A DNA stretch of 64,000 nt from Pyrobaculum sp. 3827-6 (GTDB lineage Archaea; Thermoproteota; Thermoprotei; Thermoproteales; Thermoproteaceae): NCBI RefSeq assembly GCF_025641885.1, contig NZ_JAOTQN010000001.1:1054001-1118000 (forward strand), in the 5' to 3' direction. The position numbers and the translations under genes are program-made. The notes under the pieces were generated by a model, which saw only the letters and a program-made list of their open reading frames with translations, was not told the origin of the DNA and did not search any database. Positions 1 through 64,000 of this stretch are shown here, one piece after another. How positions within the stretch are numbered: the first letter of the stretch is position 1; every line of letters begins with the position of its first letter.

Positions 1-8
1 CTGTACAT

Positions 9-1532
9 ATGCAGGTTGCTGTAACCAAAAAGGGCGAGGAGCTCCGCGCCGTTTTTAAAACTGCACTGGAGATTCTGGATAGAATTAGGGAGAGTTCCTC
101 CAGCGAGGTCGCCGGTTTTTTAACTGGGCTGGAGGGCGGCTATGTAGAGCCCGGCTACTCCGGAGCACTTACGCGGGGTAAAATCGAGGTATTGCCCACG
201 GGCCGTAACTTCTTCGCCGTTGATCCAACACAGTTGCCTAGCCCCTCGGCATGGAAAATTGGCGTGGAGTCTGCAGAGAAGTTAATCAAGTACTACATGG
301 AGAGGCACGGGAAGTATCCGGAGAGCGTTGGTGAGGTTTTGTGGTCTATAGATGCTTACAAAGCCGACGGAGAACAACTAGCTCAAATATTATATCTACT
401 GGGGGTTAGGCCCACATGGGATTCGAGCGGCTCGGTGAGGGGTCTTGAGGTTATACCGCTTGAGGAACTGGGCAGGCCGAGGATAGATGTCTTAGTGAGA
501 ATTAGCGGAATTGTGAGAGATACCCTCCCCAACTACATCTACTTAATAGACGAGGCCGTCGCCAAGGTGGTAGCACTGGACGAGCCTTATGAGATGAATT
601 ACCCAAGAAAACACTATTTTGAAAACCTTGAGAAGCTGAAGGCCGTCGGCGCCGACGATGTAGAGGAGTTAGCGAGGGCCAGAGTATTCGCCGAGCCGCC
701 GGGCGCTTACGGAGCGGGCGTCAACTACGCGGTGGAGGCATCTGCTTGGAGGACCGATGAGGATTTAGCCAAGACCTGGGTTCAGTGGGCTGGCTACGCC
801 TACACGAGGGGGTCCTTCGGCAAGCCTGCCCATGAGGCCCTACTTACTAACCTACACTACGTCGACATGGTGAATAGAAACCATATAAGCGACGAACACG
901 ATATATTTAACTGCTGTTGCTACTTCGCTTACCACGGCGGATTTGCCAACGCGGCTAAGGTAGTCTCTGGAAAGGATGTGGAGGTGGTGACTGTGGATAC
1001 GAGGGACATCAGCAACGTGGATGTGAGGGATATGGGTGATGAGATTGAGCGCGTAGTCCGGGCGAAGCTTCTCAACCCGGTGTGGATTTCGGAAATGAAG
1101 AAACACGGCTACCGCGGGGCCAGCGAATTCTCTAAGAAGATACTTCACCTATACGGCTGGTCCGCCACGACGAAATTGGTGGAGAAGTGGGTCTTTGACG
1201 AGATCACCAAGACCTATGTCCTCGACGAGGAGATGAGGAGGTGGTTTATGGAAAACAACGTACACGCCCTTGAGGAGATAGCGAGGAGGCTTGTGGAGGC
1301 GGCGGAGCGCGGCCTCTGGAAAGCCGACAAGGAGATTTTGGAGAAGTTGCGCAGCATCTATACAGAGATCGAGGCTGTTCTCGAAGGCGAGATTGAGGGG
1401 GAGGTCCAAGGAGGAGCTATTGCGATATTTACAGCCTCAGACGTAGATATGTGGCGTAATTCGGACGCGATGAAGAGAGCGGAGGATGCCTTTGAAAAGC
1501 TGAAGAAGATAAGCGTAAGGCTGAAGGCATGA
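9..1532 (+). CDS. CobN-like metallochelatase, C-terminal half (split gene)
   Basis: This 507-residue protein matches only the C-terminal part of CobN/ChlH chelatase large subunits. It has the GGYVEPG and VLPTGRNFFAVDP segments near residues 44-75, ELGRPRIDVLV near 155, and a tail rich in charged helices. The same blocks occupy roughly residues 785-1184 of the full-length CobN at 7807-11361, which is the best internal reference. The protein should act in the cytoplasm with the N-terminal half encoded immediately downstream (4-base overlap) to insert a divalent metal, most likely Co2+, into a corrin or porphyrin ring. The gene order is inverted: C-terminal half first. The last 45 or so residues extend beyond the paralogue. 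The ATG lies right after TGTACA at bases 2-7, so its promoter is outside the window. Confidence 0.85.
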   Translation: MQVAVTKKGEELRAVFKTALEILDRIRESSSSEVAGFLTGLEGGYVEPGYSGALTRGKIEVLPTGRNFFAVDPTQLPSPSAWKIGVESAEKLIKYYMERHGKYPESVGEVLWSIDAYKADGEQLAQILYLLGVRPTWDSSGSVRGLEVIPLEELGRPRIDVLVRISGIVRDTLPNYIYLIDEAVAKVVALDEPYEMNYPRKHYFENLEKLKAVGADDVEELARARVFAEPPGAYGAGVNYAVEASAWRTDEDLAKTWVQWAGYAYTRGSFGKPAHEALLTNLHYVDMVNRNHISDEHDIFNCCCYFAYHGGFANAAKVVSGKDVEVVTVDTRDISNVDVRDMGDEIERVVRAKLLNPVWISEMKKHGYRGASEFSKKILHLYGWSATTKLVEKWVFDEITKTYVLDEEMRRWFMENNVHALEEIARRLVEAAERGLWKADKEILEKLRSIYTEIEAVLEGEIEGEVQGGAIAIFTASDVDMWRNSDAMKRAEDAFEKLKKISVRLKA

Positions 1533-3925
1533 GGATATCCGTAGTGCTGGGCTACGGTGGCTACTCTATTAACATTTTTAGAAAGGTCTTGGAGGAGGAA
1601 GCGGCGAGGTTTGGCTTTGAGTGGCTTGCGGCCGTTGACGAGGTTTCTGAGAAGTATGCAGAGCTCTACGGTTCTTCAGACGCGGTGTTTATCTACTCTC
1701 ACAACCTCCCTGAGAAGGTAGTTGATGCTTTGAAGAGAGGTCTTGCATCCGGCGCCATTAAGGTCTGCCTAAACGCAGGGTATCTCTACAACTACCCAGA
1801 GCTGGTTAAGCCTGCCGACGTGAGGGTGCAGGAACTCGCCAGGAGGTACTACGTATTAGGCGGCGAAAAGAACCTACGCTCTCTCGTGAGATACATGCTC
1901 AAACTACTTGACCGTCAGGTGGAGCCTGACCCCCCGGAGGAGCTCCCGTGGCACTTCATATACCACCCGAGACTCGGTATCTTCAACACCACTAAGGAGT
2001 ATTTAGAGAAATACGATCTCAGGGGGAGGGCGGGGGTAGTGGGTCTGCTCTATAGCCGTAGCTACTGGCTCTACGGCGATAGGAAGCCGCTCGATTTATT
2101 AATAGAGGCTCTTGAGGCTGAGGGTCTCGGCGTCTTGCCGGTAGTCACCTACGGCTATAGGGACTCATCGCTGGGATCGCCATCGGGGGAAGACTCGGTT
2201 AGGGAGTTCTTTATAGTAGAGGGACGGCCCGTCGTCGACGTCGTGGTTAGGATGCAGTGGTTCTTCTTACTGGATAGAGGAGGGCGTACGAGGAGGCAAG
2301 ATAGGATGAACATGGCAGACGTTTCTGTTTTGAAGAACTTGGGCGTTCCCGTAATAAATGTAGCGATGTCATCCTACAAAGATATAAAAAAGTGGCTTGA
2401 AGATCCCCAAGGCCTTGACTACCTCTCGCTCGTCTACACAGTGGTGATGCCCGAGGTCGACGGATTAATCGAGCCGATCTTCTATATAGGGGCTAAGAAG
2501 AGGCCAGACGGCTCAAAAATGAATGAGCCTTACGAGGAACATGCTAGGTATATCGCCAAGAGGGTTAGGAGGTGGGTTGAGCTTAGGAAGAAGCCTCCTC
2601 ATGAGAGGAGGATCGCCATAGTCCTCATAAACCCTCCCTGCAAGGGGCTTGAGGCCACTATCGCCGTAGGCTTCGGGCTCGATGTGCCTGAGTCTGTGGT
2701 GAGGTTGCTACACAAACTCGCCGAGCTTGGCTACGACGTGGGGGATCCCGAAAAGCTTCCGAAGACCGGCCAGGACTTAATAAGGATTATAAAGGAGAGG
2801 AAGGCCCATCCGGACTTCCGCTGGACTTCTGTAAAGATGATTGTAAAGAACGGCGGTGCTCTGGATTTTGTAGACTATGATACCTATATGAAGTGGTTTG
2901 AGGAGCTCCCCCGCGACGTTCGTGAGAAGATGGAGAAGGACTGGTTCCACCCCAAGGTCGTGCTTGAGGGGAATCTGCCTAGGGATCTTAAATACGGCTT
3001 CACCGGAATGGTCTGGGAGGGGAAGTTCGTCGTGCCGGGCGTGCGTTTCGGCAACGTCGTGATCATGCCGCAACCCAAGTTCGGATGCGCGGGGCCTGCC
3101 TGCGACGGCAGGATCTGCAGGATTCTCCACGATCCTACAATAACCCCGCCACATCAGTGGCTGGCGGCGTACAGATGGCTGACGCGGATCTTCAAAACCG
3201 ATGTAGTGATTCACTTCGGGACGCACGGTTATTTGGAATTTAGGCCGGGCAAGGGGGTTGGGCTAGACGTGTCTAGCTGGCCTGAGATCTCAATCGACGA
3301 CGTGCCGCATCTCTACGTCTACAATGTGGCTAACCCTATGGAGGGGGTAATTGCAAAGAGGAGGAGCTACGCCGTGATTATAGACCACGTCTACCCGCCA
3401 ATGGCTTTAGCAGATGTTTATGAGGAGATCGACAAGCTTCTTAACGACTACGCCAGGGCTAAGGCCGTCGGCGATTTTGAAAGAGCTAAGGTGGTGTTTG
3501 AAGAGTTGGTGAAGAAGGCCAGGGAGGCTCATTTCAAGGTGCCTGAGGGAGATGTGGAGAAGGCTGTGGAGGAGATACACGAACAGCTCGACTTAGTGAA
3601 GGATACTCAGATTGAAATGGGTCTCCACGTCTTTGGCCATGTAGACGCGGAGAAGGTGTATGAATACGCCGTTGCCGTGATGGCGCGCGACACGGCAAAG
3701 TTTAAGTCTATTAGACGTGTTATAGCCGAGTGGCTGGGTCTTGACTACGACTGGATGAGGAGGGAGCCCCTCGCTGTTAATAAACTCGGCTTTACGAATA
3801 GAGAGACGATAGACCTCATATATAAAGCCGCCGTTGCGGCCTTAAGGCGGATAGAGGCGGAGGGGGTGGAGAAGGCGGAGGGAATACTAACGGAGGAGTT
3901 GGGGAAGCTCGGTGTGAGGATATGA
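1529..3925 (+). CDS. CobN-like metallochelatase, N-terminal half (split gene)
   Basis: The 798-residue product covers the N-terminal two thirds of CobN. Characteristic blocks are the [12 protein letters not shown] segment and [15 protein letters not shown] (HxGTHGxLEFxPGK signature), followed by [16 protein letters not shown] and AKRRSYAV. It stops where the upstream gene's protein begins by homology, so the two genes together make one complete large subunit. In the loop before PPHQW it carries three cysteines ([12 protein letters not shown]) where the full-length paralogue has RGFHERPDLVYH. It overlaps the upstream gene by 4 bases and the ChlID gene by 4 bases, indicating a translationally coupled operon. 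The role is inferred as the tetrapyrrole-binding subunit of a cobalto- or related chelatase; the metal is not deducible. Confidence 0.87.
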
Positions 3926-5823
3926 GAAGACGCGTCGTCTTCCCCTTCCCGGCCATCGTGGGGATGGAAAAGGCTAAGCTTGCCCTCCTCGCGGTGGCTG
4001 TAAACCCCGCCATCGGCGGCGTGTTACTCAGGGGGGATAAGGGGACTGGCAAAACTACCCTAGTGAGATCTCTCGCAGACGTTCTGCCCGAAATCGAAGT
4101 GGTGGCCGACTGCCCCTTCCAGTGCCACCCCCGCGATCCCCAGCTTATGTGCGACTCCTGCTACGCCAGATATCAAAATGGGGAGAGGTTGCCGGTAGCT
4201 GTGCGGAAAATGCGCGTTATAGACCTCCCGTTGTCTATAACAGTAGATAGGCTTGTGGGCACTCTCGACATCAAGAAAGCCATTACTGAAGGTATCCGCG
4301 GGTTGCAACCAGGACTTCTGGCTGAGGCTAACCGCAACATCCTCTACATAGACGAGGTAAATCTCTTAGACGATTACGTGGCGGACGTGTTGCTGGACGC
4401 CGCCGCCTACGGCTGGAACGTAGTGGAGAGGGAGGGGATTTCTGTGAGGCACCCCGCCCGCTTTATACTGGTGGCCTCTATGAATCCTGAGGAGGGGGAG
4501 CTGAGGCCTCAGCTTCTAGACCGCTTCGGCCTTGTAGTGGACGTGGAGGCGCCGCAAGACCCGGAGGTGAGAGCTGAAATAGTCAGGCGTGTGGAGGAGT
4601 ACAGCAGAGATCCCGAGGCCTTTTACAAAAAATGGGAGCCTGAAATAGAGGCGTTGAGGGAGAAGATAAAGAAGGCGATACAGCTACTGCCGGAGGTTGA
4701 GATGTCTGAAGACCTCTTGAAGTTGTTAGCAGACACCGTGGTGAAGCTCGGCATCAGGACCAGCCGCGCCGAGATTATAACTGCCCGCACCGCAAAAGCC
4801 CTGGCGGCACTTGAGGGGAGGACTAAAGTCACTATGGAAGATCTGCAGAAGGCAATGGAGCTGGCGCTTCCCCACAGACTGAAGGCGAAGCCGTTTGAAA
4901 AGCCGAGAGTACCCCCGCCTACTAGCAACAAACAAGAGGAGAGCCGGCAGAGCCAGCAACAGTCTCCGCCGCAACAGCCAAGAGAGCCGCAAAGCGGCGG
5001 CAGTAGAGAGCCGCAAAGCGGCGGGGATGGGCCCGGCGGAGGCGGCGCCGAGACAAGAGGGGCGGCTGATGTGGACGCGCCCATCGCTTTTAAGAAGGAA
5101 GTTGCGGGGGAGGCAAGAGGCCTCTCCTCAAGAGCTTCTGTTAAGAGGGTGGTGGGGCATCCCCTGGGGGTGCCTTATATGTATCTCCCCGCCGAGGGGA
5201 GGGAGCCGAGAGATATAGACATAGCGGGCTCTCTTGTCACGGCGGCTCTTAGGGGGGGCGGCCTCCCCCTGAAGGTGGAGCCCGGCGATTTAGCTGTGAG
5301 AGTTAGGAGGGCCAGAGCTCCTAGAATTTCGCTTGTCATCTTAGACGCGAGTGGTAGCATGAATTTCATGAAGAGGATAGAGGCGGCTAAGGGTCTTGTA
5401 AAGAAAATCGCAGAGGAGTCTTACGTGAAGAGGAGTTACGTCGGCTTAATTACTTTCAGAGGATCTGGCGTAGACGTAGTGGTGGAGCCCACCCGCAACT
5501 ACTGGCTGGTGCTGGATATTTTAGAAAAAGTGCCCAGCGGCGGCGCGACGCCTATGTCGGCGGCGCTGGCCTACGCCCTTGAGTATTTAAAGAGGCTGAG
5601 GCAGAGGCTGAAAGGGGATTACTGGGTATACGTGGTAACAGACGGGAAGGCCAATGTCTCCCTCGGCGGTAACATAAAAGAAGAGCTTAACGCCTACAGC
5701 GCGGAGCTTTCAAAATTAGCCAAGCTTGTAGTGGTGGACACAAAGCCCGGCCTATTTGAACCCTCGTTAAACTATATCGAGGTGCTTGCGAAATATGCCA
5801 CAGATGTGCTTCAAATACCATGA
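3922..5823 (+). CDS. ChlI-ChlD fusion ATPase subunit of metallochelatase
   Basis: The 633-residue motor subunit has an N-terminal AAA+ domain with Walker [10 protein letters not shown] at residues 38-46, Walker B/ChlI block [11 protein letters not shown], and the [17 protein letters not shown] segment. A flexible Pro/Gln/Gly-rich linker follows (about 340-395). The C-terminal VWA domain has a MIDAS motif D475-A-S-G-S and VTDGKANVS. Cysteines 64, 68, 77 and 80 sit in the [17 protein letters not shown] insertion. In this family ATP hydrolysis drives metal insertion by the CobN/ChlH subunit. It is the only such motor in the window and could serve both the split CobN and the full-length CobN at 7807. 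The linker contains an exact DNA direct repeat encoding REPQSGG twice (about 4981-5022). Chlorophyll synthesis is not implied; ChlID proteins also partner CobN in archaea. Confidence 0.9.
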
Positions 5824-5937
5824 GGGGCGGAGCCTTCAAAAATAGCGAAGCTTGTAGTGGTGGATACTAAGACGGGGTTTCAACCCCTCGCTAACCTTGA
5901 CGTGCTTACTAATTACGCCGCAGAGCTACTCATTTAG
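5824..5937 (+). pseudogene. degenerate tandem copy of the ChlID C-terminus
   Basis: Directly after the TGA of the ChlID gene, and in the same frame, 37 codons read [20 protein letters not shown] and onward to a TAG at 5935-5937. They resemble the last 40 residues of ChlID ([30 protein letters not shown]...). This is either the remnant of a tandem duplication of the 3' end, or the original end displaced by a copy. It has no start codon or promoter of its own. Confidence 0.75.
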
Positions 5938-5972
5938 TAAGTAAACTTCGCCGAGATTCGTCTACACGGCGT

Positions 5973-6011
5973 ATGTAATACTTAAAATGTATGTAATGTA
6001 ATACTTAAAAA
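5973..6011 (+). promoter_or_regulatory. duplicated 15-bp promoter element
   Basis: The 15-mer ATGTAATACTTAAAA occurs twice, at 5973-5987 and 5996-6010, 23 bp apart. The second copy contains a TATA-like CTTAAAAAG centred about 26 bases before the ATG at 6033, which fits a leaderless crenarchaeal promoter. The upstream copy may be a second promoter or a regulator site. Confidence 0.6.
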
Positions 6012-6032
6012 GTACGAAATTCCGAGACATGT

Positions 6033-7754
6033 ATGAGGAAGGCGGTTGTAGTAGGTATGGCCTCCGCTCTTTTCCTCGTGGGGATATTGGCGGTTTACTT
6101 CCTAGCCTTCACACCCCCGAAGGAAAGTCCTACGCCGCCTCTACCCCCTTCTGTAAACAAGACAGAAACTCCCAAAGCCACGCCTAGAGAGCCCGGGTTG
6201 AGGCTTGTCTGGGCGTCTCCGCCTCTAATTGACAGGGATAAGCTGATAGAGGGAGGTTTCTACTTCAGGGCGTGGGACTGGTGGTGGGGATACGTGAGGG
6301 GGATGGTTATGGTATCCCCCGACGGGAGGTATATAGTGGTGGCTACACAAACGGGGGAGATCTATATATTCTCCCCCAACGGCACTGTAATCAAGAAATT
6401 CGAATACGGGGTCGGGAGGGTGCCCTACTGGTCTATGGCCTTCTCGCCTGACGGGAGGTACTTGGCCGTGGGGATTTCTTCGCGGGAGGGGGAGGTTGTG
6501 ATATACAACACCTCTAGCTGGAGGGAGGTGGCTATTATTAAACTGGCTCAGTACCTCTTAGGCCTATCAAACGCGACAGAGGCCACAATAACAAAACAGC
6601 CGTGGCTTGGCGTGTACCCCAAAGATATTGTGTTTTACGGGGGCCGTATCTATATCTTGGCCACAGAGGCAGTTGTCGACCCGGCGACGCAGACACATGC
6701 ATCTACAAGAGTTGTTTACGACCTAGTAAAGTTTTACCCGGAGCTTAGGGATCGTCTAAACGTCACTAAGTACATCGTTTCTAGGTTTACCAGCATCTCC
6801 ACGGCGAGGATCCTCGCCGTGAAGACGGGTAGCTGGGCTGTTGAGTGGGCTTGGCCTGAGGATGGGCCGGCCTACACATACATATCGACTATAGAAGTCG
6901 CCGACGGCTATCTGGCGACTGGCACCGGGGGCCCGCCTGGCTACACAGATCCCAGGGGGAGGTGGATTACGGGGGTGTTGTATGTGTTGAACGCCTCCAG
7001 TGGGAAGTTGGTGTACAAATTCGCGCCCCCGCCGCTGGTGCCTTACTTCAACTACACCTACGTGAGGGACGTCTATTTCACGCCGGGCGGGAGGTTGGTG
7101 GTTGTGTTTAGAGAGGGGGTGTACTGCCTAGATCACGTCAAGTCCGCGAAGGCGGGGAGTCCGGTGGTCTTGTGGTTCGCCTCTGTGATGTCGCCAATCC
7201 CGTCGCAAGCGGTTCTCCTGCCCCGCGAGGGGGGCGGCGCCGCGAGGGTTGTATCATCCTACATCTACACTTCAAACGGTCTCGCCGGGGTTGTTGGGGA
7301 CAGGTTGTTGATTTTCACCTCGGGTACTCACTCCACATACGCCCCGCCTACGGCCGTTGCGAAGCCGCTGGTTCAACACCCCAACCAGACGAAGCTCTTC
7401 GTGCTCAACCTAACCACTGGTAGGTTACTGTATGTAGAGAAGTTCAACGGCTTGTTGCTATACGGGAAGAAGTATCCCTTCGGTATCTCTGGTTGCGTAA
7501 TTTTCGTCCCTGCAGGGCATGACTGGGTCACGTCAGACGTCTCTCTCGCCGGCGTGTACGCCATAGATATCTGTAGACACGTTCAGCTGGCGAGGTTTTT
7601 AACTGTGCCGAAGTACGGCGTCCCGCTGGATCTAGACGTCTATGGCAACAGAGTGTACGTCCTCACGGCCCCAATAAACGCGGCATCTAGCGACTTGGAG
7701 CCAGCTAGAATTGTGGGTGAGTATAGACTACTGGTTTTGGAATTCGAACAATGA
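6033..7754 (+). CDS. membrane-anchored extracellular beta-propeller protein
   Basis: This 573-residue protein has an N-terminal signal-anchor (about residues 4-27), then a Pro/Thr-rich spacer (about 28-55) and a long soluble domain outside the membrane. The repeated VSPDGRYIVVATQTGEIYIFS and FSPDGRYLAVGISS patterns mark WD40/PQQ-like propeller blades; later blades are more diverged. No catalytic motif is visible. It lies between the split chelatase operon and the full-length CobN gene on the same strand, and is preceded by a duplicated promoter element, so it may be co-regulated with metal metabolism. A role in metal or cofactor capture at the cell surface is possible but unproven. The ATG was chosen because it gives a TATA-to-start spacing of about 26 bases. 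Confidence 0.7.
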   Translation: MRKAVVVGMASALFLVGILAVYFLAFTPPKESPTPPLPPSVNKTETPKATPREPGLRLVWASPPLIDRDKLIEGGFYFRAWDWWWGYVRGMVMVSPDGRYIVVATQTGEIYIFSPNGTVIKKFEYGVGRVPYWSMAFSPDGRYLAVGISSREGEVVIYNTSSWREVAIIKLAQYLLGLSNATEATITKQPWLGVYPKDIVFYGGRIYILATEAVVDPATQTHASTRVVYDLVKFYPELRDRLNVTKYIVSRFTSISTARILAVKTGSWAVEWAWPEDGPAYTYISTIEVADGYLATGTGGPPGYTDPRGRWITGVLYVLNASSGKLVYKFAPPPLVPYFNYTYVRDVYFTPGGRLVVVFREGVYCLDHVKSAKAGSPVVLWFASVMSPIPSQAVLLPREGGGAARVVSSYIYTSNGLAGVVGDRLLIFTSGTHSTYAPPTAVAKPLVQHPNQTKLFVLNLTTGRLLYVEKFNGLLLYGKKYPFGISGCVIFVPAGHDWVTSDVSLAGVYAIDICRHVQLARFLTVPKYGVPLDLDVYGNRVYVLTAPINAASSDLEPARIVGEYRLLVLEFEQ

Positions 7755-7806
7755 CGAACGTTGTCGCTGGCCGGACTCGCGCCAGGTTTGACGCACACCG
7801 CGGGGT

Positions 7807-10800
7807 ATGAAGGTGTTGATTATCGCCACATCGGCGGAGTGGGCCCAAAACGTAGCGCTGGCTGTTAGGAGGATTAGGGAAAGGCTGGGGCCTGTCCTCG
7901 CGGTGAGGTATAGAAGAGCCGAGTCGGCGCCGCCAGATGTTTTGAAGAGAGATGTGGAGTGGAGCGACGTGGTTCTTGTAGATGTGAGAGGCGGGTTGGG
8001 GCCTTTGGAGGAGTTGCTGAGGGGGGAGAAGACGGTGTTTGGCCTCGTGGGGAGTAGCATGGCCTTGACACGGGTTGGTGGTTTCAAGATGCCGAGTGAG
8101 GCTTTCGACAGGTCTGATGTTCCTAAGCCGCCGCCTCAATTCGTAACTGACATAGTCAAGGGCTTGGGTTCTCTTGTGCCGGTTGGCGTGTTGAAACACA
8201 TGAAGAACTGGGCTCTCGCCGTCGAGTACTGGACCTACGGTGGCGTTGAGAATCTCGAGAATCTCTTCTTAATGCTATTGAGGGAGTACGGGGGGCATTC
8301 GGTCGACTACAGCCCGCCAGTTAAGATCGAGGATCCCTATATCTACGACCCAGACGTTGGCCCGCTCTACGGCCTCCCGCCTCTCGATCCCGGAAAGCCT
8401 ACGGTGGGGGTCTTGATCTACTCCAGGGGCCATAGGCCGTCGGCGGAGAGGCTGGTGAAGAGGCTGAAGGAGCTCTCCGTGATCTACGGCTTTAACTTAC
8501 TGCCCGTTGCCTCCTGGGCTGCGGACAATCTCCATGCCATGGAGAAGTTTTTCACAAAGGGAGGTGTCCCCGTCGTCGATGTTGTTCTCTGGAATCAATG
8601 GTTTAGGATAAACGGCGGGCCTTATATGCTCGACCCCAGGAAGACTATTGAGTTGTTGAAGAGACTTAACGTCCCCGTGCTAAACGCCGCGAGGCTTAAC
8701 TACACCGACGTGGATAGGTGGAGGCAGATAGAGGAAGGCGCGACGCCTGTGGAGCTCATATCAACAGTGGCCCTCCCCGAGGCGGATGGAGTGGCTGAGC
8801 CTATTTTGACAACCGCCCCCAGGGCTGGGGGGTACAGCGAGGAGATAGACGGCGTGGCTTACTACTTCGATGTGGTTGAGGACAGGCTTGAGAAGAGGCT
8901 GAGGCGCGCCCTCCGCTGGGCCGTCCTCAGGAGAAAGCCAAGGGAGCAAGTCAAGATAGCTTTTGTCGTCTACAACTACCCGCCGGGTGAGGAGAATCTG
9001 GGGAGGGCGTCGCATCTAGATGTATTCGGCACTTTAGAGGTGTTGCTGAAGGCGCTAAGGGAGAGAGGATACGCCGTGGAGGTTAAGACTGCGCAGGAGC
9101 TCAGAGAGGCGTTTCTAGAAGGGGGCTTGGTGAATGTGCCGAAGTGGAAGTTGTCTGGCGGCGTGCGCGTACCTGTGGAAAATTATCTCCAGTACTTTAA
9201 CACTCTGCCACCTCTCGTGAGGGAGAAGGTAGTTGGGACGTGGGGGCCGCCGCCAGGGGACTACATGGTTGAGGAGGGCTATTTGGTAGTGCCTGCGCTG
9301 TTGCTGGGCAACGCGGCTGTTATCCTCCAGCCGGCGAGGGGCTTCCACGAGAGGCCTGACCTAGTCTACCACTCTCGCGACGTGCCACCGCACCACCAGT
9401 ACCTAGCGACATATTGGTGGATTAGGGAGGTGTTTGAGGCTGATGTAGTAGTTCACGTGGGGACGCACGGCACTTTGGAGTTTACCCCGGGGAAGGAGGT
9501 GCTTCTCTCAAGCGAATGCTTCCCCGACGTGCTTATCGGCGACGTGCCGCATATCTACATCTACAACGTTAACAACCCCTCGGAGGCCACCATCGCCAAG
9601 AGGAGGAGCTACGCAGTCATGGTAAACCACATGACGCCTCCCTTCACCACAAGCGGCCTCTATGAGGAGTTCACCCAGCTGGCGTCGCTTATCGACGAAT
9701 ATGAAGAAGCGGAGAAGCTAGATCCCGACAGGGCGAGGCTTTTGGAGAGAGAAATCCTAGAAAGGGCGCGTCAGCTCCACATAGATGGGGGATCTGTGGA
9801 GGAGATCCACGCCGCGTTGTATAGGTACAACCGCACTATTATACCCAAGGGCCTCCACTTATTTGGGAGGCCGTGGAGTAGGGAGGACGCGCTGGAGTTT
9901 ATAACGCTTCTCCTACGTTACGACAGAGATTTCCCCTCGCCGTATAGAGAGCTGGCGAGGAGGCGGGGGTGGGATTACGACGCCGTCCTCCGGCGGGAGC
10001 CGGAGAAGTTGAAAATCCTCGACGAGGAGATCAGGGTAGCCGTAGAGGAGTGCCTAGAAGGGGGTAGGTGCAGACTGGGGGCGAAGGTAGCCGAATTTAT
10101 CGCGAACACCTACCAGTCGCTTGTGAAAAATATGGAGGTGGAGGCTTTCCTCAACGCAGTCGCAGGCGGCTACGTGGAGCCGGGGCTCGCCGGCGATCCA
10201 ATACGCACCCCCGACGTCCTCCCCACGGGGAGGAATTCCTACGCCTTCGATCCCCGCCTCATACCAAGCGACGTTGCCTATAGAAGGGGGGCGGAGATCG
10301 CTGAGCAGATCCTCAAGGCGTATAGAGAGAGGTATGGTAGATACCCCGAAGCCGTGGGCGTGGTGCTGTGGGGTCTTGAAACTATTAGGACTAGGGGGGA
10401 GACGGTGGGGCAGATCCTCTCCTACCTCGGGGTGAGGCTTAAGCGGAGGCACGGCGGGTGGCAGTACGAGCTTGAGGTTATTCCTCTGAAGGAGCTCGGG
10501 AGGCCCCGTGTCGATGTTGTAGTTACAATCTCCGGCATGTTTAGAGACATATTTCCCCACTTAATTGAGCTCCTTGACGACGCCTTCCAGAAAGTTGCCT
10601 CACTCGACGAGCCTGAGGATATGAATTTTATCAAAAAGAGGCGGCACATCCGGTACAGGATCTTCGGCCCCAAGCCCGGGGAGTACGCGCCGCACCTCCC
10701 CCAGCTAATAGAAAGCTCTGCGTGGAGAGAAGAGGCGGATTTAGCAAAGGCCTATCTATTCCACATGTCTTTTGCCTATGGCCGGGGGGCACACGGCGTC

Positions 10801-11361
10801 GAGGACCGCGATAGTTTTGAAAAACTTCTTAAAGACGTGGAGGTGGTATCGCAGGTAAGAGACTCCCACCTCCACGACATTGTAGACCTCGACCACTACT
10901 ACGAGTTTCTAGGGGGACTTGCCAAGTCTGTAGAGGTGGTTAGAGGGGCTAAGCCGGAGATACTAGTGGCCGACACTACATATGAGTATATCACAGTCGA
11001 GGACGTATCCGCCTCAATTAAACGTGGGCTGATTACGCGCCTCTTAAACCCCACGTGGATAGAGGAGATGTTGAAAGCCGGCTACCACGGGGCGCAACAT
11101 ATAGCTGAACGGGTCGACAATTTAATGGGGCTGTCCGCCACCACGGGGAAGGTGGAGGACTGGATGTGGAGACAAGTATTCCAGCGCTATATCGCCGAGG
11201 AACGCTTCCGCAAATGGCTAAAGGAGGTCAACCCCTACGCCCTCCACGCCATAGCTACGAGAATCTATGAGGCGTATAAACGAGGCTACTGGCGGCCCAC
11301 GGAGGAGGAGCTAGCCACTCTTGAAGAAGTAATTACATCCTTGGAAAAAGAGATAGAATGA
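7807..11361 (+). CDS. cobN: CobN-like metallochelatase large subunit, full length
   Basis: This is a complete 1184-residue CobN-type protein. It contains the canonical QPARGFHERPDLVYHSRD-PPHHQYLATYWW region near residue 510-540, HVGTHGTLEFTPGKE near 555, [26 protein letters not shown], and a C-terminal half with GGYVEPGLAGDP and LPTGRNSYAFDPR near 787-815. The family inserts Co2+ into hydrogenobyrinate diamide (CobNST) or Mg2+ into protoporphyrin (ChlH). Here the partner ATPase is presumably the ChlID protein at 3922-5823. It is clearly paralogous to the two half-genes at 9-3925 but lacks their three-cysteine loop. A 52-bp gap separates it from the beta-propeller gene. Which metal each paralogue handles cannot be told from sequence. 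Confidence 0.9.
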   Translation: MKVLIIATSAEWAQNVALAVRRIRERLGPVLAVRYRRAESAPPDVLKRDVEWSDVVLVDVRGGLGPLEELLRGEKTVFGLVGSSMALTRVGGFKMPSEAFDRSDVPKPPPQFVTDIVKGLGSLVPVGVLKHMKNWALAVEYWTYGGVENLENLFLMLLREYGGHSVDYSPPVKIEDPYIYDPDVGPLYGLPPLDPGKPTVGVLIYSRGHRPSAERLVKRLKELSVIYGFNLLPVASWAADNLHAMEKFFTKGGVPVVDVVLWNQWFRINGGPYMLDPRKTIELLKRLNVPVLNAARLNYTDVDRWRQIEEGATPVELISTVALPEADGVAEPILTTAPRAGGYSEEIDGVAYYFDVVEDRLEKRLRRALRWAVLRRKPREQVKIAFVVYNYPPGEENLGRASHLDVFGTLEVLLKALRERGYAVEVKTAQELREAFLEGGLVNVPKWKLSGGVRVPVENYLQYFNTLPPLVREKVVGTWGPPPGDYMVEEGYLVVPALLLGNAAVILQPARGFHERPDLVYHSRDVPPHHQYLATYWWIREVFEADVVVHVGTHGTLEFTPGKEVLLSSECFPDVLIGDVPHIYIYNVNNPSEATIAKRRSYAVMVNHMTPPFTTSGLYEEFTQLASLIDEYEEAEKLDPDRARLLEREILERARQLHIDGGSVEEIHAALYRYNRTIIPKGLHLFGRPWSREDALEFITLLLRYDRDFPSPYRELARRRGWDYDAVLRREPEKLKILDEEIRVAVEECLEGGRCRLGAKVAEFIANTYQSLVKNMEVEAFLNAVAGGYVEPGLAGDPIRTPDVLPTGRNSYAFDPRLIPSDVAYRRGAEIAEQILKAYRERYGRYPEAVGVVLWGLETIRTRGETVGQILSYLGVRLKRRHGGWQYELEVIPLKELGRPRVDVVVTISGMFRDIFPHLIELLDDAFQKVASLDEPEDMNFIKKRRHIRYRIFGPKPGEYAPHLPQLIESSAWREEADLAKAYLFHMSFAYGRGAHGVEDRDSFEKLLKDVEVVSQVRDSHLHDIVDLDHYYEFLGGLAKSVEVVRGAKPEILVADTTYEYITVEDVSASIKRGLITRLLNPTWIEEMLKAGYHGAQHIAERVDNLMGLSATTGKVEDWMWRQVFQRYIAEERFRKWLKEVNPYALHAIATRIYEAYKRGYWRPTEEELATLEEVITSLEKEIE

Positions 11362-11531
11362 GATGTAGCCACCGATGTGAAAAATGGCTACGTAAAACCC
11401 TCTCTGTGACATAGGAGGGATCTTTAAGGCCTAGGTAGTAGAAAGCGCGTGGCAGCCGGTGATAGATGTTTTCAACCAGTTGGAAGAGAAAGGTCAAGAC
11501 ATGTTTTTATATTCTCATATCATACGTGTCT

Positions 11532-12479
11532 GTGTCTGTTGCTGAGGAGGTGAGGCGTGTCTTGCTGGAGCACCCGGAGATTTTAGTGGAGGTTCTCACC
11601 GCTAGGCCTCACATCGTGTACGAAGCCCTCGCCAAGCTACTACCCTGGGAAAAGTTGATGAAAGAGATTGAGGAAATCAAAAACACCATGGCCACGAAAA
11701 AAGAACTAGAAGAAGTTAAAAATATCATGGCCAAGAAGGAGGAGTTAGAAAAGATAGAAAAAAGACTAGAGGAGATAGAAAACAGAATGGCGACGAAGGA
11801 GGATCTCCAAAAATTAGAGGAAAGGTTCGGAGAGGTGGAAGGCAGAATGGCTACAAAAGAGGATTTAAAGACGTTGGCCACCAAGGAGGAGCTAGAAGAC
11901 ATAAAAAACAGGATGGCGACAAAGGAAGATCTCAAAGCCTTTGCCACGAAAGAGGATCTAAGAGCTTTCGCCACTAAGGAAGATCTAAAGGCCTTCGCAA
12001 CTAAGGAAGATTTGAAGGCTTTTGCTACTAAGGAGGAGTTGCGGGCTGAGATTAGGAAGTTGTCTATACAGATTACGGCCCTGGGGGCTAGGTGGGGTGT
12101 GTGGAGTGAGGAGGCCTTCAGAGAGGGGGTTAGGGAGTTGCTTAGAGAGGCTGGCTACGTGGTGGAGCGGTGGACCTACTTCGACGACAAAGGCCAGGTA
12201 TACGGCTACCCAAGCGAGGTGGAGCTAGACGTGGTGGTTAAGAACGGTGTGACCATCCTTGTGGAGATCACCTCTGCCGTTAAACGTGGTGATTTGCCAT
12301 ATGTAAAGAGGAAGGCTGAGCTGTATGAAAGGGTGTCTGGGAGGAGGGTTGAGAGAGTGCTTCTAGTGTCGCCGTTTATCCACGACAAGAACCCGGACTT
12401 TGTGCGCGCCTTGGCCAGGTCTTTAGGTATAGACATCGTGAGTCCGGCAGAGCAGATAGAGCCGGGAGCCTCCGGCTAG
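11532..12479 (+). CDS. coiled-coil protein with PD-(D/E)XK nuclease-like C-terminus (DUF3782-like)
   Basis: The protein has three parts: a short helical N-terminus; a long heptad/nonad-rich middle made of MATKEDL and KAFATKEDL units (five tandem ATKEDLKAF-like units near residues 140-185); and a C-terminal alpha/beta domain with YPSEVELDVVVKNGVTILVE, resembling the D...ExK core of the PD-(D/E)XK fold, although the lysine position reads Thr (EITS). Such proteins are common in Sulfolobales and Thermoproteales, and their function is not established. The GTG at 11532 is preferred (11526 is an alternative) because a TATA-like GTTTTTATAT at 11502-11511 lies about 25 bases upstream. It converges on hypF with overlapping stop codons. 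Confidence 0.65.
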   Translation: MSVAEEVRRVLLEHPEILVEVLTARPHIVYEALAKLLPWEKLMKEIEEIKNTMATKKELEEVKNIMAKKEELEKIEKRLEEIENRMATKEDLQKLEERFGEVEGRMATKEDLKTLATKEELEDIKNRMATKEDLKAFATKEDLRAFATKEDLKAFATKEDLKAFATKEELRAEIRKLSIQITALGARWGVWSEEAFREGVRELLREAGYVVERWTYFDDKGQVYGYPSEVELDVVVKNGVTILVEITSAVKRGDLPYVKRKAELYERVSGRRVERVLLVSPFIHDKNPDFVRALARSLGIDIVSPAEQIEPGASG

Positions 12480-14719
12480 AGATAGGTGGCGTAGTAGACC
12501 TGGCCGAGGGCTATCCCCCCGTCGCCAGGCGGGGCTCTCCTGTGCTGGACAAGGCGCAGTCCGCAGCGGGAAACCTCTTCCGCTATACCCCTTAAGATGA
12601 TGTCGTTTACTGCGGCTCCTCCGGAGACAGCCACCACGCCGACGCCCCGCCTGGCCGCGGCGTCGCAGGCCCAGGCCCCCAGTATCTGGCCTAGCCTCAG
12701 TTGCACGCTGTATGCTACATCTCTCACCGAGGCGCCGCCCCTCGCCGCCTCCACAGCCTCTGCGAATAGCTCCACCTGATCCTCCGCGTGGAACTGTAGG
12801 CCGCTCCCTCCGCGCGCGGCGGCTTCGAGCTTTATGGCGGGCTCCCCCTCGTATGTCCTCTCCCAGGCTACTCCAAGAGCCGCGGCGACTGCGTCTAGAA
12901 ACCTACCCGCGCTGGATGTCCACGTCCTGGGACTCTTCAGCTCCCTCTCCACGAGGGCCAGCTCGGCCTCGCCGCCTGGCAGGTAGAGCGCCAAGCCCCT
13001 TGGGATCTCGCCGAGGGCCTTGTGGAAGTACGCCGCGGTCATCCTCGCCGGTCGGAAGGCCGCCAGATCCCCGCCGGGCATGGGGACGTAGGGGAGGTGC
13101 TTCTCCCGCACGTAGCGTGTCCCCTCGACGTAGAGCACCTCCCCGCCCCACGCCGCGCCGTCCTCGCCGTACCCCACCCCGTCTATGGCGACGGCCACGA
13201 AGGGTTCGTCGACGCCTCCGTCGGCGGCGGCGGCGAGGGCGTGGGCGTGGTGGTGCTGGACTTGGCGCACCTCAGCGCCGAATTCCTCCCCCCACTCTCT
13301 ACACAGCCTCACGCTGTTGTAAGCCGGGTTTTTATCGCAGACCAGGAGGAAGTCCCTTAGCTTATAGACGTCGGCGAGCCACCTAAGCTCTCTGTCGAGG
13401 TCATCCAGCGCCTGGAAGCTGTCCAAGTCGCCGATGTACTGCGTCAAGACAGCTTTGTCGTCGAAGGCCACGGCGCCCGCCGTCTGCAGGTCGGCGCCGA
13501 AGGCCACCACCGGCTTTTCAAGCCTCCTCGGCATCTTGATCCAAGCCGGGGCGTAGCCCCGGGACCGGCGGAGGAACGTCGCCACGCCGTTTGTGAACCT
13601 CACCACGCTGTCGTCCACCCTGTGCACAATCTCGAGGTTGTGATCTAGGACGTAGTCCACCACGCCCCTCAGCCTCTCCAAGACGCATTTCAGGTCGGTG
13701 CACATGGGCTCCCCGTGTATGTTGCCGCTGGTGGCTATCGCGAACCTGTCGTCTATATTCGACAGGAGGATGTACTGCAGAGCCGTGTAGGGGAGGAAGA
13801 CCCCCTCCCTGTCGAGGCCGGGCGAGACGAGGGGTGACGCCGGGGAGTCCTCCCTCTTGGGGAGGAGGACTATGGGCCTCTGGGGGGAGGCCAGGAGCTC
13901 CGCCGAGCCCTCGTCTACCACGGCCAAGCGCCTCGCCGTCTCCAGGTCCAGTGCCATGATGGCGAAGGGCTGGCTGGGCCTCCTCTTCCTCCGCCTCAGC
14001 TCCGCCACGACGGAGTCGTCGCTCGCCTTGGCGAATATGTGGTACCCGCCGACGCCCTTCACCGCCACTATGAACCCCCCCGACACGAGCCTCGCCGCCT
14101 CCAGCACCGGGTCGTCGGCGTCGACGGCCCTGCCTGTGGGCTCCAGAAGCCTCACCCGCGGCCCGTCGCGCCTACACGATATGCCTTGGTAGAAATAGCG
14201 GCGCAGGCCCCCCACCGCTGGCGTTGAGTACTCCTCCCTGCAACGGGGGCACATGGGGAACGCCGCCCAGCTCGTGTTCTCCCTGTCGTAGGGGAGCCTC
14301 CTTATCACCGAGAAGCGGGGGCCGCAGAAGCTACAGGAGTTGAAGTAGTACCCACGCCTCCTCTCGTCTCCCCCCTCGAGGACCTCCCGGAGGCACTCGT
14401 CGCATATGGCCATGTCCGGCGGTATGTTGGAGGGGGCCCGCGCCTCCTCGCCGCTCTTCAGGATCTCGAAGGCCGCGTAGCCCCGCGGCTCGGCCCTCTC
14501 CACCACTAGCTCCTCCAGCACTATGGCCCTTGGCCTCCTGTCCCTAAGGGCGTCTATGAACTCCCGGGCCCTCTCCCCCTCGACGAATATCTCCACCTCG
14601 CCGCCCCCTAGATTCTTCACATACCCCCTCACGCCTAGGCTGTCGGCGAGCATCTTCACGTAGGGCCTAAAGCCGACCCCCTGGACTATACCCACGGCGT
14701 ATATCCTAAACGCATCCAC
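12476..14719 (-). CDS. hypF: carbamoyltransferase HypF
   Basis: This 747-residue protein makes the cyanide-ligand precursor for NiFe hydrogenases, transferring carbamoyl from carbamoyl phosphate to the C-terminal Cys of HypE. The visible domains are an N-terminal acylphosphatase (VQGVGFRPYV near residues 13-22), zinc-finger-type repeats (CDEC...CSFC and CPRC), a YrdC-like domain (KGVGGYHIFAKASDD, SQPFAIM), and a Kae1-like C-terminus with HHHAHALA and the AIDGVGYGEDG phosphate-binding segment. The length is typical for the family. The start is a GTG with a TTTAATA-type TATA box 23 bases upstream (plus-strand 14739-14745), consistent with leaderless transcription. It is divergent from the DUF364 gene. 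The partners HypC, D, E, A and B are encoded further right in this window. Confidence 0.95.
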   Translation of the reverse strand: MDAFRIYAVGIVQGVGFRPYVKMLADSLGVRGYVKNLGGGEVEIFVEGERAREFIDALRDRRPRAIVLEELVVERAEPRGYAAFEILKSGEEARAPSNIPPDMAICDECLREVLEGGDERRRGYYFNSCSFCGPRFSVIRRLPYDRENTSWAAFPMCPRCREEYSTPAVGGLRRYFYQGISCRRDGPRVRLLEPTGRAVDADDPVLEAARLVSGGFIVAVKGVGGYHIFAKASDDSVVAELRRRKRRPSQPFAIMALDLETARRLAVVDEGSAELLASPQRPIVLLPKREDSPASPLVSPGLDREGVFLPYTALQYILLSNIDDRFAIATSGNIHGEPMCTDLKCVLERLRGVVDYVLDHNLEIVHRVDDSVVRFTNGVATFLRRSRGYAPAWIKMPRRLEKPVVAFGADLQTAGAVAFDDKAVLTQYIGDLDSFQALDDLDRELRWLADVYKLRDFLLVCDKNPAYNSVRLCREWGEEFGAEVRQVQHHHAHALAAAADGGVDEPFVAVAIDGVGYGEDGAAWGGEVLYVEGTRYVREKHLPYVPMPGGDLAAFRPARMTAAYFHKALGEIPRGLALYLPGGEAELALVERELKSPRTWTSSAGRFLDAVAAALGVAWERTYEGEPAIKLEAAARGGSGLQFHAEDQVELFAEAVEAARGGASVRDVAYSVQLRLGQILGAWACDAAARRGVGVVAVSGGAAVNDIILRGIAEEVSRCGLRLVQHRRAPPGDGGIALGQVYYATYL

Positions 14720-14820
14720 AGACCTCCGCCGATGTAGGTATTAAACCATTACCTTCGCGGTCGCTGTGCTACCTTAATACAAGCAGAATAATAATTATAA
14801 ACCCCCCCACCACATAGGCT
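14720..14820. promoter_or_regulatory. divergent promoter region for hypF and the DUF364 gene
   Basis: This 101-bp spacer contains a minus-strand TATA-like box (plus-strand TATTAAA, 14739-14745) for hypF and a plus-strand AATTATAAAC (14793-14802) for the gene starting at 14821. Both are 23-25 bases from GTG starts. GTATTA at 14738 and TAATAC at 14775 form inverted half-sites that could bind a shared regulator. Confidence 0.6.
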
Positions 14821-15561
14821 GTGGCGTCTAGACGGCCTTTGGTGAGGCTCTTCGCCGAGAGGGCGGCGGGGATGGCGGAGGGGCTCAAGATAGTGGACTA
14901 CTGCCTCTGCCTCAGAGGCGGGTACGTGGTCGTCGAGGGGCCACGGGGGAGGGCGCTAGGCTTCGCCCACATCCCGCACGAGGATCTCCACGAGCTGGGC
15001 GAGGTAAAGCGCCCAAGGCTGGAGGAGATGCCGGAGTTCGTAGTTGATCTCAACCCACTGAACAGAGTGCTGGGAGTCGCCATGCTCAACGCGGTGTCCC
15101 AATACCACCTCGACCCCCCGCCGGGTTCTCTGGATCCATATCTGAGGGACGAGCCGATATGTCTCGTGGGCAACATGGGCCCCCTAGCTGAGAGGCTGAA
15201 GAGGGAGGGGCGGGAGGTTCTAGTCTTTGAGAGGTCGAGGGAGTTGAGGTGGCGCGCCTACTCGGACGTGGAGGAGGAGCTCTTGCTCCCCCGTTGCAAG
15301 GTCCTAGTGATCACGGGGATGACGCTCCTCAACTTCACCCTCGACAGAGTCCTCCAGCTCTCCAACGGCCTCAATATATTGACAGGCCCCACAGCCGGCA
15401 TCCACCCCGACCTGGCGAGGGGGACCAAGATACACATCCTCGCCTCCATGAAGTTTAATATAGACAAAGCAAGAGAGCATCTCAAACAAGGCGGTTACAT
15501 CTCTCTGGCGGTGCATAAAGATCTAGGCCTCCCCTACGCCATCGAGTTGCGTAATACTTAA
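14821..15561 (+). CDS. DUF364-type putative heavy-metal chelation protein
   Basis: This 246-residue protein shows the DUF364 family pattern: a first domain ending around NPLNRVLGVAMLNAVSQ (about residues 77-95) and a Rossmann-like second domain with VGNMGPLAERLKREG, VLVITGMTLLNFTLDRVLQL and GPTAGIHPDLA. Family members are found beside metal ABC transporters and are proposed, not shown, to bind heavy metals. It is followed after 22 bp by an FmdE-domain gene and then by a metal/cobalamin-type ABC importer, which supports a metal-related job. It starts at a GTG; a TATA-like AATTATAAAC lies about 24 bases upstream. Confidence 0.8.
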   Translation: MASRRPLVRLFAERAAGMAEGLKIVDYCLCLRGGYVVVEGPRGRALGFAHIPHEDLHELGEVKRPRLEEMPEFVVDLNPLNRVLGVAMLNAVSQYHLDPPPGSLDPYLRDEPICLVGNMGPLAERLKREGREVLVFERSRELRWRAYSDVEEELLLPRCKVLVITGMTLLNFTLDRVLQLSNGLNILTGPTAGIHPDLARGTKIHILASMKFNIDKAREHLKQGGYISLAVHKDLGLPYAIELRNT

Positions 15562-15583
15562 ATACAGAATTCGTAACAGGTAT

Positions 15584-16558
15584 GTGGAAGCTGGTTGCGA
15601 CTCTCTTGGGGTGGCGAGGAGGTTTAGGGAAATCGGCCGGCGGCTTTACGAGCTTATCGAGGGAGAGATAGGCGATCTGGGGCCCTCTAACGCGTTTATT
15701 GCCACCAACGCCAAGTTCTTGATCTTCCGGGGATACAGCGCGAGCCCCATTGTCGATGCCTTTGTGGAGAGGGGGCTAGACATCTACTACAACGTGGTGC
15801 CCGTCCACGCGCCCTACTACGCAGATCTGCAGATCCTCGCCTACAACAAGGACCGCGGCTTGGGGATATTCGCCGAGGCCCCTAGAGAGGCGTTGGAAGA
15901 CGCCGTCTGTAAAGGCGGCACGTTCCGCGAAGAGAGACTGCGGAGGGAGGTCTTCTCGCTCAGCCAGATGTCCGGGAGATTGGAGGCAAAGGCGGGGTTT
16001 GCAAGCATCCTCGCGGCTTGGCTCGCCGGCGCCCCCCACGAGCTGTTGCTAGGGGCAGAGTTGCACAACCACATATGCCCCGGCCTTGTATCCGGCGTCA
16101 TGATACTACGCCGCCTCGAAAAACTCGGGGTGGTGAAGCCCGGCGCAAGGCTCCGCGTGATCTCGGCCCCGCCGTGGTGCAAAGACGATGCGTTGATACA
16201 GTTGCTTGACGCCACCCCCGGCAAAAGGAGCTTCGTTGTGAAGTTCCTGTCTCAAGAAAGGCGGGAGGAGCTTAAAAAGAAACTCGGCGCAGATCCCGCG
16301 TACATTATTTACATAAATGAGAACGGCAGAGGCGAGGTCTTGGTGGTAACATTTAACTGGGACAAGGCAAGAGAGCTCTCGGGCGTAGAGCACGATACGC
16401 CAGAGGCAAAGCGGGCGATGTCCGCTTCTCTGCTAAAATACCTAAACACACCAGAGCTCCTAGTTAACATCCACAGAAAAACAGAAGCCGACGAATCACT
16501 CTTCGACAAGATGTCCCTCGCCGGAGTCGATCCATACGAGATTCTAAATACTACGTAG
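15584..16558 (+). CDS. FmdE-domain protein, probable metal-binding accessory
   Basis: In this 324-residue protein the FmdE-like core is marked by LHNHICPGLVSGVMILRRL near residues 160-178. The H-x-H...CPG pattern is the family signature of formylmethanofuran dehydrogenase subunit E-like proteins, which often bind zinc or another metal. ISAPPWCKDDALIQLLDATPG continues the domain. There is no methanogenesis context, so a methanofuran role is unlikely. The gene sits between a DUF364 gene and a FecB-type binding protein, a neighbourhood typical of cobalt, iron or molybdate uptake genes. The start is GTG 15584; an ATG two bases upstream is out of frame. A TATA-like CTTAAATAC (15557-15565) sits about 23 bases before it. 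Confidence 0.75.
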   Translation: MEAGCDSLGVARRFREIGRRLYELIEGEIGDLGPSNAFIATNAKFLIFRGYSASPIVDAFVERGLDIYYNVVPVHAPYYADLQILAYNKDRGLGIFAEAPREALEDAVCKGGTFREERLRREVFSLSQMSGRLEAKAGFASILAAWLAGAPHELLLGAELHNHICPGLVSGVMILRRLEKLGVVKPGARLRVISAPPWCKDDALIQLLDATPGKRSFVVKFLSQERREELKKKLGADPAYIIYINENGRGEVLVVTFNWDKARELSGVEHDTPEAKRAMSASLLKYLNTPELLVNIHRKTEADESLFDKMSLAGVDPYEILNTT

Positions 16559-16606
16559 TATTAAATGCGCTACAATATTTAAATACACAATTATTATTAC
16601 TGTTTC
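16547..16606 (+). promoter_or_regulatory. palindromic operator candidate and TATA box of the ABC importer
   Basis: AATACTACGTAGTATT (16547-16562) is a perfect 16-bp palindrome overlapping the stop codon of the FmdE gene. A TATA-like TATTTAAATAC (about 16577-16587) follows, about 26 bases before the ATG at 16607. The geometry fits a regulator site just upstream of the promoter. Confidence 0.5.
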
Positions 16607-17869
16607 ATGTCTCCGAAACTCACCATCTTAGTAGCAGTGGTGGTGGCCATCGCCATCGGGGCGGCTTTATACCTATTAAGCAACCCCCAGGCACCTCCAA
16701 CTCCCACACCTCAACCAACCACAACCCACCAGACGGCGTCAACTCCACCTCCAACTACGACCCAGCAGACGACGTCACCCCCACCTTCAACCACAACTCA
16801 ACAAACGACGACAACCCCCTCCACAGCCACAACTCCACAATACACCACACCACCTCAATACATAACTATAAAAGACATCCTGGGGAGGGAGGTGCAGATT
16901 AAGCTACCAGTCAGAAGAGTAGTAGCCATAGGCCCAGGTGCGCTTCGCCTAGTCATATACCTCAACACCACCGACAAGCTGGCAGGGATAGAGGCCCTGG
17001 AGAAAAGGCCTCCACAGGGGAGGGACTACGGCTACGTGTTGTGGGCTAAAAACCTCACGGCCCTCCCAGTCATCGGCCAAGGAGGGCCCGACACCTCCGT
17101 CAATTTTGAGGCTATTATTGGGGTGAAGCCTGACGTGATAATAATGACGCCAGTGCTTGCAAACACGCCAGATGAGGTACAAGCGAAGACCGGCATCCCG
17201 GTGGTGGTGGTGAGCTACGGCACTGTAGGCACTATAAACTACACGGAGCTGTTTTATTCGCTGAGGGTATTAGGCCGGATTTTGGATAGAGAGCAGAGGG
17301 CTGAGCGGCTAATTGCCTATATGAAATCGCTAATAGAGGACCTCGCGAGGCGCACGGCGAATGTGACGGAGAGGCCTAAGGTATACGTCGGGGCCATATC
17401 TTTTAAGGGCGGACAGCCCTTCACTAGCACGCAGTCCGGCTTCCCGCCGCTTGTTCTGCTAAACACGCCCAGCGTCGCCGATAAGTACAACATCAAGCCA
17501 GGCGCCCAAATTAGCTGGGAGGCTCTCCTCAAAGAGCAACCCGACGTCGTGTTTATAGATTTGGGGAACTACCTAACTGTGGTGCAGGACTTCAACAAGT
17601 CTAAGGACCCATACTGCTCTCTCAACGCGTTTAAGCAAGGCAAGGTGTACGGGGTCTTGCCCTTTAACCACTACTGGACAAATATAGCAACTATGTTCGC
17701 CGACGCCTACTACATGGGCAAGGTGCTGTACCCAGACCGCTTCGCCGACGTCGATCCGGCCAAGAAGGCCAACGAGATATATACCGAGTTTCTGGGAATG
17801 CCCCTATACCAGAAAATAGCCAAAGACTTCGGAGGCGGCTTTAGACAGCTCAGCTTCCCATGCGGCTAA
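16607..17869 (+). CDS. ABC transporter substrate-binding protein (FecB/BtuF type)
   Basis: This 420-residue protein is exported and held at the membrane by an N-terminal hydrophobic segment (about residues 5-24). A Thr/Pro/Gln-rich linker (about 27-85, with repeated TTTQQTT) follows, then a periplasmic-binding-protein class III fold: ILGREVQIKLPVRRVVAIGP, IGVKPDVIIMTP, and a C-terminal KVLYPDRFAD helix. The family binds ferric siderophores, cobalamin, haem or metal chelates. The ligand is unknown here, but neighbouring CobN, DUF364 and FmdE genes suggest a corrinoid or metal chelate. The permease gene overlaps its end by 10 bases. The linker resembles that of the beta-propeller protein at 6033. 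Confidence 0.87.
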   Translation: MSPKLTILVAVVVAIAIGAALYLLSNPQAPPTPTPQPTTTHQTASTPPPTTTQQTTSPPPSTTTQQTTTTPSTATTPQYTTPPQYITIKDILGREVQIKLPVRRVVAIGPGALRLVIYLNTTDKLAGIEALEKRPPQGRDYGYVLWAKNLTALPVIGQGGPDTSVNFEAIIGVKPDVIIMTPVLANTPDEVQAKTGIPVVVVSYGTVGTINYTELFYSLRVLGRILDREQRAERLIAYMKSLIEDLARRTANVTERPKVYVGAISFKGGQPFTSTQSGFPPLVLLNTPSVADKYNIKPGAQISWEALLKEQPDVVFIDLGNYLTVVQDFNKSKDPYCSLNAFKQGKVYGVLPFNHYWTNIATMFADAYYMGKVLYPDRFADVDPAKKANEIYTEFLGMPLYQKIAKDFGGGFRQLSFPCG

Positions 17870-18876
17870 GCTTGTATCTAGCGGCCTCCGCCACAGCCCT
17901 AATACTCCTATTTTTCTACTCCCTAACGATTGGGATTGCCCATATGTCCCCTCTAGATGCTTTAACGGCGGCCTCCTCTCAGGGTCCCGAGGGCCTTATT
18001 GCAAGGCTTAGGCTGGCTAGGGCTGTAACGGCTGTTGCTGTGGGCGCGGCGCTGGCGGCGGCTGGGGCCGCTCTGCAGTCTGCGCTTAGGAACCCGCTGG
18101 CCTCTCCCTTCACCCTCGGCATACCCCAAGCCGCCGCCGTCGGCGTCGCGCTGGCCCTATTCCTAGGGGGAGCTGGGGCCATATATAGAAGCTTCGTCAC
18201 AGTGTCAAATCCATATTTCGTAATCTCCATGGCCTTCACAGCGGCTTTCAGCAACGCGCTTCTGGTGCTGTTGCTGGCCTCCATGGGGGGCTTCTCCTTA
18301 TCGGCTATAATACTGGCTATGATAGCGGTGTCCTCGATATACCAAGCGGTGCTGGCCCTGCTACAGTACCTCTTTCTCAACGACATCCAGACGGCGGCCG
18401 TCGTCTTCTGGACTTTCGGCGACGTGGGGAGGCCCAACCTTGCGGAGAGCTACCTGTTGCTGGCCGTGTCGGCCGCCACGCTGGCGTACTTCTGGATCCG
18501 CTCTGTGGACTTCAACCTCATGGCGGCAGGCGACGAGATAGCCAAGGCCTCCGGGGTGAGCCCCAGAAGGCTTAGGCTGGAGACCCTGCTGGCCTCCAGC
18601 GCCTCGGTGGCGGTTCTCGTCAGCTTTACGGGGGTGATTGGGTTTGTCGGGTTGGCGGCGCCTAATATGGCCAGGCTGGCGGTCGGCGGCGACCACAAGG
18701 CGCTGTTCCCAGCCTCCGCCCTGACGGGCTCTTGGCTTCTACTAGCCGCAGACGTGGTGGGGAGGCTGGCGAAGCCCCCCGTCATAATCCCGGTGGGGAT
18801 AACCATGTCTTTCATAGGCTCTCTCTGGATAATCGCCTTGTTGTTGCAGGCTAGGAGGAGGGGGGAGACATGGTGA
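17860..18876 (+). CDS. FecCD/BtuC-type ABC transporter permease
   Basis: This 338-residue integral membrane protein has about nine to ten hydrophobic segments. FecCD-family landmarks are LRLARAVTAVAVGAALAAAG, ALQSALRNPLASPFTLGI (residues about 68-86), and FVGLAAPNMARLAVGGDHK, the cytoplasmic coupling helix that contacts the ATPase. The length matches BtuC/FhuB half-domains. It forms a homodimeric channel with the downstream ATPase and takes substrate from the preceding binding protein. It overlaps both neighbours, so it is clearly part of one transcription unit. Confidence 0.9.
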   Translation: MRLSLYLAASATALILLFFYSLTIGIAHMSPLDALTAASSQGPEGLIARLRLARAVTAVAVGAALAAAGAALQSALRNPLASPFTLGIPQAAAVGVALALFLGGAGAIYRSFVTVSNPYFVISMAFTAAFSNALLVLLLASMGGFSLSAIILAMIAVSSIYQAVLALLQYLFLNDIQTAAVVFWTFGDVGRPNLAESYLLLAVSAATLAYFWIRSVDFNLMAAGDEIAKASGVSPRRLRLETLLASSASVAVLVSFTGVIGFVGLAAPNMARLAVGGDHKALFPASALTGSWLLLAADVVGRLAKPPVIIPVGITMSFIGSLWIIALLLQARRRGETW

Positions 18877-19625
18877 AGGCGGAGGGGGGCGTGAGGATTA
18901 GGGTGGAGGGGTTGGAGTTTTCCTACCCCGGGAGGCCCGTCCTCAGGGGGGTTACCGCCGAGATACCCGCCGGCTCTCTGACGGCCGTCTTGGGCCCCAA
19001 CGGCTCTGGGAAGACTACCCTTCTCCGGCTGATGGCCGGCGTCTTAAGGGCTAGGAGGGGTGTGGTATATCTAGACGGGAAGGCCGCCGCCGAGAGGGAG
19101 CTACGCAGAATCCTCGGCTACGTCCCCCAGAGGGCCGCCCCCTTCGGGAGGCTTAGGGTAATAGACTTGGTGGTGAGCTCTCGGAGGCCTCTCATGGGGC
19201 TCTACCCCTCCAAGGCGGACTACCAGAAGGCTGAGGAGGCTCTCAAGCTCGTGGGCGCCCTCCACCTGAGGGACAGGTTCCTGGAGGAGCTGAGCGGCGG
19301 CGAGCTTCAGCTTGTGCTCATAGCCAGAGCGCTGGCGGTGGAGCCGAGGGTCCTCCTCCTCGACGAGCCTCTCAACAACCTAGACGTCAAGAACCAGATA
19401 AAGGTTATGGATCTGCTCAAGGAGATATCCCGCAGAGCCACCGTCGTCGCCGTTCTGCACGACTTGAACATGGCCTATAGGTATGCGGATTACGCGGTGT
19501 TTATGAAAAACGGCGAGATATACGCCATTGGCCCCGCCGAGGAGGTATTCGCCGAGGAGGTGATAGAGAAGGTGTATGAGGTGAGGCCAAAGATACTGAG
19601 GGAACACAAAGCAGTTTTATTCTAG
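18870..19625 (+). CDS. FepC/BtuD-type ABC transporter ATPase
   Basis: The 251-residue ATP-binding subunit has Walker A GPNGSGKTT (about residues 42-50), the signature ELSGGELQLVLIARAL, Walker B VLLLDEPLNNLD and the switch histidine in AVLHDLNMAYRYAD. The pattern is that of iron-chelate/cobalamin importers. It overlaps the permease gene by 7 bases and is the last gene of the importer operon. About 45 bp downstream lies the decayed NiCoT permease. Confidence 0.92.
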   Translation: MVKAEGGVRIRVEGLEFSYPGRPVLRGVTAEIPAGSLTAVLGPNGSGKTTLLRLMAGVLRARRGVVYLDGKAAAERELRRILGYVPQRAAPFGRLRVIDLVVSSRRPLMGLYPSKADYQKAEEALKLVGALHLRDRFLEELSGGELQLVLIARALAVEPRVLLLDEPLNNLDVKNQIKVMDLLKEISRRATVVAVLHDLNMAYRYADYAVFMKNGEIYAIGPAEEVFAEEVIEKVYEVRPKILREHKAVLF

Positions 19626-19669
19626 CCCAGCCTAAGTCAATGACGTAAGCATTTAGCTTCAAGGCGGTG

Positions 19670-19990
19670 ACAAGTAGTGGTACCTCTGCGAGGTGGGTTT
19701 TCTCTTCGGGCTGGGCTACGGCACGGCGTCTGGAACGCGCTTTTTGCCGTGTCGGTAATCGCGTCGGCCGCGATATGGGCGCCTATGTGTGGCTTGTCTT
19801 CTTGTTCCTCTTCACCGCTGGTAAGGCGTTGGTGAATACGGCAGACGGATTCCTCACGTCGCCTACGTGCGGCTACCTTCGGCGGTTAGTTGAGAAAGGT
19901 GTGAAAAGCCACGCGACCACCACTCGGTGATGGCGGCGCGGGTAGTCGGGACGCTTAAGAGGCTGGGCCTCGTCTATAGATCGACTTCAC
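19670..19990 (+). pseudogene. decayed NiCoT-family (HoxN/NixA-type) nickel/cobalt permease
   Basis: No intact frame exists, but pieces of a NiCoT permease can be read in three frames in the correct order. Frame one gives EVGFLFGLGYGTAS, matching the family's GFLFGLGFDTATE motif. A second frame gives VWNALFAVSVIASAAIWAP. A third gives LFTAGKALVNTADGFL, matching the LFxAGMxLxDTxDG motif, and then GYLRRLVEK. At least two frameshifts separate them. It lies between the FecCD-type importer and hypD, so it probably once supplied nickel or cobalt. Assignment rests on motif recognition in a degenerate sequence. The rest of the 580-bp gap up to hypD shows nothing further apart from a TATA-like CACTTAAATGA near 20162. 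Confidence 0.65.
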
Positions 19991-20207
19991 CTGGCTGTTC
20001 TGGAGGGTAGCCGCAGTGACGGAGGTGCGTGGTGGGAGACGTGGGGGTAATGAAATCTCTATATTAGCAGTAGCAAGGATTACACCATAATAATCGTAAG
20101 TATGAAGAGGTCAAGGAACATACATATCTATACCTAGGGCCTAGGAGATGTTTCGATTTTTCACTTAAATGAAAACGGTTTTTTAGTACCACACAGCCGA
20201 TAGATCT

Positions 20208-21488
20208 GTGTCTTGTGTCTCGCTTCCCGAGAGCTTCCCCGTGCCGCCTACTTTAGACTGCTGGAAGTGCCCCGTGATGAGGCGGGAGATGGCGGCTATA
20301 GAGCTCGCCTTCCGGCGCAAGACCGCCGTCACCTCGACGCTTCTCCGCAGTATAAAGAAGTATTCCGAAGAGCTCAAGGCGAGGGATGGCGGCTACGTCT
20401 ACAAGGTGATGGACTTCTGCGGCACGCATGAGTGGACCATTGTCCACTTCGGCTTGAGGAGCCTCTTGGCCAAGGCGGGGGTGGACAACGTGGAGCTCGT
20501 GGCGGGGCCCGGCTGCCCCGTCTGCGTGACTCCGTCGTACTACATAGAGCAGTCTATAAAACTGGCACTTGAGGGTGTCGTCGTGTACACCTACGGCGAC
20601 GTCTTTAAGGTCCCGGCGCTGAGGCCCGTCAAGGGGGCGCGCACCTTAGCCGAGGCGAGGGCGCTGGGTGGAGACGTCAGGATAGTCCACTCCTTCCTCC
20701 ACGCCATCATGGACGCGAGGAAGCACAACAAGCCGTCGGTCTTCGTCGGGATAGGCTTCGAGACTGTGGCGCCCGGCTACTCCGAGGCTATACTCAAGGG
20801 CCTCGTCCCGGGCCACCTCAAGCTCATGTCGCTCGTCAAGCTGACGCCCCCCGCCATGTTCTACACGCTGGAGGTGGTGAGGGAGAAGCCGACGGATTTC
20901 CCCATCAGCGGCGTGATAGCGCCCGGCCACGTATCCACCATCGTGGGGGGCAAGGCCTGGCGCCCCGTGGCGGAGCACTTCGAGATACCGGTGGTCGTGG
21001 CGGGCTTCGAGCCCAACGACGTCCTCATGGCCATAGCCGAAATATTGAGGCAGTTAGCCAGGGGGGAGCACAAGGTGGTAATCGAATACACGAGGGCGGT
21101 TACGTGGGAGGGGGATTTAAAAGCGCAGTCCTCTATACGTACCGTGTTCGAGACCGTGGACTCCGCCTGGAGGGGGATTGGGTATATCCCCAAGAGCGGA
21201 CTCGCCTTGAGGGACGAGTTCAAGTCGCACGACGCCCTTGAGTTTTTCGGCATACCCGACCTGACGCCCGAAACCTGGCGCTACGACCTCCCGGCCAACT
21301 GCAGATGCGCCGAGGTTAACCTGGGCAAGGCCAAGCCCACCGACTGCCCCCTCTTCATGAAGGCGTGTACCCCGGATAGGCCCATAGGCCCCTGCATGGT
21401 TTCTGTGGAGGGCACCTGCGCCATATGGGCGCGGTTCGGCGGCGGGGGCCTTGCGGAGGAGATAGCCAGGGAGGTCGGGGCGCTGTAG
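20208..21488 (+). CDS. hypD: hydrogenase maturation protein HypD
   Basis: HypD is the iron-sulfur scaffold that, with HypC, carries the Fe(CN)2CO unit of NiFe hydrogenases. Landmarks are VMDFCGTHEWTIVHFG, GPGCPVCVTP, and a cysteine-rich C-terminus (NCRCAEVNLG, TDCPLFMKACTP, GPCMVSVEGTCA) that ligates the 4Fe-4S cluster. At 426 residues from the GTG at 20208 it is about 50 longer than typical HypD (about 370). The extra N-terminus includes LDCWKCP, a CxxC pair. Translation may instead begin at the ATGs near 20277 or 20289. hypC follows after 2 bases. Confidence 0.93.
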   Translation: MSCVSLPESFPVPPTLDCWKCPVMRREMAAIELAFRRKTAVTSTLLRSIKKYSEELKARDGGYVYKVMDFCGTHEWTIVHFGLRSLLAKAGVDNVELVAGPGCPVCVTPSYYIEQSIKLALEGVVVYTYGDVFKVPALRPVKGARTLAEARALGGDVRIVHSFLHAIMDARKHNKPSVFVGIGFETVAPGYSEAILKGLVPGHLKLMSLVKLTPPAMFYTLEVVREKPTDFPISGVIAPGHVSTIVGGKAWRPVAEHFEIPVVVAGFEPNDVLMAIAEILRQLARGEHKVVIEYTRAVTWEGDLKAQSSIRTVFETVDSAWRGIGYIPKSGLALRDEFKSHDALEFFGIPDLTPETWRYDLPANCRCAEVNLGKAKPTDCPLFMKACTPDRPIGPCMVSVEGTCAIWARFGGGGLAEEIAREVGAL

Positions 21489-21490
21489 CC

Positions 21491-21838
21491 ATGTGCTGGG
21501 CTGTCCCCTCGGTGGTGACAAAGATAGAGGGAGGCGTGGCTTGGGTCGACCCGGGCGACGGCGTTGAGAGGCCGGCGATAGTGGGCATCGACGAGGGGGC
21601 GCTTCAGCCCGGCGATCTCGTGATGGTCCACGCAGGGGTCATAATAGCGAAGGTGGATCTATCTACGCTGAGGGAGAGCATGGAGATGTGGAAACAGATG
21701 GCAAGAGAGCTAGCGGCCTCCACGGGCGAGGATCCCGAGGCGGCCGCCAAGATGATCGAGGAGGAGATGTGGAGAGTTATCAAAATAGCAGAGGAGGCCA
21801 AGAGCGGGAGAAGGGAGTCGGTACGGCAACTGGCTTAA
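21491..21838 (+). CDS. hypC: hydrogenase maturation chaperone HypC
   Basis: The start is the ATG at 21491, giving the invariant N-terminal Met-Cys (MCWAVPS), whose Cys2 binds the iron precursor and the hydrogenase large subunit. An OB-like barrel follows (GDLVMVHAGVIIAKVD). At 115 residues it is longer than typical HypC (about 75-90), with a charged helical C-terminal extension after residue 70 (EMWKQMARELAASTGEDPEA). The longer reading frame upstream overlaps hypD and would bury the essential Cys2, so it was not used. It forms an operon with hypD. Confidence 0.92.
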   Translation: MCWAVPSVVTKIEGGVAWVDPGDGVERPAIVGIDEGALQPGDLVMVHAGVIIAKVDLSTLRESMEMWKQMARELAASTGEDPEAAAKMIEEEMWRVIKIAEEAKSGRRESVRQLA

Positions 21839-22630
21839 GGGCCCCACGAAGTTATTCTATTAACCCCCAGGTCCGGCAAGACGTGGAAGAGGTAGTCAAC
21901 CTCACGAAGAATCATACAACCTAGCGCTGAGGGCCGCGGAGACGAGGGCATAGGTGAGAGTTTTTGCCGGCGTTTGGTTCGTGGCCGTGGCGTTGTTATG
22001 ATGACGATCCTAATACCCGAACGCTGGGTGTGCGTTAAACGGCGCGCCGGATGGGGGGTGTTGAGGGAAGTTAAGGAGGGGCCTCTGGTTGTGTCAGCCG
22101 TCCTCTACGTGAACATAAATGCCGACAGCAACGCGCTGGCTGGCTTCTTCGCGACGTTGTCACAGCTGTTAGGGTTTCCAGGGCAACGATGTGGTGATAT
22201 TCGGGGCAGACTCTAACCTGGCCCGCCGCGATGCGAAGGCAAGGGGGATCGCAGTGCCGTCTCACGGGGAATGCGATGTGTATGTAGCTCTACAGCCGAT
22301 GTGGCTAGGAGGCTAAGGCTAGGGAGCTAGGGCGAGGGCGTGGCTTATCCCGAATCGCCGTTTGAAGCGGTGGGGCTTATCGTGGAATTAACTAATCAAG
22401 TGATGGGATATGTGGCTGAGGTTTCCTAATATGAGTTCATGGTTGTAGCCGAAATAGGCGTGTTGCATCTAGGTTAAAAACAGAGAACTCCAGTTGGCTC
22501 TTCTCTGAGATCTCCGAGCCCTGGATGCGGACCGTGTTTTTACGAGAAGGGGGCAAAAGCCGGTGTGCCTGGAATAGAGGGGGAAACTAATGTTTTAAGG
22601 TTTTTTAGAAACTCCCAAGTAATAAAATCT
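21839..22630. other. non-coding and decayed region between hypC and cbiM
   Basis: This is an 800-bp gap without an intact gene. The only coding-like stretch is 22010-22312, listed separately. The remainder has many stops in all frames on both strands and I see no repeat, RNA gene or array in it. Confidence 0.5.
22010..22312 (+). pseudogene. frameshifted fragment of an unrecognised protein
   Basis: Two adjoining frames give a continuous protein-like sequence. The first runs ILIPERWVCVKRRAGWGVL to VLYVNINADSNALAGFFATL. After a shift near 22175 the second reads NDVVIFGADSNLARRDAKA and GECDVYVALQPMWLGG, ending in TAA. The family is not recognised. The shift sits at a short run of purines, so it is probably a dead gene. 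Confidence 0.4.
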
Positions 22631-22631
22631 C

Positions 22632-22646
22632 AATATTTTTAAATTC
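22632..22646 (+). promoter_or_regulatory. TATA box of the cbiM operon
   Basis: AATATTTTTAAATTC is centred about 24 bases before the ATG at 22664, consistent with a leaderless transcript. GTAATAC at 22655-22661, between TATA and start, resembles elements at other metal-gene promoters here and could be an operator, possibly for NikR. Confidence 0.6.
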
Positions 22647-22663
22647 AGTTTTTTGTAATACTC

Positions 22664-23272
22664 ATGCATATCCCAGATGGGTATCTCGATCCCGTTTCTG
22701 CGGCTGTTACATGGCTATTGATGTTAGGCTACGGCTACTACGCCTATAGACGCGGCGAGTTGCAGAAACACGCAGAGCTTATCGTGGCCTTAGCCGCCGC
22801 CATCTTTATTGCGCAGATTTTTAACTGGCCCATCCCGGGGGGCACGTCTCTGCACCTGGTGGGGGGCGCCCTCGCCGCTATTATGGTGGGTCCCTACGAC
22901 GCCTTCTTTGTCATTCTCCTGGTGTTGCTGGTGCAGACGTTGGTGTTCCACGACGGGGGCATAACCACACTTGGGGCTAATGTACTTAACATGGGCGTGG
23001 TGGCGCCGCTGGCGGGCTTCTTCGTCTACAAAGCGCTTAGGCGCTTCGGCCGCGCGCCGGCGGCACTCGCCGCGGGGTGGGCCAGCATCACCCTCGCGGG
23101 GTTAGCCGCGGGGCTTGAAATTGGGCTGAGCCCGTGGTTCCCCTACGGCTGGACTATAAGCGTCCCCGTGATGACTATATGGCACGCCGCGCTTGGTGTC
23201 GTGGAGGGGGTAATAACAGCCCTAGTGGTGCTCTACCTCTCTAAAAGAGCGCCTCAGTACCTAGCGCTATGA
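22664..23272 (+). CDS. cbiM: CbiM/NikM substrate-specific component of Ni/Co ECF transporter
   Basis: This 202-residue membrane protein begins MHIPDGYLDP, the diagnostic N-terminus of CbiM/NikM, in which His2 and the terminal amine bind the metal. Further family blocks are GGTSLHLVGGALAAIMVGPY and LVFHDGGITTLGANVLNMGVV. About six membrane helices are visible. It is the metal-binding S component. Nickel rather than cobalt is suggested by the surrounding hyp genes and NikR, but CobN chelatases nearby keep cobalt open. It overlaps the next gene by 4 bases (ATGA). Confidence 0.93.
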   Translation: MHIPDGYLDPVSAAVTWLLMLGYGYYAYRRGELQKHAELIVALAAAIFIAQIFNWPIPGGTSLHLVGGALAAIMVGPYDAFFVILLVLLVQTLVFHDGGITTLGANVLNMGVVAPLAGFFVYKALRRFGRAPAALAAGWASITLAGLAAGLEIGLSPWFPYGWTISVPVMTIWHAALGVVEGVITALVVLYLSKRAPQYLAL

Positions 23273-23595
23273 AGAGGCTGTGGATTTTCTTAGCGGCCCT
23301 CGCGGTTATATCGCCGGTATTCGGCGTGTGGCTGGCAGGCGTGGTTGGGTACCACGAGCCGCTTGATGTGGCTGTGGAGAAGATAAACGAGGCCGCCGGT
23401 CGGCCTGTTCTAAACGACACAACAGACCAGCTTAACTGGACGCCTTTCCTTGACTACACAATCCCCGGCCTGCCTGACTGGGCAGGTTATATAGTGTCGG
23501 CGTTTATAGGCCTCGCGATATATATCTTGCTGTGGCTTGTCGTAATTAGGCGGAGGGGCGTCGGGAGGGAGAGGCGTGTTGAGAGAACTGGTTGA
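23269..23595 (+). CDS. CbiN/PDGLE-like small membrane component of Ni/Co transporter
   Basis: This 108-residue protein has an N-terminal hydrophobic helix, an extracytoplasmic loop (about residues 25-70) and a C-terminal membrane helix (GYIVSAFIGLAIYILLWLVV). The topology and position between cbiM and cbiQ match CbiN/NikN or PDGLE-domain subunits, which are essential accessories of the metal ECF importer. The loop contains the partial motif LDYTIPGLPDW. The sequence is diverged, so the subtype is uncertain. Confidence 0.75.
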   Translation: MKRLWIFLAALAVISPVFGVWLAGVVGYHEPLDVAVEKINEAAGRPVLNDTTDQLNWTPFLDYTIPGLPDWAGYIVSAFIGLAIYILLWLVVIRRRGVGRERRVERTG

Positions 23596-24169
23596 GGAGC
23601 TGGCTAGGGCGGTAGCCGCATTTGAGAGAGTTAGGAAAGTCCCCTCTTTTTTCCCGCTCATTTTTCTGGCGTTTACTATCTTTGCCGCCTTCGCCCCCTG
23701 GGTCGAGGCGGCGGTTGTCTTGGCGGCGGTGGGCGGCGCGGCGGCGTGGAGAGGGCGGGGGCTGAGGGAGTGGGTGGTTGTCACCTCTTTATCCCTCGCG
23801 TTTGCCCTCGTGGTTTCTCTACCCGCCCTCTTAGGGCTCCTAGAGGCCAAGGCCGACGTTGTTCTCTTCATTGCAAGGGCGGCGTCGTCCTCAGCTGTGT
23901 TGACAGGCGGCTTGCTATACTGCGGCTGGGCCTCTCTGGTGGAGTCCCTTAGGTATGTGGCCCCCCGCCCGTTTCTGAGGATGCTGGAGCTACTCCCAGT
24001 GCAGATCTACTCCCTTGGGAGAACCGCCGTAGTGGTGGCGGCGGCTAGAGAGGCGAGGACGCCAAAGTTTGACAAGATGGCTTTCGCCGCCGCGGTGGGG
24101 GACATACTTATATACGGGATAGAGAGGGGGAGGGCGTTGAGGATGGCGTATGAGGCGAGGAGTCCTTGA
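23576..24169 (+). CDS. cbiQ: CbiQ energy-coupling transmembrane component
   Basis: This 197-residue membrane protein has hydrophobic segments near residues 25-60 and 80-115. Its C-terminal cytoplasmic part includes the two short Ala-Arg-rich coupling helices of ECF T components (VVVAAAREARTPK and YGIERGRALRMAYEAR). It links the CbiO ATPase to CbiM. It starts at a GTG 20 bases inside the preceding gene and overlaps cbiO by 20 bases, so the whole unit is translationally coupled. Confidence 0.85.
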   Translation: MLRELVEELARAVAAFERVRKVPSFFPLIFLAFTIFAAFAPWVEAAVVLAAVGGAAAWRGRGLREWVVVTSLSLAFALVVSLPALLGLLEAKADVVLFIARAASSSAVLTGGLLYCGWASLVESLRYVAPRPFLRMLELLPVQIYSLGRTAVVVAAAREARTPKFDKMAFAAAVGDILIYGIERGRALRMAYEARSP

Positions 24170-24845
24170 GGCGAGGGGTATCGTGTTCGGATACGGCGAC
24201 GAACCGATTCTCAACGGTGTAGATCTACAATTAGGGGATGGGGATGTGGTGGTGGTTTACGGCCCCACAGGTTCGGGTAAGACCACCCTGTTGTTAGTGC
24301 TGGCGGGGCTTCTCAAGCCGTGGAGGGGGGAGCTGTACTTCATGGGGCAACCCATGGACGGCATAAGGGCCCGTAGATACATAGGAATTGCCTTTCAGAA
24401 CCCCGACGATATGTTTTTCAACAGCACTGTTTTTGACGAAATTGCCTACACCCCCGCCAGGCTGTATGGGGCAGAAGAGGGGCGTAGGCTAGCTAAGGAG
24501 GTGGCTGAGAAGCTGGGAGTGGCTCACCTACTAGATAGGCCTCCCTACAAGTTGAGCGGGGGGCAGAAGAAGCTTGTGTCTATAGCCGCGGCCGTGGCGC
24601 ACGGCCCCAGACTGGTCTTTCTAGACGAGCCCACCGCCTACCTAGACGCAGACACGGCGGAGAGAGTTATACAACTCGTCGAGGAGCTGAGAGGGGGAGG
24701 CACCGCTTTTGTAGTGGCGACGCACGACCTAGAGCTACTATGCAGACTCCAAGCAAGGGCGTATCGGCTTGAGGAGGGGAGGCTCATAGAGGGGGCCCCC
24801 CAGCCGAGGAAGACTCTCTGTCTATGCGGCCAGGGCTCTGCATAG
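24150..24845 (+). CDS. cbiO: CbiO ATPase of Ni/Co ECF transporter
   Basis: The 231-residue ABC ATPase has Walker A GPTGSGKTTLL (about residues 35-45), a Q-loop in IAFQNPDDMFFNSTVFDEIAY (the NPDD.F motif typical of ECF ATPases), the signature KLSGGQKKLVSIAAAVA, Walker B LVFLDEPTAYLD and the switch His in VATHDLELL. It ends the cbiM operon. The C-terminus has two cysteines (LCLCGQ). Confidence 0.92.
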   Translation: MRRGVLEARGIVFGYGDEPILNGVDLQLGDGDVVVVYGPTGSGKTTLLLVLAGLLKPWRGELYFMGQPMDGIRARRYIGIAFQNPDDMFFNSTVFDEIAYTPARLYGAEEGRRLAKEVAEKLGVAHLLDRPPYKLSGGQKKLVSIAAAVAHGPRLVFLDEPTAYLDADTAERVIQLVEELRGGGTAFVVATHDLELLCRLQARAYRLEEGRLIEGAPQPRKTLCLCGQGSA

Positions 24846-24959
24846 CTTTATAAAGCGGCGGCCAACCCCGCCCTTTGGAGCTGGTGGGGTTTTAGCTGGT
24901 GCTAATTTGATAAAGTGGCCGTGAGATCTGTTGCGGCGCCGCATCTACTGAGCGGCAAC

Positions 24960-25625
24960 GAACTCATAGACTTCCTTAAGCTGGAGAGGGTGTGCAATAG
25001 GGCTAAGTGGATGGTGGTGAGCTACCTAGTCTAAAACTACGAAGGAGGAAACTCTGCTACTTCCGCGTATGGCATTAGGTGAAGGACTTAGTCAAGCAGA
25101 CTAGGTTGTCATTTGCCTATCAGCAACAGGCAGTAAAGGAGGCGGCCGAGATCTACAACGCCTTGGTTGAGGTTGGTGGGAGGCTCCCTGAGGTGAGGCG
25201 CGTAGTGCCCTATGTTGCTGAAACCACGTGGCGCCTCGACTCCCTCACGGCGCTGTCCACACGCTTCACGTCTCGGAGACACGTCATAGAGCTCTGGCCC
25301 CCGAGCGCTTCCGACTCTTTAAGTGGCTTGCCAGAATAGTCAGAGCCGAGAGATTGCTGACGATTACGCTAAGGCGCGTTAAAAACCGCATCTATGCCGT
25401 GTTCATCTATGAGGCGGAGCCAGAGCGCGCAGAAGAGCCCGCCGCTATCACAGCCTTTGAGATTAACGAAAACGTCGTAGTAGCGGCTTGGGTGAACATC
25501 TACGCCGTTGCTGACAGAGTCGCCCAGTGGAACAGTAGGTGGATATCTTCACTCATATCAATAAAGATCCTCAGGGCTGGCTTCAGCCGTTTGGCAAAGA
25601 GGTACGGCGCCGTTAGGCACAGGTA
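24960..25625 (+). pseudogene. decayed TnpB (IS200/IS605 family)
   Basis: Pieces in at least two frames read VKDLVKQTRLSFAYQQQAVK, then WLARIVRAERLLTITLRRVK, NRIYAVFIYEAEPE, and ITAFEINENVVVAAWVNIYA. The last piece aligns with the TnpB RuvC-I segment (IAVDINENNVTVAV), where the catalytic Asp has become Glu. The C-terminal zinc-finger region is not recognisable. Frameshifts near 25225-25340 and stops upstream rule out an intact protein. It is a dead copy lying between cbiO and the M52-like protease gene. Confidence 0.7.
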
Positions 25626-25626
25626 A

Positions 25627-25785
25627 GTGATCGGTGCAGGTGTTCAAAGCCGAGGGCCGATACGAACCTCAAGGCCCGCCGTGCTGGCCTGGGCCAGCCC
25701 CGTGATCCCGCTAGGGGGAAGAGGGCACCCATGGGACACCCCGAGGGGAACTTCCGCCCTCAGGTCGGGGAGGAGGTCAGCTGTG
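25627..25785 (+). mobile_element. 3' end of the TnpB element (omegaRNA/right-end-like)
   Basis: This GC-rich segment contains several short hairpins and finishes CCGCCCTCAGGTCGGGGAGG followed by AGGTCAG, the kind of structured 3' end seen in crenarchaeal tnpB elements. In active elements this region gives the guide RNA and ends at the right boundary, near 25775. The last bases form the C-terminal codons and stop of the minus-strand protease gene. Confidence 0.5.
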
Positions 25786-26254
25786 TATAAAGTTCCTCAA
25801 CCCGCCTAGCCAGCTCTTCCGCACATCTTTCCCCCTCGGGCGAAAGGCCGACACCTGGCTCGGGGTTGGGGGGCTCGCACTCTACTACATATATCTTCCC
25901 CGCGGTGGGCCCCAACACGCTCAGCCCGATGAGGAGATCTTCAAGAGAGATGCGGCCCTCCAGCGAGGGCCTCAAGGCGTCGGCGGCCTCCATCTCGTCT
26001 CTGTATCTATACGGCTTGAATTCGTAAACCTCCACGGAGCCGGGAGGCCTCCCCGCCTGCCGCGCCCCTAGTAGGATAAGCACGTCGTGGGGCCTCTTCT
26101 TCAGCTCGTCTATCATCGTAAAGACGTCGCCGGAGAGCTCCACCGCCTCCAGCCCCCTCTCCCTCAGCCTCCTAGCCGCCTCGTAACCCACGGCGCAGTC
26201 CGTCTTCAACATATAGCCAACGGCGCCTATAATCACCCTCACGGCGCGCTTCAT
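25760..26254 (-). CDS. divergent hydrogenase maturation protease-like protein (M52 fold)
   Basis: The 164-residue product aligns in outline with HycI/HyaD endopeptidases, which clip the C-terminal tail of the NiFe large subunit: an N-terminal beta strand with IIGAVGYMLKTDCAVGYEAA in place of GIGNxLxGDDGxG, a VLILLGAR strand, and C-terminal GVGLSPEGERCAEELARRVEEL. The Asn and one Asp of the usual motif are replaced (Tyr and Thr), so activity is doubtful. A more standard protease is encoded at 35538-36050. The last residues (QLTSSPT) and stop are supplied by the TnpB right end, suggesting the original C-terminus was altered by insertion. It is co-oriented with the upstream small gene, 3 bases apart. 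Confidence 0.6.
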   Translation of the reverse strand: MKRAVRVIIGAVGYMLKTDCAVGYEAARRLRERGLEAVELSGDVFTMIDELKKRPHDVLILLGARQAGRPPGSVEVYEFKPYRYRDEMEAADALRPSLEGRISLEDLLIGLSVLGPTAGKIYVVECEPPNPEPGVGLSPEGERCAEELARRVEELYTQLTSSPT

Positions 26255-26257
26255 GGG

Positions 26258-26569
26258 CTATAGAGCCTCCAGGGCGAGGCTGACTAATTTGTCTAGAGTG
26301 GTGATTTTATAGACATCTCTGTCTGCGTCGTACAGCAGAACCCCCTCGAGACCGTACAGGAGGAAAAACCGGAGCTCTACGTCGTGGAGCACCCTTGGCA
26401 TCAAGGAGCCGAACATTGCAATGAGATCGTTAGAAGCCAGGGCGTAGCACACCTCCTTCTTTTTCTGTGTTGCGCACTCTAGAAACTTCTTCCTAACCTC
26501 CCTAAGCCCTTCTCTAATTACGTCAATTTTCAAATCTCTTGGGGCAATGCCGTCGTCTATTTTGAACAT
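26258..26569 (-). CDS. small protein of unknown function next to nikR
   Basis: This 103-residue protein is soluble, mixed-charge and predicted helical, starting MFKIDDGIAPRDLKIDV and containing two cysteines (FLECATQKKKEVCYALAS). I do not recognise the family. It is transcribed divergently from nikR across a 39-bp shared promoter and sits directly upstream of the M52-like protease gene, so it is probably nickel-regulated and linked to hydrogenase maturation. It could be a chaperone or nickel-handling partner; nothing in the sequence proves this. Confidence 0.6.
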   Translation of the reverse strand: MFKIDDGIAPRDLKIDVIREGLREVRKKFLECATQKKKEVCYALASNDLIAMFGSLMPRVLHDVELRFFLLYGLEGVLLYDADRDVYKITTLDKLVSLALEAL

Positions 26570-26608
26570 AATGGGGAAACTTTTAATAATTTTTAAAGTA
26601 GCAATGAC
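26570..26608. promoter_or_regulatory. bidirectional promoter of nikR and the minus-strand gene pair
   Basis: This is an AT-rich 39-bp spacer. A plus-strand CTTTTAATAA (26580-26589) is about 25 bases before the nikR GTG, and its complement can serve the minus gene. Any NikR binding here would control both sides. Confidence 0.55.
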
Positions 26609-27001
26609 GTGAAGAGAGTCAGCATCGCACTAGACGACAAGCTCTTTAAGGAAATTGAATACGCCATGTCACAAATCGGCGAGACAAATAGATCCCGTTT
26701 CATAGCCTCCATAGTATCCGAAAAAATAGCCGAGCTGTCGACAACCCCCGTGGCCTCCATAGTAGTCCTAGTATACGACCACGAGGTGGGGGAAGTGGTG
26801 AAAAGCGTTACAGAAATTCAGCACGACTTCCGAGACGTTATAAGAACCACATCGCATATTCACCTAGACGAGCGGAACTGTCTAGAGGTGATACACGCCG
26901 TGGGCGAAGGCGAGAGGATAAAACAGCTGGTGACAAGAATCTCCCGCGTGGGGAGAGGCCTAAAGTACCTCCGCGTCGTCAACATCCCACACATTAAGTA
27001 A
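26609..27001 (+). CDS. nikR: nickel-responsive regulator NikR
   Basis: This 130-residue regulator has an N-terminal ribbon-helix-helix DNA-binding domain (VSIALDDKLFKEIE, then TNRSRFIASIVSEKI) and a C-terminal ACT-like nickel-sensing domain. The nickel ligands are present with canonical spacing: His72, His83, His85 and Cys91, equivalent to E. coli H76, H87, H89 and C95. It starts at a GTG. The family represses nickel uptake and regulates hydrogenase genes when nickel is abundant. Likely targets are the cbiM operon, hypA and its own divergent promoter. hypA follows after 43 bp. Confidence 0.95.
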   Translation: MKRVSIALDDKLFKEIEYAMSQIGETNRSRFIASIVSEKIAELSTTPVASIVVLVYDHEVGEVVKSVTEIQHDFRDVIRTTSHIHLDERNCLEVIHAVGEGERIKQLVTRISRVGRGLKYLRVVNIPHIK

Positions 27002-27044
27002 TACAAATGAGAAAAACTTATTAATGCAATGAAAAGTATTAGCA

Positions 27045-27455
27045 ATGCATGAGTGGTCGCTCGCCCTGTCCCTCGTACAGACACTCGACAAGTGGGCGCT
27101 GGAGCGCCAAGTCCAGATAAGGCGGGTGGTCCTATCGGTGCCTTCCCCCTCCCAGCTAGATATCGCAGTTTTGAAAGAGGCCTTCGACACCCTGAAGCGG
27201 GAGTCTCGGTTAGAGAAAGCGGCGCTTGAGGTAAAGGTAGTAACCCCCCGCTACAGGTGCAGGGCATGCGGCTACGAATTCGGCCAGGAGGAGGTTGATC
27301 CCCAGATAAAAAAACTTATGGGCGACTACGGAGAGGAATACCCACTCCACCTAATACCGGAGCTTTTACCTACCTTTGTGAGATGCCCTAGATGCGGCTC
27401 CCACGACATAGAAGCGGAGCTCTCGATAAAGGTGGAGGAGGTGGAGACGATATGA
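27045..27455 (+). CDS. hypA: nickel metallochaperone HypA
   Basis: This 136-residue protein starts MHE, the nickel-binding N-terminus in which His2 is the ligand. A zinc site is formed by Cys72/Cys75 (RCRAC) and Cys114/Cys117 (RCPRC), separated by a long insertion of about 38 residues typical of archaeal HypA. It hands nickel to the hydrogenase large subunit together with HypB, whose gene overlaps by 4 bases. A TATA-like ACTTATTAATG lies about 22 bases before the ATG. Confidence 0.95.
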   Translation: MHEWSLALSLVQTLDKWALERQVQIRRVVLSVPSPSQLDIAVLKEAFDTLKRESRLEKAALEVKVVTPRYRCRACGYEFGQEEVDPQIKKLMGDYGEEYPLHLIPELLPTFVRCPRCGSHDIEAELSIKVEEVETI

Positions 27456-28183
27456 GGCCCCTGCTGGAGCTCGCCCGGGAGAGGCTGAAGGGAAGGAAGG
27501 TCATTGCGGTGATGAGCGGCAAGGGCGGCGTGGGGAAGAGCGTCGTCGCGGCTATGCTGGCGCTTAACAAACCGGGCGCCGCCCTGGTGGACCTAGACCT
27601 AAGCGGTATGGCGGTGCCTAAGCTATTTGGCGTCGTCGGGAGGCTACACGAGGTGTCTAAAGACGGCATAGAGCCCCTCGTCGCCGGCGGCCTTAAGCTC
27701 TTCTCCCTAGGCGGAGTCGTCGGCGATAGATATGTAATTCTCCCCGGCTACGGCCAGGCAGGCGCTGTGGAGGCCCTACTCGCCTTCGCCAAGCTAGACG
27801 GGGCAGAGGCCGTGGTGGTGGACATGCCCCCCGGCATGGGGGAGGAGCTACTAGCTCTTGGGAGGGTGGCGGACTTCACCCCAGTGGTTGTGACCACCCC
27901 CTCTAAAGCCGCGGTTGGGGTGGTGAGGCATTTAATAGACTACTTAGCCGAGATGAGGAAGAAGCCAGCGGCTATCGTTCTAAACATGGCCTACGTGGAG
28001 TGCGGCGGGGCCAAGGTGTACCCCTTCGGCAGAGGCGACGGCGCCGCGGAACTCGCCCAGCGCCACGGCATACCCGTATACGAAGTACCCATAGACCCCG
28101 AGCTGGAGAACTACGTCGGCCGCATATATGAATATAAGGGACCTGTAGCTCAAGCCCTGAGACAGCTAGCAGATAAGCTCTAA
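27452..28183 (+). CDS. hypB: Mrp/MinD-type HypB ATPase
   Basis: The start is the ATG at 27452 overlapping the hypA stop, giving 243 residues. The deviant P-loop SGKGGVGKS is at residues 22-30. DLDLSGMAVPKLFG, VVVDMPPGMGEE and VVTTPSKAAVGVVRHLIDYL are the switch and Walker B regions of Mrp/NBP35/MinD ATPases. The bacterial GTPase-type HypB is absent. In Thermococcus an Mrp/MinD ATPase partnered with HypA does this job, and the coupling to hypA here supports the same role. Calling it a general Fe-S carrier (Mrp) is the main alternative. Confidence 0.85.
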   Translation: MRPLLELARERLKGRKVIAVMSGKGGVGKSVVAAMLALNKPGAALVDLDLSGMAVPKLFGVVGRLHEVSKDGIEPLVAGGLKLFSLGGVVGDRYVILPGYGQAGAVEALLAFAKLDGAEAVVVDMPPGMGEELLALGRVADFTPVVVTTPSKAAVGVVRHLIDYLAEMRKKPAAIVLNMAYVECGGAKVYPFGRGDGAAELAQRHGIPVYEVPIDPELENYVGRIYEYKGPVAQALRQLADKL

Positions 28184-28197
28184 TTTTATTATTTTTT
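28181..28197 (+). terminator. T-rich terminator after hypB
   Basis: TAATTTTATTATTTTTT follows the hypB stop directly and matches oligo-T archaeal terminators. Confidence 0.5.
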
Positions 28198-28317
28198 GAG
28201 GAAAACTTTTATTAAAGGCGTAAAGAACGCCTCTATATCTTTCTCTGTAAGTAAGGGCAAATCTAAAGGGATGCTAAATATAGAGCCTTGGCAGGTTGAG
28301 TAAAGGTTATATTTACC
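28189..28317 (-). pseudogene. orphan C-terminal protein fragment, antisense between hypB and hypE
   Basis: The minus strand carries an open stretch without a start codon that reads CQGSIFSIPLDLPLLTEKDIE and continues to a TAA at 28189-28191. The pattern SIPL-LP-LTEKDIE followed by a terminal amphipathic helix looks like the C-terminal tail of a DegT/DnrJ-type aminotransferase, but the match is from memory of the motif only. Its terminal T/A run overlaps the hypB terminator. Confidence 0.35.
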
Positions 28318-28335
28318 CTACGTGAGGTGGTGGGT

Positions 28336-29373
28336 ATGGAGAGAGTTATAAGACTCGCCCATGGGGCGGGGGGCGTGGAGACTTCTCAAATTCTCGATCT
28401 CCTCTTTTTCTCTCGGGGGGATATTTTGAAAAAGGTGGAGGGGGGCGTGGGGCTGGACTTCCCCGACGACGCCGCGGCTATTCCTATAGGCGACGGGAGG
28501 TATCTAGTGGTTACGGTGGATTCCTACACGGTGAATCCGCCTTTCTTCCCCGGCGGCGACATCGGCGTCTTGGCGGCTTCCGGCTCTATCAACGACGTCT
28601 TGATGATGGGGGGCCGGCCCATTGCCATGCTTGACGCGGTGGTGGTGGAGGAGGGGTTCCCCATGGATGACCTAAAGAAGATTATGGACTCCATGATGCG
28701 GATTCTGCGGGAGGAGGGCGTCGCCTTAATCGGCGGGGACTTCAAAGTAATGCCCAGGGGCCAGCTGGACAAGATAGTGATCACGACGGTGGGCATAGGC
28801 GTGGCCGAGAGGCTTATCCTCGACAAGCCGAGGCCCGGCGACAAGATAATTGTGAGCGGCCACCTCGGCGACCACGGCGCCGTGATCCTGGCCAGGCAGA
28901 TGGGCCTAGACGAGGGGGGCTCCTCTGGAGGCTTGGTAAGCGACGTGAGGCCGTTGACGAGGCTTATGCTCCCCCTAGTGGAGAAATACGGTAGCTACAT
29001 CCACGCGGCGCGTGACCCCACGAGGGGAGGGCTGGCCATGGTGCTGAACGACTGGGCCAAGGCCGCCGGCGCCGTGATCGTTGTGGAGGAGGAGGCGATC
29101 CCCATAAGGCCCCAGGTGGCATCATATGCAAATATGTTGGGGGTAGACCCCCTGGCGCTGGCGAGCGAGGGGGCGGCGGTGCTGGCCGTGGACCCCTCGG
29201 CGGCGGAGGAGGTGCTGGAGCAGATGAAGAGGCTAGGTTTTGAACACGCCGCCGTGATAGGAGAGGTTAAGGCAAGCGAGAGGTACAGGGGATACGTCCT
29301 CTTGAAAACCGTGGCGGGTGGGTTGAGAATTCTGGAGGCTCCACGGGGCGATCTAGTGCCTAGAATATGTTAA
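28336..29373 (+). CDS. hypE: hydrogenase maturation protein HypE
   Basis: HypE is a PurM-like ATP-dependent dehydratase that turns a C-terminal S-carboxamide into thiocyanate, the cyanide donor for the active-site iron. The key residue is the terminal Cys in PRIC. AHGAGG near the N-terminus, DFPDDAAAIP and VVTVDSYTVNPPFFPGGDIG are typical of the family, with ARDPTRGGLAMVLND in the C-terminal lobe. The ATG at 28336 is preferred to upstream GTGs because a TATA-like GTTATATTTA (about 28306-28315) lies 25 bases upstream. It works with HypF, encoded at 12476-14719. Confidence 0.95.
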   Translation: MERVIRLAHGAGGVETSQILDLLFFSRGDILKKVEGGVGLDFPDDAAAIPIGDGRYLVVTVDSYTVNPPFFPGGDIGVLAASGSINDVLMMGGRPIAMLDAVVVEEGFPMDDLKKIMDSMMRILREEGVALIGGDFKVMPRGQLDKIVITTVGIGVAERLILDKPRPGDKIIVSGHLGDHGAVILARQMGLDEGGSSGGLVSDVRPLTRLMLPLVEKYGSYIHAARDPTRGGLAMVLNDWAKAAGAVIVVEEEAIPIRPQVASYANMLGVDPLALASEGAAVLAVDPSAAEEVLEQMKRLGFEHAAVIGEVKASERYRGYVLLKTVAGGLRILEAPRGDLVPRIC

Positions 29374-29573
29374 ACTCCATTAGATTTATCTATCTGACGC
29401 CTCGCATCTATAATTTTAACTATGTGTGAAGTGGAAGAAAATTTAAAAGTATCACTAATATACATCTCTATGGTAATCTCCATTTTGGAACGTATGAAAT
29501 TTGCAACTTCGGCGCGTTTAAAGATGCCTTTCTACTGTAGGGATCGTCTCGAGAGAAGTAATCTGCCGAGGCT
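29374..29573. other. AT-rich intergenic region before the hydrogenase regulator
   Basis: This 200-bp spacer contains TATA-like AAATTTAAAAG (about 29438-29448) and GCGTTTAAAGA (about 29515-29525). The second could drive the HTH gene at 29574 with a short leader. No other feature is seen. Confidence 0.4.
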
Positions 29574-30194
29574 ATGTGTAGGCTAGAGGAGAAGGATTAC
29601 GAGATCTTGGCCGCGGCGTTGAGGGTAAAGGGGAGGTTCTATTCCTTATATAAAGAGACGTCCATCCCGCTGGCCACGGCGTGGCGGAGGGTGCAACGGC
29701 TCCTCCAGATGGGGTACTTGACCCACGTCGATGGTGTAATTGATGTGGGGGTTAAGGGGCTTGTGGCTCTGGCGGCGCGGGGTGACGTACATGCAGCTGT
29801 GGAGCTGGCAAAGAGGTATAAGACGACGAGGGAGGCGGTGGAGTACTTCGTCAAAGAGCTGTGCCAATACGTGGAAGACATATCCTTCGTACCAGCCGCC
29901 GAGCTCTCCGACTTTCTTCGTCTTTTTTCCATCGCCGATCTCTACCGCTTTAAGGACACCCCAGCCGAAGAGCTGGTGGCAAAGTTGCTTCTAGACTACT
30001 GCCAAGTGTGTGTAATAGAAACAGAGAGCGGGAAGTATATCTTTGGCCAAGGCTATATACTAGCCTCGTACTGTAAGATATGTGGCGAGAAGTATGAACT
30101 ATTTGTCAAGTGCCCTCTCTACGATAAATTTTTCTCTTCCGTGAAAAAAGTCTTTATTAAGTCGGGTAATGGGAGAGGCAATGAAGGTAACTAG
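29574..30194 (+). CDS. winged-helix-type regulator with C-terminal Cys motif, next to hydrogenase operon
   Basis: In this 206-residue protein, residues 5-50 (EEKDYEILAAALRVKGRFYS, then IPLATAWRRVQRLLQMGYL) form a helix-turn-helix/winged-helix domain of the archaeal type. The C-terminal part contains CQVCVIE and CKICGEK...CPLYDKF, two CxxC pairs plus a further Cys that could bind zinc, nickel or an Fe-S cluster. An in-frame TAA just upstream makes this ATG the first possible start. Its 3' end contains the promoter of the hydrogenase small-subunit gene and overlaps that gene, so it is a likely hydrogenase-specific regulator. The family is not named with confidence. Confidence 0.65.
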   Translation: MCRLEEKDYEILAAALRVKGRFYSLYKETSIPLATAWRRVQRLLQMGYLTHVDGVIDVGVKGLVALAARGDVHAAVELAKRYKTTREAVEYFVKELCQYVEDISFVPAAELSDFLRLFSIADLYRFKDTPAEELVAKLLLDYCQVCVIETESGKYIFGQGYILASYCKICGEKYELFVKCPLYDKFFSSVKKVFIKSGNGRGNEGN

Positions 30195-31497
30195 ACGTGA
30201 TTTTATAAGGGCGGGGTCCCTCGCCGCGGCGCTTTCGGCGCTTAATTGGTCCGCCGTGGTGAAAGCCGCCGAGCAGTCCATAAGAGAGGGCTTAGTTAAC
30301 ATCGTGTGGTTCGAGGCGCAGGACTGCGCCGGCAACACCACGGCAATAATACAGGCGACAGATCCCTCACTTTTGGACGTATTGCTGGGCACTACGCCTC
30401 TAGTCGGCCCCGGTACTGTTAGGCTGATCTTCCACGAGACTGTGATGCCGCAGTGGGGGACGTACCACATCAAGTCGCCTGAAGAGGTGGCGGAGCACAC
30501 AAAGCTGGAGCAGTACCTCGCTAACCAGCCTCCTCCCGGCGACGCTATGAAGATTCTCGAGGAAATCGCCGAGGGGAACCACGGCCCCTACGTCCTCGTT
30601 CTAGAGGGTAGCTTCCCGCAGGAGTACGGCATACCTGGAAGTAACATAGAGACGAAGGGTGGATACTACTGCATCGTGGGCCACAGGACTTGTACAGAGT
30701 GGGCTAAGTTGCTGTTTAAAAACGCCGTTGCGGTGGTGGCGGTGGGCAACTGCGCCGCCTACGGCGGCCTCGTGGCGAATAAAGTCCTGCAACCGCCGCC
30801 TAACTTCAAATACCCGACGTGGTCCGCCTCGCCTACGGGGGCCATAGGGATGTTTGACGATCCTCTGAGGGGGATAAAGGGTATGATTCACCAACAGTAT
30901 TTCCAGCCGGAGGTGGAGCCGTTTAGGAAGTATATCGACGAGGGGGGCGTGCCCGATTTCAAGACCGTGAAGCCCGCTGTGGCTGTGCCTGGTTGCCCGG
31001 CTAACGGCAACGGGATATTGAGAACGCTGGCGTTGCTCACCCTTGTGGTCGCCGGCTACCTAAAGCCTGATGTTCTTGAGAGGAAGGCCTTCCTCGACGA
31101 GTACGCGAGGCCGAGGTTTATATTTGAGCGGACTGTGCACGAGCAGTGTCCAAGAGCCGGCTCCTACGCGGCTGGCGATCTGCGGCAGTACCCCGGCGCC
31201 GGGGACTACAGATGTCTATTTGGCGTGGGCTGTAAGGGACCTATTTCCAACTGCCCGTGGAACAAAGTGGGCTGGGTTAGCGGCGTAGGCGGGCCCACGA
31301 GAACTGGCGGCGTCTGTATTGGTTGCACCATGCCAGGATTCACCGATGTCTACGAGCCGTTCTACGCGCCTCTCAACGCGCCTAAGCTCCCCGCGTTGCC
31401 GACGCTGGCGGCGGGAATCGGCGTGGGCGTCGCGCTAGGCGCCGCCGGTGCCTACCTAGTAGCTAGGGCAGGTAAGGAGAAAGAGGAGAGGAAATGA
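30181..31497 (+). CDS. NiFe hydrogenase small subunit (Isp-type, Tat-exported)
   Basis: The small subunit carries the electron-transfer Fe-S clusters. It starts with a Tat signal (VTRRDFIRAGSLAAALSAL) and has cluster ligands in WFEAQDCAGNTTA, AVGNCAAYGG, VPGCPANGNG, HEQCPRAGSY, CLFGVGCKGPISNCPWN and CIGCTMPGF. A C-terminal hydrophobic helix (LPTLAAGIGVGVALGAAGAYLV) anchors it, so the enzyme faces the outside and oxidises H2 for respiration. The ATG at 30181 is preferred over 30169 because a CTTTATTA TATA-like box at about 30152-30159 lies 25 bases upstream. It heads the order small-Isp1-Isp2-large known from Allochromatium and from crenarchaeal uptake hydrogenases. Confidence 0.92.
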   Translation: MKVTRRDFIRAGSLAAALSALNWSAVVKAAEQSIREGLVNIVWFEAQDCAGNTTAIIQATDPSLLDVLLGTTPLVGPGTVRLIFHETVMPQWGTYHIKSPEEVAEHTKLEQYLANQPPPGDAMKILEEIAEGNHGPYVLVLEGSFPQEYGIPGSNIETKGGYYCIVGHRTCTEWAKLLFKNAVAVVAVGNCAAYGGLVANKVLQPPPNFKYPTWSASPTGAIGMFDDPLRGIKGMIHQQYFQPEVEPFRKYIDEGGVPDFKTVKPAVAVPGCPANGNGILRTLALLTLVVAGYLKPDVLERKAFLDEYARPRFIFERTVHEQCPRAGSYAAGDLRQYPGAGDYRCLFGVGCKGPISNCPWNKVGWVSGVGGPTRTGGVCIGCTMPGFTDVYEPFYAPLNAPKLPALPTLAAGIGVGVALGAAGAYLVARAGKEKEERK

Positions 31498-32264
31498 GCG
31501 ACATCCTAGACTTCTCTTTAGAAGTGCTCTTCCCGGTTGCGTTGGTAATTTTCGTAGCGGGCGCCGCCTATCGTGTTTTGAAATACGTCTTCACCTTTAG
31601 ACGTGGAGTGTATGTAAACAGACCGACGGGCTGGGGTTACAGAATATGGCGTCTCGTTGATTCTTTCCTACACCCCGTTATCTTCAATCTCAAGACTAAG
31701 CCATTAGAGCTTCTCAACGGATTTTTATTTTTCCACATACTTGGCGTGATATTACTGATATTTCTACTGGCACAACACATCGCTTATATTGAAAAAATTA
31801 TTCCCTTCTACGGTTTGTTGTGGCCTCTTGCCATTCCGCTGTCTTCTAGCACCGGTGCCTTGACAGTGACTAGCCCCGTAGGAAATATCAAGTTTGTAAA
31901 CTCTATATGGGGGCCCCTAACTTTGTTACTTAACGGCGACTTTTTAACAATTTTTGCCGTCATCGGCGTGTTTTATAAAGTCATCGAGAAAACTATCGAG
32001 AAGATTAAAGGCGCCAGGCATGTTAGGAGCGGCGATTTATTAATCTGGCCACTTCTATTTGTAATAATTGTCACTGGGTGGCTGACGGCTCACCACGTGG
32101 CCAGCGATATGACTGGCTACCGCCTCCTCCTAGGATTGCACATAGCCAGCGCGGCGTTGTTCGTCGTCGTATGGCCGTTCACCAAGTACTTCCACTTCAT
32201 CTGGGGATACTGGTTTGGAAAGCTATACGAGTGGTATAACTTAACGCTTAGGAGGGGGGTCTAA
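31494..32264 (+). CDS. Isp1-like cytochrome b membrane subunit of hydrogenase
   Basis: This 256-residue protein has about five membrane helices, e.g. VLFPVALVIFVAGAAYRVL, FFHILGVILLIFLLAQHIAYI and LLIWPLLFVIIVTGWLTAHHVA, with His residues suited to b-type haem ligation (H-I-A-Y, TAHHVAS, LHIAS). It resembles the NarI/DsrM-type quinone-reducing subunit. It overlaps the small-subunit gene by 4 bases. It should pass electrons from the Isp2 Fe-S protein to the quinone pool. Confidence 0.82.
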   Translation: MSDILDFSLEVLFPVALVIFVAGAAYRVLKYVFTFRRGVYVNRPTGWGYRIWRLVDSFLHPVIFNLKTKPLELLNGFLFFHILGVILLIFLLAQHIAYIEKIIPFYGLLWPLAIPLSSSTGALTVTSPVGNIKFVNSIWGPLTLLLNGDFLTIFAVIGVFYKVIEKTIEKIKGARHVRSGDLLIWPLLFVIIVTGWLTAHHVASDMTGYRLLLGLHIASAALFVVVWPFTKYFHFIWGYWFGKLYEWYNLTLRRGV

Positions 32265-32321
32265 CTCACTTTTTCACGTACCTGGAAATAACTATTTTTT
32301 AACTTGTGTATATAGATAGGC

Positions 32322-33581
32322 ATGGCCAACGTCTTGCCTAAGCTCAGCCCGCCGCTTGTCCACTATTTTGAGGACTGTGTGGGATGTGCTGCATGCGCGC
32401 CGTCTTGTCCATACTATTACGTAGATCATAAATATGCACCTGTGGATAAGGCGGAGTTCCTCAGGCAGATGCTTAGAAGCAAGTATACCCTGGCTGGTAA
32501 GTTGCTTGGCCGCGTCGTGGGGGCGAAGATACCTCGCACGGATGCGGAGTGGTGGGAGGTTATGCAGTATGCCTATAGATGCGCCGACTGCGGCCACTGC
32601 TACACCACCTGCCCCTTTGGCATAGACAGTGGCGCTATGGTGAGGAGACTAAGGGAGGCGCTTTACAACGCGGGTTACGCTCCGCCGGTACTTAATGAGC
32701 TAAACCGGCTGGAGAAATCTGGCGAGTATGTGACGAGGTCGAAGGGGCTGTGGGAAGACTTTGTCAAATCCGCCGGGGTCCCAGTGGGGAAGAAGGGGGC
32801 TAGGGTCCTCCTAATGGTTACATTGATAGATCTCCTCCTGTCAAGAGATGTGGTGTTAAACGCTGTGAAGATTCTGAGGGCCGCGGGTGAGGACTTCACA
32901 CTGCCGGAGAGGCCTCTCGGCGTAGCCCCGCCTCTAGGGGCCGTTGTGGGTGACAGAGAGTCGCTAAGAGCCGTGGTGTCCGATATCATAAGCTACATGG
33001 AGGGCTTATCTCCGCAGTACGTAGTTTTGATAAGCGGATGTTACCAGTATCCCTACTTCAGATTTGAGGCTACCGACGTCTTGAAGAGGAAGTTTGGATT
33101 TAAGGTGCTCCACATTTCTGAACTGCTTTATGAATACCTCAAGGCGGGGAGGCTTAAGTTGAAGAAGCTCGGCACGAGCGCCACGCTCCACGACTCGTGC
33201 CAGCTGGCGAGGCGGGGAGGCGTTGTCAAGGAGCCGCGGGAGGTGTTGAAGGCTGTGGTGAACTACATAGAGCCTAAACATGGAGGGCTTGAGGCTATGT
33301 GCCTAGGCGGGGGCGCCGGCATCGCCCTCTTAGCAAAGGATGTGAGAGAGGCTATCGGCAAGGCGCTTGGCATATCGGCGAAGCTAGACGTGAGAGAGGA
33401 AAAGTTCGTAGAGGAGCTGGAAGGTGACTACGGCAAGGCGTCGAGAAAAGGCGTGGATGAGTTGAAGAAGACAGGCGCCGAGGTTGTGGTCGCCACGTGT
33501 CCCCTGGCTCTTGCGGCTCTCCGCGCCAGCGGGCTGAACGCCGAGCATTTTGTCAACGTGGTGGCAAGCGCCGTTGAGTAG
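32322..33581 (+). CDS. Isp2-like Fe-S/CCG-domain subunit of hydrogenase
   Basis: This 419-residue protein has two 4Fe-4S ferredoxin motifs near the N-terminus (CVGCAACAPSCPYYY and CADCGHCYTTCPFG). A heterodisulfide-reductase-like CCG region follows, with SGCYQYPYFRFE, LHDSCQLARRGG, MCLGGGAG and VATCPLALAAL. The layout is that of HdrD/DsrK/Isp2. It is expected on the cytoplasmic side, coupled to Isp1. It has its own TATA-like TTTTTAAC about 25 bases upstream of the ATG, so part of the operon can be transcribed separately. Confidence 0.85.
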   Translation: MANVLPKLSPPLVHYFEDCVGCAACAPSCPYYYVDHKYAPVDKAEFLRQMLRSKYTLAGKLLGRVVGAKIPRTDAEWWEVMQYAYRCADCGHCYTTCPFGIDSGAMVRRLREALYNAGYAPPVLNELNRLEKSGEYVTRSKGLWEDFVKSAGVPVGKKGARVLLMVTLIDLLLSRDVVLNAVKILRAAGEDFTLPERPLGVAPPLGAVVGDRESLRAVVSDIISYMEGLSPQYVVLISGCYQYPYFRFEATDVLKRKFGFKVLHISELLYEYLKAGRLKLKKLGTSATLHDSCQLARRGGVVKEPREVLKAVVNYIEPKHGGLEAMCLGGGAGIALLAKDVREAIGKALGISAKLDVREEKFVEELEGDYGKASRKGVDELKKTGAEVVVATCPLALAALRASGLNAEHFVNVVASAVE

Positions 33582-33642
33582 ATCGTTTGTTTTTCAGCCA
33601 GTTGAAAATAGGCTTTTTTAAACCGTGATGTAGCTCTTTACA

Positions 33643-35559
33643 ATGTCTGTAAAAATTTGGATAGATCCCATTACCCGTATCGAGGGCCACTTGGCGCTCT
33701 ACGCAGAGATAGACAGCGCCACGAGGGCCGTGACCACCACCCGCACATCGACGATGATGTTCCGCGGCTTCGAGATCTTTTTGAGGGGTAGGCCGCCCGA
33801 GGATGCTATCCACATAACCTCCCGCACCTGCGGCGTCTGCGGCGCGGCCCACGCCAACGCTTCGACTAGGGCCTGCGACGCGGCAGCCGGCATGACGCCT
33901 CTCCCCATGGGCAACGTCCTTAGAAACCTGGCCTATGCCATGACGGACTACACCTACGACCACTCCATAATTCTCAACATGCTTGAGGCCCCTGACTACA
34001 GCGAGGTGATGGTAAGCAAATTAACGCCATCTGTCTGGAAGACGGCGCAGACAACCCCGGCCAAGTATTCAGATATCCACGGGTACCGCACCATCGCCGA
34101 CATAATGAGGGATATGAACCCCATCCAGGGCAGGATATGGCAACTCACCGTAAAACATCAGCGTATTGCGAGGGAGGCCGGTGTTTTAATCTACGGCAGG
34201 CACTCCCACCCCTCGACACTTATCCCAGCTGGCATCTCTACCGACATTACAGATCTGCCGTCGTTGATTCAGGAGTACTATGCTCGTCTCTCTCTACTCA
34301 CGGCGTGGGTTAAATTTGTATGGGCAATCTGGCAGGACTTGTACGAATTCTACAGAGACCACGTCTCTACTCCAGATGGGAAATCTTACGCCTTGACCCA
34401 GGGCAAGACACACGACCCGCCTGTTATGCATGCCAGCGGCTGGGCCGACGACCCAGAGCTCTACAGCAACATAACAGACGAGGCCAAGGGCGACTGGAGG
34501 GAGCTCTATGCTAGACTCGACGCGGCGTATAACGCCAGGTGGGAGAAGCCCGGGTTGGCCATCGGCCACGAGATATACAGCAAGAACCCCACCGAGATAC
34601 AGCTGGGCTATGTGGAGTTCGTCGACTCCTCCTTCTACGAGGACTGGGTGAAGGCCAATGTGGCGCCTCCATACGGCTGGCTTAAGGAAGACCCGCTGGG
34701 GAGGCCGCTGGTGCACGGCATGGATCCCTTGTATAAGTACCACATGTGGAACCGCACCACCATCCCGAAACCCGGGGCTATAAACTTCGCCGAGAAGTAC
34801 ACTTGGACGGCGGAGCCCCGCATTGTTTTGAAGGACGGGAGAATTGCCCCCATTGAGACGGGGCCTATCTCCCAACTATGGCTGGATACTCTCCACTCCA
34901 CGAAGGTGGAGGTTGGCAATATAAAGGCGTGGGAGAGCAACGGTAGCCAGCTCAAGATATATCTGCCGGGCGGCACCGTGAATCCAGATCTGCCGAGTGG
35001 CACCTACGGCGAGTTGGTAATAACTTGGAATCTGCCGAAATACTCCACTACGTTAGAGAGATTGTTGGCGAGAGCTGTCCACTTGACACTTGTTGTGGCT
35101 GTGGCATGGGCTAACTTAGTGAAGGCGCTTGAATTAATTAACGCAGGTAAGGTCCAGACCTCTAGGCCGTGGAACTTTGGGAAATGGCCTGACTTCAGCT
35201 ACAGCTTCGGCTGGTGGCAGGTGCCGAGGGGGAGCTGTATGCACTGGCTTGTTCAGCAAAACGGGAGGATTGCCAACTACCAGTACGAGGCGCCCACTAC
35301 ACCCAACGTGAGCCCGAGAAATAACAGATGCACCGAGCCGTGGAAGGATCAGTGCGCCGGACCTTTCGAAATGGCGGCGCTTAACAACAAGGTGACTGAG
35401 GAGGTGGAGCCGAGCCAGTGGACCGGGCTGGACTTAGTGCGGGCAATCCGTAGCTTCGATCCGTGTCTGGCATGCGCCGTGCACTTCGAGGCCAAGGGCG
35501 AGGGCGGCCGCGTCTACAACGTCATTGAGAAAGTTATATGGAACGCCTGCTCGTTGTAG
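33643..35559 (+). CDS. NiFe hydrogenase large subunit
   Basis: The 638-residue catalytic subunit carries the NiFe site. Its ligands are in RTCGVCGAAH (Cys63, Cys66) and DPCLACAVH (Cys608, Cys611), and the N-terminal IDPITRIEGHL is also diagnostic. A 24-residue tail (615-638) follows His614 and should be removed by a maturation protease after nickel insertion. The combination with Isp1/Isp2 points to the crenarchaeal group-1 respiratory H2-uptake enzymes. A TATA-like TTTTTTAAACC (33613-33623) precedes it. The protease gene begins inside its last 22 bases. Confidence 0.95.
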   Translation: MSVKIWIDPITRIEGHLALYAEIDSATRAVTTTRTSTMMFRGFEIFLRGRPPEDAIHITSRTCGVCGAAHANASTRACDAAAGMTPLPMGNVLRNLAYAMTDYTYDHSIILNMLEAPDYSEVMVSKLTPSVWKTAQTTPAKYSDIHGYRTIADIMRDMNPIQGRIWQLTVKHQRIAREAGVLIYGRHSHPSTLIPAGISTDITDLPSLIQEYYARLSLLTAWVKFVWAIWQDLYEFYRDHVSTPDGKSYALTQGKTHDPPVMHASGWADDPELYSNITDEAKGDWRELYARLDAAYNARWEKPGLAIGHEIYSKNPTEIQLGYVEFVDSSFYEDWVKANVAPPYGWLKEDPLGRPLVHGMDPLYKYHMWNRTTIPKPGAINFAEKYTWTAEPRIVLKDGRIAPIETGPISQLWLDTLHSTKVEVGNIKAWESNGSQLKIYLPGGTVNPDLPSGTYGELVITWNLPKYSTTLERLLARAVHLTLVVAVAWANLVKALELINAGKVQTSRPWNFGKWPDFSYSFGWWQVPRGSCMHWLVQQNGRIANYQYEAPTTPNVSPRNNRCTEPWKDQCAGPFEMAALNNKVTEEVEPSQWTGLDLVRAIRSFDPCLACAVHFEAKGEGGRVYNVIEKVIWNACSL

Positions 35560-36050
35560 GGCTGGGCAACCCCCTCTACGGCGACGACGGCTTCGGCTCC
35601 TGCCTGGCCCAATACCTCTCTCTTTTCAACCCCTTTGTCCTAGACGGAGACGCCCATGGGATAGGCATCCTTGGCAACCTCACTGACTACGACATCCTCA
35701 TCTTTGTAGACGTAGACGCGCGTCTCCCCCCGGGGGTCGTGGCTGTGGAGAGGATAGAGGGCTCCCTCACCGTTGACCAGACCCGCCTCGTAGACGCCCA
35801 CAGGACGCCCCCCTCACTGCTGGTGGGCTATATGAGGGCCATGGGGCTGAACCCAAAGGCCTTTTTAATAGCCGTGGGGCCCCGGAGCTTCGAGCCGCTT
35901 TCCATGGCGTCGCCGGAGGTGCTCAAGGCGGCGCCGGCGGTGGTTGAGGCGCTTAGGGAGAAGTTGAAGGAGTTCGGCTACGAGCTGAGGGCCGAGGGCG
36001 ATGTAGTTAAATACGTGGAGGATTGCTATAGACGTGTCCTCCGTACGTGA
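35538..36050 (+). CDS. hydrogenase maturation protease (HynD/HyaD family, M52)
   Basis: This 170-residue endopeptidase cleaves the C-terminal tail of the large subunit. It has VVGLGNPLYGDDGFGSCLA at the N-terminus (GNxLxxDDGxG motif), VDVDARLPPGVVAVERI, and the HRTPPSLLVGYMRAMG histidine segment; the Asp in the first motif, a second Asp and this His ligate the recognition nickel. Its 22-base overlap with the large-subunit gene implies coupled synthesis. It is the more canonical of two M52-like proteins in the window. Confidence 0.92.
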   Translation: MERLLVVGLGNPLYGDDGFGSCLAQYLSLFNPFVLDGDAHGIGILGNLTDYDILIFVDVDARLPPGVVAVERIEGSLTVDQTRLVDAHRTPPSLLVGYMRAMGLNPKAFLIAVGPRSFEPLSMASPEVLKAAPAVVEALREKLKEFGYELRAEGDVVKYVEDCYRRVLRT

Positions 36051-36240
36051 ACTCGTGGAGTTTTTAAAGGCCTTGGAGGAGTTAAAAAAGAGCGTAGTTA
36101 AGCCAATTGAAGAAGAGCTCCAGAAGGCGGTGCAGGATATCCTCTACAAATGGGTCACTGACCTTGGTAGCGCCCGGGAGCTGGCTCCCGCTGACGTGAA
36201 AGAACTCATGGAAAAAGTAAAGAGGCAACTGGGGCTATGA
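36034..36240 (+). CDS. small helical protein in hydrogenase operon
   Basis: This 68-residue, highly charged helical protein (LVEFLKALEELKKSVVKPIEEELQ) starts at GTG. It overlaps the protease gene by 17 bases and the next gene by 4. No family is recognised. Tight coupling suggests a hydrogenase-specific assembly factor. The short length makes this the least certain gene of the operon. Confidence 0.6.
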   Translation: MSSVRELVEFLKALEELKKSVVKPIEEELQKAVQDILYKWVTDLGSARELAPADVKELMEKVKRQLGL

Positions 36241-36833
36241 TATACGGCGTCTCGTACCTATTCTGGGCTATATACGGCACCTCTTTTGACTTGCCTGCGG
36301 TGCTGGCGAGGCTCGTCGGGCTAGGGTACGAGGTGGGCCGCGCCACTTATAGGGAGGGCTTTATCCACCTGGAGCCCCTACCCGGCGGCTACGCGGCGAA
36401 GCGGGTGTACGAAGACGGGACGGTGTACGTCCTGGCTGATCTGCAGAAAGGCGCCGTGGGCGTGTACGCCGACATATACCCCGTCTTCACAAGGGGGCTG
36501 GCGGAACTGACGCGGGCTCTAAACGAGGCCCAGCTCCCCGAGCCGGCGAGGACGGAGTTCGCGGTGGCCTTCGGCCACAGGGGGAGGGACTGCAGATCCG
36601 AGAAGGTGAAGCTCGCAGACGTGGAGTTCGTCAAAAGCGGATTTGTGCTCATACACGGCGAGCCCCAGGAGGGGGAGGGGATACAGATCGCCCTCACCCC
36701 AGTAGACGGATCCCGCTACATCGGCTACATAGCCATCCGCGGCAGGTGGCAATTCACCATACCCCACATATACAGAATAAACGACTTAATCAACGCCGCC
36801 GTGAACTACCTCAACTGCTCACAGCCCCAGTAA
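36237..36833 (+). CDS. unknown protein at the end of the hydrogenase operon
   Basis: This 198-residue protein without membrane segments begins MIYGVSYLFWAIYGTSFDL. It has two separated cysteines (GRDCRSEK and LNCSQPQ). Alternating strands and GRWQFTIPHIY suggest an alpha/beta fold. I do not recognise a family. Its ATG overlaps the upstream stop, placing it in the hydrogenase operon, and it may act in maturation. Its last 15 bases overlap the convergent PaREP1 gene. Confidence 0.7.
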   Translation: MIYGVSYLFWAIYGTSFDLPAVLARLVGLGYEVGRATYREGFIHLEPLPGGYAAKRVYEDGTVYVLADLQKGAVGVYADIYPVFTRGLAELTRALNEAQLPEPARTEFAVAFGHRGRDCRSEKVKLADVEFVKSGFVLIHGEPQEGEGIQIALTPVDGSRYIGYIAIRGRWQFTIPHIYRINDLINAAVNYLNCSQPQ

Positions 36834-37289
36834 ACCCCTCAGCTTCTCCACCAGCCTCAATACGGCTTCTCTGTGTAGTTCAAACCCCTCTCTTCTCATG
36901 AAGTTGTGGTTGTAGTTTGCGTGGAGGCCCTCGGCCATTCTAAACCCCACCACCAGCTCTCTGTCTCTCGTCTCTTCGTACAGCCTCTCTACCGCGACTG
37001 CGTAGTCCCGGTGGCTGTGGTGTTCCCAGCCCCTTTTCTCCGCTATGGCGTTTAGGAGGGCGGCGACGGCGCCCCAGTACTTCTCACCAGCCTGCACCAA
37101 GTCGCCCTTTTGATACAGCTCCTCAGCCTCCCTCAAATACTTCTCATGAAGCTTGAGGTAAGCCTCGACGCGCTGAGGCGGGTCCAGCCTAGCCGCCACC
37201 AGCTCAACGAGAAACTCCTCCACGTCGCGGCCTCCCGCCGCCTTTTTCACAATTTCCACCACCTCGCGGGAGATCTCCACATACGCCAT
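36819..37289 (-). CDS. PaREP1 family protein
   Basis: PaREP1 is a paralogous family first noted in Pyrobaculum aerophilum. Seen here are the N-terminal MAYVEISREVVEIV, KYLREAEELYQKGDLVQAGE, KYWGAVAALLNAIAEKRGWE, HHSHRDYAVAVERL and GLHANYNHNF blocks, which match the family pattern of two helical repeats resembling HEPN-type folds. The biochemical function is unknown. An upstream in-frame ATG at 37337 would add 16 residues, but family members normally begin at the equivalent of MAYV. It lies 97 bp from a 12-G tract. Confidence 0.8.
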   Translation of the reverse strand: MAYVEISREVVEIVKKAAGGRDVEEFLVELVAARLDPPQRVEAYLKLHEKYLREAEELYQKGDLVQAGEKYWGAVAALLNAIAEKRGWEHHSHRDYAVAVERLYEETRDRELVVGFRMAEGLHANYNHNFMRREGFELHREAVLRLVEKLRGLLGL

Positions 37290-37385
37290 TGGAAACGGGC
37301 TTAAATCTTTACCCCTGACAAACACTGGAGCGCTCATTGCCTTTCTACTTCTCCATCTGGCGCGGGGAAGGCTGTAGAGGCATCC

Positions 37386-37397
37386 GGGGGGGGGGGG
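37386..37397. repeat. 12-bp poly-G homopolymer
   Basis: Twelve consecutive G on the plus strand lie between two minus-strand PaREP genes, upstream of the gene at 36819-37289. Long G tracts are known to vary in length in Pyrobaculum, so this could be a phase-variable spacer. Confidence 0.9.
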
Positions 37398-37416
37398 CGT
37401 TGCAGGCCTTTAACGC

Positions 37417-37884
37417 CTATTTATACCGGCTTAAAAACTCCTTTACAATGTCGATTAATATCTGGATGTCTCTTTTAGCCGATTCCTCGTTGCGGTAGGG
37501 GCTTAAAACTCCCTCTCTATCCGGCCCGTTGTATTGGTGTATTTGGAGGGCTAGAGATGTGGCGAGAGTAGCCTCGCGGCCTAACAACTGCGAGAGCTCC
37601 TTCATCAAAGTGGTGGGGACTAAGGCGAGTATCCAATAGGCCTTTTTAACCCTCCTCCCCTCTCTAATCTCCACGGAACCTGGGTAGAGCCGCTCCAGCT
37701 CCGCCACCTTGTCGGCGAGCATGGCGCCCAGCAAGGCCTTCCAAGCCTGGAACGCCTTGCCGGCGGCGTTTCTAACAAGGTTTTGTCGGAGAAACCTCTC
37801 TGCCAGCTCAGCTTCGTATTCAGCCTCCAGCATCCGCGTCTTTTTATACTCCTCTAAATCAAGCCACGGCTTCGACAGCTCCAC
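37417..37884 (-). CDS. PaREP1/PaREP8-like helical protein
   Basis: This 155-residue, mostly helical protein starts at GTG: MELSKPWLDLEEYKKTRMLE, then ELAERFLRQNLVRNAAGKAF and QAWKALLGAMLADKVAELER. The second half contains KKAYWILALVPTTLMKELSQ. The architecture recalls PaREP8-type proteins of Pyrobaculum and, like PaREP1, HEPN-related bundles. No catalytic motif is apparent. The function is unknown. Confidence 0.65.
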   Translation of the reverse strand: MELSKPWLDLEEYKKTRMLEAEYEAELAERFLRQNLVRNAAGKAFQAWKALLGAMLADKVAELERLYPGSVEIREGRRVKKAYWILALVPTTLMKELSQLLGREATLATSLALQIHQYNGPDREGVLSPYRNEESAKRDIQILIDIVKEFLSRYK

Positions 37885-38353
37885 ACATAGTCATAAACCC
37901 TAGTTTAAAAGGCTAAACAAGGGCGCGAGATCGACGGCCTAAGGATAACTTGTCTGTTTCTATCCGCCGGGCTCCCTTGCACCACGCCACTGGTCACTGG
38001 GGCTACGCCGTAAAGAGCGTTGCTGAGGACCTGGCTGTCCACGCCGCGGTTAACCCTCTGAGCGCGTAGCCCAGCTCAAACTACCGTACCTGCCTCTACT
38101 TGGGTAAAGCGAAGTGGAGGATCTGGTGGTTCTCCGCGCCATCGGTGCCGTATGGCCACCCGACAATACGCTCCACACCTACGGCGTTTAGACGCAGTTG
38201 ACTGGCCGGGGGGTTCCAGCCGCTCCGCGACAAGCTTGAAATACCTCCAAGCTTCCGTTATCCGATACCTCAATTTCTGGGGGAGGACAGCCGCCACTCC
38301 GCGGGGTGTGGTTTTAAGTCCTTACCGGCTTAAATGTAGTCAATACATATCTT
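37885..38353. other. intergenic region with no intact gene
   Basis: This 470-bp stretch has short open pieces only (for example GHWGYAVKSVAEDLAVHAAV on the plus strand near 37990-38050), which look like decayed coding sequence of unknown origin. A TATA-like GCTTAAATG at 38328-38336 precedes the MNT gene. Confidence 0.4.
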
Positions 38354-38770
38354 GTGTTGTGTCTGTGCGTGGCGCGTCGTCTAGAGGGGGTGAGGTGGGG
38401 GGAGCTGGGGGCTCGGCTAGTTCTGCTGTTCGGCTCGGCGCTGAAGAGGGAGAACCCGCGGGACGTGGATTTGGTGGTCTTCGCCGACCCCGGCTCCGAC
38501 GGCGAGGAGGTCGCCTTGAGGGTTATGGAGGCTGTGGAGGAGGCGGCGGGCGCCGAGGCGGACGTCTACGTCGTCGACGACCCGGGCGACGTGAACTGCT
38601 TCCTGCTGTACGAGGCCTTGAGGACTGGGGTTTTGCTGTACCAAGATGAGGTGGGGCGGGAGATGCTGGTGAGGGCCGTGGGGATTTGCTACGACTTCTT
38701 CCTATCCCGGGAGAAGCTCGGCTACACAGAGACGTTGCTCAGCCGGTTTCTGGGCAACGCTCCACGATAG
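38354..38770 (+). CDS. MNT-type minimal nucleotidyltransferase (antitoxin-like)
   Basis: This 138-residue protein has the nucleotidyltransferase signature LLFGSALKRENPRDVDLVVF (GS...DxD, about residues 26-45) and a third acidic position in ADVYVVDD. Such proteins pair with HEPN toxins, which they can neutralise by AMPylation. The next gene is a HEPN protein, here frameshifted. It starts at a GTG about 22 bases after a TATA-like GCTTAAATG; a GTG at 38369 is an alternative start. Confidence 0.82.
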   Translation: MLCLCVARRLEGVRWGELGARLVLLFGSALKRENPRDVDLVVFADPGSDGEEVALRVMEAVEEAAGAEADVYVVDDPGDVNCFLLYEALRTGVLLYQDEVGREMLVRAVGICYDFFLSREKLGYTETLLSRFLGNAPR

Positions 38771-38783
38771 ACTCATCGAGGCT

Positions 38784-39160
38784 GTGGCGGCCCACGTCAA
38801 CTTGCTAGACGAGGCGGTTGATAGAGGAGTGGCCCTTGACGACGTCTTTGAGCTGTACGGCGTCCTCCACGCCCTGCAGATACACGCACAAGCCGCTATA
38901 GACTACCTCCTACACACCTGTTCTATTTTGGGGAGGCCTGTCGAGACGCCGTTGCGGTGCGTCGACGTGCTCCACAGAGAGGGCCTACTGAGGGGCAAGA
39001 CGCCCGTCTGATGAAAAAGATGATAAGGTTTAGAAACATAGTAGTGCATCAGTACGGAGCCATAGACGTGGAAAAGGTCGAGAAAATCCTGGCCTCACGC
39101 GGCTACCGAGAGGAGCTGAGAATACTCACCACGCTCCACACCAAGCTGAAGGAGAGGGGG
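38784..39160 (+). pseudogene. frameshifted HEPN-domain toxin-like gene
   Basis: The first frame (38784-39011) reads VAAHVNLLDEAVDRGVALDD and YGVLHALQIHAQAAIDYLLH. The continuation is in another frame as ARLMKKMIRFRNIVVHQYGA, which carries the HEPN Rx4-6H motif (RFRNIVVH). The shift lies near 38990-39011, close to a GGGG run. Without it the product would be a normal HEPN partner for the upstream MNT protein. The downstream part reads through into unrelated sequence to 39343. Confidence 0.75.
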
Positions 39161-39330
39161 CCGCAGATCCGTAGCGACGTCTGTGAGATGCTTGCAATGC
39201 GCCACACGGAGTCTGCAGAACGGCTACTTCTAGCCTATGTCTGCGTCCCGGGGGCCGCCTGTTTGTATATAAGCGTATTGGCTAATCTGGTTAACTTCAA
39301 TATTGAACTGTGGCACGCGCGTCTTCTTCC

Positions 39331-39616
39331 ATGGTTAGGGTGAGGGTTAAGTACGTCACCGGCGTGTTGAGAGAACACCACGACAAGATTCTAAAGGCTC
39401 TCCGGCTTCTGGAGAGGGTGTTGTCTAGCCCAGCCCCGACCCAGACGACGTTTTGAAGCTGGTGCAGTTTGCTCAGAAGTTTGTAGACGCGTGCCACCAC
39501 GGGGTGGAGGAGTACATCCTCTTCCAGGGGGCGAACCGCTCCGGCTTCCCCTTCACAGGCGGCCCCATCTACGTCATGGTGTCGGAACACGGCGTGGGGC
39601 GCTACCTGGCTCCTTG
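39331..39616 (+). pseudogene. broken hemerythrin-like (HHE) protein
   Basis: An ATG opens VTGVLREHHDKILKALRLLE, which stops after 41 codons. The sequence resumes in another frame as KLVQFAQKFVDACHHGVEEY followed by ILFQGANRSGFPF and VSEHGVGRYLA. The H, HxxxEE and EH positions match the di-iron ligands of HHE hemerythrin domains. It is then cut off by a TauE-like fragment. Confidence 0.7.
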
Positions 39617-39618
39617 CC

Positions 39619-39774
39619 TCGTGGGTCTACAGCCACGGCATCGAACACGTCATATACATAGTGTTTGGGGTGGTGCTCCTAGGCTCCATCTACACCCAGG
39701 TGGCGAGGGCGAGGTACGAACTCCCCGATCCGAAGCCGCCCGATAGGTGGACGACGTGGCTACGGCTTTGCCTA
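39619..39774 (+). pseudogene. internal fragment of a TauE/SafE permease
   Basis: About 50 codons (SWVYSHGIEHVIYIVFGVVL, LGSIYTQVARARYELPDPKP, PDRWTTWLRL) are closely similar to the middle of the intact permease at 40173-41033 (AWVYAHNLQHVIYVIFGIVL...). Neither end of the gene is present. It is fused at its left to hemerythrin sequence and at its right to an antisense HD-domain fragment. Confidence 0.85.
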
Positions 39775-40110
39775 TATCGTGGAGGTAGGCCCCCATCAGG
39801 ATCACCACGAGGGAGTCCTCCAGATCGCCGACACCGTTCTTAATCACGCTCGGCTTGAAGCCCCCGTAGAGGATCTTGTATGTCGCCACGGCGCTCCCCG
39901 CCACTATCCACGAGTGGACAGGCCCGTGGTCGTTTTAGTGAAGGCGCTTGACTGTGAAGACGTTAGACATCTCTAGGTACGCCTCTATCTCCTCGTCAGA
40001 TGTGAGGATGCCCCACGCCGTGGCCACCCTGTCGGACCTCGGCATGACCTCGTCTATGAGCTTGACCCCTACCTCTTAGAGAAGCTCTAGCGTCTCCACT
40101 TATGGACGTT
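39765..40110 (-). pseudogene. truncated HD-domain phosphohydrolase
   Basis: Read on the minus strand: VKLIDEVMPRSDRVATAWGI, LTSDEEIEAYLEMSNVFTVK, NDHGPVHSWIVAGSAVATYK, GAYLHDIGKA. This is an archaeal HD-superfamily N-terminus ending exactly after the HD dipeptide region, where it meets the TauE fragment. In-frame TAA codons occur after TLELL and after VKRLH. It is therefore dead and truncated. Confidence 0.75.
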
Positions 40111-40172
40111 GATTTAGTTATATAAATGCTCCCCTGTGAGCAAAGTTTTTATTTAGGGGAACTGGAAGGGCC

Positions 40173-41033
40173 GTGCTCGACGCCTTGCTACTCTTCCTCG
40201 TGCTGGCTCTGACCAGCATGGCGGCTGGCTTCATGGGCTCGTTGACGGGCCTAGGCGGCGCCACGTTCCTCGTGCCTATCTACGTGCTTTTTATAGGGAT
40301 ACCGATACAATACGCGGCTGGAGCCAGCTTGATCTCGACGATCGCCACGTCGAGCGGGGCCGGATCCGCCTACCTCCGCGATAGGGTGACCAACGTGAGG
40401 ATAGGCATGTCGCTGGAGATGGCGACCACCAGCGGCTCCATAGTGGGCTCTCTGACCGCCGCCTGGGTCTACGCCCACAACCTCCAACACGTTATCTACG
40501 TGATATTCGGCATAGTCCTCCTCGGCTCTATCTACACCCAGATAACCCGCTCCAAGCTCGAGCTTCCGAAGCCCAAGCCGCCCGACAGGTGGACCAAGTG
40601 GCTACAGCTATACGGCCGCTACTACGATCCGGTGCTGGGCAGGGAGGTACAATATCACGGGGTGAGGTGGTGGCTCGGCGAGCTGATAATGTTCGCCGCC
40701 GGCGTCATATCGGGGTTGCTGGGCATCGGTAGCGGGGCTCTCAAGGTGCTGGCCATGGACTGGGCCATGAACCTCCCCATGAAGGTCTCGACTACCACGA
40801 GCAACTTCATGATCGGCGTCACGGCGGCCACCGGTAGCTCCATCTACTGGTTCTTCGGCTACATCCAGCCATACTTCGCCGCCGCGACGGCCATAGGCGT
40901 CCTCGCCGGGTCTTTCCTAGGGAGCAAGGTGCTTCTGAAGCTCAGGAACGTGACCATACGCTATATCTTCATGGCGATACTGGCCATATTGGGCATCCAG
41001 ATGTTGTTAAGAGGGCTGGGCCTCTATCCGTGA
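40173..41033 (+). CDS. TauE/SafE family permease
   Basis: This 286-residue membrane protein has about eight helices. The family signature is seen in GFMGSLTGLGGATFLVPIYV (residues about 19-38) and in the internal repeat GVISGLLGIGSGALKVLAMD. The family exports or imports small anions such as sulfite, sulfoacetate or sulfonates; the substrate here is unknown. It starts at GTG with a TATA-like GTTTTTATTTAG about 23 bases upstream. It is followed immediately by a DUF1634 gene, the usual partner. A diverged fragment of a paralogue lies at 39619-39774. Confidence 0.88.
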   Translation: MLDALLLFLVLALTSMAAGFMGSLTGLGGATFLVPIYVLFIGIPIQYAAGASLISTIATSSGAGSAYLRDRVTNVRIGMSLEMATTSGSIVGSLTAAWVYAHNLQHVIYVIFGIVLLGSIYTQITRSKLELPKPKPPDRWTKWLQLYGRYYDPVLGREVQYHGVRWWLGELIMFAAGVISGLLGIGSGALKVLAMDWAMNLPMKVSTTTSNFMIGVTAATGSSIYWFFGYIQPYFAAATAIGVLAGSFLGSKVLLKLRNVTIRYIFMAILAILGIQMLLRGLGLYP

Positions 41034-41034
41034 T

Positions 41035-41412
41035 ATGGATCTCGAAGACGTGATTGGGTATACCTTGAGGATCGGCGTGATAATCAGCATAGTCCTGATA
41101 GCAACTGGCGTCGTCCTGCTGGTCGTGAAGCCACCTGCGCCGCACATACTGCAACAGCTGTCCAACCCGCGCTCTCTCATCAACACCTCGTCGATAAGCC
41201 CAACGCAAGTCCTCTCGGGGAGCGCCGCGCTCAACGGCCTCGACGTGATACTGCTGGGCTTAATCGTGTTGATTGCGACGCCCGTCTTGAGAGTCGTCAT
41301 GGGCCTTATACAGTTTGCGAAGGAGCGGAACTATATCTACGTAGCGATAACCACTATCGTCTTGTTTAATTTATTATTCGCTATATTTATAATCCCCATC
41401 CTCCTTAAATGA
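41035..41412 (+). CDS. DUF1634 membrane protein, partner of TauE/SafE permease
   Basis: This 125-residue protein has three membrane helices: TLRIGVIISIVLIATGVVLLV, GLDVILLGLIVLIATPVLRVV and YVAITTIVLFNLLFAIFIIP. The pattern, with LNGLDVILLGLIVLIATPVLR in the middle, is typical of DUF1634, which is regularly encoded next to TauE/SafE permeases. It lies 1 bp after the permease stop. The role is probably as an accessory transporter subunit. Confidence 0.85.
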   Translation: MDLEDVIGYTLRIGVIISIVLIATGVVLLVVKPPAPHILQQLSNPRSLINTSSISPTQVLSGSAALNGLDVILLGLIVLIATPVLRVVMGLIQFAKERNYIYVAITTIVLFNLLFAIFIIPILLK

Positions 41413-41429
41413 ATATTCTTTGAGGAAAA

Positions 41430-41860
41430 AACTCTATTAGGGAGGACGTCTACGTCGCGACCAAGGTGGGGGTACGACTTTTACTCGAGCCCGGAGAGGC
41501 CGGCCCGCCACCACGACGCCAAGTATCCAGAGCTCGCCTTAAGGAGATCCGCAGAGAGGCTGGGCAAGAGGCCCAATTTTGTCCAGCTCCACAACCCGCC
41601 TAGGGAGGAGGTGAAGAGGGCGGCGGCGCATTTCTTCAAGATGAGAGAGGTATGGGTCAGACACGTTGGCGCCGCGCTGGGGCCGGAGGTGCAGGTTCTA
41701 GATGAGAGGAGGGCTGCTCTTAAGGCTACCTACGACTCCATAATGTTCATCTTCAACATACTGGAGCAGGAGCCCGGGAAGATCTTAATAGAGGAGGGGC
41801 GGGGGAGGATGCTTCTGACACGAGTCCCCCGTGCCTTCTCCACAGCTCGACGAGTGTCCC
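41430..41860 (+). pseudogene. decayed aldo/keto reductase
   Basis: The plus strand reads EDVYVATKVG, then in shifted frames YDFYSSPERPARHHDAK, SAERLGKRPNFVQLHNPPRE, FFKMREVWVRHVGAALGPEV and IMFIFNILEQEPG. VATKVG-Y and FVQLHNPP are hallmarks of aldo/keto reductases. The N-terminal catalytic region is missing and several frameshifts are present. Confidence 0.65.
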
Positions 41861-41949
41861 CAGTTGTTGCTCCGGGAGCGGCTTACCGTCGCTGGCCTCG
41901 GCGTATTCTTCATGCTCCTCAACCGAAGTCCCCGTGACTAGGACGGACG

Positions 41950-42305
41950 TGACGAGAAACGAGAGGGCGAACTTGAGGCGTCTTGACCAGCGTCGTCGCG
42001 GGGCTGACCCTCCTCGCGGTTAAGCCCCCAGCCCCCACATACTCGACAAGCTCTCCACGCTTAGGTCGCCCCTCAACACCCCTGTGGTAGGCGCCCCACA
42101 GCTGATTAAAGGCGCAGAGGAGCTCAACGGCCTCGACATCATACTCCTCGGCCTGGTAGTCCTAATAGCAACCCCCGTGGCCATGGTATTCACAAACCTA
42201 TTCTACTTCATACACCAGCGCAACTACCTATACATAGCCATCACCCTAGTGATCCTAACTAACCTCACCATTGCCATCGTTGTACTGCCAAGCCTCATCA
42301 AGTAA
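41950..42305 (+). pseudogene. second DUF1634 gene, N-terminally decayed
   Basis: From 42084 the frame GAPQLIKGAEELNGLDIILL, GLVVLIATPVAMVFTNLFYF, IAITLVILTNLTIAIVVLPS is closely similar to the intact DUF1634 at 41035. Upstream, LLAVKPPAP and HILDKLSTLRSPLNTPVV can be read but in different frames, so a frameshift near 42030 breaks the gene. It was presumably once paired with the TauE copy now left as a fragment at 39619. Confidence 0.75.
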
Positions 42306-43009
42306 ACCACCCAAAGGGCCCCCACCACCTAGCACAGAGACAAGACAACCCCACCACCCCGCCAAAGCCCTTTACGCCACGCGGCCCCCCACACACCACA
42401 CACAGTCCACCCCTCTAAAATCACCACACTTACAACAACCTACAAAGCCAGCCACGGCGCACAACCTCCCAACATCCACCGCCAGACATACCCCCGATCC
42501 GGGTATCCGAAGAAAAGCCGAGAAGAGCGCTGAACCCAAGAAAAGAGAGGGAGCTAAGGACCCACCCCGCGCACTCCACACGGCCCCCTCCACACAAAGA
42601 GAGCGAGGCAATTCTACATTGAAGCCATTAACAACGCCAACATCCCAGAGCAACCCAAACAGCGCCACAGCCACCAGCCATCCCCACAAACAACACGCGG
42701 CAGAAGACGTCGATAAAAAGCATTTAAAAAACGTCGTGCAGAAGCCCCTTTGCCTATGTCAATATTTCAACTCCCCTCGGCGGATAGACAAATGTATAGG
42801 GGAGATCCAGTTTATAAAACGTCGTGCAGATCCGCGGCGCACGGCGCCGCCGAGCTGTTGCCACACGACATTCAGCTACCAGAAGCCGCTAGGCACGCTG
42901 ACACAACGTAGAAAGACAGCAAAAGACAAGCAAGAGCAACACAGCAATCCCTCCAATATTACACAAGAAAAACTTAAAAACCCACAAAAAACCATGACCA
43001 GAAACCCCA
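42306..43009 (+). other. CRISPR-proximal region with strong A/C strand bias (leader side)
   Basis: From about 42300 to 42720 the plus strand is very poor in T and G and rich in A and C, with no convincing gene on either strand. From 42720 a pair of similar elements appears: TTAAAAAACGTCGTGCAGA (42724-42742) and TTATAAAACGTCGTGCAGA (42812-42830). The last 100 bp before the first repeat are A-rich with CTTAAAAACCCAC near 42973, a plausible array promoter. This side is the leader because the repeat's ATTGAAAG end faces the spacers downstream. Confidence 0.6.
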
Positions 43010-44176
43010 GTATCTCAAAAAGAGGATTGAAAGTTGTTTCAACGCGCCTCTTCGGCCTGGCTTCGACGCGGCGTATCTCAAAAAGAGGATTGAAAGCATA
43101 ATACTGATACTCTTGGTATCGGCGCTCTCGAGGGTATCTCAAAAAGAGGATTGAAAGCTACCTACGGCACAATGAGTACGGTGAAGCACAACATCTGGTA
43201 TCTCAAAAAGAGGATTGAAAGGAGCACAAGGTGACGTACTGCGTGGTGACGTTCACCGCAGATGTATCTCAAAAAGAGGATTGAAAGGCTGGCTTCTCCC
43301 TCGTCTCGGGCATCGATTACACGACGTGGCCGTATCTCAAAAAGAGGATTGAAAGAGCGAAGGCGCTGGCGAGCCGATACTCTTCACAGGGCGGTGCAGG
43401 TATCTCAAAAAGAGGATTGAAAGTCCGCATTTACACACATCTAAGCCGCGGAGGGGGATCTGTCGTATCTCAAAAAGAGGATTGAAAGCATCATCTGCGG
43501 GGAGCCACCCGTCAACCGCCTTAAGCCACGGTATCTCAAAAAGAGGATTGAAAGGACGTCCTCGACCCCCGGCCGGTTAGGAGGCGGGAGGAGTGGTACG
43601 TATCTCAAAAAGAGGATTGAAAGTTCTAATCTCTTCGTAGCTCATACCTCCTCCTCGTACACCTCCCGTATCTCAAAAAGAGGATTGAAAGGTCAAGATT
43701 CCGCAAGAGGCGCCGGAGCCGCCTAGGAGCCGGCCGTATCTCAAAAAGAGGATTGAAAGCCTGGATTGTAAGTAATAGCTCCACGACGCGCCTCTTCGCA
43801 GTATCTCAAAAAGAGGATTGAAAGCGGCGAGGTACGGCGTCTACAGCAGAGTCGTGGCGGCCGTGCCGTATCTCAAAAAGAGGATTGAAAGGACTTCCGC
43901 CTGGTGGCGAGCGTGAACCTGACGGCTGGCGGACTGTATCTCAAAAAGAGGATTGAAAGGGCGCCGGCCGATATCGTGATTAAGACCGGCGCCGTGTTGA
44001 ACTACGTATCTCAAAAAGAGGGTTGAAAGACTCAGTGAGACGCTCCACGAAGCGCTTCGCGCTCTCAGCGTCGAGTATCTCAAAAAGAGGATTGAAAGAG
44101 AAAGTACAGCCGGTGAGGGACCTTACGAAGAGGCCGGGGTGAAACAAAGTAAAGCCTCTAAATAGAGGATTGAGGG
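43010..44176 (+). CRISPR. CRISPR array, 17 intact repeats plus one degenerate terminal repeat
   Basis: The 24-bp repeat begins GTATCTCAAAAA and ends GAGGATTGAAAG. Intact copies start at 43010, 43073, 43134, 43198, 43264, 43332, 43400, 43465, 43531, 43600, 43668, 43736, 43801, 43868, 43936, 44006 (one A-to-G change) and 44075. Spacers are 37-46 bp. A degraded copy ending AGAGGATTGAGGG occupies about 44153-44176 after a 54-bp last spacer, marking the old end. The ATTGAAAG 3' end implies rightward transcription and an 8-nt crRNA handle, as in type I-A/III systems of Thermoproteales. No cas gene is present in the window, so processing must use cas genes elsewhere. Confidence 0.97.
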
Positions 44177-44670
44177 CTAATGCAACAGCTGGCGCTTCTA
44201 TGCTCGCGCGATTTCAGCCCTTTCATATTTGCCTCGCGTCATATGTTCTGCTTGAATTAGGCGCAACATGTGGTGTCGTATTGGGTATGCGTCTGATGTA
44301 ACTCCACGGCGTTTTCGGGCTCTGGCGTGGATTAAAACTGTAAATGAGTCGTTGCGGCTGAGGTGAGGAGGTGCCGAGGTGTTTACAAATCTAAATGGTG
44401 GGAATTGACAGCGGCGTGTTCAGCGTGGCCGTGCCCGCGCCGTCGCCTGTCCATAAACAGGTGCTGTGTTTCTACGCACATTGACTAGCTGAGGCCCGCC
44501 TCCGTGGGGGCAACGGGGGCGTTAACGCGGTTATGCGCTCTGTGGCTTGACGTCAATTCTCCGGGCGTCGCCCTCCGGGGGGCCGGGGCGCGCCTCGGGG
44601 GTTCAATTCCACCTGAGGCGGAGGGGAAGAGGGGGGTGAATACTCATAAATCCTTGGGAGCTGTTGTTGT
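44177..44670. other. CRISPR trailer region without an intact gene
   Basis: This is a 490-bp stretch with stops in all frames. Short readable pieces (VTPRRFRALAWIKTVNESLR near 44290, MVGIDSGVFSVAVPAP near 44397) may be decayed coding sequence, but no family is clear. A GC-rich hairpin lies at 44591-44620. Confidence 0.4.
44591..44620 (+). other. GC-rich hairpin before homoserine dehydrogenase gene
   Basis: CGCCTC (44591-44596) pairs with GAGGCG (44615-44620), and GGGGG pairs mostly with CCACC around the loop TTCAATT. It ends about 50 bp before the ATG at 44671. The loop recalls a tRNA T-loop but no complete tRNA surrounds it. It could be a structured RNA or a mobile-element end. Confidence 0.4.
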
Positions 44671-45594
44671 ATGATTTTGTTGTTTGGCTTCGGGGGCGTG
44701 GGGAGGACATATGCAGAGCTCCTCTACCAGAGGACCGGCCTGAAACTCTGCGGCGTGTTTGACAGCGGGGGCGGGGTGGTGAAGAGGGAGGGCTTCACGT
44801 GGGAGGAGGTGAAGGCCCTCCTCTCGGCGCCAAGGGGGGGCGTGTCTAGAAGCGGCGTCGGCGGGCCGGCGTCGCTGGACGAGGCGCTGGAAGTGTGCCA
44901 AGTGGTGGTGGACGTCTCGGCGCCTAACTACGACACCGGGGAGCCCTCCCTCTCCTTGTACAAAAAGGCGTTGTCGAGGGGACTGGCGGTGGTCACCGCA
45001 AACAAAGCCCCCTTGGCCCTGGCCTTCGGCGAGGTGGCCCACAAGCGGCTCTTCTACAAGGCCACCGTGATGGCGGGGACGCCGCTGGTGGATCTGCTGA
45101 GGGGCCTCCCGCCGCAGAGGGTGACTTGGGTTAGGGGCATCCTAAATGGTAGCACTAACTACATAATGACGAGGGTGTATAGAGACGGCGTGTCTTTCGA
45201 GGAGGCGGTTAGGGAGGCGAGGGAGATGGGGATCTTGGAGCCCAACCCCAGGCTGGACTTAGAGGGCGTGGATCCCGCTGCGAAGCTCGTGATTATAGCC
45301 AACACCCTGGGGCGCGGCATGGCGTTGAGAGATGTGGAGAGAAAGCCTCTAGAGCCCAGGGGCCCGGTGACGCGGTACCTCGCCCAGCTGGACCTCGCCG
45401 GGGGGCGCGCATCGGTGGAGCCGGTTAGACTGGCGCCGGACGACCCCCTCCACGTAGACTATACAATGAACGCGGTGGAGATCACGACTGAGGTGAACAC
45501 GGTGTTGGTAAAGGGCAAGGGGGCGGGGAGGGCGGAGACCTCCATGGCTCTATTGAACGATACGTTGAAGGCAGTAGACATTTTAGGCATTTAA
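44671..45594 (+). CDS. hom: homoserine dehydrogenase
   Basis: This 307-residue enzyme reduces aspartate semialdehyde to homoserine for threonine and methionine synthesis. It has an N-terminal NAD(P) Rossmann motif LFGFGGVGRTYAELL (GxGxxG), VVDVSAPNY, VVTANKAPLA, and the catalytic-domain blocks YKATVMAGTPLVDLLR, RGILNGSTNYIMTRV and EPNPRLDLEGVDPAAKLVI. There is no C-terminal ACT domain, as in other short archaeal forms. It stands alone between the CRISPR trailer and acs. An AT-rich 240-bp gap follows. Confidence 0.93.
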   Translation: MILLFGFGGVGRTYAELLYQRTGLKLCGVFDSGGGVVKREGFTWEEVKALLSAPRGGVSRSGVGGPASLDEALEVCQVVVDVSAPNYDTGEPSLSLYKKALSRGLAVVTANKAPLALAFGEVAHKRLFYKATVMAGTPLVDLLRGLPPQRVTWVRGILNGSTNYIMTRVYRDGVSFEEAVREAREMGILEPNPRLDLEGVDPAAKLVIIANTLGRGMALRDVERKPLEPRGPVTRYLAQLDLAGGRASVEPVRLAPDDPLHVDYTMNAVEITTEVNTVLVKGKGAGRAETSMALLNDTLKAVDILGI

Positions 45595-45836
45595 CGAAAA
45601 ACACCGACTGCTCCACTGAGGCTTAACTAAATCATGGATTATCTTTTTTCCAATTAAAAAGTCTTGTATATTTTTTAATGATAAACAATAAGTTCTTTAA
45701 ATACACTCTGGAGATTTTGAAAACTATGAGTAATTTTGGCTTTTTCCGTATTCTTAAATTTTAAATTTAATACATTCTTATTATAACTAAATTATAATTT
45801 CGGATATGTTTATATATGCTTAAGTTTCAGCCTCTA
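45595..45836 (+). promoter_or_regulatory. AT-rich intergenic region and promoter of acetyl-CoA synthetase
   Basis: About 240 bp, far more AT-rich than the surroundings, end in a strong GTTTATATAT TATA box at 45808-45817. Counting about 26 bases from its centre points to the ATG at 45837, not the in-frame ATG at 45816 that lies inside the box. Several oligo-T runs (45645-45680) may terminate the hom transcript. Confidence 0.65.
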
Positions 45837-47843
45837 ATGTCTCTAAAGGGATTAGGTGAGACTGAACTACCCTTTGAGGAGAAGATAATAAACGATAAGT
45901 GGAGAAGTAAATTCACGCCTATTGACGCATACCACAAATTCCACGCGCAGACCGTCGAAAATCTAGAGGCTTTCTGGGAAAGCGTAGCTAAGGAGCTTGA
46001 GTGGTTTAAGCCATGGGACAAGGTGCTGGACGCCTCAAACCCGCCGTTTTACATATGGTTCGTCGGCGGTAAGCTGAACCTCTCCTACCTGGCGGTGGAC
46101 AGACACGTCAAGACGTGGAGGAAGAACAAGCTTGCCATCGAGTGGGAGGGGGAGCCGGTGGATGAGAACGGCAACCCCACGGACAGGAGGAAGCTGACGT
46201 ACTACGACCTCTACAGGGAGGTGAACCGCGTCGCATGTATGTTGAAGTGCAACTTCGGGGTGAAGAAGGGGGACAGGATTACCCTCTATCTGCCGATGGT
46301 TCCGGAGCTCCCCATCGCCATGTTGGCGGCGTGGAGGATAGGCGCGATTACAAGCGTCGTGTTCTCCGGCTTCTCGGCGGATGCGCTGGCTGAGCGTATC
46401 AACGACTCGCAGTCCCGCATAGTCATAACCGCCGACGGCTTCTGGAGGAGGGGGAAGGTGGTGAGGCTGAAGGAGGTGGTGGACGCGGCTCTTGAGAAGG
46501 CGGCGGGTGTCGAGAACGTGATTGTGCTTCCGCGCCTCGGCCTCAAGGACGTGCCGATGACGGAGGGGAGGGACTACTGGTGGAACCGTTTGATGCAGGG
46601 CATCGCGCCGAACACCTACATAGAGCCGGAGCCCGTGGAGAGCGAGCACCCGTCCTTTATCCTCTACACATCTGGCACCACCGGCAAGCCCAAGGGCATT
46701 GTCCACGACACGGGCGGCTGGGCAGTACACGTATACGCCACCATGAAGTGGGTCTTCGACATAAGGGACGACGACATATACTGGTGCACGGCGGATATCG
46801 GCTGGGTCACGGGCCACTCCTACATCGTGCTTGGGCCTCTGCTCATGGGCGCCACCGAGATCATATACGAGGGCGCCCCCGACTACCCGCAGCCGGATAG
46901 GTGGTGGGCGATAATTGAGCGCTATGGGGTGACCATCCTCTACACCTCCCCCACCGCCATTAGGATGTTTATGAGGTACGGAGAGGCGTGGCCGAGGAAA
47001 CACGACTTGTCGACGCTACGTATAATCCACTCCGTGGGCGAGCCAATTAACCCAGAGGCGTGGAGGTGGGCCTACAGAGTCCTCGGCGCCGAGAAGGTGG
47101 CCTTCGGCTCCACCTGGTGGATGACCGAGACCGGGGGCATTATGATCAGCCACGCCCCCGGCCTCTACCTAGTGCCCATGAAGCCCGGCACCAACGGGCC
47201 GCCTCTCCCCGGCGTCGTGGCCGACGTATACGACGATGAGGGCAAGCCGGCCCCGCCCGGCGTCAAGGGCTACCTCGTGATTAAGAAGCCCTGGCCGGGG
47301 ATGCTCCACGGCATCTGGGGCGATCCCGAGCGCTATATAAAGACGTACTGGAGCCGCTTCCCCGGCGTGTTCTACGCCGGCGACTACGCTATAAAGGATC
47401 AAGACGGCTACATCTGGGTGTTGGGGAGGGCCGACGAGGTGATTAAAGTCGCCGGCCACAGGCTGGGGACCTACGAGCTGGAGTCTGCGCTCATATCGCA
47501 CCCCACGGTGGCGGAGGCGGCGGTGGTGGGTATACCCGACGCCATCAAGGGTGAGGTGCCCATCGCCTACGTGGTGTTGAAGCAGGGGGTGTTGCCTAAC
47601 GACGAGTTGAGGAAGGAGCTGAGGGAGCACGTCCGCAAGACCATCGGCCCAATCGCCGAGCCGGCACAGATATTCTTCGTCACCAAATTGCCCAAGACCC
47701 GCTCGGGCAAGATCATGCGCCGCTTGTTGAAGGCGGTGGCCACCGGCGCGCCGCTGGGCGACGTCACCACGCTGGAGGACGAGACGTCAGTGGAAGAGGC
47801 CAAAAAGGCGTACGAGGAGCTGGTGAGGGAGATAGGTAGGTAG
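45837..47843 (+). CDS. acs: AMP-forming acetyl-CoA synthetase
   Basis: This enzyme of about 668 residues activates acetate (or a short acyl) to acyl-CoA through an acyl-adenylate. The N-terminal ACAS domain has WKPWDKV and WFVGGKLNLSYLAVDRHV. The AMP-binding P-loop is YTSGTTGKPKGIVH, with FGSTWWMTETGG and the hinge YAGDYAIKDQDGYIWVLGRADEV. The C-terminal TRSGKIMRR carries the catalytic, acetylatable lysine. The first 7 codons from an in-frame ATG at 45816 would fall on the TATA box, so 45837 is chosen. It is followed after 4 bases by an MFS-CBS transporter gene, implying acetate uptake and activation as one unit. Confidence 0.93.
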   Translation: MSLKGLGETELPFEEKIINDKWRSKFTPIDAYHKFHAQTVENLEAFWESVAKELEWFKPWDKVLDASNPPFYIWFVGGKLNLSYLAVDRHVKTWRKNKLAIEWEGEPVDENGNPTDRRKLTYYDLYREVNRVACMLKCNFGVKKGDRITLYLPMVPELPIAMLAAWRIGAITSVVFSGFSADALAERINDSQSRIVITADGFWRRGKVVRLKEVVDAALEKAAGVENVIVLPRLGLKDVPMTEGRDYWWNRLMQGIAPNTYIEPEPVESEHPSFILYTSGTTGKPKGIVHDTGGWAVHVYATMKWVFDIRDDDIYWCTADIGWVTGHSYIVLGPLLMGATEIIYEGAPDYPQPDRWWAIIERYGVTILYTSPTAIRMFMRYGEAWPRKHDLSTLRIIHSVGEPINPEAWRWAYRVLGAEKVAFGSTWWMTETGGIMISHAPGLYLVPMKPGTNGPPLPGVVADVYDDEGKPAPPGVKGYLVIKKPWPGMLHGIWGDPERYIKTYWSRFPGVFYAGDYAIKDQDGYIWVLGRADEVIKVAGHRLGTYELESALISHPTVAEAAVVGIPDAIKGEVPIAYVVLKQGVLPNDELRKELREHVRKTIGPIAEPAQIFFVTKLPKTRSGKIMRRLLKAVATGAPLGDVTTLEDETSVEEAKKAYEELVREIGR

Positions 47844-47847
47844 GGCC

Positions 47848-49947
47848 ATGGCGGCGGGAAAGGGCCCAGGTCTTGCAACGGTTGTAGCTGGCTCGTCCTT
47901 CGGCCTGCTGTTGGAGTGGTACGACTTCTACATATACGGTATTCTCGCGGCCACGGTGATAAACAAGCTGTTTTTCCCGAGTAGCGACCCGCTCGCCAGT
48001 TTGTTGCTGGCTATAGCTGGGTGGGCTATTGGCTTCATGGTGAGGCCTTTCGGCGCGGCGTTCTTCGGCATGCTGGGCGACTTGATTGGGCGTAAGTACA
48101 CCTTCCTCCTCACCCTGTTCCTAATGGGGTTCGCCACCTTCGCCATAGGCCTACTGCCGACCTACCAGCAGGTGGGCGTTTTGGCTCCGGTGTTGTTGTT
48201 CCTCTTGAGGACTCTCCAGGGGCTGGCTCTGGGAGGGGAGTACGGCGGCGCCGCCATATTCGTAGCCGAATACGCCCCCGATAATAAACGGGGTCTCTAC
48301 ACCGGCTTCATCCAGACCACGGCGTCTCTTGGGTACGTCATCGCTGTGGTGGTGGCCACGGCGACTGAGTGGGTTGTTGGGAGCAAGGCTTTTGTGGAGT
48401 GGGGCTGGAGGATACCGTTTCTACTGGCGGGGGTGCTGTTTCTAATAGGGCTGTACATAAGGAGGAAGCTGGAGGAGACTCCGATATTCAGCGCGCTGAA
48501 GCTGGTGGGTAAGGCTTCTAAGAGGCCGCTGAGGGAGGCCATGGCGGATCCTAAAAACGCGAAGCTGATTTTACTGGCGCTTTTCGGCGTCGTGGTGGGG
48601 CAGGCGGTGGTGTGGTACAGTAGCCAGTTCCTTACTCTGGTGTACCTCCAGCAGGCGCAGCTCTTCACGCCGGGTGTGAAGGGCCTCGACAGGCTGACGG
48701 CGAATACGATAATCGGGATCGCCATAGCGGCGGCGGCGCCGTTTTTCGTACTGTTTGGCTGGCTCTCGGACAAGATTGGGAGGAAGCCTGTCATGCTCGC
48801 CGGCAACTTGCTGGCGGCGGCGACCTACTACCCCATATTTCTAGTAATCTCCCAGAACCTCAACCCGCCGAACGTGTCGTTGCTGACGTTGCTGGCATTC
48901 GTCATGGTGCTCTACGTGACGATGGTGTACGGCCCGATCGCGGCGTTTCTAGTGGAGTACTTCCCCGCGAGGATTAGGTACACGGCGCTGTCTATTCCAT
49001 ACCACATCGGCAACGGCATCTTCGGAGGGGGCCTTACGCCGCTTGTGGCCACTGCGGTGGGCGGCGCTACGAAAGACCTGCTACTCATGTTGCTGTCTTG
49101 GCCTATCATATGGCCTCTGATAACGGCGGCGGTTATGTTCATAGCCATACCCGAGACGAGGGGTAGGAGTATATGGGAGGAGGTGAGCGTGTTGCAGATC
49201 TTGAGGAAGCCGATTATCCTAAGCCCCAACGCCACTCTCCTAGACGCGGTTAAGGCAATTGCGGCTGAGAAAGACGGCTTTGTAATAGTGAGCGAGGACG
49301 GGAGGAGGCCTTTAGGCGTGGTATCTGAGCGCGATGTTGTGAGGTTGCTGGCGGCGGGCCAGCCGCTTAACACGCCGCTGTCTATGGTAATGAAGTCGCC
49401 GGTGATATCGGTGCCGCACATCACGCCGATATCAACCGCAGTGAGGATAATGGCTGAGAACAACATTAGACACCTCGTCGTGTTAAGAGAAAACGAAATC
49501 GCCGGCTTTATCTCTGCGAGAGATCTCACAGGCGAGTCTACAGTGTTGACGGACCTAGGGATTAGGAGGAGGCTGGCGGAGAAGAGGGCCCGCGAGTTTA
49601 TGAAAAGCCCGCCGATTACAGCCCCCGCCGACGCCAAGATACGCGATGTCGCTGGGCTGATGGCAGATCAGAGAATAGGTCTAGTCATCTTAACAGCCGA
49701 CGGTTCGATAACGGGGGTTGTGTCCGAGCGCGACGTTGTGAGGGCGGTGGCCCAGGGCAGGAGCCTAGACGACAAGGCGCTTGACATAGCGACGAGAAGA
49801 GTAATAACGGTGAGCCCCGACGCAAGCCTGGGAGATGTCATGCTTAACATGGCTGAGTATGGGATAAGGCATGTGGTGGTTGCCCAAGACGACAAACCTC
49901 TGGGCGTCATATCAATAAGAGACATAATTAAAATCGCTAAGTTGTAA
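47848..49947 (+). CDS. MFS transporter fused to two CBS-domain pairs
   Basis: In this 699-residue fusion, residues about 10-440 form a 12-helix MFS transporter of the metabolite:H+ symporter (ProP/ShiA-like) type. It has LLEWYDFYIYGILAATV at the first helix, DLIGRKYTFLLTL between helices 2 and 3, LQGLALGGEYGGAAIFVAEY, and LSDKIGRKPVMLAG at the 8-9 loop. Residues about 452-699 hold four CBS motifs (VSERDVVRLL, ISARDLTGE, VSERDVVRAV, ISIRDIIKIAKL), i.e. two Bateman modules that usually bind AMP/ATP. It lies 4 bp after acs. A plausible role is uptake of acetate or another carboxylate gated by cellular adenylate charge; substrate and ligand are inferred. Confidence 0.88.
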   Translation: MAAGKGPGLATVVAGSSFGLLLEWYDFYIYGILAATVINKLFFPSSDPLASLLLAIAGWAIGFMVRPFGAAFFGMLGDLIGRKYTFLLTLFLMGFATFAIGLLPTYQQVGVLAPVLLFLLRTLQGLALGGEYGGAAIFVAEYAPDNKRGLYTGFIQTTASLGYVIAVVVATATEWVVGSKAFVEWGWRIPFLLAGVLFLIGLYIRRKLEETPIFSALKLVGKASKRPLREAMADPKNAKLILLALFGVVVGQAVVWYSSQFLTLVYLQQAQLFTPGVKGLDRLTANTIIGIAIAAAAPFFVLFGWLSDKIGRKPVMLAGNLLAAATYYPIFLVISQNLNPPNVSLLTLLAFVMVLYVTMVYGPIAAFLVEYFPARIRYTALSIPYHIGNGIFGGGLTPLVATAVGGATKDLLLMLLSWPIIWPLITAAVMFIAIPETRGRSIWEEVSVLQILRKPIILSPNATLLDAVKAIAAEKDGFVIVSEDGRRPLGVVSERDVVRLLAAGQPLNTPLSMVMKSPVISVPHITPISTAVRIMAENNIRHLVVLRENEIAGFISARDLTGESTVLTDLGIRRRLAEKRAREFMKSPPITAPADAKIRDVAGLMADQRIGLVILTADGSITGVVSERDVVRAVAQGRSLDDKALDIATRRVITVSPDASLGDVMLNMAEYGIRHVVVAQDDKPLGVISIRDIIKIAKL

Positions 49948-50019
49948 ATCAATTTTTTAAATAATATATCCTTTTCTATTTATAGAAAATGTATATGATA
50001 AGTATGGTGTGTATAGGAG

Positions 50020-51937
50020 GTGGCGTGTAGATCCAGAGGGGTGCTGGAGGGAATTTTGAAAGAACTTCCCACTTAATATACTGGGCAAAGAAGCCTGACA
50101 AGGTTTTTGAGTGGACCCCGCCTCAGCCGTTTAGGTAGTTTGTGGGAGGCTACACCAACGCCGGCTACAGCGCTGTGGATTACAAGGTGGGTTGATTCGG
50201 CGACAAGACTGCATATATCTACGTAAACCCTGAGCTTGATCTAGAGATGAGAGTATCCTACGGCGAGCTGTATATAACTTAGTGTGTAGATTCAGCGCCA
50301 CTATGAGGGCGGCGGGGGTGGGGAGGGGGGACTCCGTTCTGATCTACATGCCAAACACAGTGGAGGCGGTGGCGGCTATTCTGGCGGCGGCTAGGATCGG
50401 GGCTGTGTCCAGCACGGTGTTCGCCGGCTTCTCGCCTAAGGCCGTGGCGGACAGAGTCGAGCTTGTGGAGCCCAAGATTATCTTTACACAAGACTACTCA
50501 GTGAGGAGGGGGAGGAAGGCGCCTTTGAAGGAGAATATAGACGAGGCGCTGAAGATATCTCCGTGGAGGCCCCAGATGGTAGTGGTGAGGAGGGGCGTCA
50601 TGGAGGAGAAGGAGCCGCCCATGGAGAGGGGCCGCGACATGTGGCTTGAGGAGTTTCTCGAAATGGGAAAGGCCGGCGACTGCTCGCCTCTGTTTGTCGA
50701 GTCTAACGAGCCTCTATTCGTCCTGCCGACGTCGGGCACCACCGCCAAGCCAAAGCCGGTTGTCCACGTCCACGGCGGCTACCAGGTGTGGATTGTCCAT
50801 GGCGCCTTGCTTGTATATGGCCTATCCATCGACGACGTGATATTTAACACAAGCGACATAGGCTGGGTGGTGGGGCAGAGCTACATTGTCTTCGCCCCCA
50901 CTATAATGGGCACGACCTCCGTCTTGTTCGACGGCGTCATAGACCACCCCAGGCCAGACGTGTTTTGGGAGGTGGTTGAGAAGTACCGCCCCACCTTGAT
51001 ATGGACCTCGCCCACAGCCGCCAGGATGTTGATGAGGCTGGGGGTCCACCACGCCAGGAGGCACGACCTCTCCAGCGTCAAGCGGGTTGTGACCGCCGGC
51101 GAGGTGCTCAACCCAGAAGTGTGGAGGTGGCTGTATGAGGAGGCTTTCCAGAAGCGGGTCCCCGTTATTGACCACTGGTGGCAGACGGAGCTCAGCGGCC
51201 CCGCCATCGGCTACTACCACGCCCTTGTGAAAGACATGCCCCAGGGCTTGGAGTTTATGCAGATCAAGCCGGGCTCCGCCGGCGTGCCGCTCCCCGGCGT
51301 GGAGGTGGATGTGGTGGACGAAAAGGGCAACCCGCTTCCGCCCGGGCAAAAAGGCACCTTGATAATAAAGAAGCCGTTCCCCGGAATGACCCCCACTCTG
51401 TGGAAGGAACACAGGAGGTATGTGGCTGACTACTGGGAGCGCTTTGAGGGGAAGACGGTTTACTACACCGGCGACGCCGCATATGTAGATGAGGACGGCT
51501 ACGTGTGGTTCGGCGGGAGGGCAGACGAGGTGATAAAAATCGCCGGGCACCGTATAGGGACTATAGAGGTGGAGTCCGCCCTCCTGACGCATCCCGCCGT
51601 GGCCGAGGCGGCGGTAGTTGGCGTGCCCGACCCGATAAGGGGAGAGGCGATCGCCGCCTTCGTCGTGCTCCGCCCAAGCTGGAGCCCCAGCGAGGCTTTG
51701 AGGAAAGAGTTGATAGAACATGTGAGGAAGACCTTCGGCCCCATCGCGGTGTTCGCAGGCCTGGAGTTCGTCAATATGCTTCCCAGAACTCGGTCTGGGA
51801 AAATCATGCGTAGAGTTATGAAGCGGCTCTGGACAGGCGAGCCACTCGGTGACTTGTCTACAATAGAGGACGAGGCGTCAGTAGACGAGGTGAGAGAGGC
51901 CGTGTCGAGGCTAAAAGTTCTGAAAATAGAAGGGTAA
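50020..51937 (+). pseudogene. second acyl-CoA synthetase gene with decayed N-terminus
   Basis: From 50282 a 551-residue frame encodes most of an AMP-forming acyl-CoA synthetase (IYMPNTVEAVAAILAAARIG, WWQTELSGP, YYTGDAAYVDEDGYVWFGGR, TRSGKIMRR). The N-terminal 80 or so residues lie upstream but are interrupted: DKVFEWTPPQPFR-stop (50136)-FVGGYTNAGYSAVDYKVG-stop (50193)-FGDKTAYIYVNPELDLE, then a frameshift near 50280. The P-loop reads TSGTTAKPKP instead of TSGTTGKPKG. The surviving frame could still be translated from a GTG at 50282, but would lack the N-terminal subdomain, so it is best read as a pseudogene. An oligo-T run at 51942 may terminate transcription. Confidence 0.8.
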
Positions 51938-52058
51938 GGAGTTTTTTCCTACCCTCTCCAATAGGGCGGGGAGACTACACTCGAAACCCTCCCCTTGTAC
52001 ATGCCGCAAGACGCGGCGATTTACCACACCTGGGAGTTTGTTGAGCACTTTGGGCTTG

Positions 52059-52403
52059 TCAGACGAGGATTAGTCCAATTTTTTCTATCCTCCCTGTCTT
52101 TGGGTCTACCACGTATCCCAGCCTCTCAAGTGCCTGCACGCCCACAAGCACATCTAGAGGTAACTCGTCGATAATCTCCACAAAGGCCTCGGTTTCCTCT
52201 CCGCCGATTTTTACCACGCCGACCGCGACGCCCACCTTTACTACCCTCCCATCTGCCAGCACCCTCTCCTTCGTCCTAAACGGTGCGAGGCCTGCCTCCT
52301 CTGCAACTCGGCGGCTCACCGCCACCTCTCCATTAAACCCGGTGTCCACCAACGCTCTGTACCTTCTGCCACCTATCTCCACCTCTGTAAATGTAATACC
52401 CAC
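52059..52403 (-). CDS. retropepsin-like aspartic protease (copy A)
   Basis: This 114-residue single-domain protein of the clan AA fold has the catalytic motif ALVDTGFNGEVAVS (DTG near residue 21) and the second psi-loop-like segment LPLDVLVGVQALERLGYVVD. Being about 110 residues long it must dimerise, as retropepsins do. It has no signal peptide and so is cytoplasmic. It is divergent from the membrane coiled-coil gene (now broken) at 52925. The same pair recurs at 54297/54866. Confidence 0.8.
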   Translation of the reverse strand: MGITFTEVEIGGRRYRALVDTGFNGEVAVSRRVAEEAGLAPFRTKERVLADGRVVKVGVAVGVVKIGGEETEAFVEIIDELPLDVLVGVQALERLGYVVDPKTGRIEKIGLILV

Positions 52404-52924
52404 ATCTACAACCTAGCCACTATTTAAGCAACTTACCGCCCCCTCGCCCTCCGCCATTCTGCAGATGGCGTACAGTGCTACACCGTCTCTGTGTAATTTA
52501 GAACCGCCGCCTTGCCCAAGTTGTTGAAAGATCGCACATATTCCAGTCATTAGAATTAACGAGGCGGAATTGAATTGGTAATTTACGCCTTCGTTCATAG
52601 GGAGTGTGCCTCTACGCCCATCAGTTGTCCCCCGCGTCGTGTTGTGCGGGGCGGCTCTTTAAAATGGGCCTAAGGCGGCGGATCCTATCGGGGGCAGAAT
52701 CTGCCCAGGAGACCGCTAGTCCTCCGGACGCGGACCTGCCGTTGGCTACTATCACGCCCTTGTGGAGAGCATGCCCCAAGGCCTGGAGTTTATGCGGATT
52801 AAGCCAGGCCCCGCCTATGTGCGCCCTCCGATAGGGGCGCTAACCTCCGCAAGAGTAGAAAGGCGCGGATTGAAATGATTAATCTCCCATCTCAAGACTT
52901 TTATATTTGCAGATAGTGGTTTAT
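52404..52924. other. intergenic region with gene debris
   Basis: No intact gene is present. It holds the acyl-CoA synthetase fragment at 52738-52815 and the promoter of the next gene: CTTTTATATTT at 52898-52908, about 22 bases before the GTG at 52925. Confidence 0.5.
52738..52815 (+). pseudogene. short fragment of an acyl-CoA synthetase gene
   Basis: The codons read GYYHALVESMPQGLEFMRIK then PGPA, closely matching GYYHALVKDMPQGLEFMQIK PGSA in the synthetase at 50282-51937 (about 51208-51285). The DNA is similar but not identical, and the flanks are unrelated. It is a relic of a third copy or of a partial duplication. Confidence 0.8.
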
Positions 52925-53593
52925 GTGGTTGATGCAGATATCGTAATTAGCTCTCTCATAGCCCAAGCCCCGCTCGTAGCCCTGGCGGTAGTGGTGCTCT
53001 ACTACACATTGGAAAAGAGAATTGAAGGCGTTAAATATGAGCTTGGGAGGAGAATTGAGGGCGTGGATAGAAAAATTTAAGGCGTTAGAGAGGAGTTGGA
53101 TGGGAAAATTGAGGGCGTTAAGGCAGAGTTAGGGGGACGCATCTCGGAGCTGAAGGGCATGGTGGAGGAGTTGAGACGCGACGTTAAGTCTCTTGGCGTT
53201 GCGTTCTACAACTATCAAAATACCCTAATTGACTTCCTAGCTACGAAGGGGTTCGTCTCGGCGTCTGAGGCTGTGCTCCTCCGCGGCGTGTTGAGGACCC
53301 TAACCCCCATGGCCAGGTCTAGGTACTACACCGAAGAGGTGAGGAGGCGGCTTTTAGAGCTGTTAGACAAAGACGTGGAGTCCTACACCTGGGACGAGGT
53401 GGCTGAGCTAGAGAGGATCGCCAAGGCCATCTACCAAGAGTACATAGCCACGGGTAGGGAAGATCTACTTGAGTACTACCCCAAGCTTATGGTCTACATT
53501 ACAATAATTAGGGGGCTTATACGGAGGAGAGAGATGGAGAAGGGCCAGGTACAGAGCAAGATCGAGGGCTGTGGACAGCCCCAGCCCAAGTAG
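52925..53593 (+). pseudogene. membrane-anchored coiled-coil protein (copy A) with internal stop
   Basis: From a GTG at 52925 the frame encodes VDADIVISSLIAQAPLVALA and VVVLYYTLEKRIEGVKYELG, reaches a TAA at 53078-53080 inside the coiled coil (VDRKI-stop-GVREELDGKIEGVKAEL), then continues open for 170 codons to 53593. The protein is otherwise co-linear with the intact paralogue at 54866-55420: a membrane helix (about 8-28), a coiled coil with repeated RRIEGV/GKIEGVKAEL units, and a conserved helical C-terminus (YYTEEVRRRLLELL, YTWDEVAELERIAKAIYQEY, GREDLLEYYPKL). A restart at the TTG at 53096 would give a soluble form without the anchor. Confidence 0.8.
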
Positions 53594-53808
53594 CAGAGAG
53601 GCCCAGCAAAGTCCGTAACTCAAACCCTCTGGCGGCGCCGGCGATGCTTGAGTCTTGTCAAGTTAGCGTTCTAACCACTAAGGTGCCATCTGTGATCTAA
53701 CCCTCCAGCATCTACCAAGTCCTACACCCCATAACTCTTATATGTAGGATCGCGTACGTCGGCGTTTGGGATAGTTTGTTAGAGGCCTAGGCCTTGCCAA
53801 GCCCTCAC
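53594..53808. other. intergenic region with tRNA-like fragment
   Basis: No gene is present. On the minus strand 53665-53690 reads as a tRNA D-arm-like sequence (TTAGTGGTTAGAACGC), with a weak T-loop-like GGTTTGAGT further on, but no consistent cloverleaf can be drawn. Confidence 0.3.
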
Positions 53809-54300
53809 TCAGCTTGGCTTTGTACCACTGGCGTGTCCTAGTCTCAGCGTTTTCAGCTTTTCTCTGAGTTTTCTAGCGGCGTCTATAAATACATCCACCT
53901 CTACACGGCTGAGGTGGCCCTCGTAGAAGTTTACGTGGAGCTGCTCCACTTGGGCGAAGAGGGCTATAACCTCCCTGTCCCCAGACTCCTCGGCGATTTT
54001 CCTCAAGGCAACCCATACAAGTCTATGGGAGTCATGCCTCCAGCCCCGGCTCTCCGCGATCGCCTTGACGAGCTGAACCACCGAGTTCCAAATCTTCTCC
54101 CCGCCCTGCCTGAGCTCCCCCTTCTCCACTAGGGACAGCCCCTCAGTCCAGAAATACTCCGAAGACTCTTCATAAAGCCTCTCTCTATCAGAGGGGTCCA
54201 CCTCTCTGAGAACCAGCTCGGTGACGTAGGCAACCGGATCCACGCCCCTCTCCTCCAGCAACTTTACGATGTAGGGCGGCGACGCCGCCATATGTCTCAA
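53809..54300 (-). CDS. PaREP1 family protein
   Basis: This 163-residue helical protein shows the PaREP1 pattern more clearly than the one at 36819: EYFWTEGLSLVEKGELRQGG, EKIWNSVVQLVKAIAESRGW, DSHRLVWVALRKIAEESGDR and EQLHVNFYEGHLSRVEVDVF. The family has HEPN-like helical bundles and no proven activity. Its ATG overlaps the stop of the aspartic protease gene by 4 bases, so the two are co-transcribed. Confidence 0.85.
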   Translation of the reverse strand: MRHMAASPPYIVKLLEERGVDPVAYVTELVLREVDPSDRERLYEESSEYFWTEGLSLVEKGELRQGGEKIWNSVVQLVKAIAESRGWRHDSHRLVWVALRKIAEESGDREVIALFAQVEQLHVNFYEGHLSRVEVDVFIDAARKLREKLKTLRLGHASGTKPS

Positions 54301-54704
54301 CCTAGTTTAAAAACAACAGCCTGCCGGCGCCCGCCCTCTGTAGATAAAAGATGCTTCATCAATGCCCTCATCGGCCTCAGCTTTCTTTTAAATGGGTCAA
54401 GCACGAGGCCGAAGATCTCCAGCGTCACGACGCCGAGGAGATTCTCGTCCCCGCTCTCCCCCAGCACGACGGGGGAGCGCCTCTCGCCGTAGCCCGGAAG
54501 CTCGATCAAGGCCTCAGACACCGCCCTCTTTACCACGGTGCCGTCCGTTAGGACAAACTCCACTTTGCCCATCGGCCTGAGGCCCAGCTCCTCCCAAACG
54601 TCTCTTCTGAGGACTGTGTAGGTCGCCCCTGAATCGACAAGGGCTCTAACCCATCTACTGCGCCCCCCATGCTTAACTACTAAATCCACATAGACGAGGC
54701 CCAC
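54297..54704 (-). CDS. retropepsin-like aspartic protease (copy B)
   Basis: This 135-residue protein has the clan AA motif ALVDSGATYTVLRRDVW (DSGA near residue 23-26) and the later ENLLGVVTLEIFGLVLDPFK segment. It resembles copy A at 52059-52403 in fold and length but not closely in sequence. It is followed by an overlapping PaREP1 gene and is divergent from the membrane coiled-coil gene at 54866, with a 160-bp shared promoter region. Single-domain length implies homodimerisation for activity. The natural substrate is unknown; the neighbouring coiled-coil protein is one candidate. Confidence 0.82.
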   Translation of the reverse strand: MGLVYVDLVVKHGGRSRWVRALVDSGATYTVLRRDVWEELGLRPMGKVEFVLTDGTVVKRAVSEALIELPGYGERRSPVVLGESGDENLLGVVTLEIFGLVLDPFKRKLRPMRALMKHLLSTEGGRRQAVVFKLG

Positions 54705-54865
54705 ATAAAAAACGAGTCACAAGTTTAAAAATGTAAGCAGAATGCGCTCTATATATTATGGCTGGGGTTCGGACGCGTTAAGACATCATTACTGACAACT
54801 GGGCTGAGTTATTGCGTTCTACGAGGTGGTAAAAACGTTTATAAGTATAGCTGTCTGATCTACAC

Positions 54866-55420
54866 GTGATTGATATAGGCGTTGTGCTAAGTTCGCTTAT
54901 CGCCCAGGCCCCCTTAGTGGCAATTGTCATAGTTGTGTTGTATCATATTCTTGATAAAAGAATTGAAAAATTGGAAAGATGGGTTGAAAAACTTGATAAC
55001 AAGATCGAGTCTGTAAGGACTGAGCTTAGTGGCCAGATCAAGTCGCTGGCCAGGGCCTTTTACAGCTACAGCGACACGCTTATCCGCTTCCTAAGCGCCA
55101 AGGGGCTGGTGGCCGAGCCAGAGGCGGTGCTTCTACGCGGCGCGCTGGATGCTTTAATCCCCGTCGCCAGGTCTAAGTACTACACAGAAGAGATTAGAGA
55201 AAAGCTGTTGAAGCTGTTGAGAAAAGAGATAAAAGACTATACCTGGGACGACGTAGCTGAGCTAGAGAAAATAGCGGAGGCCATATATAAGGAGTATGAG
55301 GCCACGGGGAGGGAGGACCTCCTCGACTACTACCCCAAGCTAAGGATGTACATTGCAATAATCCAAGGCCTTCTGACAAGGAGAGATATGGAGCGCCGAG
55401 AGGTGACAAAGCAGAGCTAG
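54866..55420 (+). CDS. membrane-anchored coiled-coil protein (copy B)
   Basis: This 184-residue protein starts at a GTG about 25 bases after a TATA-like CGTTTATAAG. Residues about 7-27 (VLSSLIAQAPLVAIVIVVLY) form a single membrane helix. Residues 30-62 form a coiled coil (LDKRIEKLERWVEKLDNKIE). The rest is a helical domain with YYTEEIREKLLKLLRKEI, YTWDDVAELEKIAEAIYKEY and GREDLLDYYPKL, all shared with copy A. The N-terminus-out, C-terminus-cytoplasmic topology is inferred. I do not know a named family or function. Recurrence next to a retropepsin-like gene suggests a linked role. Confidence 0.75.
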   Translation: MIDIGVVLSSLIAQAPLVAIVIVVLYHILDKRIEKLERWVEKLDNKIESVRTELSGQIKSLARAFYSYSDTLIRFLSAKGLVAEPEAVLLRGALDALIPVARSKYYTEEIREKLLKLLRKEIKDYTWDDVAELEKIAEAIYKEYEATGREDLLDYYPKLRMYIAIIQGLLTRRDMERREVTKQS

Positions 55421-55659
55421 CACGTGGCTGGCTGACTCAAGTTAGACTACCGCGGCCATAGGCGAGTTAATAAGAGATAGATCTGCTTCACTATGCTCCA
55501 CTAGGCGGCTCCGGGTATAAAGATAGCCAGTTCTGGTGTGCACTGTGGGGGATGCTAAACCTAGAGAGAAGCGGAGTTGGGCGTTGATCTTCATATCGGA
55601 CTTAGCCGTCTAGAGGTTGGAGGGCGATTTATATCCTGTAATACTATATACCTAATATA
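55421..55659. other. intergenic region
   Basis: Nothing gene-like is seen in these 240 bp. A TATA-like GATTTATATCC (about 55628-55638) and GTAATAC (55640) precede the hemA fragment. Confidence 0.4.
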
Positions 55660-56052
55660 GTGGGCGTCTTGATTTCGCTGGCGCTTCACTCCTCTTTTTA
55701 CAGCCCTGTAAGAGTTGTGAATGTTTTCCTTGCCGAGGAGCACAACAAGGGCCGCGTTGCAGAGGTGGAGAAGGCGGAGAGGATTGTGGAAGAGGAGGTG
55801 CAGTCGCTTGAGCTGTTTCTAAGGAGGCGTTGGGTCGAGGAGAGGTTGGCTGGGCTACTGTCTTACTGAGTTAAGATCGCCGAGGGTGAGGGCGAGAGGG
55901 CCGGCGGGGGGCTTGCGAAGACTGCCGCACTGAGCGCAGTCAAGAAGAGCATTCTCCCACTTATCAACTACACGAAGTACATGGCGCTTGAAAAACCTGA
56001 AGAGGCTGAGAAACTTATTTCAATTCTTGAAAAGGTATATAAAATTAAATAA
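55660..56052 (+). pseudogene. C-terminal fragment of glutamyl-tRNA reductase
   Basis: The open stretch reads VVNVFLAEEHNKGRVAEVEK, AERIVEEEVQSLELFLRRRW, VEERLAGLLSY, hits a TGA (55867-55869), and continues in frame as VKIAEGEGERAGG and AVKKSILPLINYTKYMALEK. The N..R..EV..AE.IVEEE pattern is the dimerisation spine of HemA. The catalytic and NADPH domains are absent, so this is a broken, orphan 3' piece. Confidence 0.65.
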
Positions 56053-56072
56053 TGAGGAGGTGTATAAGGCCT

Positions 56073-56627
56073 ATGTCTAGATCTACAGTGCCTGTGGAGG
56101 GAGACGTAGCTAAGGAGCTGTCAACAGTGGCCAAGTCGCAGGGATTTTCCGTGTTGAGACTAGCCTCTGATTCCTTGAAGCTGGCTCTAGAGCTTTTAAA
56201 ACGCGGAATCACCCCAACCAGAGCTATAGAGATGTGGAGGCTGATGGAGAAAATCGCTGCGTTCGACGCGGTGCCCGTCCCCCTCTCCTACCTAGAGCTG
56301 GTGGCTAAGAAGTGGGGGATTTGCGAAGATCCTGAGGTAGAGGCCTTCCTCAGGGAGATAGGGGCTAGGTTCGGCAAAACCGTTGCGGGGGAGTTTAAGA
56401 GCTTCGGCGAGTTTATGTCGGTGGCTACCCAGCTTCTCTCGATGTTGCCGGTGGCTAGGCTCTCCCTCAGCCGGGGCGGCAACATGTGGCGTATTGTCTT
56501 CACCTCGGCGGGGTCCTTCTCTATGAAGTGCCTGGGCTACTTCGCCGAGGAGGCTGTAAAACAGTTTGGGTGTGTGGTGAAGATTTCCTACGGGGACTCT
56601 ACGATCACCGCAGAGATCACGTGTTGA
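56073..56627 (+). CDS. putative regulator, paralogue of the next gene
   Basis: The start is the ATG at 56073 because GAGGAGGTG (56054-56062) is a strong ribosome-binding site at the right distance; an earlier in-frame ATG at 56052 lies on it. The 184-residue protein begins RSTVPVEGDVAKELSTVAKS, with a helical region LASDSLKLALELLKRGITPT like an elongated ribbon-helix-helix domain. It then has a C-terminal sensor-like domain with three Cys (CEDPEVEA, MKCLGYFAEEAVKQFGCVVK) and ends in Cys. Gene order and architecture match the adjacent gene at 56659. It sits upstream of a respiratory operon, so it may control it. The family is not recognised. Confidence 0.6.
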   Translation: MSRSTVPVEGDVAKELSTVAKSQGFSVLRLASDSLKLALELLKRGITPTRAIEMWRLMEKIAAFDAVPVPLSYLELVAKKWGICEDPEVEAFLREIGARFGKTVAGEFKSFGEFMSVATQLLSMLPVARLSLSRGGNMWRIVFTSAGSFSMKCLGYFAEEAVKQFGCVVKISYGDSTITAEITC

Positions 56628-56630
56628 CAA

Positions 56631-56661
56631 TATTTATATCCACTGTACAGTTCTGTACATG
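56631..56661 (+). promoter_or_regulatory. TATA box and operator candidate TGTACA-N4-TGTACA
   Basis: TATTTATAT (56631-56639) is followed by TGTACA-GTTC-TGTACA at 56644-56659, overlapping the ATG at 56659. The first hexamer is part of the perfect palindrome ACTGTACAGT. Lying downstream of TATA, a bound regulator would block transcription, as in autorepression. The same arrangement with two changes recurs at 62369-62384. Confidence 0.65.
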
Positions 56662-57096
56662 GTTAACAAATATGCAAGACTAGCAGTGGAGAGATCTCTT
56701 GCCGACACTTTTTCGCAGAAGGTACGGAAAATGGGACGCAAGCCCTCTGACGTAATATCCGCGGCTTTGAAAGCGGTTATAGACGCCGTTGATCACGGCG
56801 TCGACCCCATAGATATGATTCATATATGTCGAATAGCCAGGGCGGTGGGGATCGGAAGGGGGGGCTACGAAGTTGGGCTAAACGCAGGCGCTTTGCTCAG
56901 GGCGTACTACACCCCGCAGGAGTTTCTAGAAGTATTGACGAGGGTGGGCCCTCAGGCAATGGGCGTCTACAGGATTGCCCCCGGCGTTTTTAGGATTAAC
57001 GACCCGCAGCTCCGGGAGACTGTGCGGGGGTTGCTGACCGGCATGGGGTGTAGATGCGAGGAGAGTCAAGAAATCCTCAAGGTTGTCTGCGACTGA
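56659..57096 (+). CDS. putative regulator adjacent to molybdopterin oxidoreductase operon
   Basis: The 145-residue product has an N-terminal region (YARLAVERSLADTFSQKVRK, then PSDVISAALKAVIDAVDHGV) that resembles a ribbon-helix-helix domain. The middle block is DPIDMIHICRIARAVGIGRG, and the C-terminus contains clustered cysteines (GMGCRCEESQEILKVVCD). The preceding gene has the same layout. A leaderless promoter with a repeated TGTACA site lies directly before it. By position it is the best candidate for the protein that binds that site. A cysteine-based sensor of redox state, sulfur species or metal is plausible but inferred. Confidence 0.6.
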   Translation: MVNKYARLAVERSLADTFSQKVRKMGRKPSDVISAALKAVIDAVDHGVDPIDMIHICRIARAVGIGRGGYEVGLNAGALLRAYYTPQEFLEVLTRVGPQAMGVYRIAPGVFRINDPQLRETVRGLLTGMGCRCEESQEILKVVCD

Positions 57097-57178
57097 AGGT
57101 ACACAAGTTATAAATCTTGTACACAGCTTGATCAAGTTTTATAACAAGAGTTAAATGCATCACAAGTCGTGTAGACGC
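57097..57178 (+). promoter_or_regulatory. promoter region of the molybdopterin oxidoreductase operon
   Basis: GTACACA occurs at 57099-57105 and 57119-57125, exactly two helical turns apart, flanking TTATAAAT (57108-57115); ACAAG and CTTGT form an inverted repeat around that box. A second TATA-like GTTTTATAAC is at 57136-57144, next to the palindrome CTTGATCAAG (57127-57136). Two promoters or an operator-overlapped promoter are possible. Confidence 0.5.
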
Positions 57179-60100
57179 ATGTCTATCTCTAGAAGAGATG
57201 CGATTAAGGCCGGGGTCACAATAGGTATTGTTGCAGGCGCCTCTGGCCTTTTGCTTAAGGCTACTGCTGGCGAGGTGCCTAAGGCCGGCGTCTCCATAAC
57301 ATCTATCCCCTCTATCTGTGGTATGTGTATGGCGCAATGCGCAATCTACATCGACGTGGTGGACGGCAAGCCGGTGAGAATTAGGCCCAATACCAACGCC
57401 CCAACCAGCGCCTTGGGGATATGTCCCCGGGGGGCCTCCGGCACCTTCAACGCCTGGCTTAACCCAGACGCCGTGAAGAAGCCCATGGCGAGGAGGGCGC
57501 TTGTAGATTGGGTTCAGGGCAGGATCAGCTGGGAGGAGGCGAAGAGGCAACTGTCTCAGTCGAGGGGGAGGTACGACGACATGGTTGAGGTGGACTGGAA
57601 CACCGCCGTTGAGATAATTGCCAAGAAGCTAAAGGAGCTGGCCGACGGCAACGAGCGCCGCGCCTTCACCTTCCTCTTCGGCGCGTGGGGCCCCATCGCA
57701 TCTATGAGGGCCGGTGTGCCCATCTCCCGCTTCGCCGACGCCTATGGAGGCGGCATGATAACCTTCGACAACCCCTACTGCACGTACCCCCGCTACCTGG
57801 GGCACTGGCTAACATGGGGCCACGGCCACCAGTCCCATGTCGCCTGTATCGACTACTCCGAGGCGGAGGCTGTCCTCGTAGTTAGGAGAAACGTAATCGG
57901 CGCGGGGGTGGTGACGGAGACGTGGCGCTTCATGGAGGCAGTGAAGAGGGGGGCGAAGCTGGTGGTGCTCAGCCCCGTCTTCGACGAGACGGCCAGCTAC
58001 GCCACGGTGTGGCTACCTGTCAAGCCCGGCACAGACCTGGCGGTGTTGCTAGCCTTCATTAAATATGTCCTCGACAACGGCTACTACATTGAGCAGTATC
58101 TGGCCAGGTTTACCAACGCGCCGTTTCTCATAAAGGAAGACGGACTGCCCCTCCTGGCTTCGGAGGTGGCCTGGGATAAGTACGGCCTGTCTGAGCCCAA
58201 GGACTTTGCCTACGTTGTGTGGGACTCAGCCGCCGGCGCCCCCGCCCCCGACAACGCGGCCAAGAGGCCCGCCCTCTTTGGGCAATACGAGGTCCAGCTG
58301 AAGGACGGCGGCGTGGCGAGGGCGAAGACCGCGTTGACGATACTAAAGGAGTGGGTAGACGCCAACCTCTCAGCCCTCGCCAAGAAGCACGGGGTTAGCG
58401 ACTACATGGAGGCCGCGGCGAAGGAGGCTGATGTAAATGTCAACGACCTCAGAAGGGCGGCGGAGATCGTGGCGAAGTACAGAGCCGTTGCCCCCATCGG
58501 GTGGCACGACCCCCGCTACAGCAACTCGCCGCAGACGTGGCGCGCCGTCAATATCTTGATGGCCCTTCTGGGCCGCATCCAGCAACCGGGAGGTCTCTTC
58601 CTCTTGACTCATCTCATCATGCCGTATTCGGACGTCTACACCAGAGCGATGAAGTACACTAAGAAGGACGTTCCCTACAAGACAATCCGCGGCCTCACCT
58701 TCAACGAATACGTGTCTGCCAACCTCCCGGCTATCTACGTGATTCCGCTCGCCCCGCCTCTGCCCGGCCCCTCTGACCGCGGCGCCCCGCCGGTGCCAAC
58801 GCTGGCGGAGGAGTGGGCGGTGGAGGCGGAGAAAGAGGGCTACCTCTACCCCTACGACACGGTGCAGGCGCTGTACGAGAGCGTTGTCCATGGGAAGCCG
58901 TTTAAGATAAAGGTGGTGTTTATCACCGGCTCTAACCCTATTCCGCAGATCGGCAACAGCAAACTCGTCGAGGCGATTTTCAGAGAGCTGGATTTAGTAA
59001 TTGTACACGATATACAGTTCAGCGACACATCCGCGTTCGCCGACTTGATACTCCCCGATCTTCCATACCTAGAGCGCATGGATTTGGCCCTGCCTGGGGC
59101 CTTCTCGCCGTTCCCCGCCATTTCTGTGAGGTTCCCGTGGTACTACGAGGAGTATATAAAGATGCTCCAGCAGGGCGGGAAGCCGGGGGAGCTGGACAAG
59201 CAGTTTAGGTCGAGGGACGGCCGTACGATATTCGAGGTTCTGCTGATGGTAGCTCGGAGGCTTCAGCAGATGGGCGTCAAGGCTAGAGACGGCACCGACT
59301 GGTCTCAGAACATGCCTGTGGGCATGATCACCGAGGACGGCATCTTCCCGATACCCAATCTAAAGATGTTTATCAACGCCACTTTTAGGCGTATTAGGAT
59401 TGTGGACGAAAACGGCCAGTTGAGGGCCCCCACGGTGGACGACCTGTATAAGATGGGGAGCTGGATGGTGCTGGTCCCCACCGGCCGCGTCGAGACTGTG
59501 GTAGACGAGCGGTGGAGCCAAGCCCTCGGCAAGGAGGTGAAGGTGAAGGTCCACGTGTTTAAGCCGGTGCAGTACAGCGTAGATATGGAGCAGTGGCTTT
59601 GGAGGCAGATACACTACAACTCTCCCCTGACGCAGGGCCTCGCGCCGCTTCCCACGCCGAGCGGCAAGGTGGAGATCTACAGTATAAACCTGGCTTACGA
59701 CGTGAAGAGGGTATTCGGAAAGCCCGCCACTTCAATTGACCCCTCCGACCTGGAAGGCGCTAAGAGCGGCGTGGATCCTCTCTTCTCGCCTGTGCCGCTG
59801 TACGCCGGGATGGCTAGGCCGGAGTACATGTGGGCCACCGGCCCGCCGACGCCAGACGTGGAGATCAACGGCCTCGTGCCCCCCGACCCGCCTAAGAGGC
59901 TTCTGTTCCTATACCGCCACGGCCCGTTCACTCAAACTCACAGCGCCACGGAGAACAACCTCCTCCTTGACACGTTAACGCCGGACGAGTTGTTGACTGC
60001 GTGGATCCACCCGGACACCGCGGCGAAGCTGGGGGTTGGGGACGGCGACGTGGTTGAGCTCAAGCCCGCGGCCCCCAAGGTGTTGGAGCAGTTGAAGGCA

Positions 60101-60355
60101 GTGGGCGTCGCCGAGGTGCCGACGGCTAGGTTTAGGGTGAGGGTGACGAAGATGGTGAGGCCGGATGTGATAGCCATCTACCACTACTGGCTGGTGCCCC
60201 GGGGCAGGCTGAGGGTGAAGGCGGCGAAGCTGGCGGGGTTGAGGTCTGGCTACAGCGACGACAACTACCTAGGCCCCATGCTGGCGGGGAGGCTCGGCAC
60301 GCCGGGGGCCATGGGCAATACAGTAGTAGAAGTGAGTAAGGTGGAGAGGCTATGA
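57179..60355 (+). CDS. Tat-exported molybdopterin oxidoreductase (CISM family catalytic subunit)
   Basis: The large catalytic subunit of the DMSO-reductase superfamily has about 1058 residues. The Tat signal SISRRDAIKAGVTIGIVAGA is at the N-terminus, so the enzyme faces outside. A 4Fe-4S motif follows (CGMCMAQC...CPRG), then the molybdo-bis-MGD domains. The NPYC segment (Cys near residue 201) is the probable Mo ligand. Overall it resembles tetrathionate, thiosulfate/polysulfide and arsenate reductases; the substrate cannot be assigned by eye. The next genes supply the ferredoxin and NrfD subunits. The ATG at 57179 places the RR pair close to the start; an in-frame ATG at 57155 is the alternative. 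Confidence 0.88.
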   Translation: MSISRRDAIKAGVTIGIVAGASGLLLKATAGEVPKAGVSITSIPSICGMCMAQCAIYIDVVDGKPVRIRPNTNAPTSALGICPRGASGTFNAWLNPDAVKKPMARRALVDWVQGRISWEEAKRQLSQSRGRYDDMVEVDWNTAVEIIAKKLKELADGNERRAFTFLFGAWGPIASMRAGVPISRFADAYGGGMITFDNPYCTYPRYLGHWLTWGHGHQSHVACIDYSEAEAVLVVRRNVIGAGVVTETWRFMEAVKRGAKLVVLSPVFDETASYATVWLPVKPGTDLAVLLAFIKYVLDNGYYIEQYLARFTNAPFLIKEDGLPLLASEVAWDKYGLSEPKDFAYVVWDSAAGAPAPDNAAKRPALFGQYEVQLKDGGVARAKTALTILKEWVDANLSALAKKHGVSDYMEAAAKEADVNVNDLRRAAEIVAKYRAVAPIGWHDPRYSNSPQTWRAVNILMALLGRIQQPGGLFLLTHLIMPYSDVYTRAMKYTKKDVPYKTIRGLTFNEYVSANLPAIYVIPLAPPLPGPSDRGAPPVPTLAEEWAVEAEKEGYLYPYDTVQALYESVVHGKPFKIKVVFITGSNPIPQIGNSKLVEAIFRELDLVIVHDIQFSDTSAFADLILPDLPYLERMDLALPGAFSPFPAISVRFPWYYEEYIKMLQQGGKPGELDKQFRSRDGRTIFEVLLMVARRLQQMGVKARDGTDWSQNMPVGMITEDGIFPIPNLKMFINATFRRIRIVDENGQLRAPTVDDLYKMGSWMVLVPTGRVETVVDERWSQALGKEVKVKVHVFKPVQYSVDMEQWLWRQIHYNSPLTQGLAPLPTPSGKVEIYSINLAYDVKRVFGKPATSIDPSDLEGAKSGVDPLFSPVPLYAGMARPEYMWATGPPTPDVEINGLVPPDPPKRLLFLYRHGPFTQTHSATENNLLLDTLTPDELLTAWIHPDTAAKLGVGDGDVVELKPAAPKVLEQLKAVGVAEVPTARFRVRVTKMVRPDVIAIYHYWLVPRGRLRVKAAKLAGLRSGYSDDNYLGPMLAGRLGTPGAMGNTVVEVSKVERL

Positions 60356-61038
60356 GGCCGGTATTTGTCATTGATCTCAATAAGTGCGTCGGTTGCCGCG
60401 CGTGCGTAGCCGCTTGTGTGCAGGAGAACGGCCAGGTGTTCACCGCCGCACGGACTGCAGACATCGGCAGGCCTCAGACTGTTTGGCTGAGGACGTGGGT
60501 GGAGTGGAGGGAGAGGGAGGATCCCACGCCGTCTAGGGAGTATATATCATATCTATGTTACCACTGTGAGAACTCGCCCTGTGTTACGGCGTGTCCAACC
60601 GGCGCCTCTTACAAGACCAAGGAGGGAATTGTGTTGGTAGACAAAGATCTGTGTATCGGTTGCCGCTACTGCGTCGTGGCTTGTCCATACGGCATGAGAT
60701 ACGGGCCGCTGGTTAAAACCGCTGAAAAAGCTATGGAGGAGCCGCTAGTGAGGGAGGCGGCCGAGGGGGCTAAATACGGCGGGGTGATATTTAAACCGCC
60801 TGTACCTAATAAATGGGCCTTTAGAGCAGACGCCGTTGATAAGTGTACCTTCTGTTACCACAGATATAAGGGAGATGGCAAGATATGGACGCCTGCATGC
60901 GTAGAGGTATGTCCTACAAAGTCTCGGATGGTAGGCGATTTAGACGATCCCAACGACGAGGTGGCTGACTTGGTGCGTAGGGGCGTAGCTAAGCCGGCTA
61001 ATAAATGGGGAGGGTTGGTGTACTACGTGGGGCTATGA
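60352..61038 (+). CDS. four-cluster ferredoxin subunit of molybdopterin oxidoreductase
   Basis: This 228-residue protein of the PsrB/TtrB/ArrB type has cluster motifs CVGCRACVAAC, CYHCENSPCVTACP, CIGCRYCVVACP, and CTFC...CVEVCP. It carries electrons between the membrane NrfD subunit and the molybdenum subunit, and is co-exported with the latter. ATGA overlaps join it to both neighbours. Confidence 0.93.
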   Translation: MRPVFVIDLNKCVGCRACVAACVQENGQVFTAARTADIGRPQTVWLRTWVEWREREDPTPSREYISYLCYHCENSPCVTACPTGASYKTKEGIVLVDKDLCIGCRYCVVACPYGMRYGPLVKTAEKAMEEPLVREAAEGAKYGGVIFKPPVPNKWAFRADAVDKCTFCYHRYKGDGKIWTPACVEVCPTKSRMVGDLDDPNDEVADLVRRGVAKPANKWGGLVYYVGL

Positions 61039-62204
61039 GCAGGAATATGAAGTGGGGTTTGGCGGGCCTCGCGGTGGTTTTAATCGCGGCTGGAGCTGTG
61101 CTGATCTGGCAGGGTAGTGAACATAGACATGCCGAGGTCATCCCCTGGGGCCTACTGGTGCCTGGATATGTCTATTTTGCTTTAGTAGCCACGGGCTCGT
61201 GTATTGTAAATTCGATTTACACAGTATTTGGGTATAAGGGGCCCAACAAAGAGTATGAGAAGATCATTAAGTTGGGCGTGTTCTTCTCACTGGCATCACT
61301 TATCCCGGCGTGGATTATGATATTAATGGACTTGTCAAAAGGACCGCTTGCCGCGATGAGTATGTTTATCCATACCAAGGAGGGCTTCTCGCTGTTCTTC
61401 CAGCCTCGTTCAGCAATTGCATGGATGGCCTTACTATACATGATAGAGGGACTTCTCCTACTAGTTGAATTAATATACTTTATACGTAGTGAAGTAAGTG
61501 AAAAACTAAAAATGATGAAATCGCTTGAGCTCGTCATTGCCCTAGCTGTATTAATCGCCTCCGTGCTAGTCTTCAGCAACCTAGGCCAGGTATTTGGCGA
61601 CGTCATGGCTATACCTGCGTGGTACGGGCCGCACATGGCTGTTTACTTCATTATCAGCGCTATAGCAATAGGCGCCGCTGGCCAGGCTTTATTCGTATCG
61701 CTTTTTGCACGTAGCTTAGGCGTACGGGAATTCACTGCGTGGTACTATTCTAGGATATTAATGATTTCTTTACCAATTTTAGCATTCGTAAAGGGGTGGA
61801 TGGTGATTAACTCGTATTACAACCCAGCCAGTTGGGAAGCCTACAGAGAAATAGTGTCTATGCCTACCTTTTACGTATTTGATGTATTTCTGTTACTAGT
61901 CTTGCCGTTTATAGTGGCTATAGTGGCCTACTATAGAAAGAACATGGCCTTACTCATTTTAGCTACGTTGTTGCTCGTGGTGTCTGGGTTTGTGAGTGAA
62001 TACCACTTGCTAATCTACCCACAGATAGCCTTTATCCAGAGTTATCTTGGAGAGGCCGGCCACGTCCACTATGCGCCTACAGAGTTTGAGATGATGATGT
62101 TCACCGGGTCGGTGTTGGTGTACATAGCATTGTTAATACTCGGCGTATTGCTTCTACCTCTAAAGCCAGGCGAGAAACCTAAAACTTTATATATTTTTAA
62201 GTAA
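61035..62204 (+). CDS. NrfD/PsrC-like membrane subunit
   Basis: The start is the ATG at 61035 overlapping the previous stop. The product has about 389 residues and roughly ten membrane helices (e.g. GLAGLAVVLIAAGAVLIW, MALLYMIEGLLLLVELIYFI, FDVFLLLVLPFIVAIVAYY). It matches the NrfD/PsrC family, which exchanges electrons with quinones and anchors the oxidoreductase. It completes the three-subunit enzyme. It uses more AT-rich codons than its neighbours, as membrane genes here often do. Confidence 0.88.
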   Translation: MSRNMKWGLAGLAVVLIAAGAVLIWQGSEHRHAEVIPWGLLVPGYVYFALVATGSCIVNSIYTVFGYKGPNKEYEKIIKLGVFFSLASLIPAWIMILMDLSKGPLAAMSMFIHTKEGFSLFFQPRSAIAWMALLYMIEGLLLLVELIYFIRSEVSEKLKMMKSLELVIALAVLIASVLVFSNLGQVFGDVMAIPAWYGPHMAVYFIISAIAIGAAGQALFVSLFARSLGVREFTAWYYSRILMISLPILAFVKGWMVINSYYNPASWEAYREIVSMPTFYVFDVFLLLVLPFIVAIVAYYRKNMALLILATLLLVVSGFVSEYHLLIYPQIAFIQSYLGEAGHVHYAPTEFEMMMFTGSVLVYIALLILGVLLLPLKPGEKPKTLYIFK

Positions 62205-62368
62205 ACTGCCTCAAAAACTAAATAAAAATTATATTTTTTGTATATAGAGCAGTATCTTAAATTTTATTAGTAATATGACTTATTAAAAGCCTTTAAGGAA
62301 AGTCTTCATATTGATTTCTCACAAGAAGTGTAGAAGAGGTTGTTTTTCCGAACTCTGTTCTTTATCGG
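62205..62368. other. AT-rich intergenic region
   Basis: This 160-bp spacer has several T runs (62226-62270) that may terminate the NrfD transcript. No gene is seen. Confidence 0.4.
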
Positions 62369-62406
62369 TGTACAACTCTGTACAAATTTTTTACCAATAC
62401 TTAAAT
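62369..62406 (+). promoter_or_regulatory. operator candidate TGTACA-N4-TGTACA and TATA box of the SQR gene
   Basis: TGTACA-ACTC-TGTACA at 62369-62384 differs from the element at 56644-56659 only in two of the four spacer bases. It ends 14 bases before TACTTAAAT (62398-62406), the TATA box of the ATG at 62427. Lying upstream of TATA it suits activation or BRE occlusion. Confidence 0.65.
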
Positions 62407-62426
62407 AGACCCATGAAATACTTTGT

Positions 62427-63587
62427 ATGCCTAAAAAACTGCTGGTTCTGGGCGGCGGCACCGGCGGCTTGGTGATTTCTAAAGAGGTTAGGGAGTTGTT
62501 TAAGCCGGAGGAGGTGGAGATCACGGTGGTTGACATGAGGGATAGGACCGAGTTCCGCCCCTCGTATCTATACGTGGCGTTTGGCTACAGAAAGCCGGAG
62601 CAGATAAGCGCGCCGCTGGAGTACTTAAAGCGCCGTGGTATAAACTTCGTAAAGGCAAGAGTGACGAAAATAGACGCCGCGAATAGAAGGGTTTCGACAA
62701 CAGCGGGTGACTTCACCTACGACAACCTCGTCGTTGCGCTGGGGGCGGAGACTGTGGACACGGGCTTTCCCCATACATGGGAGCTGGAGCCCTCGCTTAA
62801 GGTGGCCGAGGCGCTGAGCAACGTAAAACAGGGCCACGTGGTGATCGGAGCCTACTCACTGCCTTATAGATGCCCACCTGCGCCGATTGAGCTGGCGATG
62901 CTAACCCACTTCTACTACCTCACCAGGGGGCGGAGGGACAAGGTGAAGATCACAGTGGTTCACCCGTCGAAGCGGCCTTTTGAGAGCTTCGGCCCCATGG
63001 CGGCTAAGTGGATGTCTGGCTTCCTACAGCAGTTAGGCATTGAGTACATTGGGGTGGGTCAGGGGCAGGCGATTAAGAGTCTTGGGAAGAACGAGCTGGA
63101 GACCACGACTGGCGAGAGGGTGAAGTTCGACGCGGCGTTTATTGTGCCGCCGCATAAGGCGCCCGACCCCGTGCTGGGGAGCGATCTGGTTAAGAACGGC
63201 TGGGCCGCGCCGAGGAGCCCGCCAGACGGCGATTTTAGAAGTGAGAAGTACGATGACGTGTACGTTGTCGGCGACGTCGCGGCGCCTAACGTCCCCGTGG
63301 GGATGGCTGGGACAATTCTACACAGCTACGCGCCGTGGGTTGTGAGCAACATCGCAGCCGACCTCGCCGGCGTTTCCATCGGCAAGCCGCCGTTTAGGAT
63401 CGTGGGGACCTGCGCCCTTGACGTGGGGGCATACGGCATGGCCGCCGCCTGCGACTTCACGCCGTTTGTCAAGAAGCAGAAGCCCTACCCAGACTGCATG
63501 TTCCTCCCGCCGTCGCCAGTCACCAGAATCTTCAAAGAGATGTTTGAAAAGGTCTACTTCAACTGGCTTCTGGGGGTGGTGCCATGA
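62427..63587 (+). CDS. sulfide:quinone oxidoreductase-like flavoprotein
   Basis: This 386-residue FAD protein has GGGTGGLVISKEV (dinucleotide-binding, residues 9-21), EFRPSYLYVAFG, YDNLVVALGAETV, VVGDVAAPNVPVGMAGT (second FAD motif) and cysteines in PYRCPPAPIE and CALDVGAYGMAAACDF, as in the SQR/FCSD family. The family oxidises sulfide to sulfur and reduces quinone at the membrane surface; the C-terminal amphipathic end (FEKVYFNWLLGVVP) fits membrane attachment. It is apparently leaderless and has an operator candidate in common with the regulator gene at 56659. It overlaps a DUF1641 gene. Confidence 0.88.
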   Translation: MPKKLLVLGGGTGGLVISKEVRELFKPEEVEITVVDMRDRTEFRPSYLYVAFGYRKPEQISAPLEYLKRRGINFVKARVTKIDAANRRVSTTAGDFTYDNLVVALGAETVDTGFPHTWELEPSLKVAEALSNVKQGHVVIGAYSLPYRCPPAPIELAMLTHFYYLTRGRRDKVKITVVHPSKRPFESFGPMAAKWMSGFLQQLGIEYIGVGQGQAIKSLGKNELETTTGERVKFDAAFIVPPHKAPDPVLGSDLVKNGWAAPRSPPDGDFRSEKYDDVYVVGDVAAPNVPVGMAGTILHSYAPWVVSNIAADLAGVSIGKPPFRIVGTCALDVGAYGMAAACDFTPFVKKQKPYPDCMFLPPSPVTRIFKEMFEKVYFNWLLGVVP

Positions 63588-64000
63588 GCGAGGTGGTTAC
63601 CATATCCAAGGCCGACTACCAGCGCCTGCTCGCCGAGGTGGAGGCGCTGAGGAAAGAGGTGGAGGAGCTCAGCTCCCTGTTGTTGCCGGTGAAGATCGTG
63701 CTGGAGAAGCTACCGCACTTAATGGCCGACATACAAGTCTTTAAAGTGGCGGCTCCGCTGATCTCCATGCTGTCCATCATGGACGCCGCCGACCTAAACG
63801 CCTTAGGCGCCGCGATGCAGGGAGGTGTGACGTGTACAAGCAAGGCGCTGAGGCAAATAGCGGAAAACGGCGCCCCCAAGGTGGAGCTCATGGACCTCCT
63901 CAACGCCATGCGCGACCCAGAGGTGCAGAAGGCCATGGGCATAATGCTGACGATACTAAAGGCAATGGGTAGCTGCATGGAGGAGAACCTAAAACAGGTC
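63584..64000 (+). CDS. DUF1641-type protein, partial at window end
   Basis: The gene starts at the ATG overlapping the SQR stop and runs off the window after 139 residues. It has an N-terminal coiled coil (DYQRLLAEVEALRKEVEELS), then LPHLMADIQVFKVAAPLISM and MGIMLTILKAMGSC, a pattern of DUF1641 proteins that are often encoded next to sulfide:quinone or NADH dehydrogenase-like flavoproteins. Its role is unknown; it probably helps the flavoprotein. Confidence 0.75.
   Translation, partial: MSEVVTISKADYQRLLAEVEALRKEVEELSSLLLPVKIVLEKLPHLMADIQVFKVAAPLISMLSIMDAADLNALGAAMQGGVTCTSKALRQIAENGAPKVELMDLLNAMRDPEVQKAMGIMLTILKAMGSCMEENLKQV

Follow-up and report, generated by a model that had tools for sequence, protein, structure and literature searches.

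A paired TGTACA element conserved upstream of a putative regulator gene, a Mo-oxidoreductase operon and an SQR-like gene in Pyrobaculum

The window analyzed here, a 64,000-nucleotide stretch of Pyrobaculum sp. 3827-6 DNA, contains two adjacent genes for regulator-like proteins (reg1 and reg2), followed by a Mo-oxidoreductase operon and a gene encoding an SQR-like flavoprotein. Copies of a paired TGTACA element, interpreted below as a putative operator, lie among these genes as follows:

56073..56627, + strand: reg1, a second regulator-like protein of 184 aa with RHH-like layout and an H-NOX-like C-terminal fold, adjoining reg2
56644..56659, no strand: putative operator copy TGTACAGTTCTGTACA in the promoter of reg2 itself, spanning -15 to +1 relative to the ATG
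56659..57096, + strand: reg2, a 145-aa RHH-like regulator and the likely binder
57118..57134, no strand: degenerate copy TGTACA-N5-TGATCA in the Mo-operon promoter
57179..60355, + strand: catalytic subunit of the Mo-oxidoreductase, with a twin-arginine-like start; first gene of the putative target operon
60352..61038, + strand: iron-sulfur subunit of the Mo-oxidoreductase
61035..62204, + strand: NrfD-type membrane subunit (NrfD above cut-off)
62369..62384, no strand: putative operator copy TGTACAACTCTGTACA preceding the BRE/TATA of the SQR gene, at -58
62427..63587, + strand: SQR-like flavoprotein gene (Pyr_redox_2 and FCSD_central above cut-off), putative target
63584..64000, + strand: DUF1641 protein, overlapping the SQR stop codon and running off the window; probably co-transcribed with SQR

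The catalytic subunit matches Molybdopterin, Molybdop_Fe4S4 and Molydop_binding above the Pfam cut-offs, and its nearest NCBIfam family is PhsA, with a score far below the PhsA cut-off. The 62427 protein scores 178.8 bits against the SQR type III model NF049943, for which the curated cut-off of 525 is set for a selenoprotein subtype. In the related genome G001 the catalytic subunit (L109, 5252-8463, - strand) is encoded by two frames, of 371 and 700 aa, that overlap, an apparent frameshift. Just before reg1, positions 55729-56049 (+ strand) hold what is left of a hemA-like gene for glutamyl-tRNA reductase. It contains an in-frame stop, and 107 residues share 92.5% identity with the C-terminal portion of a longer G003 frame (L010:42-905); the rest of this gene was not found in the window.

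Reading of the sequence confirmed the two TGTACA-N4-TGTACA 16-mers reported in the original prediction, which agree at 14 of 16 bases and have hexamer starts 10 bp, or one helical turn, apart. The first follows ATATTTATAT (56630-56639) and reaches the ATG at 56659, the A of this regulator start codon being its final base. The second stops about 16 bp short of a TATA-like TTAAATA near 62401. A whole-genome pattern search identified these two sites as the only exact copies in the 2.3-Mb genome, where the frequency of TGTACA in the window predicts approximately 0.14 pairs; the element is hence not common genome-wide. Furthermore, TGTACA alone among the 64 palindromic hexamers occurs as an N4-spaced pair in the window. 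When one mismatch was allowed, the same genome yielded four copies, versus three for the reversed control, and weight was therefore given only to copies that are exact or positionally conserved. Two one-mismatch copies, one within an ORF (L003) and one near the start of an unrelated ORF (L004), were attributed to chance on these numbers. A single TGTACA-N14-TGTACA before a radical-SAM-like ORF, matched by one copy of its reversed control, was also discarded. The suggestion that the TGTACA at bases 2-7 of the window, ahead of the split cobN start, marks a further target did not hold up, since the bases ten upstream read CGCGGC and provide no second half-site. Among the papers searched, no relevant one combined Pyrobaculum and TGTACA.

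To follow the element across relatives, promoters were compared orthologue by orthologue, with up to two mismatches allowed for the SQR site. The 11 genomes sampled from the genus, among which G000 denotes the window's genome, contain nine exact copies of the element, versus two of the reversed pattern. Eight of the nine, assigned by their flanks, precede the regulator, the Mo operon or SQR:

Regulator: G000 and G003
Mo operon: G002, G004 and G005
SQR: G000, G001 and a gene fragment in G005

The ninth exact copy lies in G001 (L008; L120 2749-2764), 44 bp before a gene for a DUF981 membrane protein and upstream of thiW on its other side, and is a possible further target in that species.

At SQR, the site is found at -57 to -60 in G000, G001, G003, G006, G007, G017, G018 and the G005 fragment, and besides the window's own genome it is exact in G001, G017, G018 and the fragment. 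Pairwise identity among these promoters reaches 87% and 90% in the two half-sites, versus 29% in the N4 spacer and 28-33% in the flanks. This conservation of half-sites amid diverged flanks and spacer is the classic pattern expected of a protein footprint. The G005 fragment itself (L121, 8596-8700) presents an exact, well-placed element before an SQR gene that has been cut to about 32 recognizable residues. In G017 and G018, which belong to another genus, the exact element lies between the regulator and SQR; in these two genomes and in G015 a regulator copy is found directly 5' of SQR, and no close orthologue of the Mo operon is present.

The original prediction had listed sites at the regulator and SQR promoters, both of which stand, and had missed the copy at the Mo operon, which is degenerate in this genome and exact at -89 in three relatives (G002, G004 and G005). 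The Mo-operon site carries one mismatch in G007 and is weaker at -95 in G001 and at -91 in G006, and a second copy is present at -59 in G004, G005 and G007. The degenerate copy at 57118-57134 aligns by eye with TGTACATGCTTGAACA at -59 in G007 and with TGAACA-N4-TGTACA at -59 in G004 and G005; taken alone it is weak, and a best-match scan of the Mo promoter of the window's genome performed no better than shuffles. At the regulator, the site at -15 is exact in G000 and G003 and has one mismatch in G006, G007 and one of the G015 copies (G015b), the site of the other G015 copy being at -18. A single half-site is left in the regulator promoters of G001, G004 and G005. Conservation upstream of orthologues thus supports the proposal of a dedicated operator linking regulator, Mo operon and SQR, and the predicted difference in placement relative to TATA (-15 at the regulator, -57 to -60 at SQR) is likewise conserved, which fits differing effects at the two promoters.

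G016 and G011 keep an SQR orthologue but have neither the regulator nor the site, which speaks for reg2 as the binder. Several observations count against reading the element as the binding site of reg2, among them the degenerate state of the Mo-promoter copy in the window's own genome. G002 and G014 harbor the regulator together with an SQR gene that lacks the site, and no site was found in the G014 regulator promoter. The start of the G002 regulator gene presents instead the variant palindrome ATGTACTAC-G-GTAGTACAT. The G002 SQR gene (L108, 7124-8293) lies apart from the regulator, with other regulator-like and reg1-type genes nearby or elsewhere, and reg1-type proteins have five matches in that genome, an arrangement that suggests rewiring.

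Orthologues of reg2 were detected in 12 genomes of the family and, outside it, searches returned a single weak match, which covers part of a 557-aa frame. The protein is unnamed by family libraries: searches of Pfam, PHROGs and PDB sequences gave no significant match, NCBIfam gave none, and the lack of a match to Pfam RHH families counts against the assignment proposed here. The AlphaFold model (pLDDT 89) nonetheless predicts an N-terminal stretch that is not placed, then two helices spaced as in RHH proteins, followed by more helices and a beta-beta-alpha-beta-beta domain. Helices 12-24 and 29-45 fit the RHH two-helix layout of approximately 13 and 15 residues, and the predicted strand at residues 1-8 is of low confidence in the monomer model. 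A profile of the first 50 residues aligned to 18 RHH_1 domains of the genus with 84% hhalign probability and in the expected register, versus 1% for the C-terminal part against the same domains. Foldseek returned weak RHH matches, including FitA (2bsq; E about 7, rmsd 2.0 over 36 residues). The invariant residues Y5, R7 and A9 alternate along the predicted N-terminal strand, a pattern suggestive of DNA contact through that strand.

The neighboring reg1 protein directly precedes reg2 in 13 of 13 loci and shares its helix layout. BLASTP detected no match between the two, and their likeness is seen in profiles only, the N-termini matching at 84%. In its C-terminal part reg1 is similar to the H-NOX fold (3tf0; Foldseek E 7.8e-4, TM-score about 0.37), with designed proteins ranking higher. 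H-NOX proteins bind heme through a proximal histidine and a YxSxR motif, whereas the alignment of 13 reg1 sequences contains neither an invariant histidine nor YxSxR, and the C-terminal part of reg1 is joined to an RHH-like N-terminus. We consider it unlikely, though the strongest of the alternatives, that TGTACA is bound by reg1, or by a hetero-oligomer of reg1 and reg2, with reg2 acting only as a modulator. The shared layout and N-terminal match would suit such a role, and the constant presence of reg1 means that co-occurrence does not separate the two proteins as binders. The match of reg1 to the RHH profile is weak (22%), however, and the autogenous site precedes reg2, with no TGTACA within 150 bp of reg1 in 12 of 13 loci. 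Moreover, distant reg1-type proteins are present in G016 and G011, where neither a regulator orthologue nor a site at the SQR orthologue was found.

The same box recurs in distant genomes of the phylum. TGTACA is the TRP box consensus of TrpY, which in Methanothermobacter represses its own gene, and an identical 16-mer occupies the divergent promoter between a trpB-like gene (identified by eye) and a TrpY_fam gene in L079, L080, L083 and L087, at position 1501 (1046 in L080). This box is a candidate operator for trp genes in archaea other than methanogens. Exact copies elsewhere in the phylum fall within coding sequence, among them those in several genomes of family f12 (L100-L106), where the 16-mer lies inside one conserved ORF of about 270 aa; the motif without its position is therefore not evidence. 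The genes adjoining the box in distant archaea would favor binding here by an unlinked regulator, such as a TrpY-type protein or a general respiratory factor, which we judge to be improbable. TrpY belongs to another protein family and targets tryptophan genes, and the TrpY_fam model (NF053754) has no match in the window's genome and none above cut-off in the family. TrpY itself was therefore rejected as the binder here, the box being shared and the regulator not. Furthermore, the site and reg2 co-occur, and the promoter of reg2 itself carries the site. Chance recurrence of a functionless palindromic hexamer is scarcely credible: it would accommodate the one-mismatch counts and the copies inside coding sequence, but not the excess of exact copies over the reversed control in the genus, nor sites kept at constant distances ahead of orthologous genes across several lineages, amid SQR flanks of near random identity, and conservation across genera makes it very unlikely for the exact sites.

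Together, these results lead us to regard the TGTACA pair as a real and conserved operator of a small sulfur-respiration regulon, as judged at the sequence level. The binder is likely reg2, and we think it probable that this protein, perhaps together with reg1, binds the element, repressing the reg2 gene and controlling both SQR and the Mo operon. The two palindromic half-sites would be occupied by two dimers of RHH-type reg2 (145 aa); the one-turn spacing of the half-sites would place these on one face of the helix and suit such an arrangement. At the regulator promoter the site fills the stretch from TATA to start, where bound protein would block initiation, which points most naturally to autorepression. 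The SQR site stands at a fixed distance upstream of BRE/TATA, as in known archaeal activators, and binding is thus more likely to activate. At the Mo operon, where copies around -89 and -59 lie near TATA-like sequences, we assign no sign. The signs proposed for the other two promoters are taken from site position alone.

This arrangement resembles that of AmrZ, an RHH protein of Pseudomonas aeruginosa that binds as a dimer of dimers to two half-sites about one turn apart, repressing its own gene and activating another promoter (PMC3325190). The likeness extends to the paired half-sites and to the combination, proposed here, of self-repression with activation elsewhere, but the AmrZ half-site is GGC with a 5-bp linker in a bacterial promoter, the protein has no detectable sequence relationship to reg2, and for AmrZ binding has been demonstrated whereas here we infer it. 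Similarly, Tar (TK0271) of Thermococcus kodakarensis is an archaeal activator with sites upstream of BRE/TATA (PMC6737238), as is the site at SQR, but its targets concern aromatic amino acids.

The C-terminal domains of reg2 and reg1 may sense a sulfur or redox signal. A more far-reaching proposal, which we advance tentatively, is that reg1 and reg2 form a type of archaeal sensor-regulator not yet described, made of DNA-binding RHH parts joined to H-NOX/V4R-like domains. Such a pair would respond to a sulfur or redox signal and would repress or activate depending on where the same operator stands relative to TATA. The switch outlined above is well supported, yet of an ordinary kind of genetic control. 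To our knowledge, few operators or regulators have been defined for anaerobic sulfur respiration in hyperthermophilic Thermoproteales. If the operator holds, it would define a regulon comprising the regulator, the Mo-oxidoreductase and SQR and built on an exactly delimited 16-bp site. The conserved contrast in where this site is placed would offer a natural test of how, in archaea, its position with respect to TATA determines whether regulation is positive or negative.
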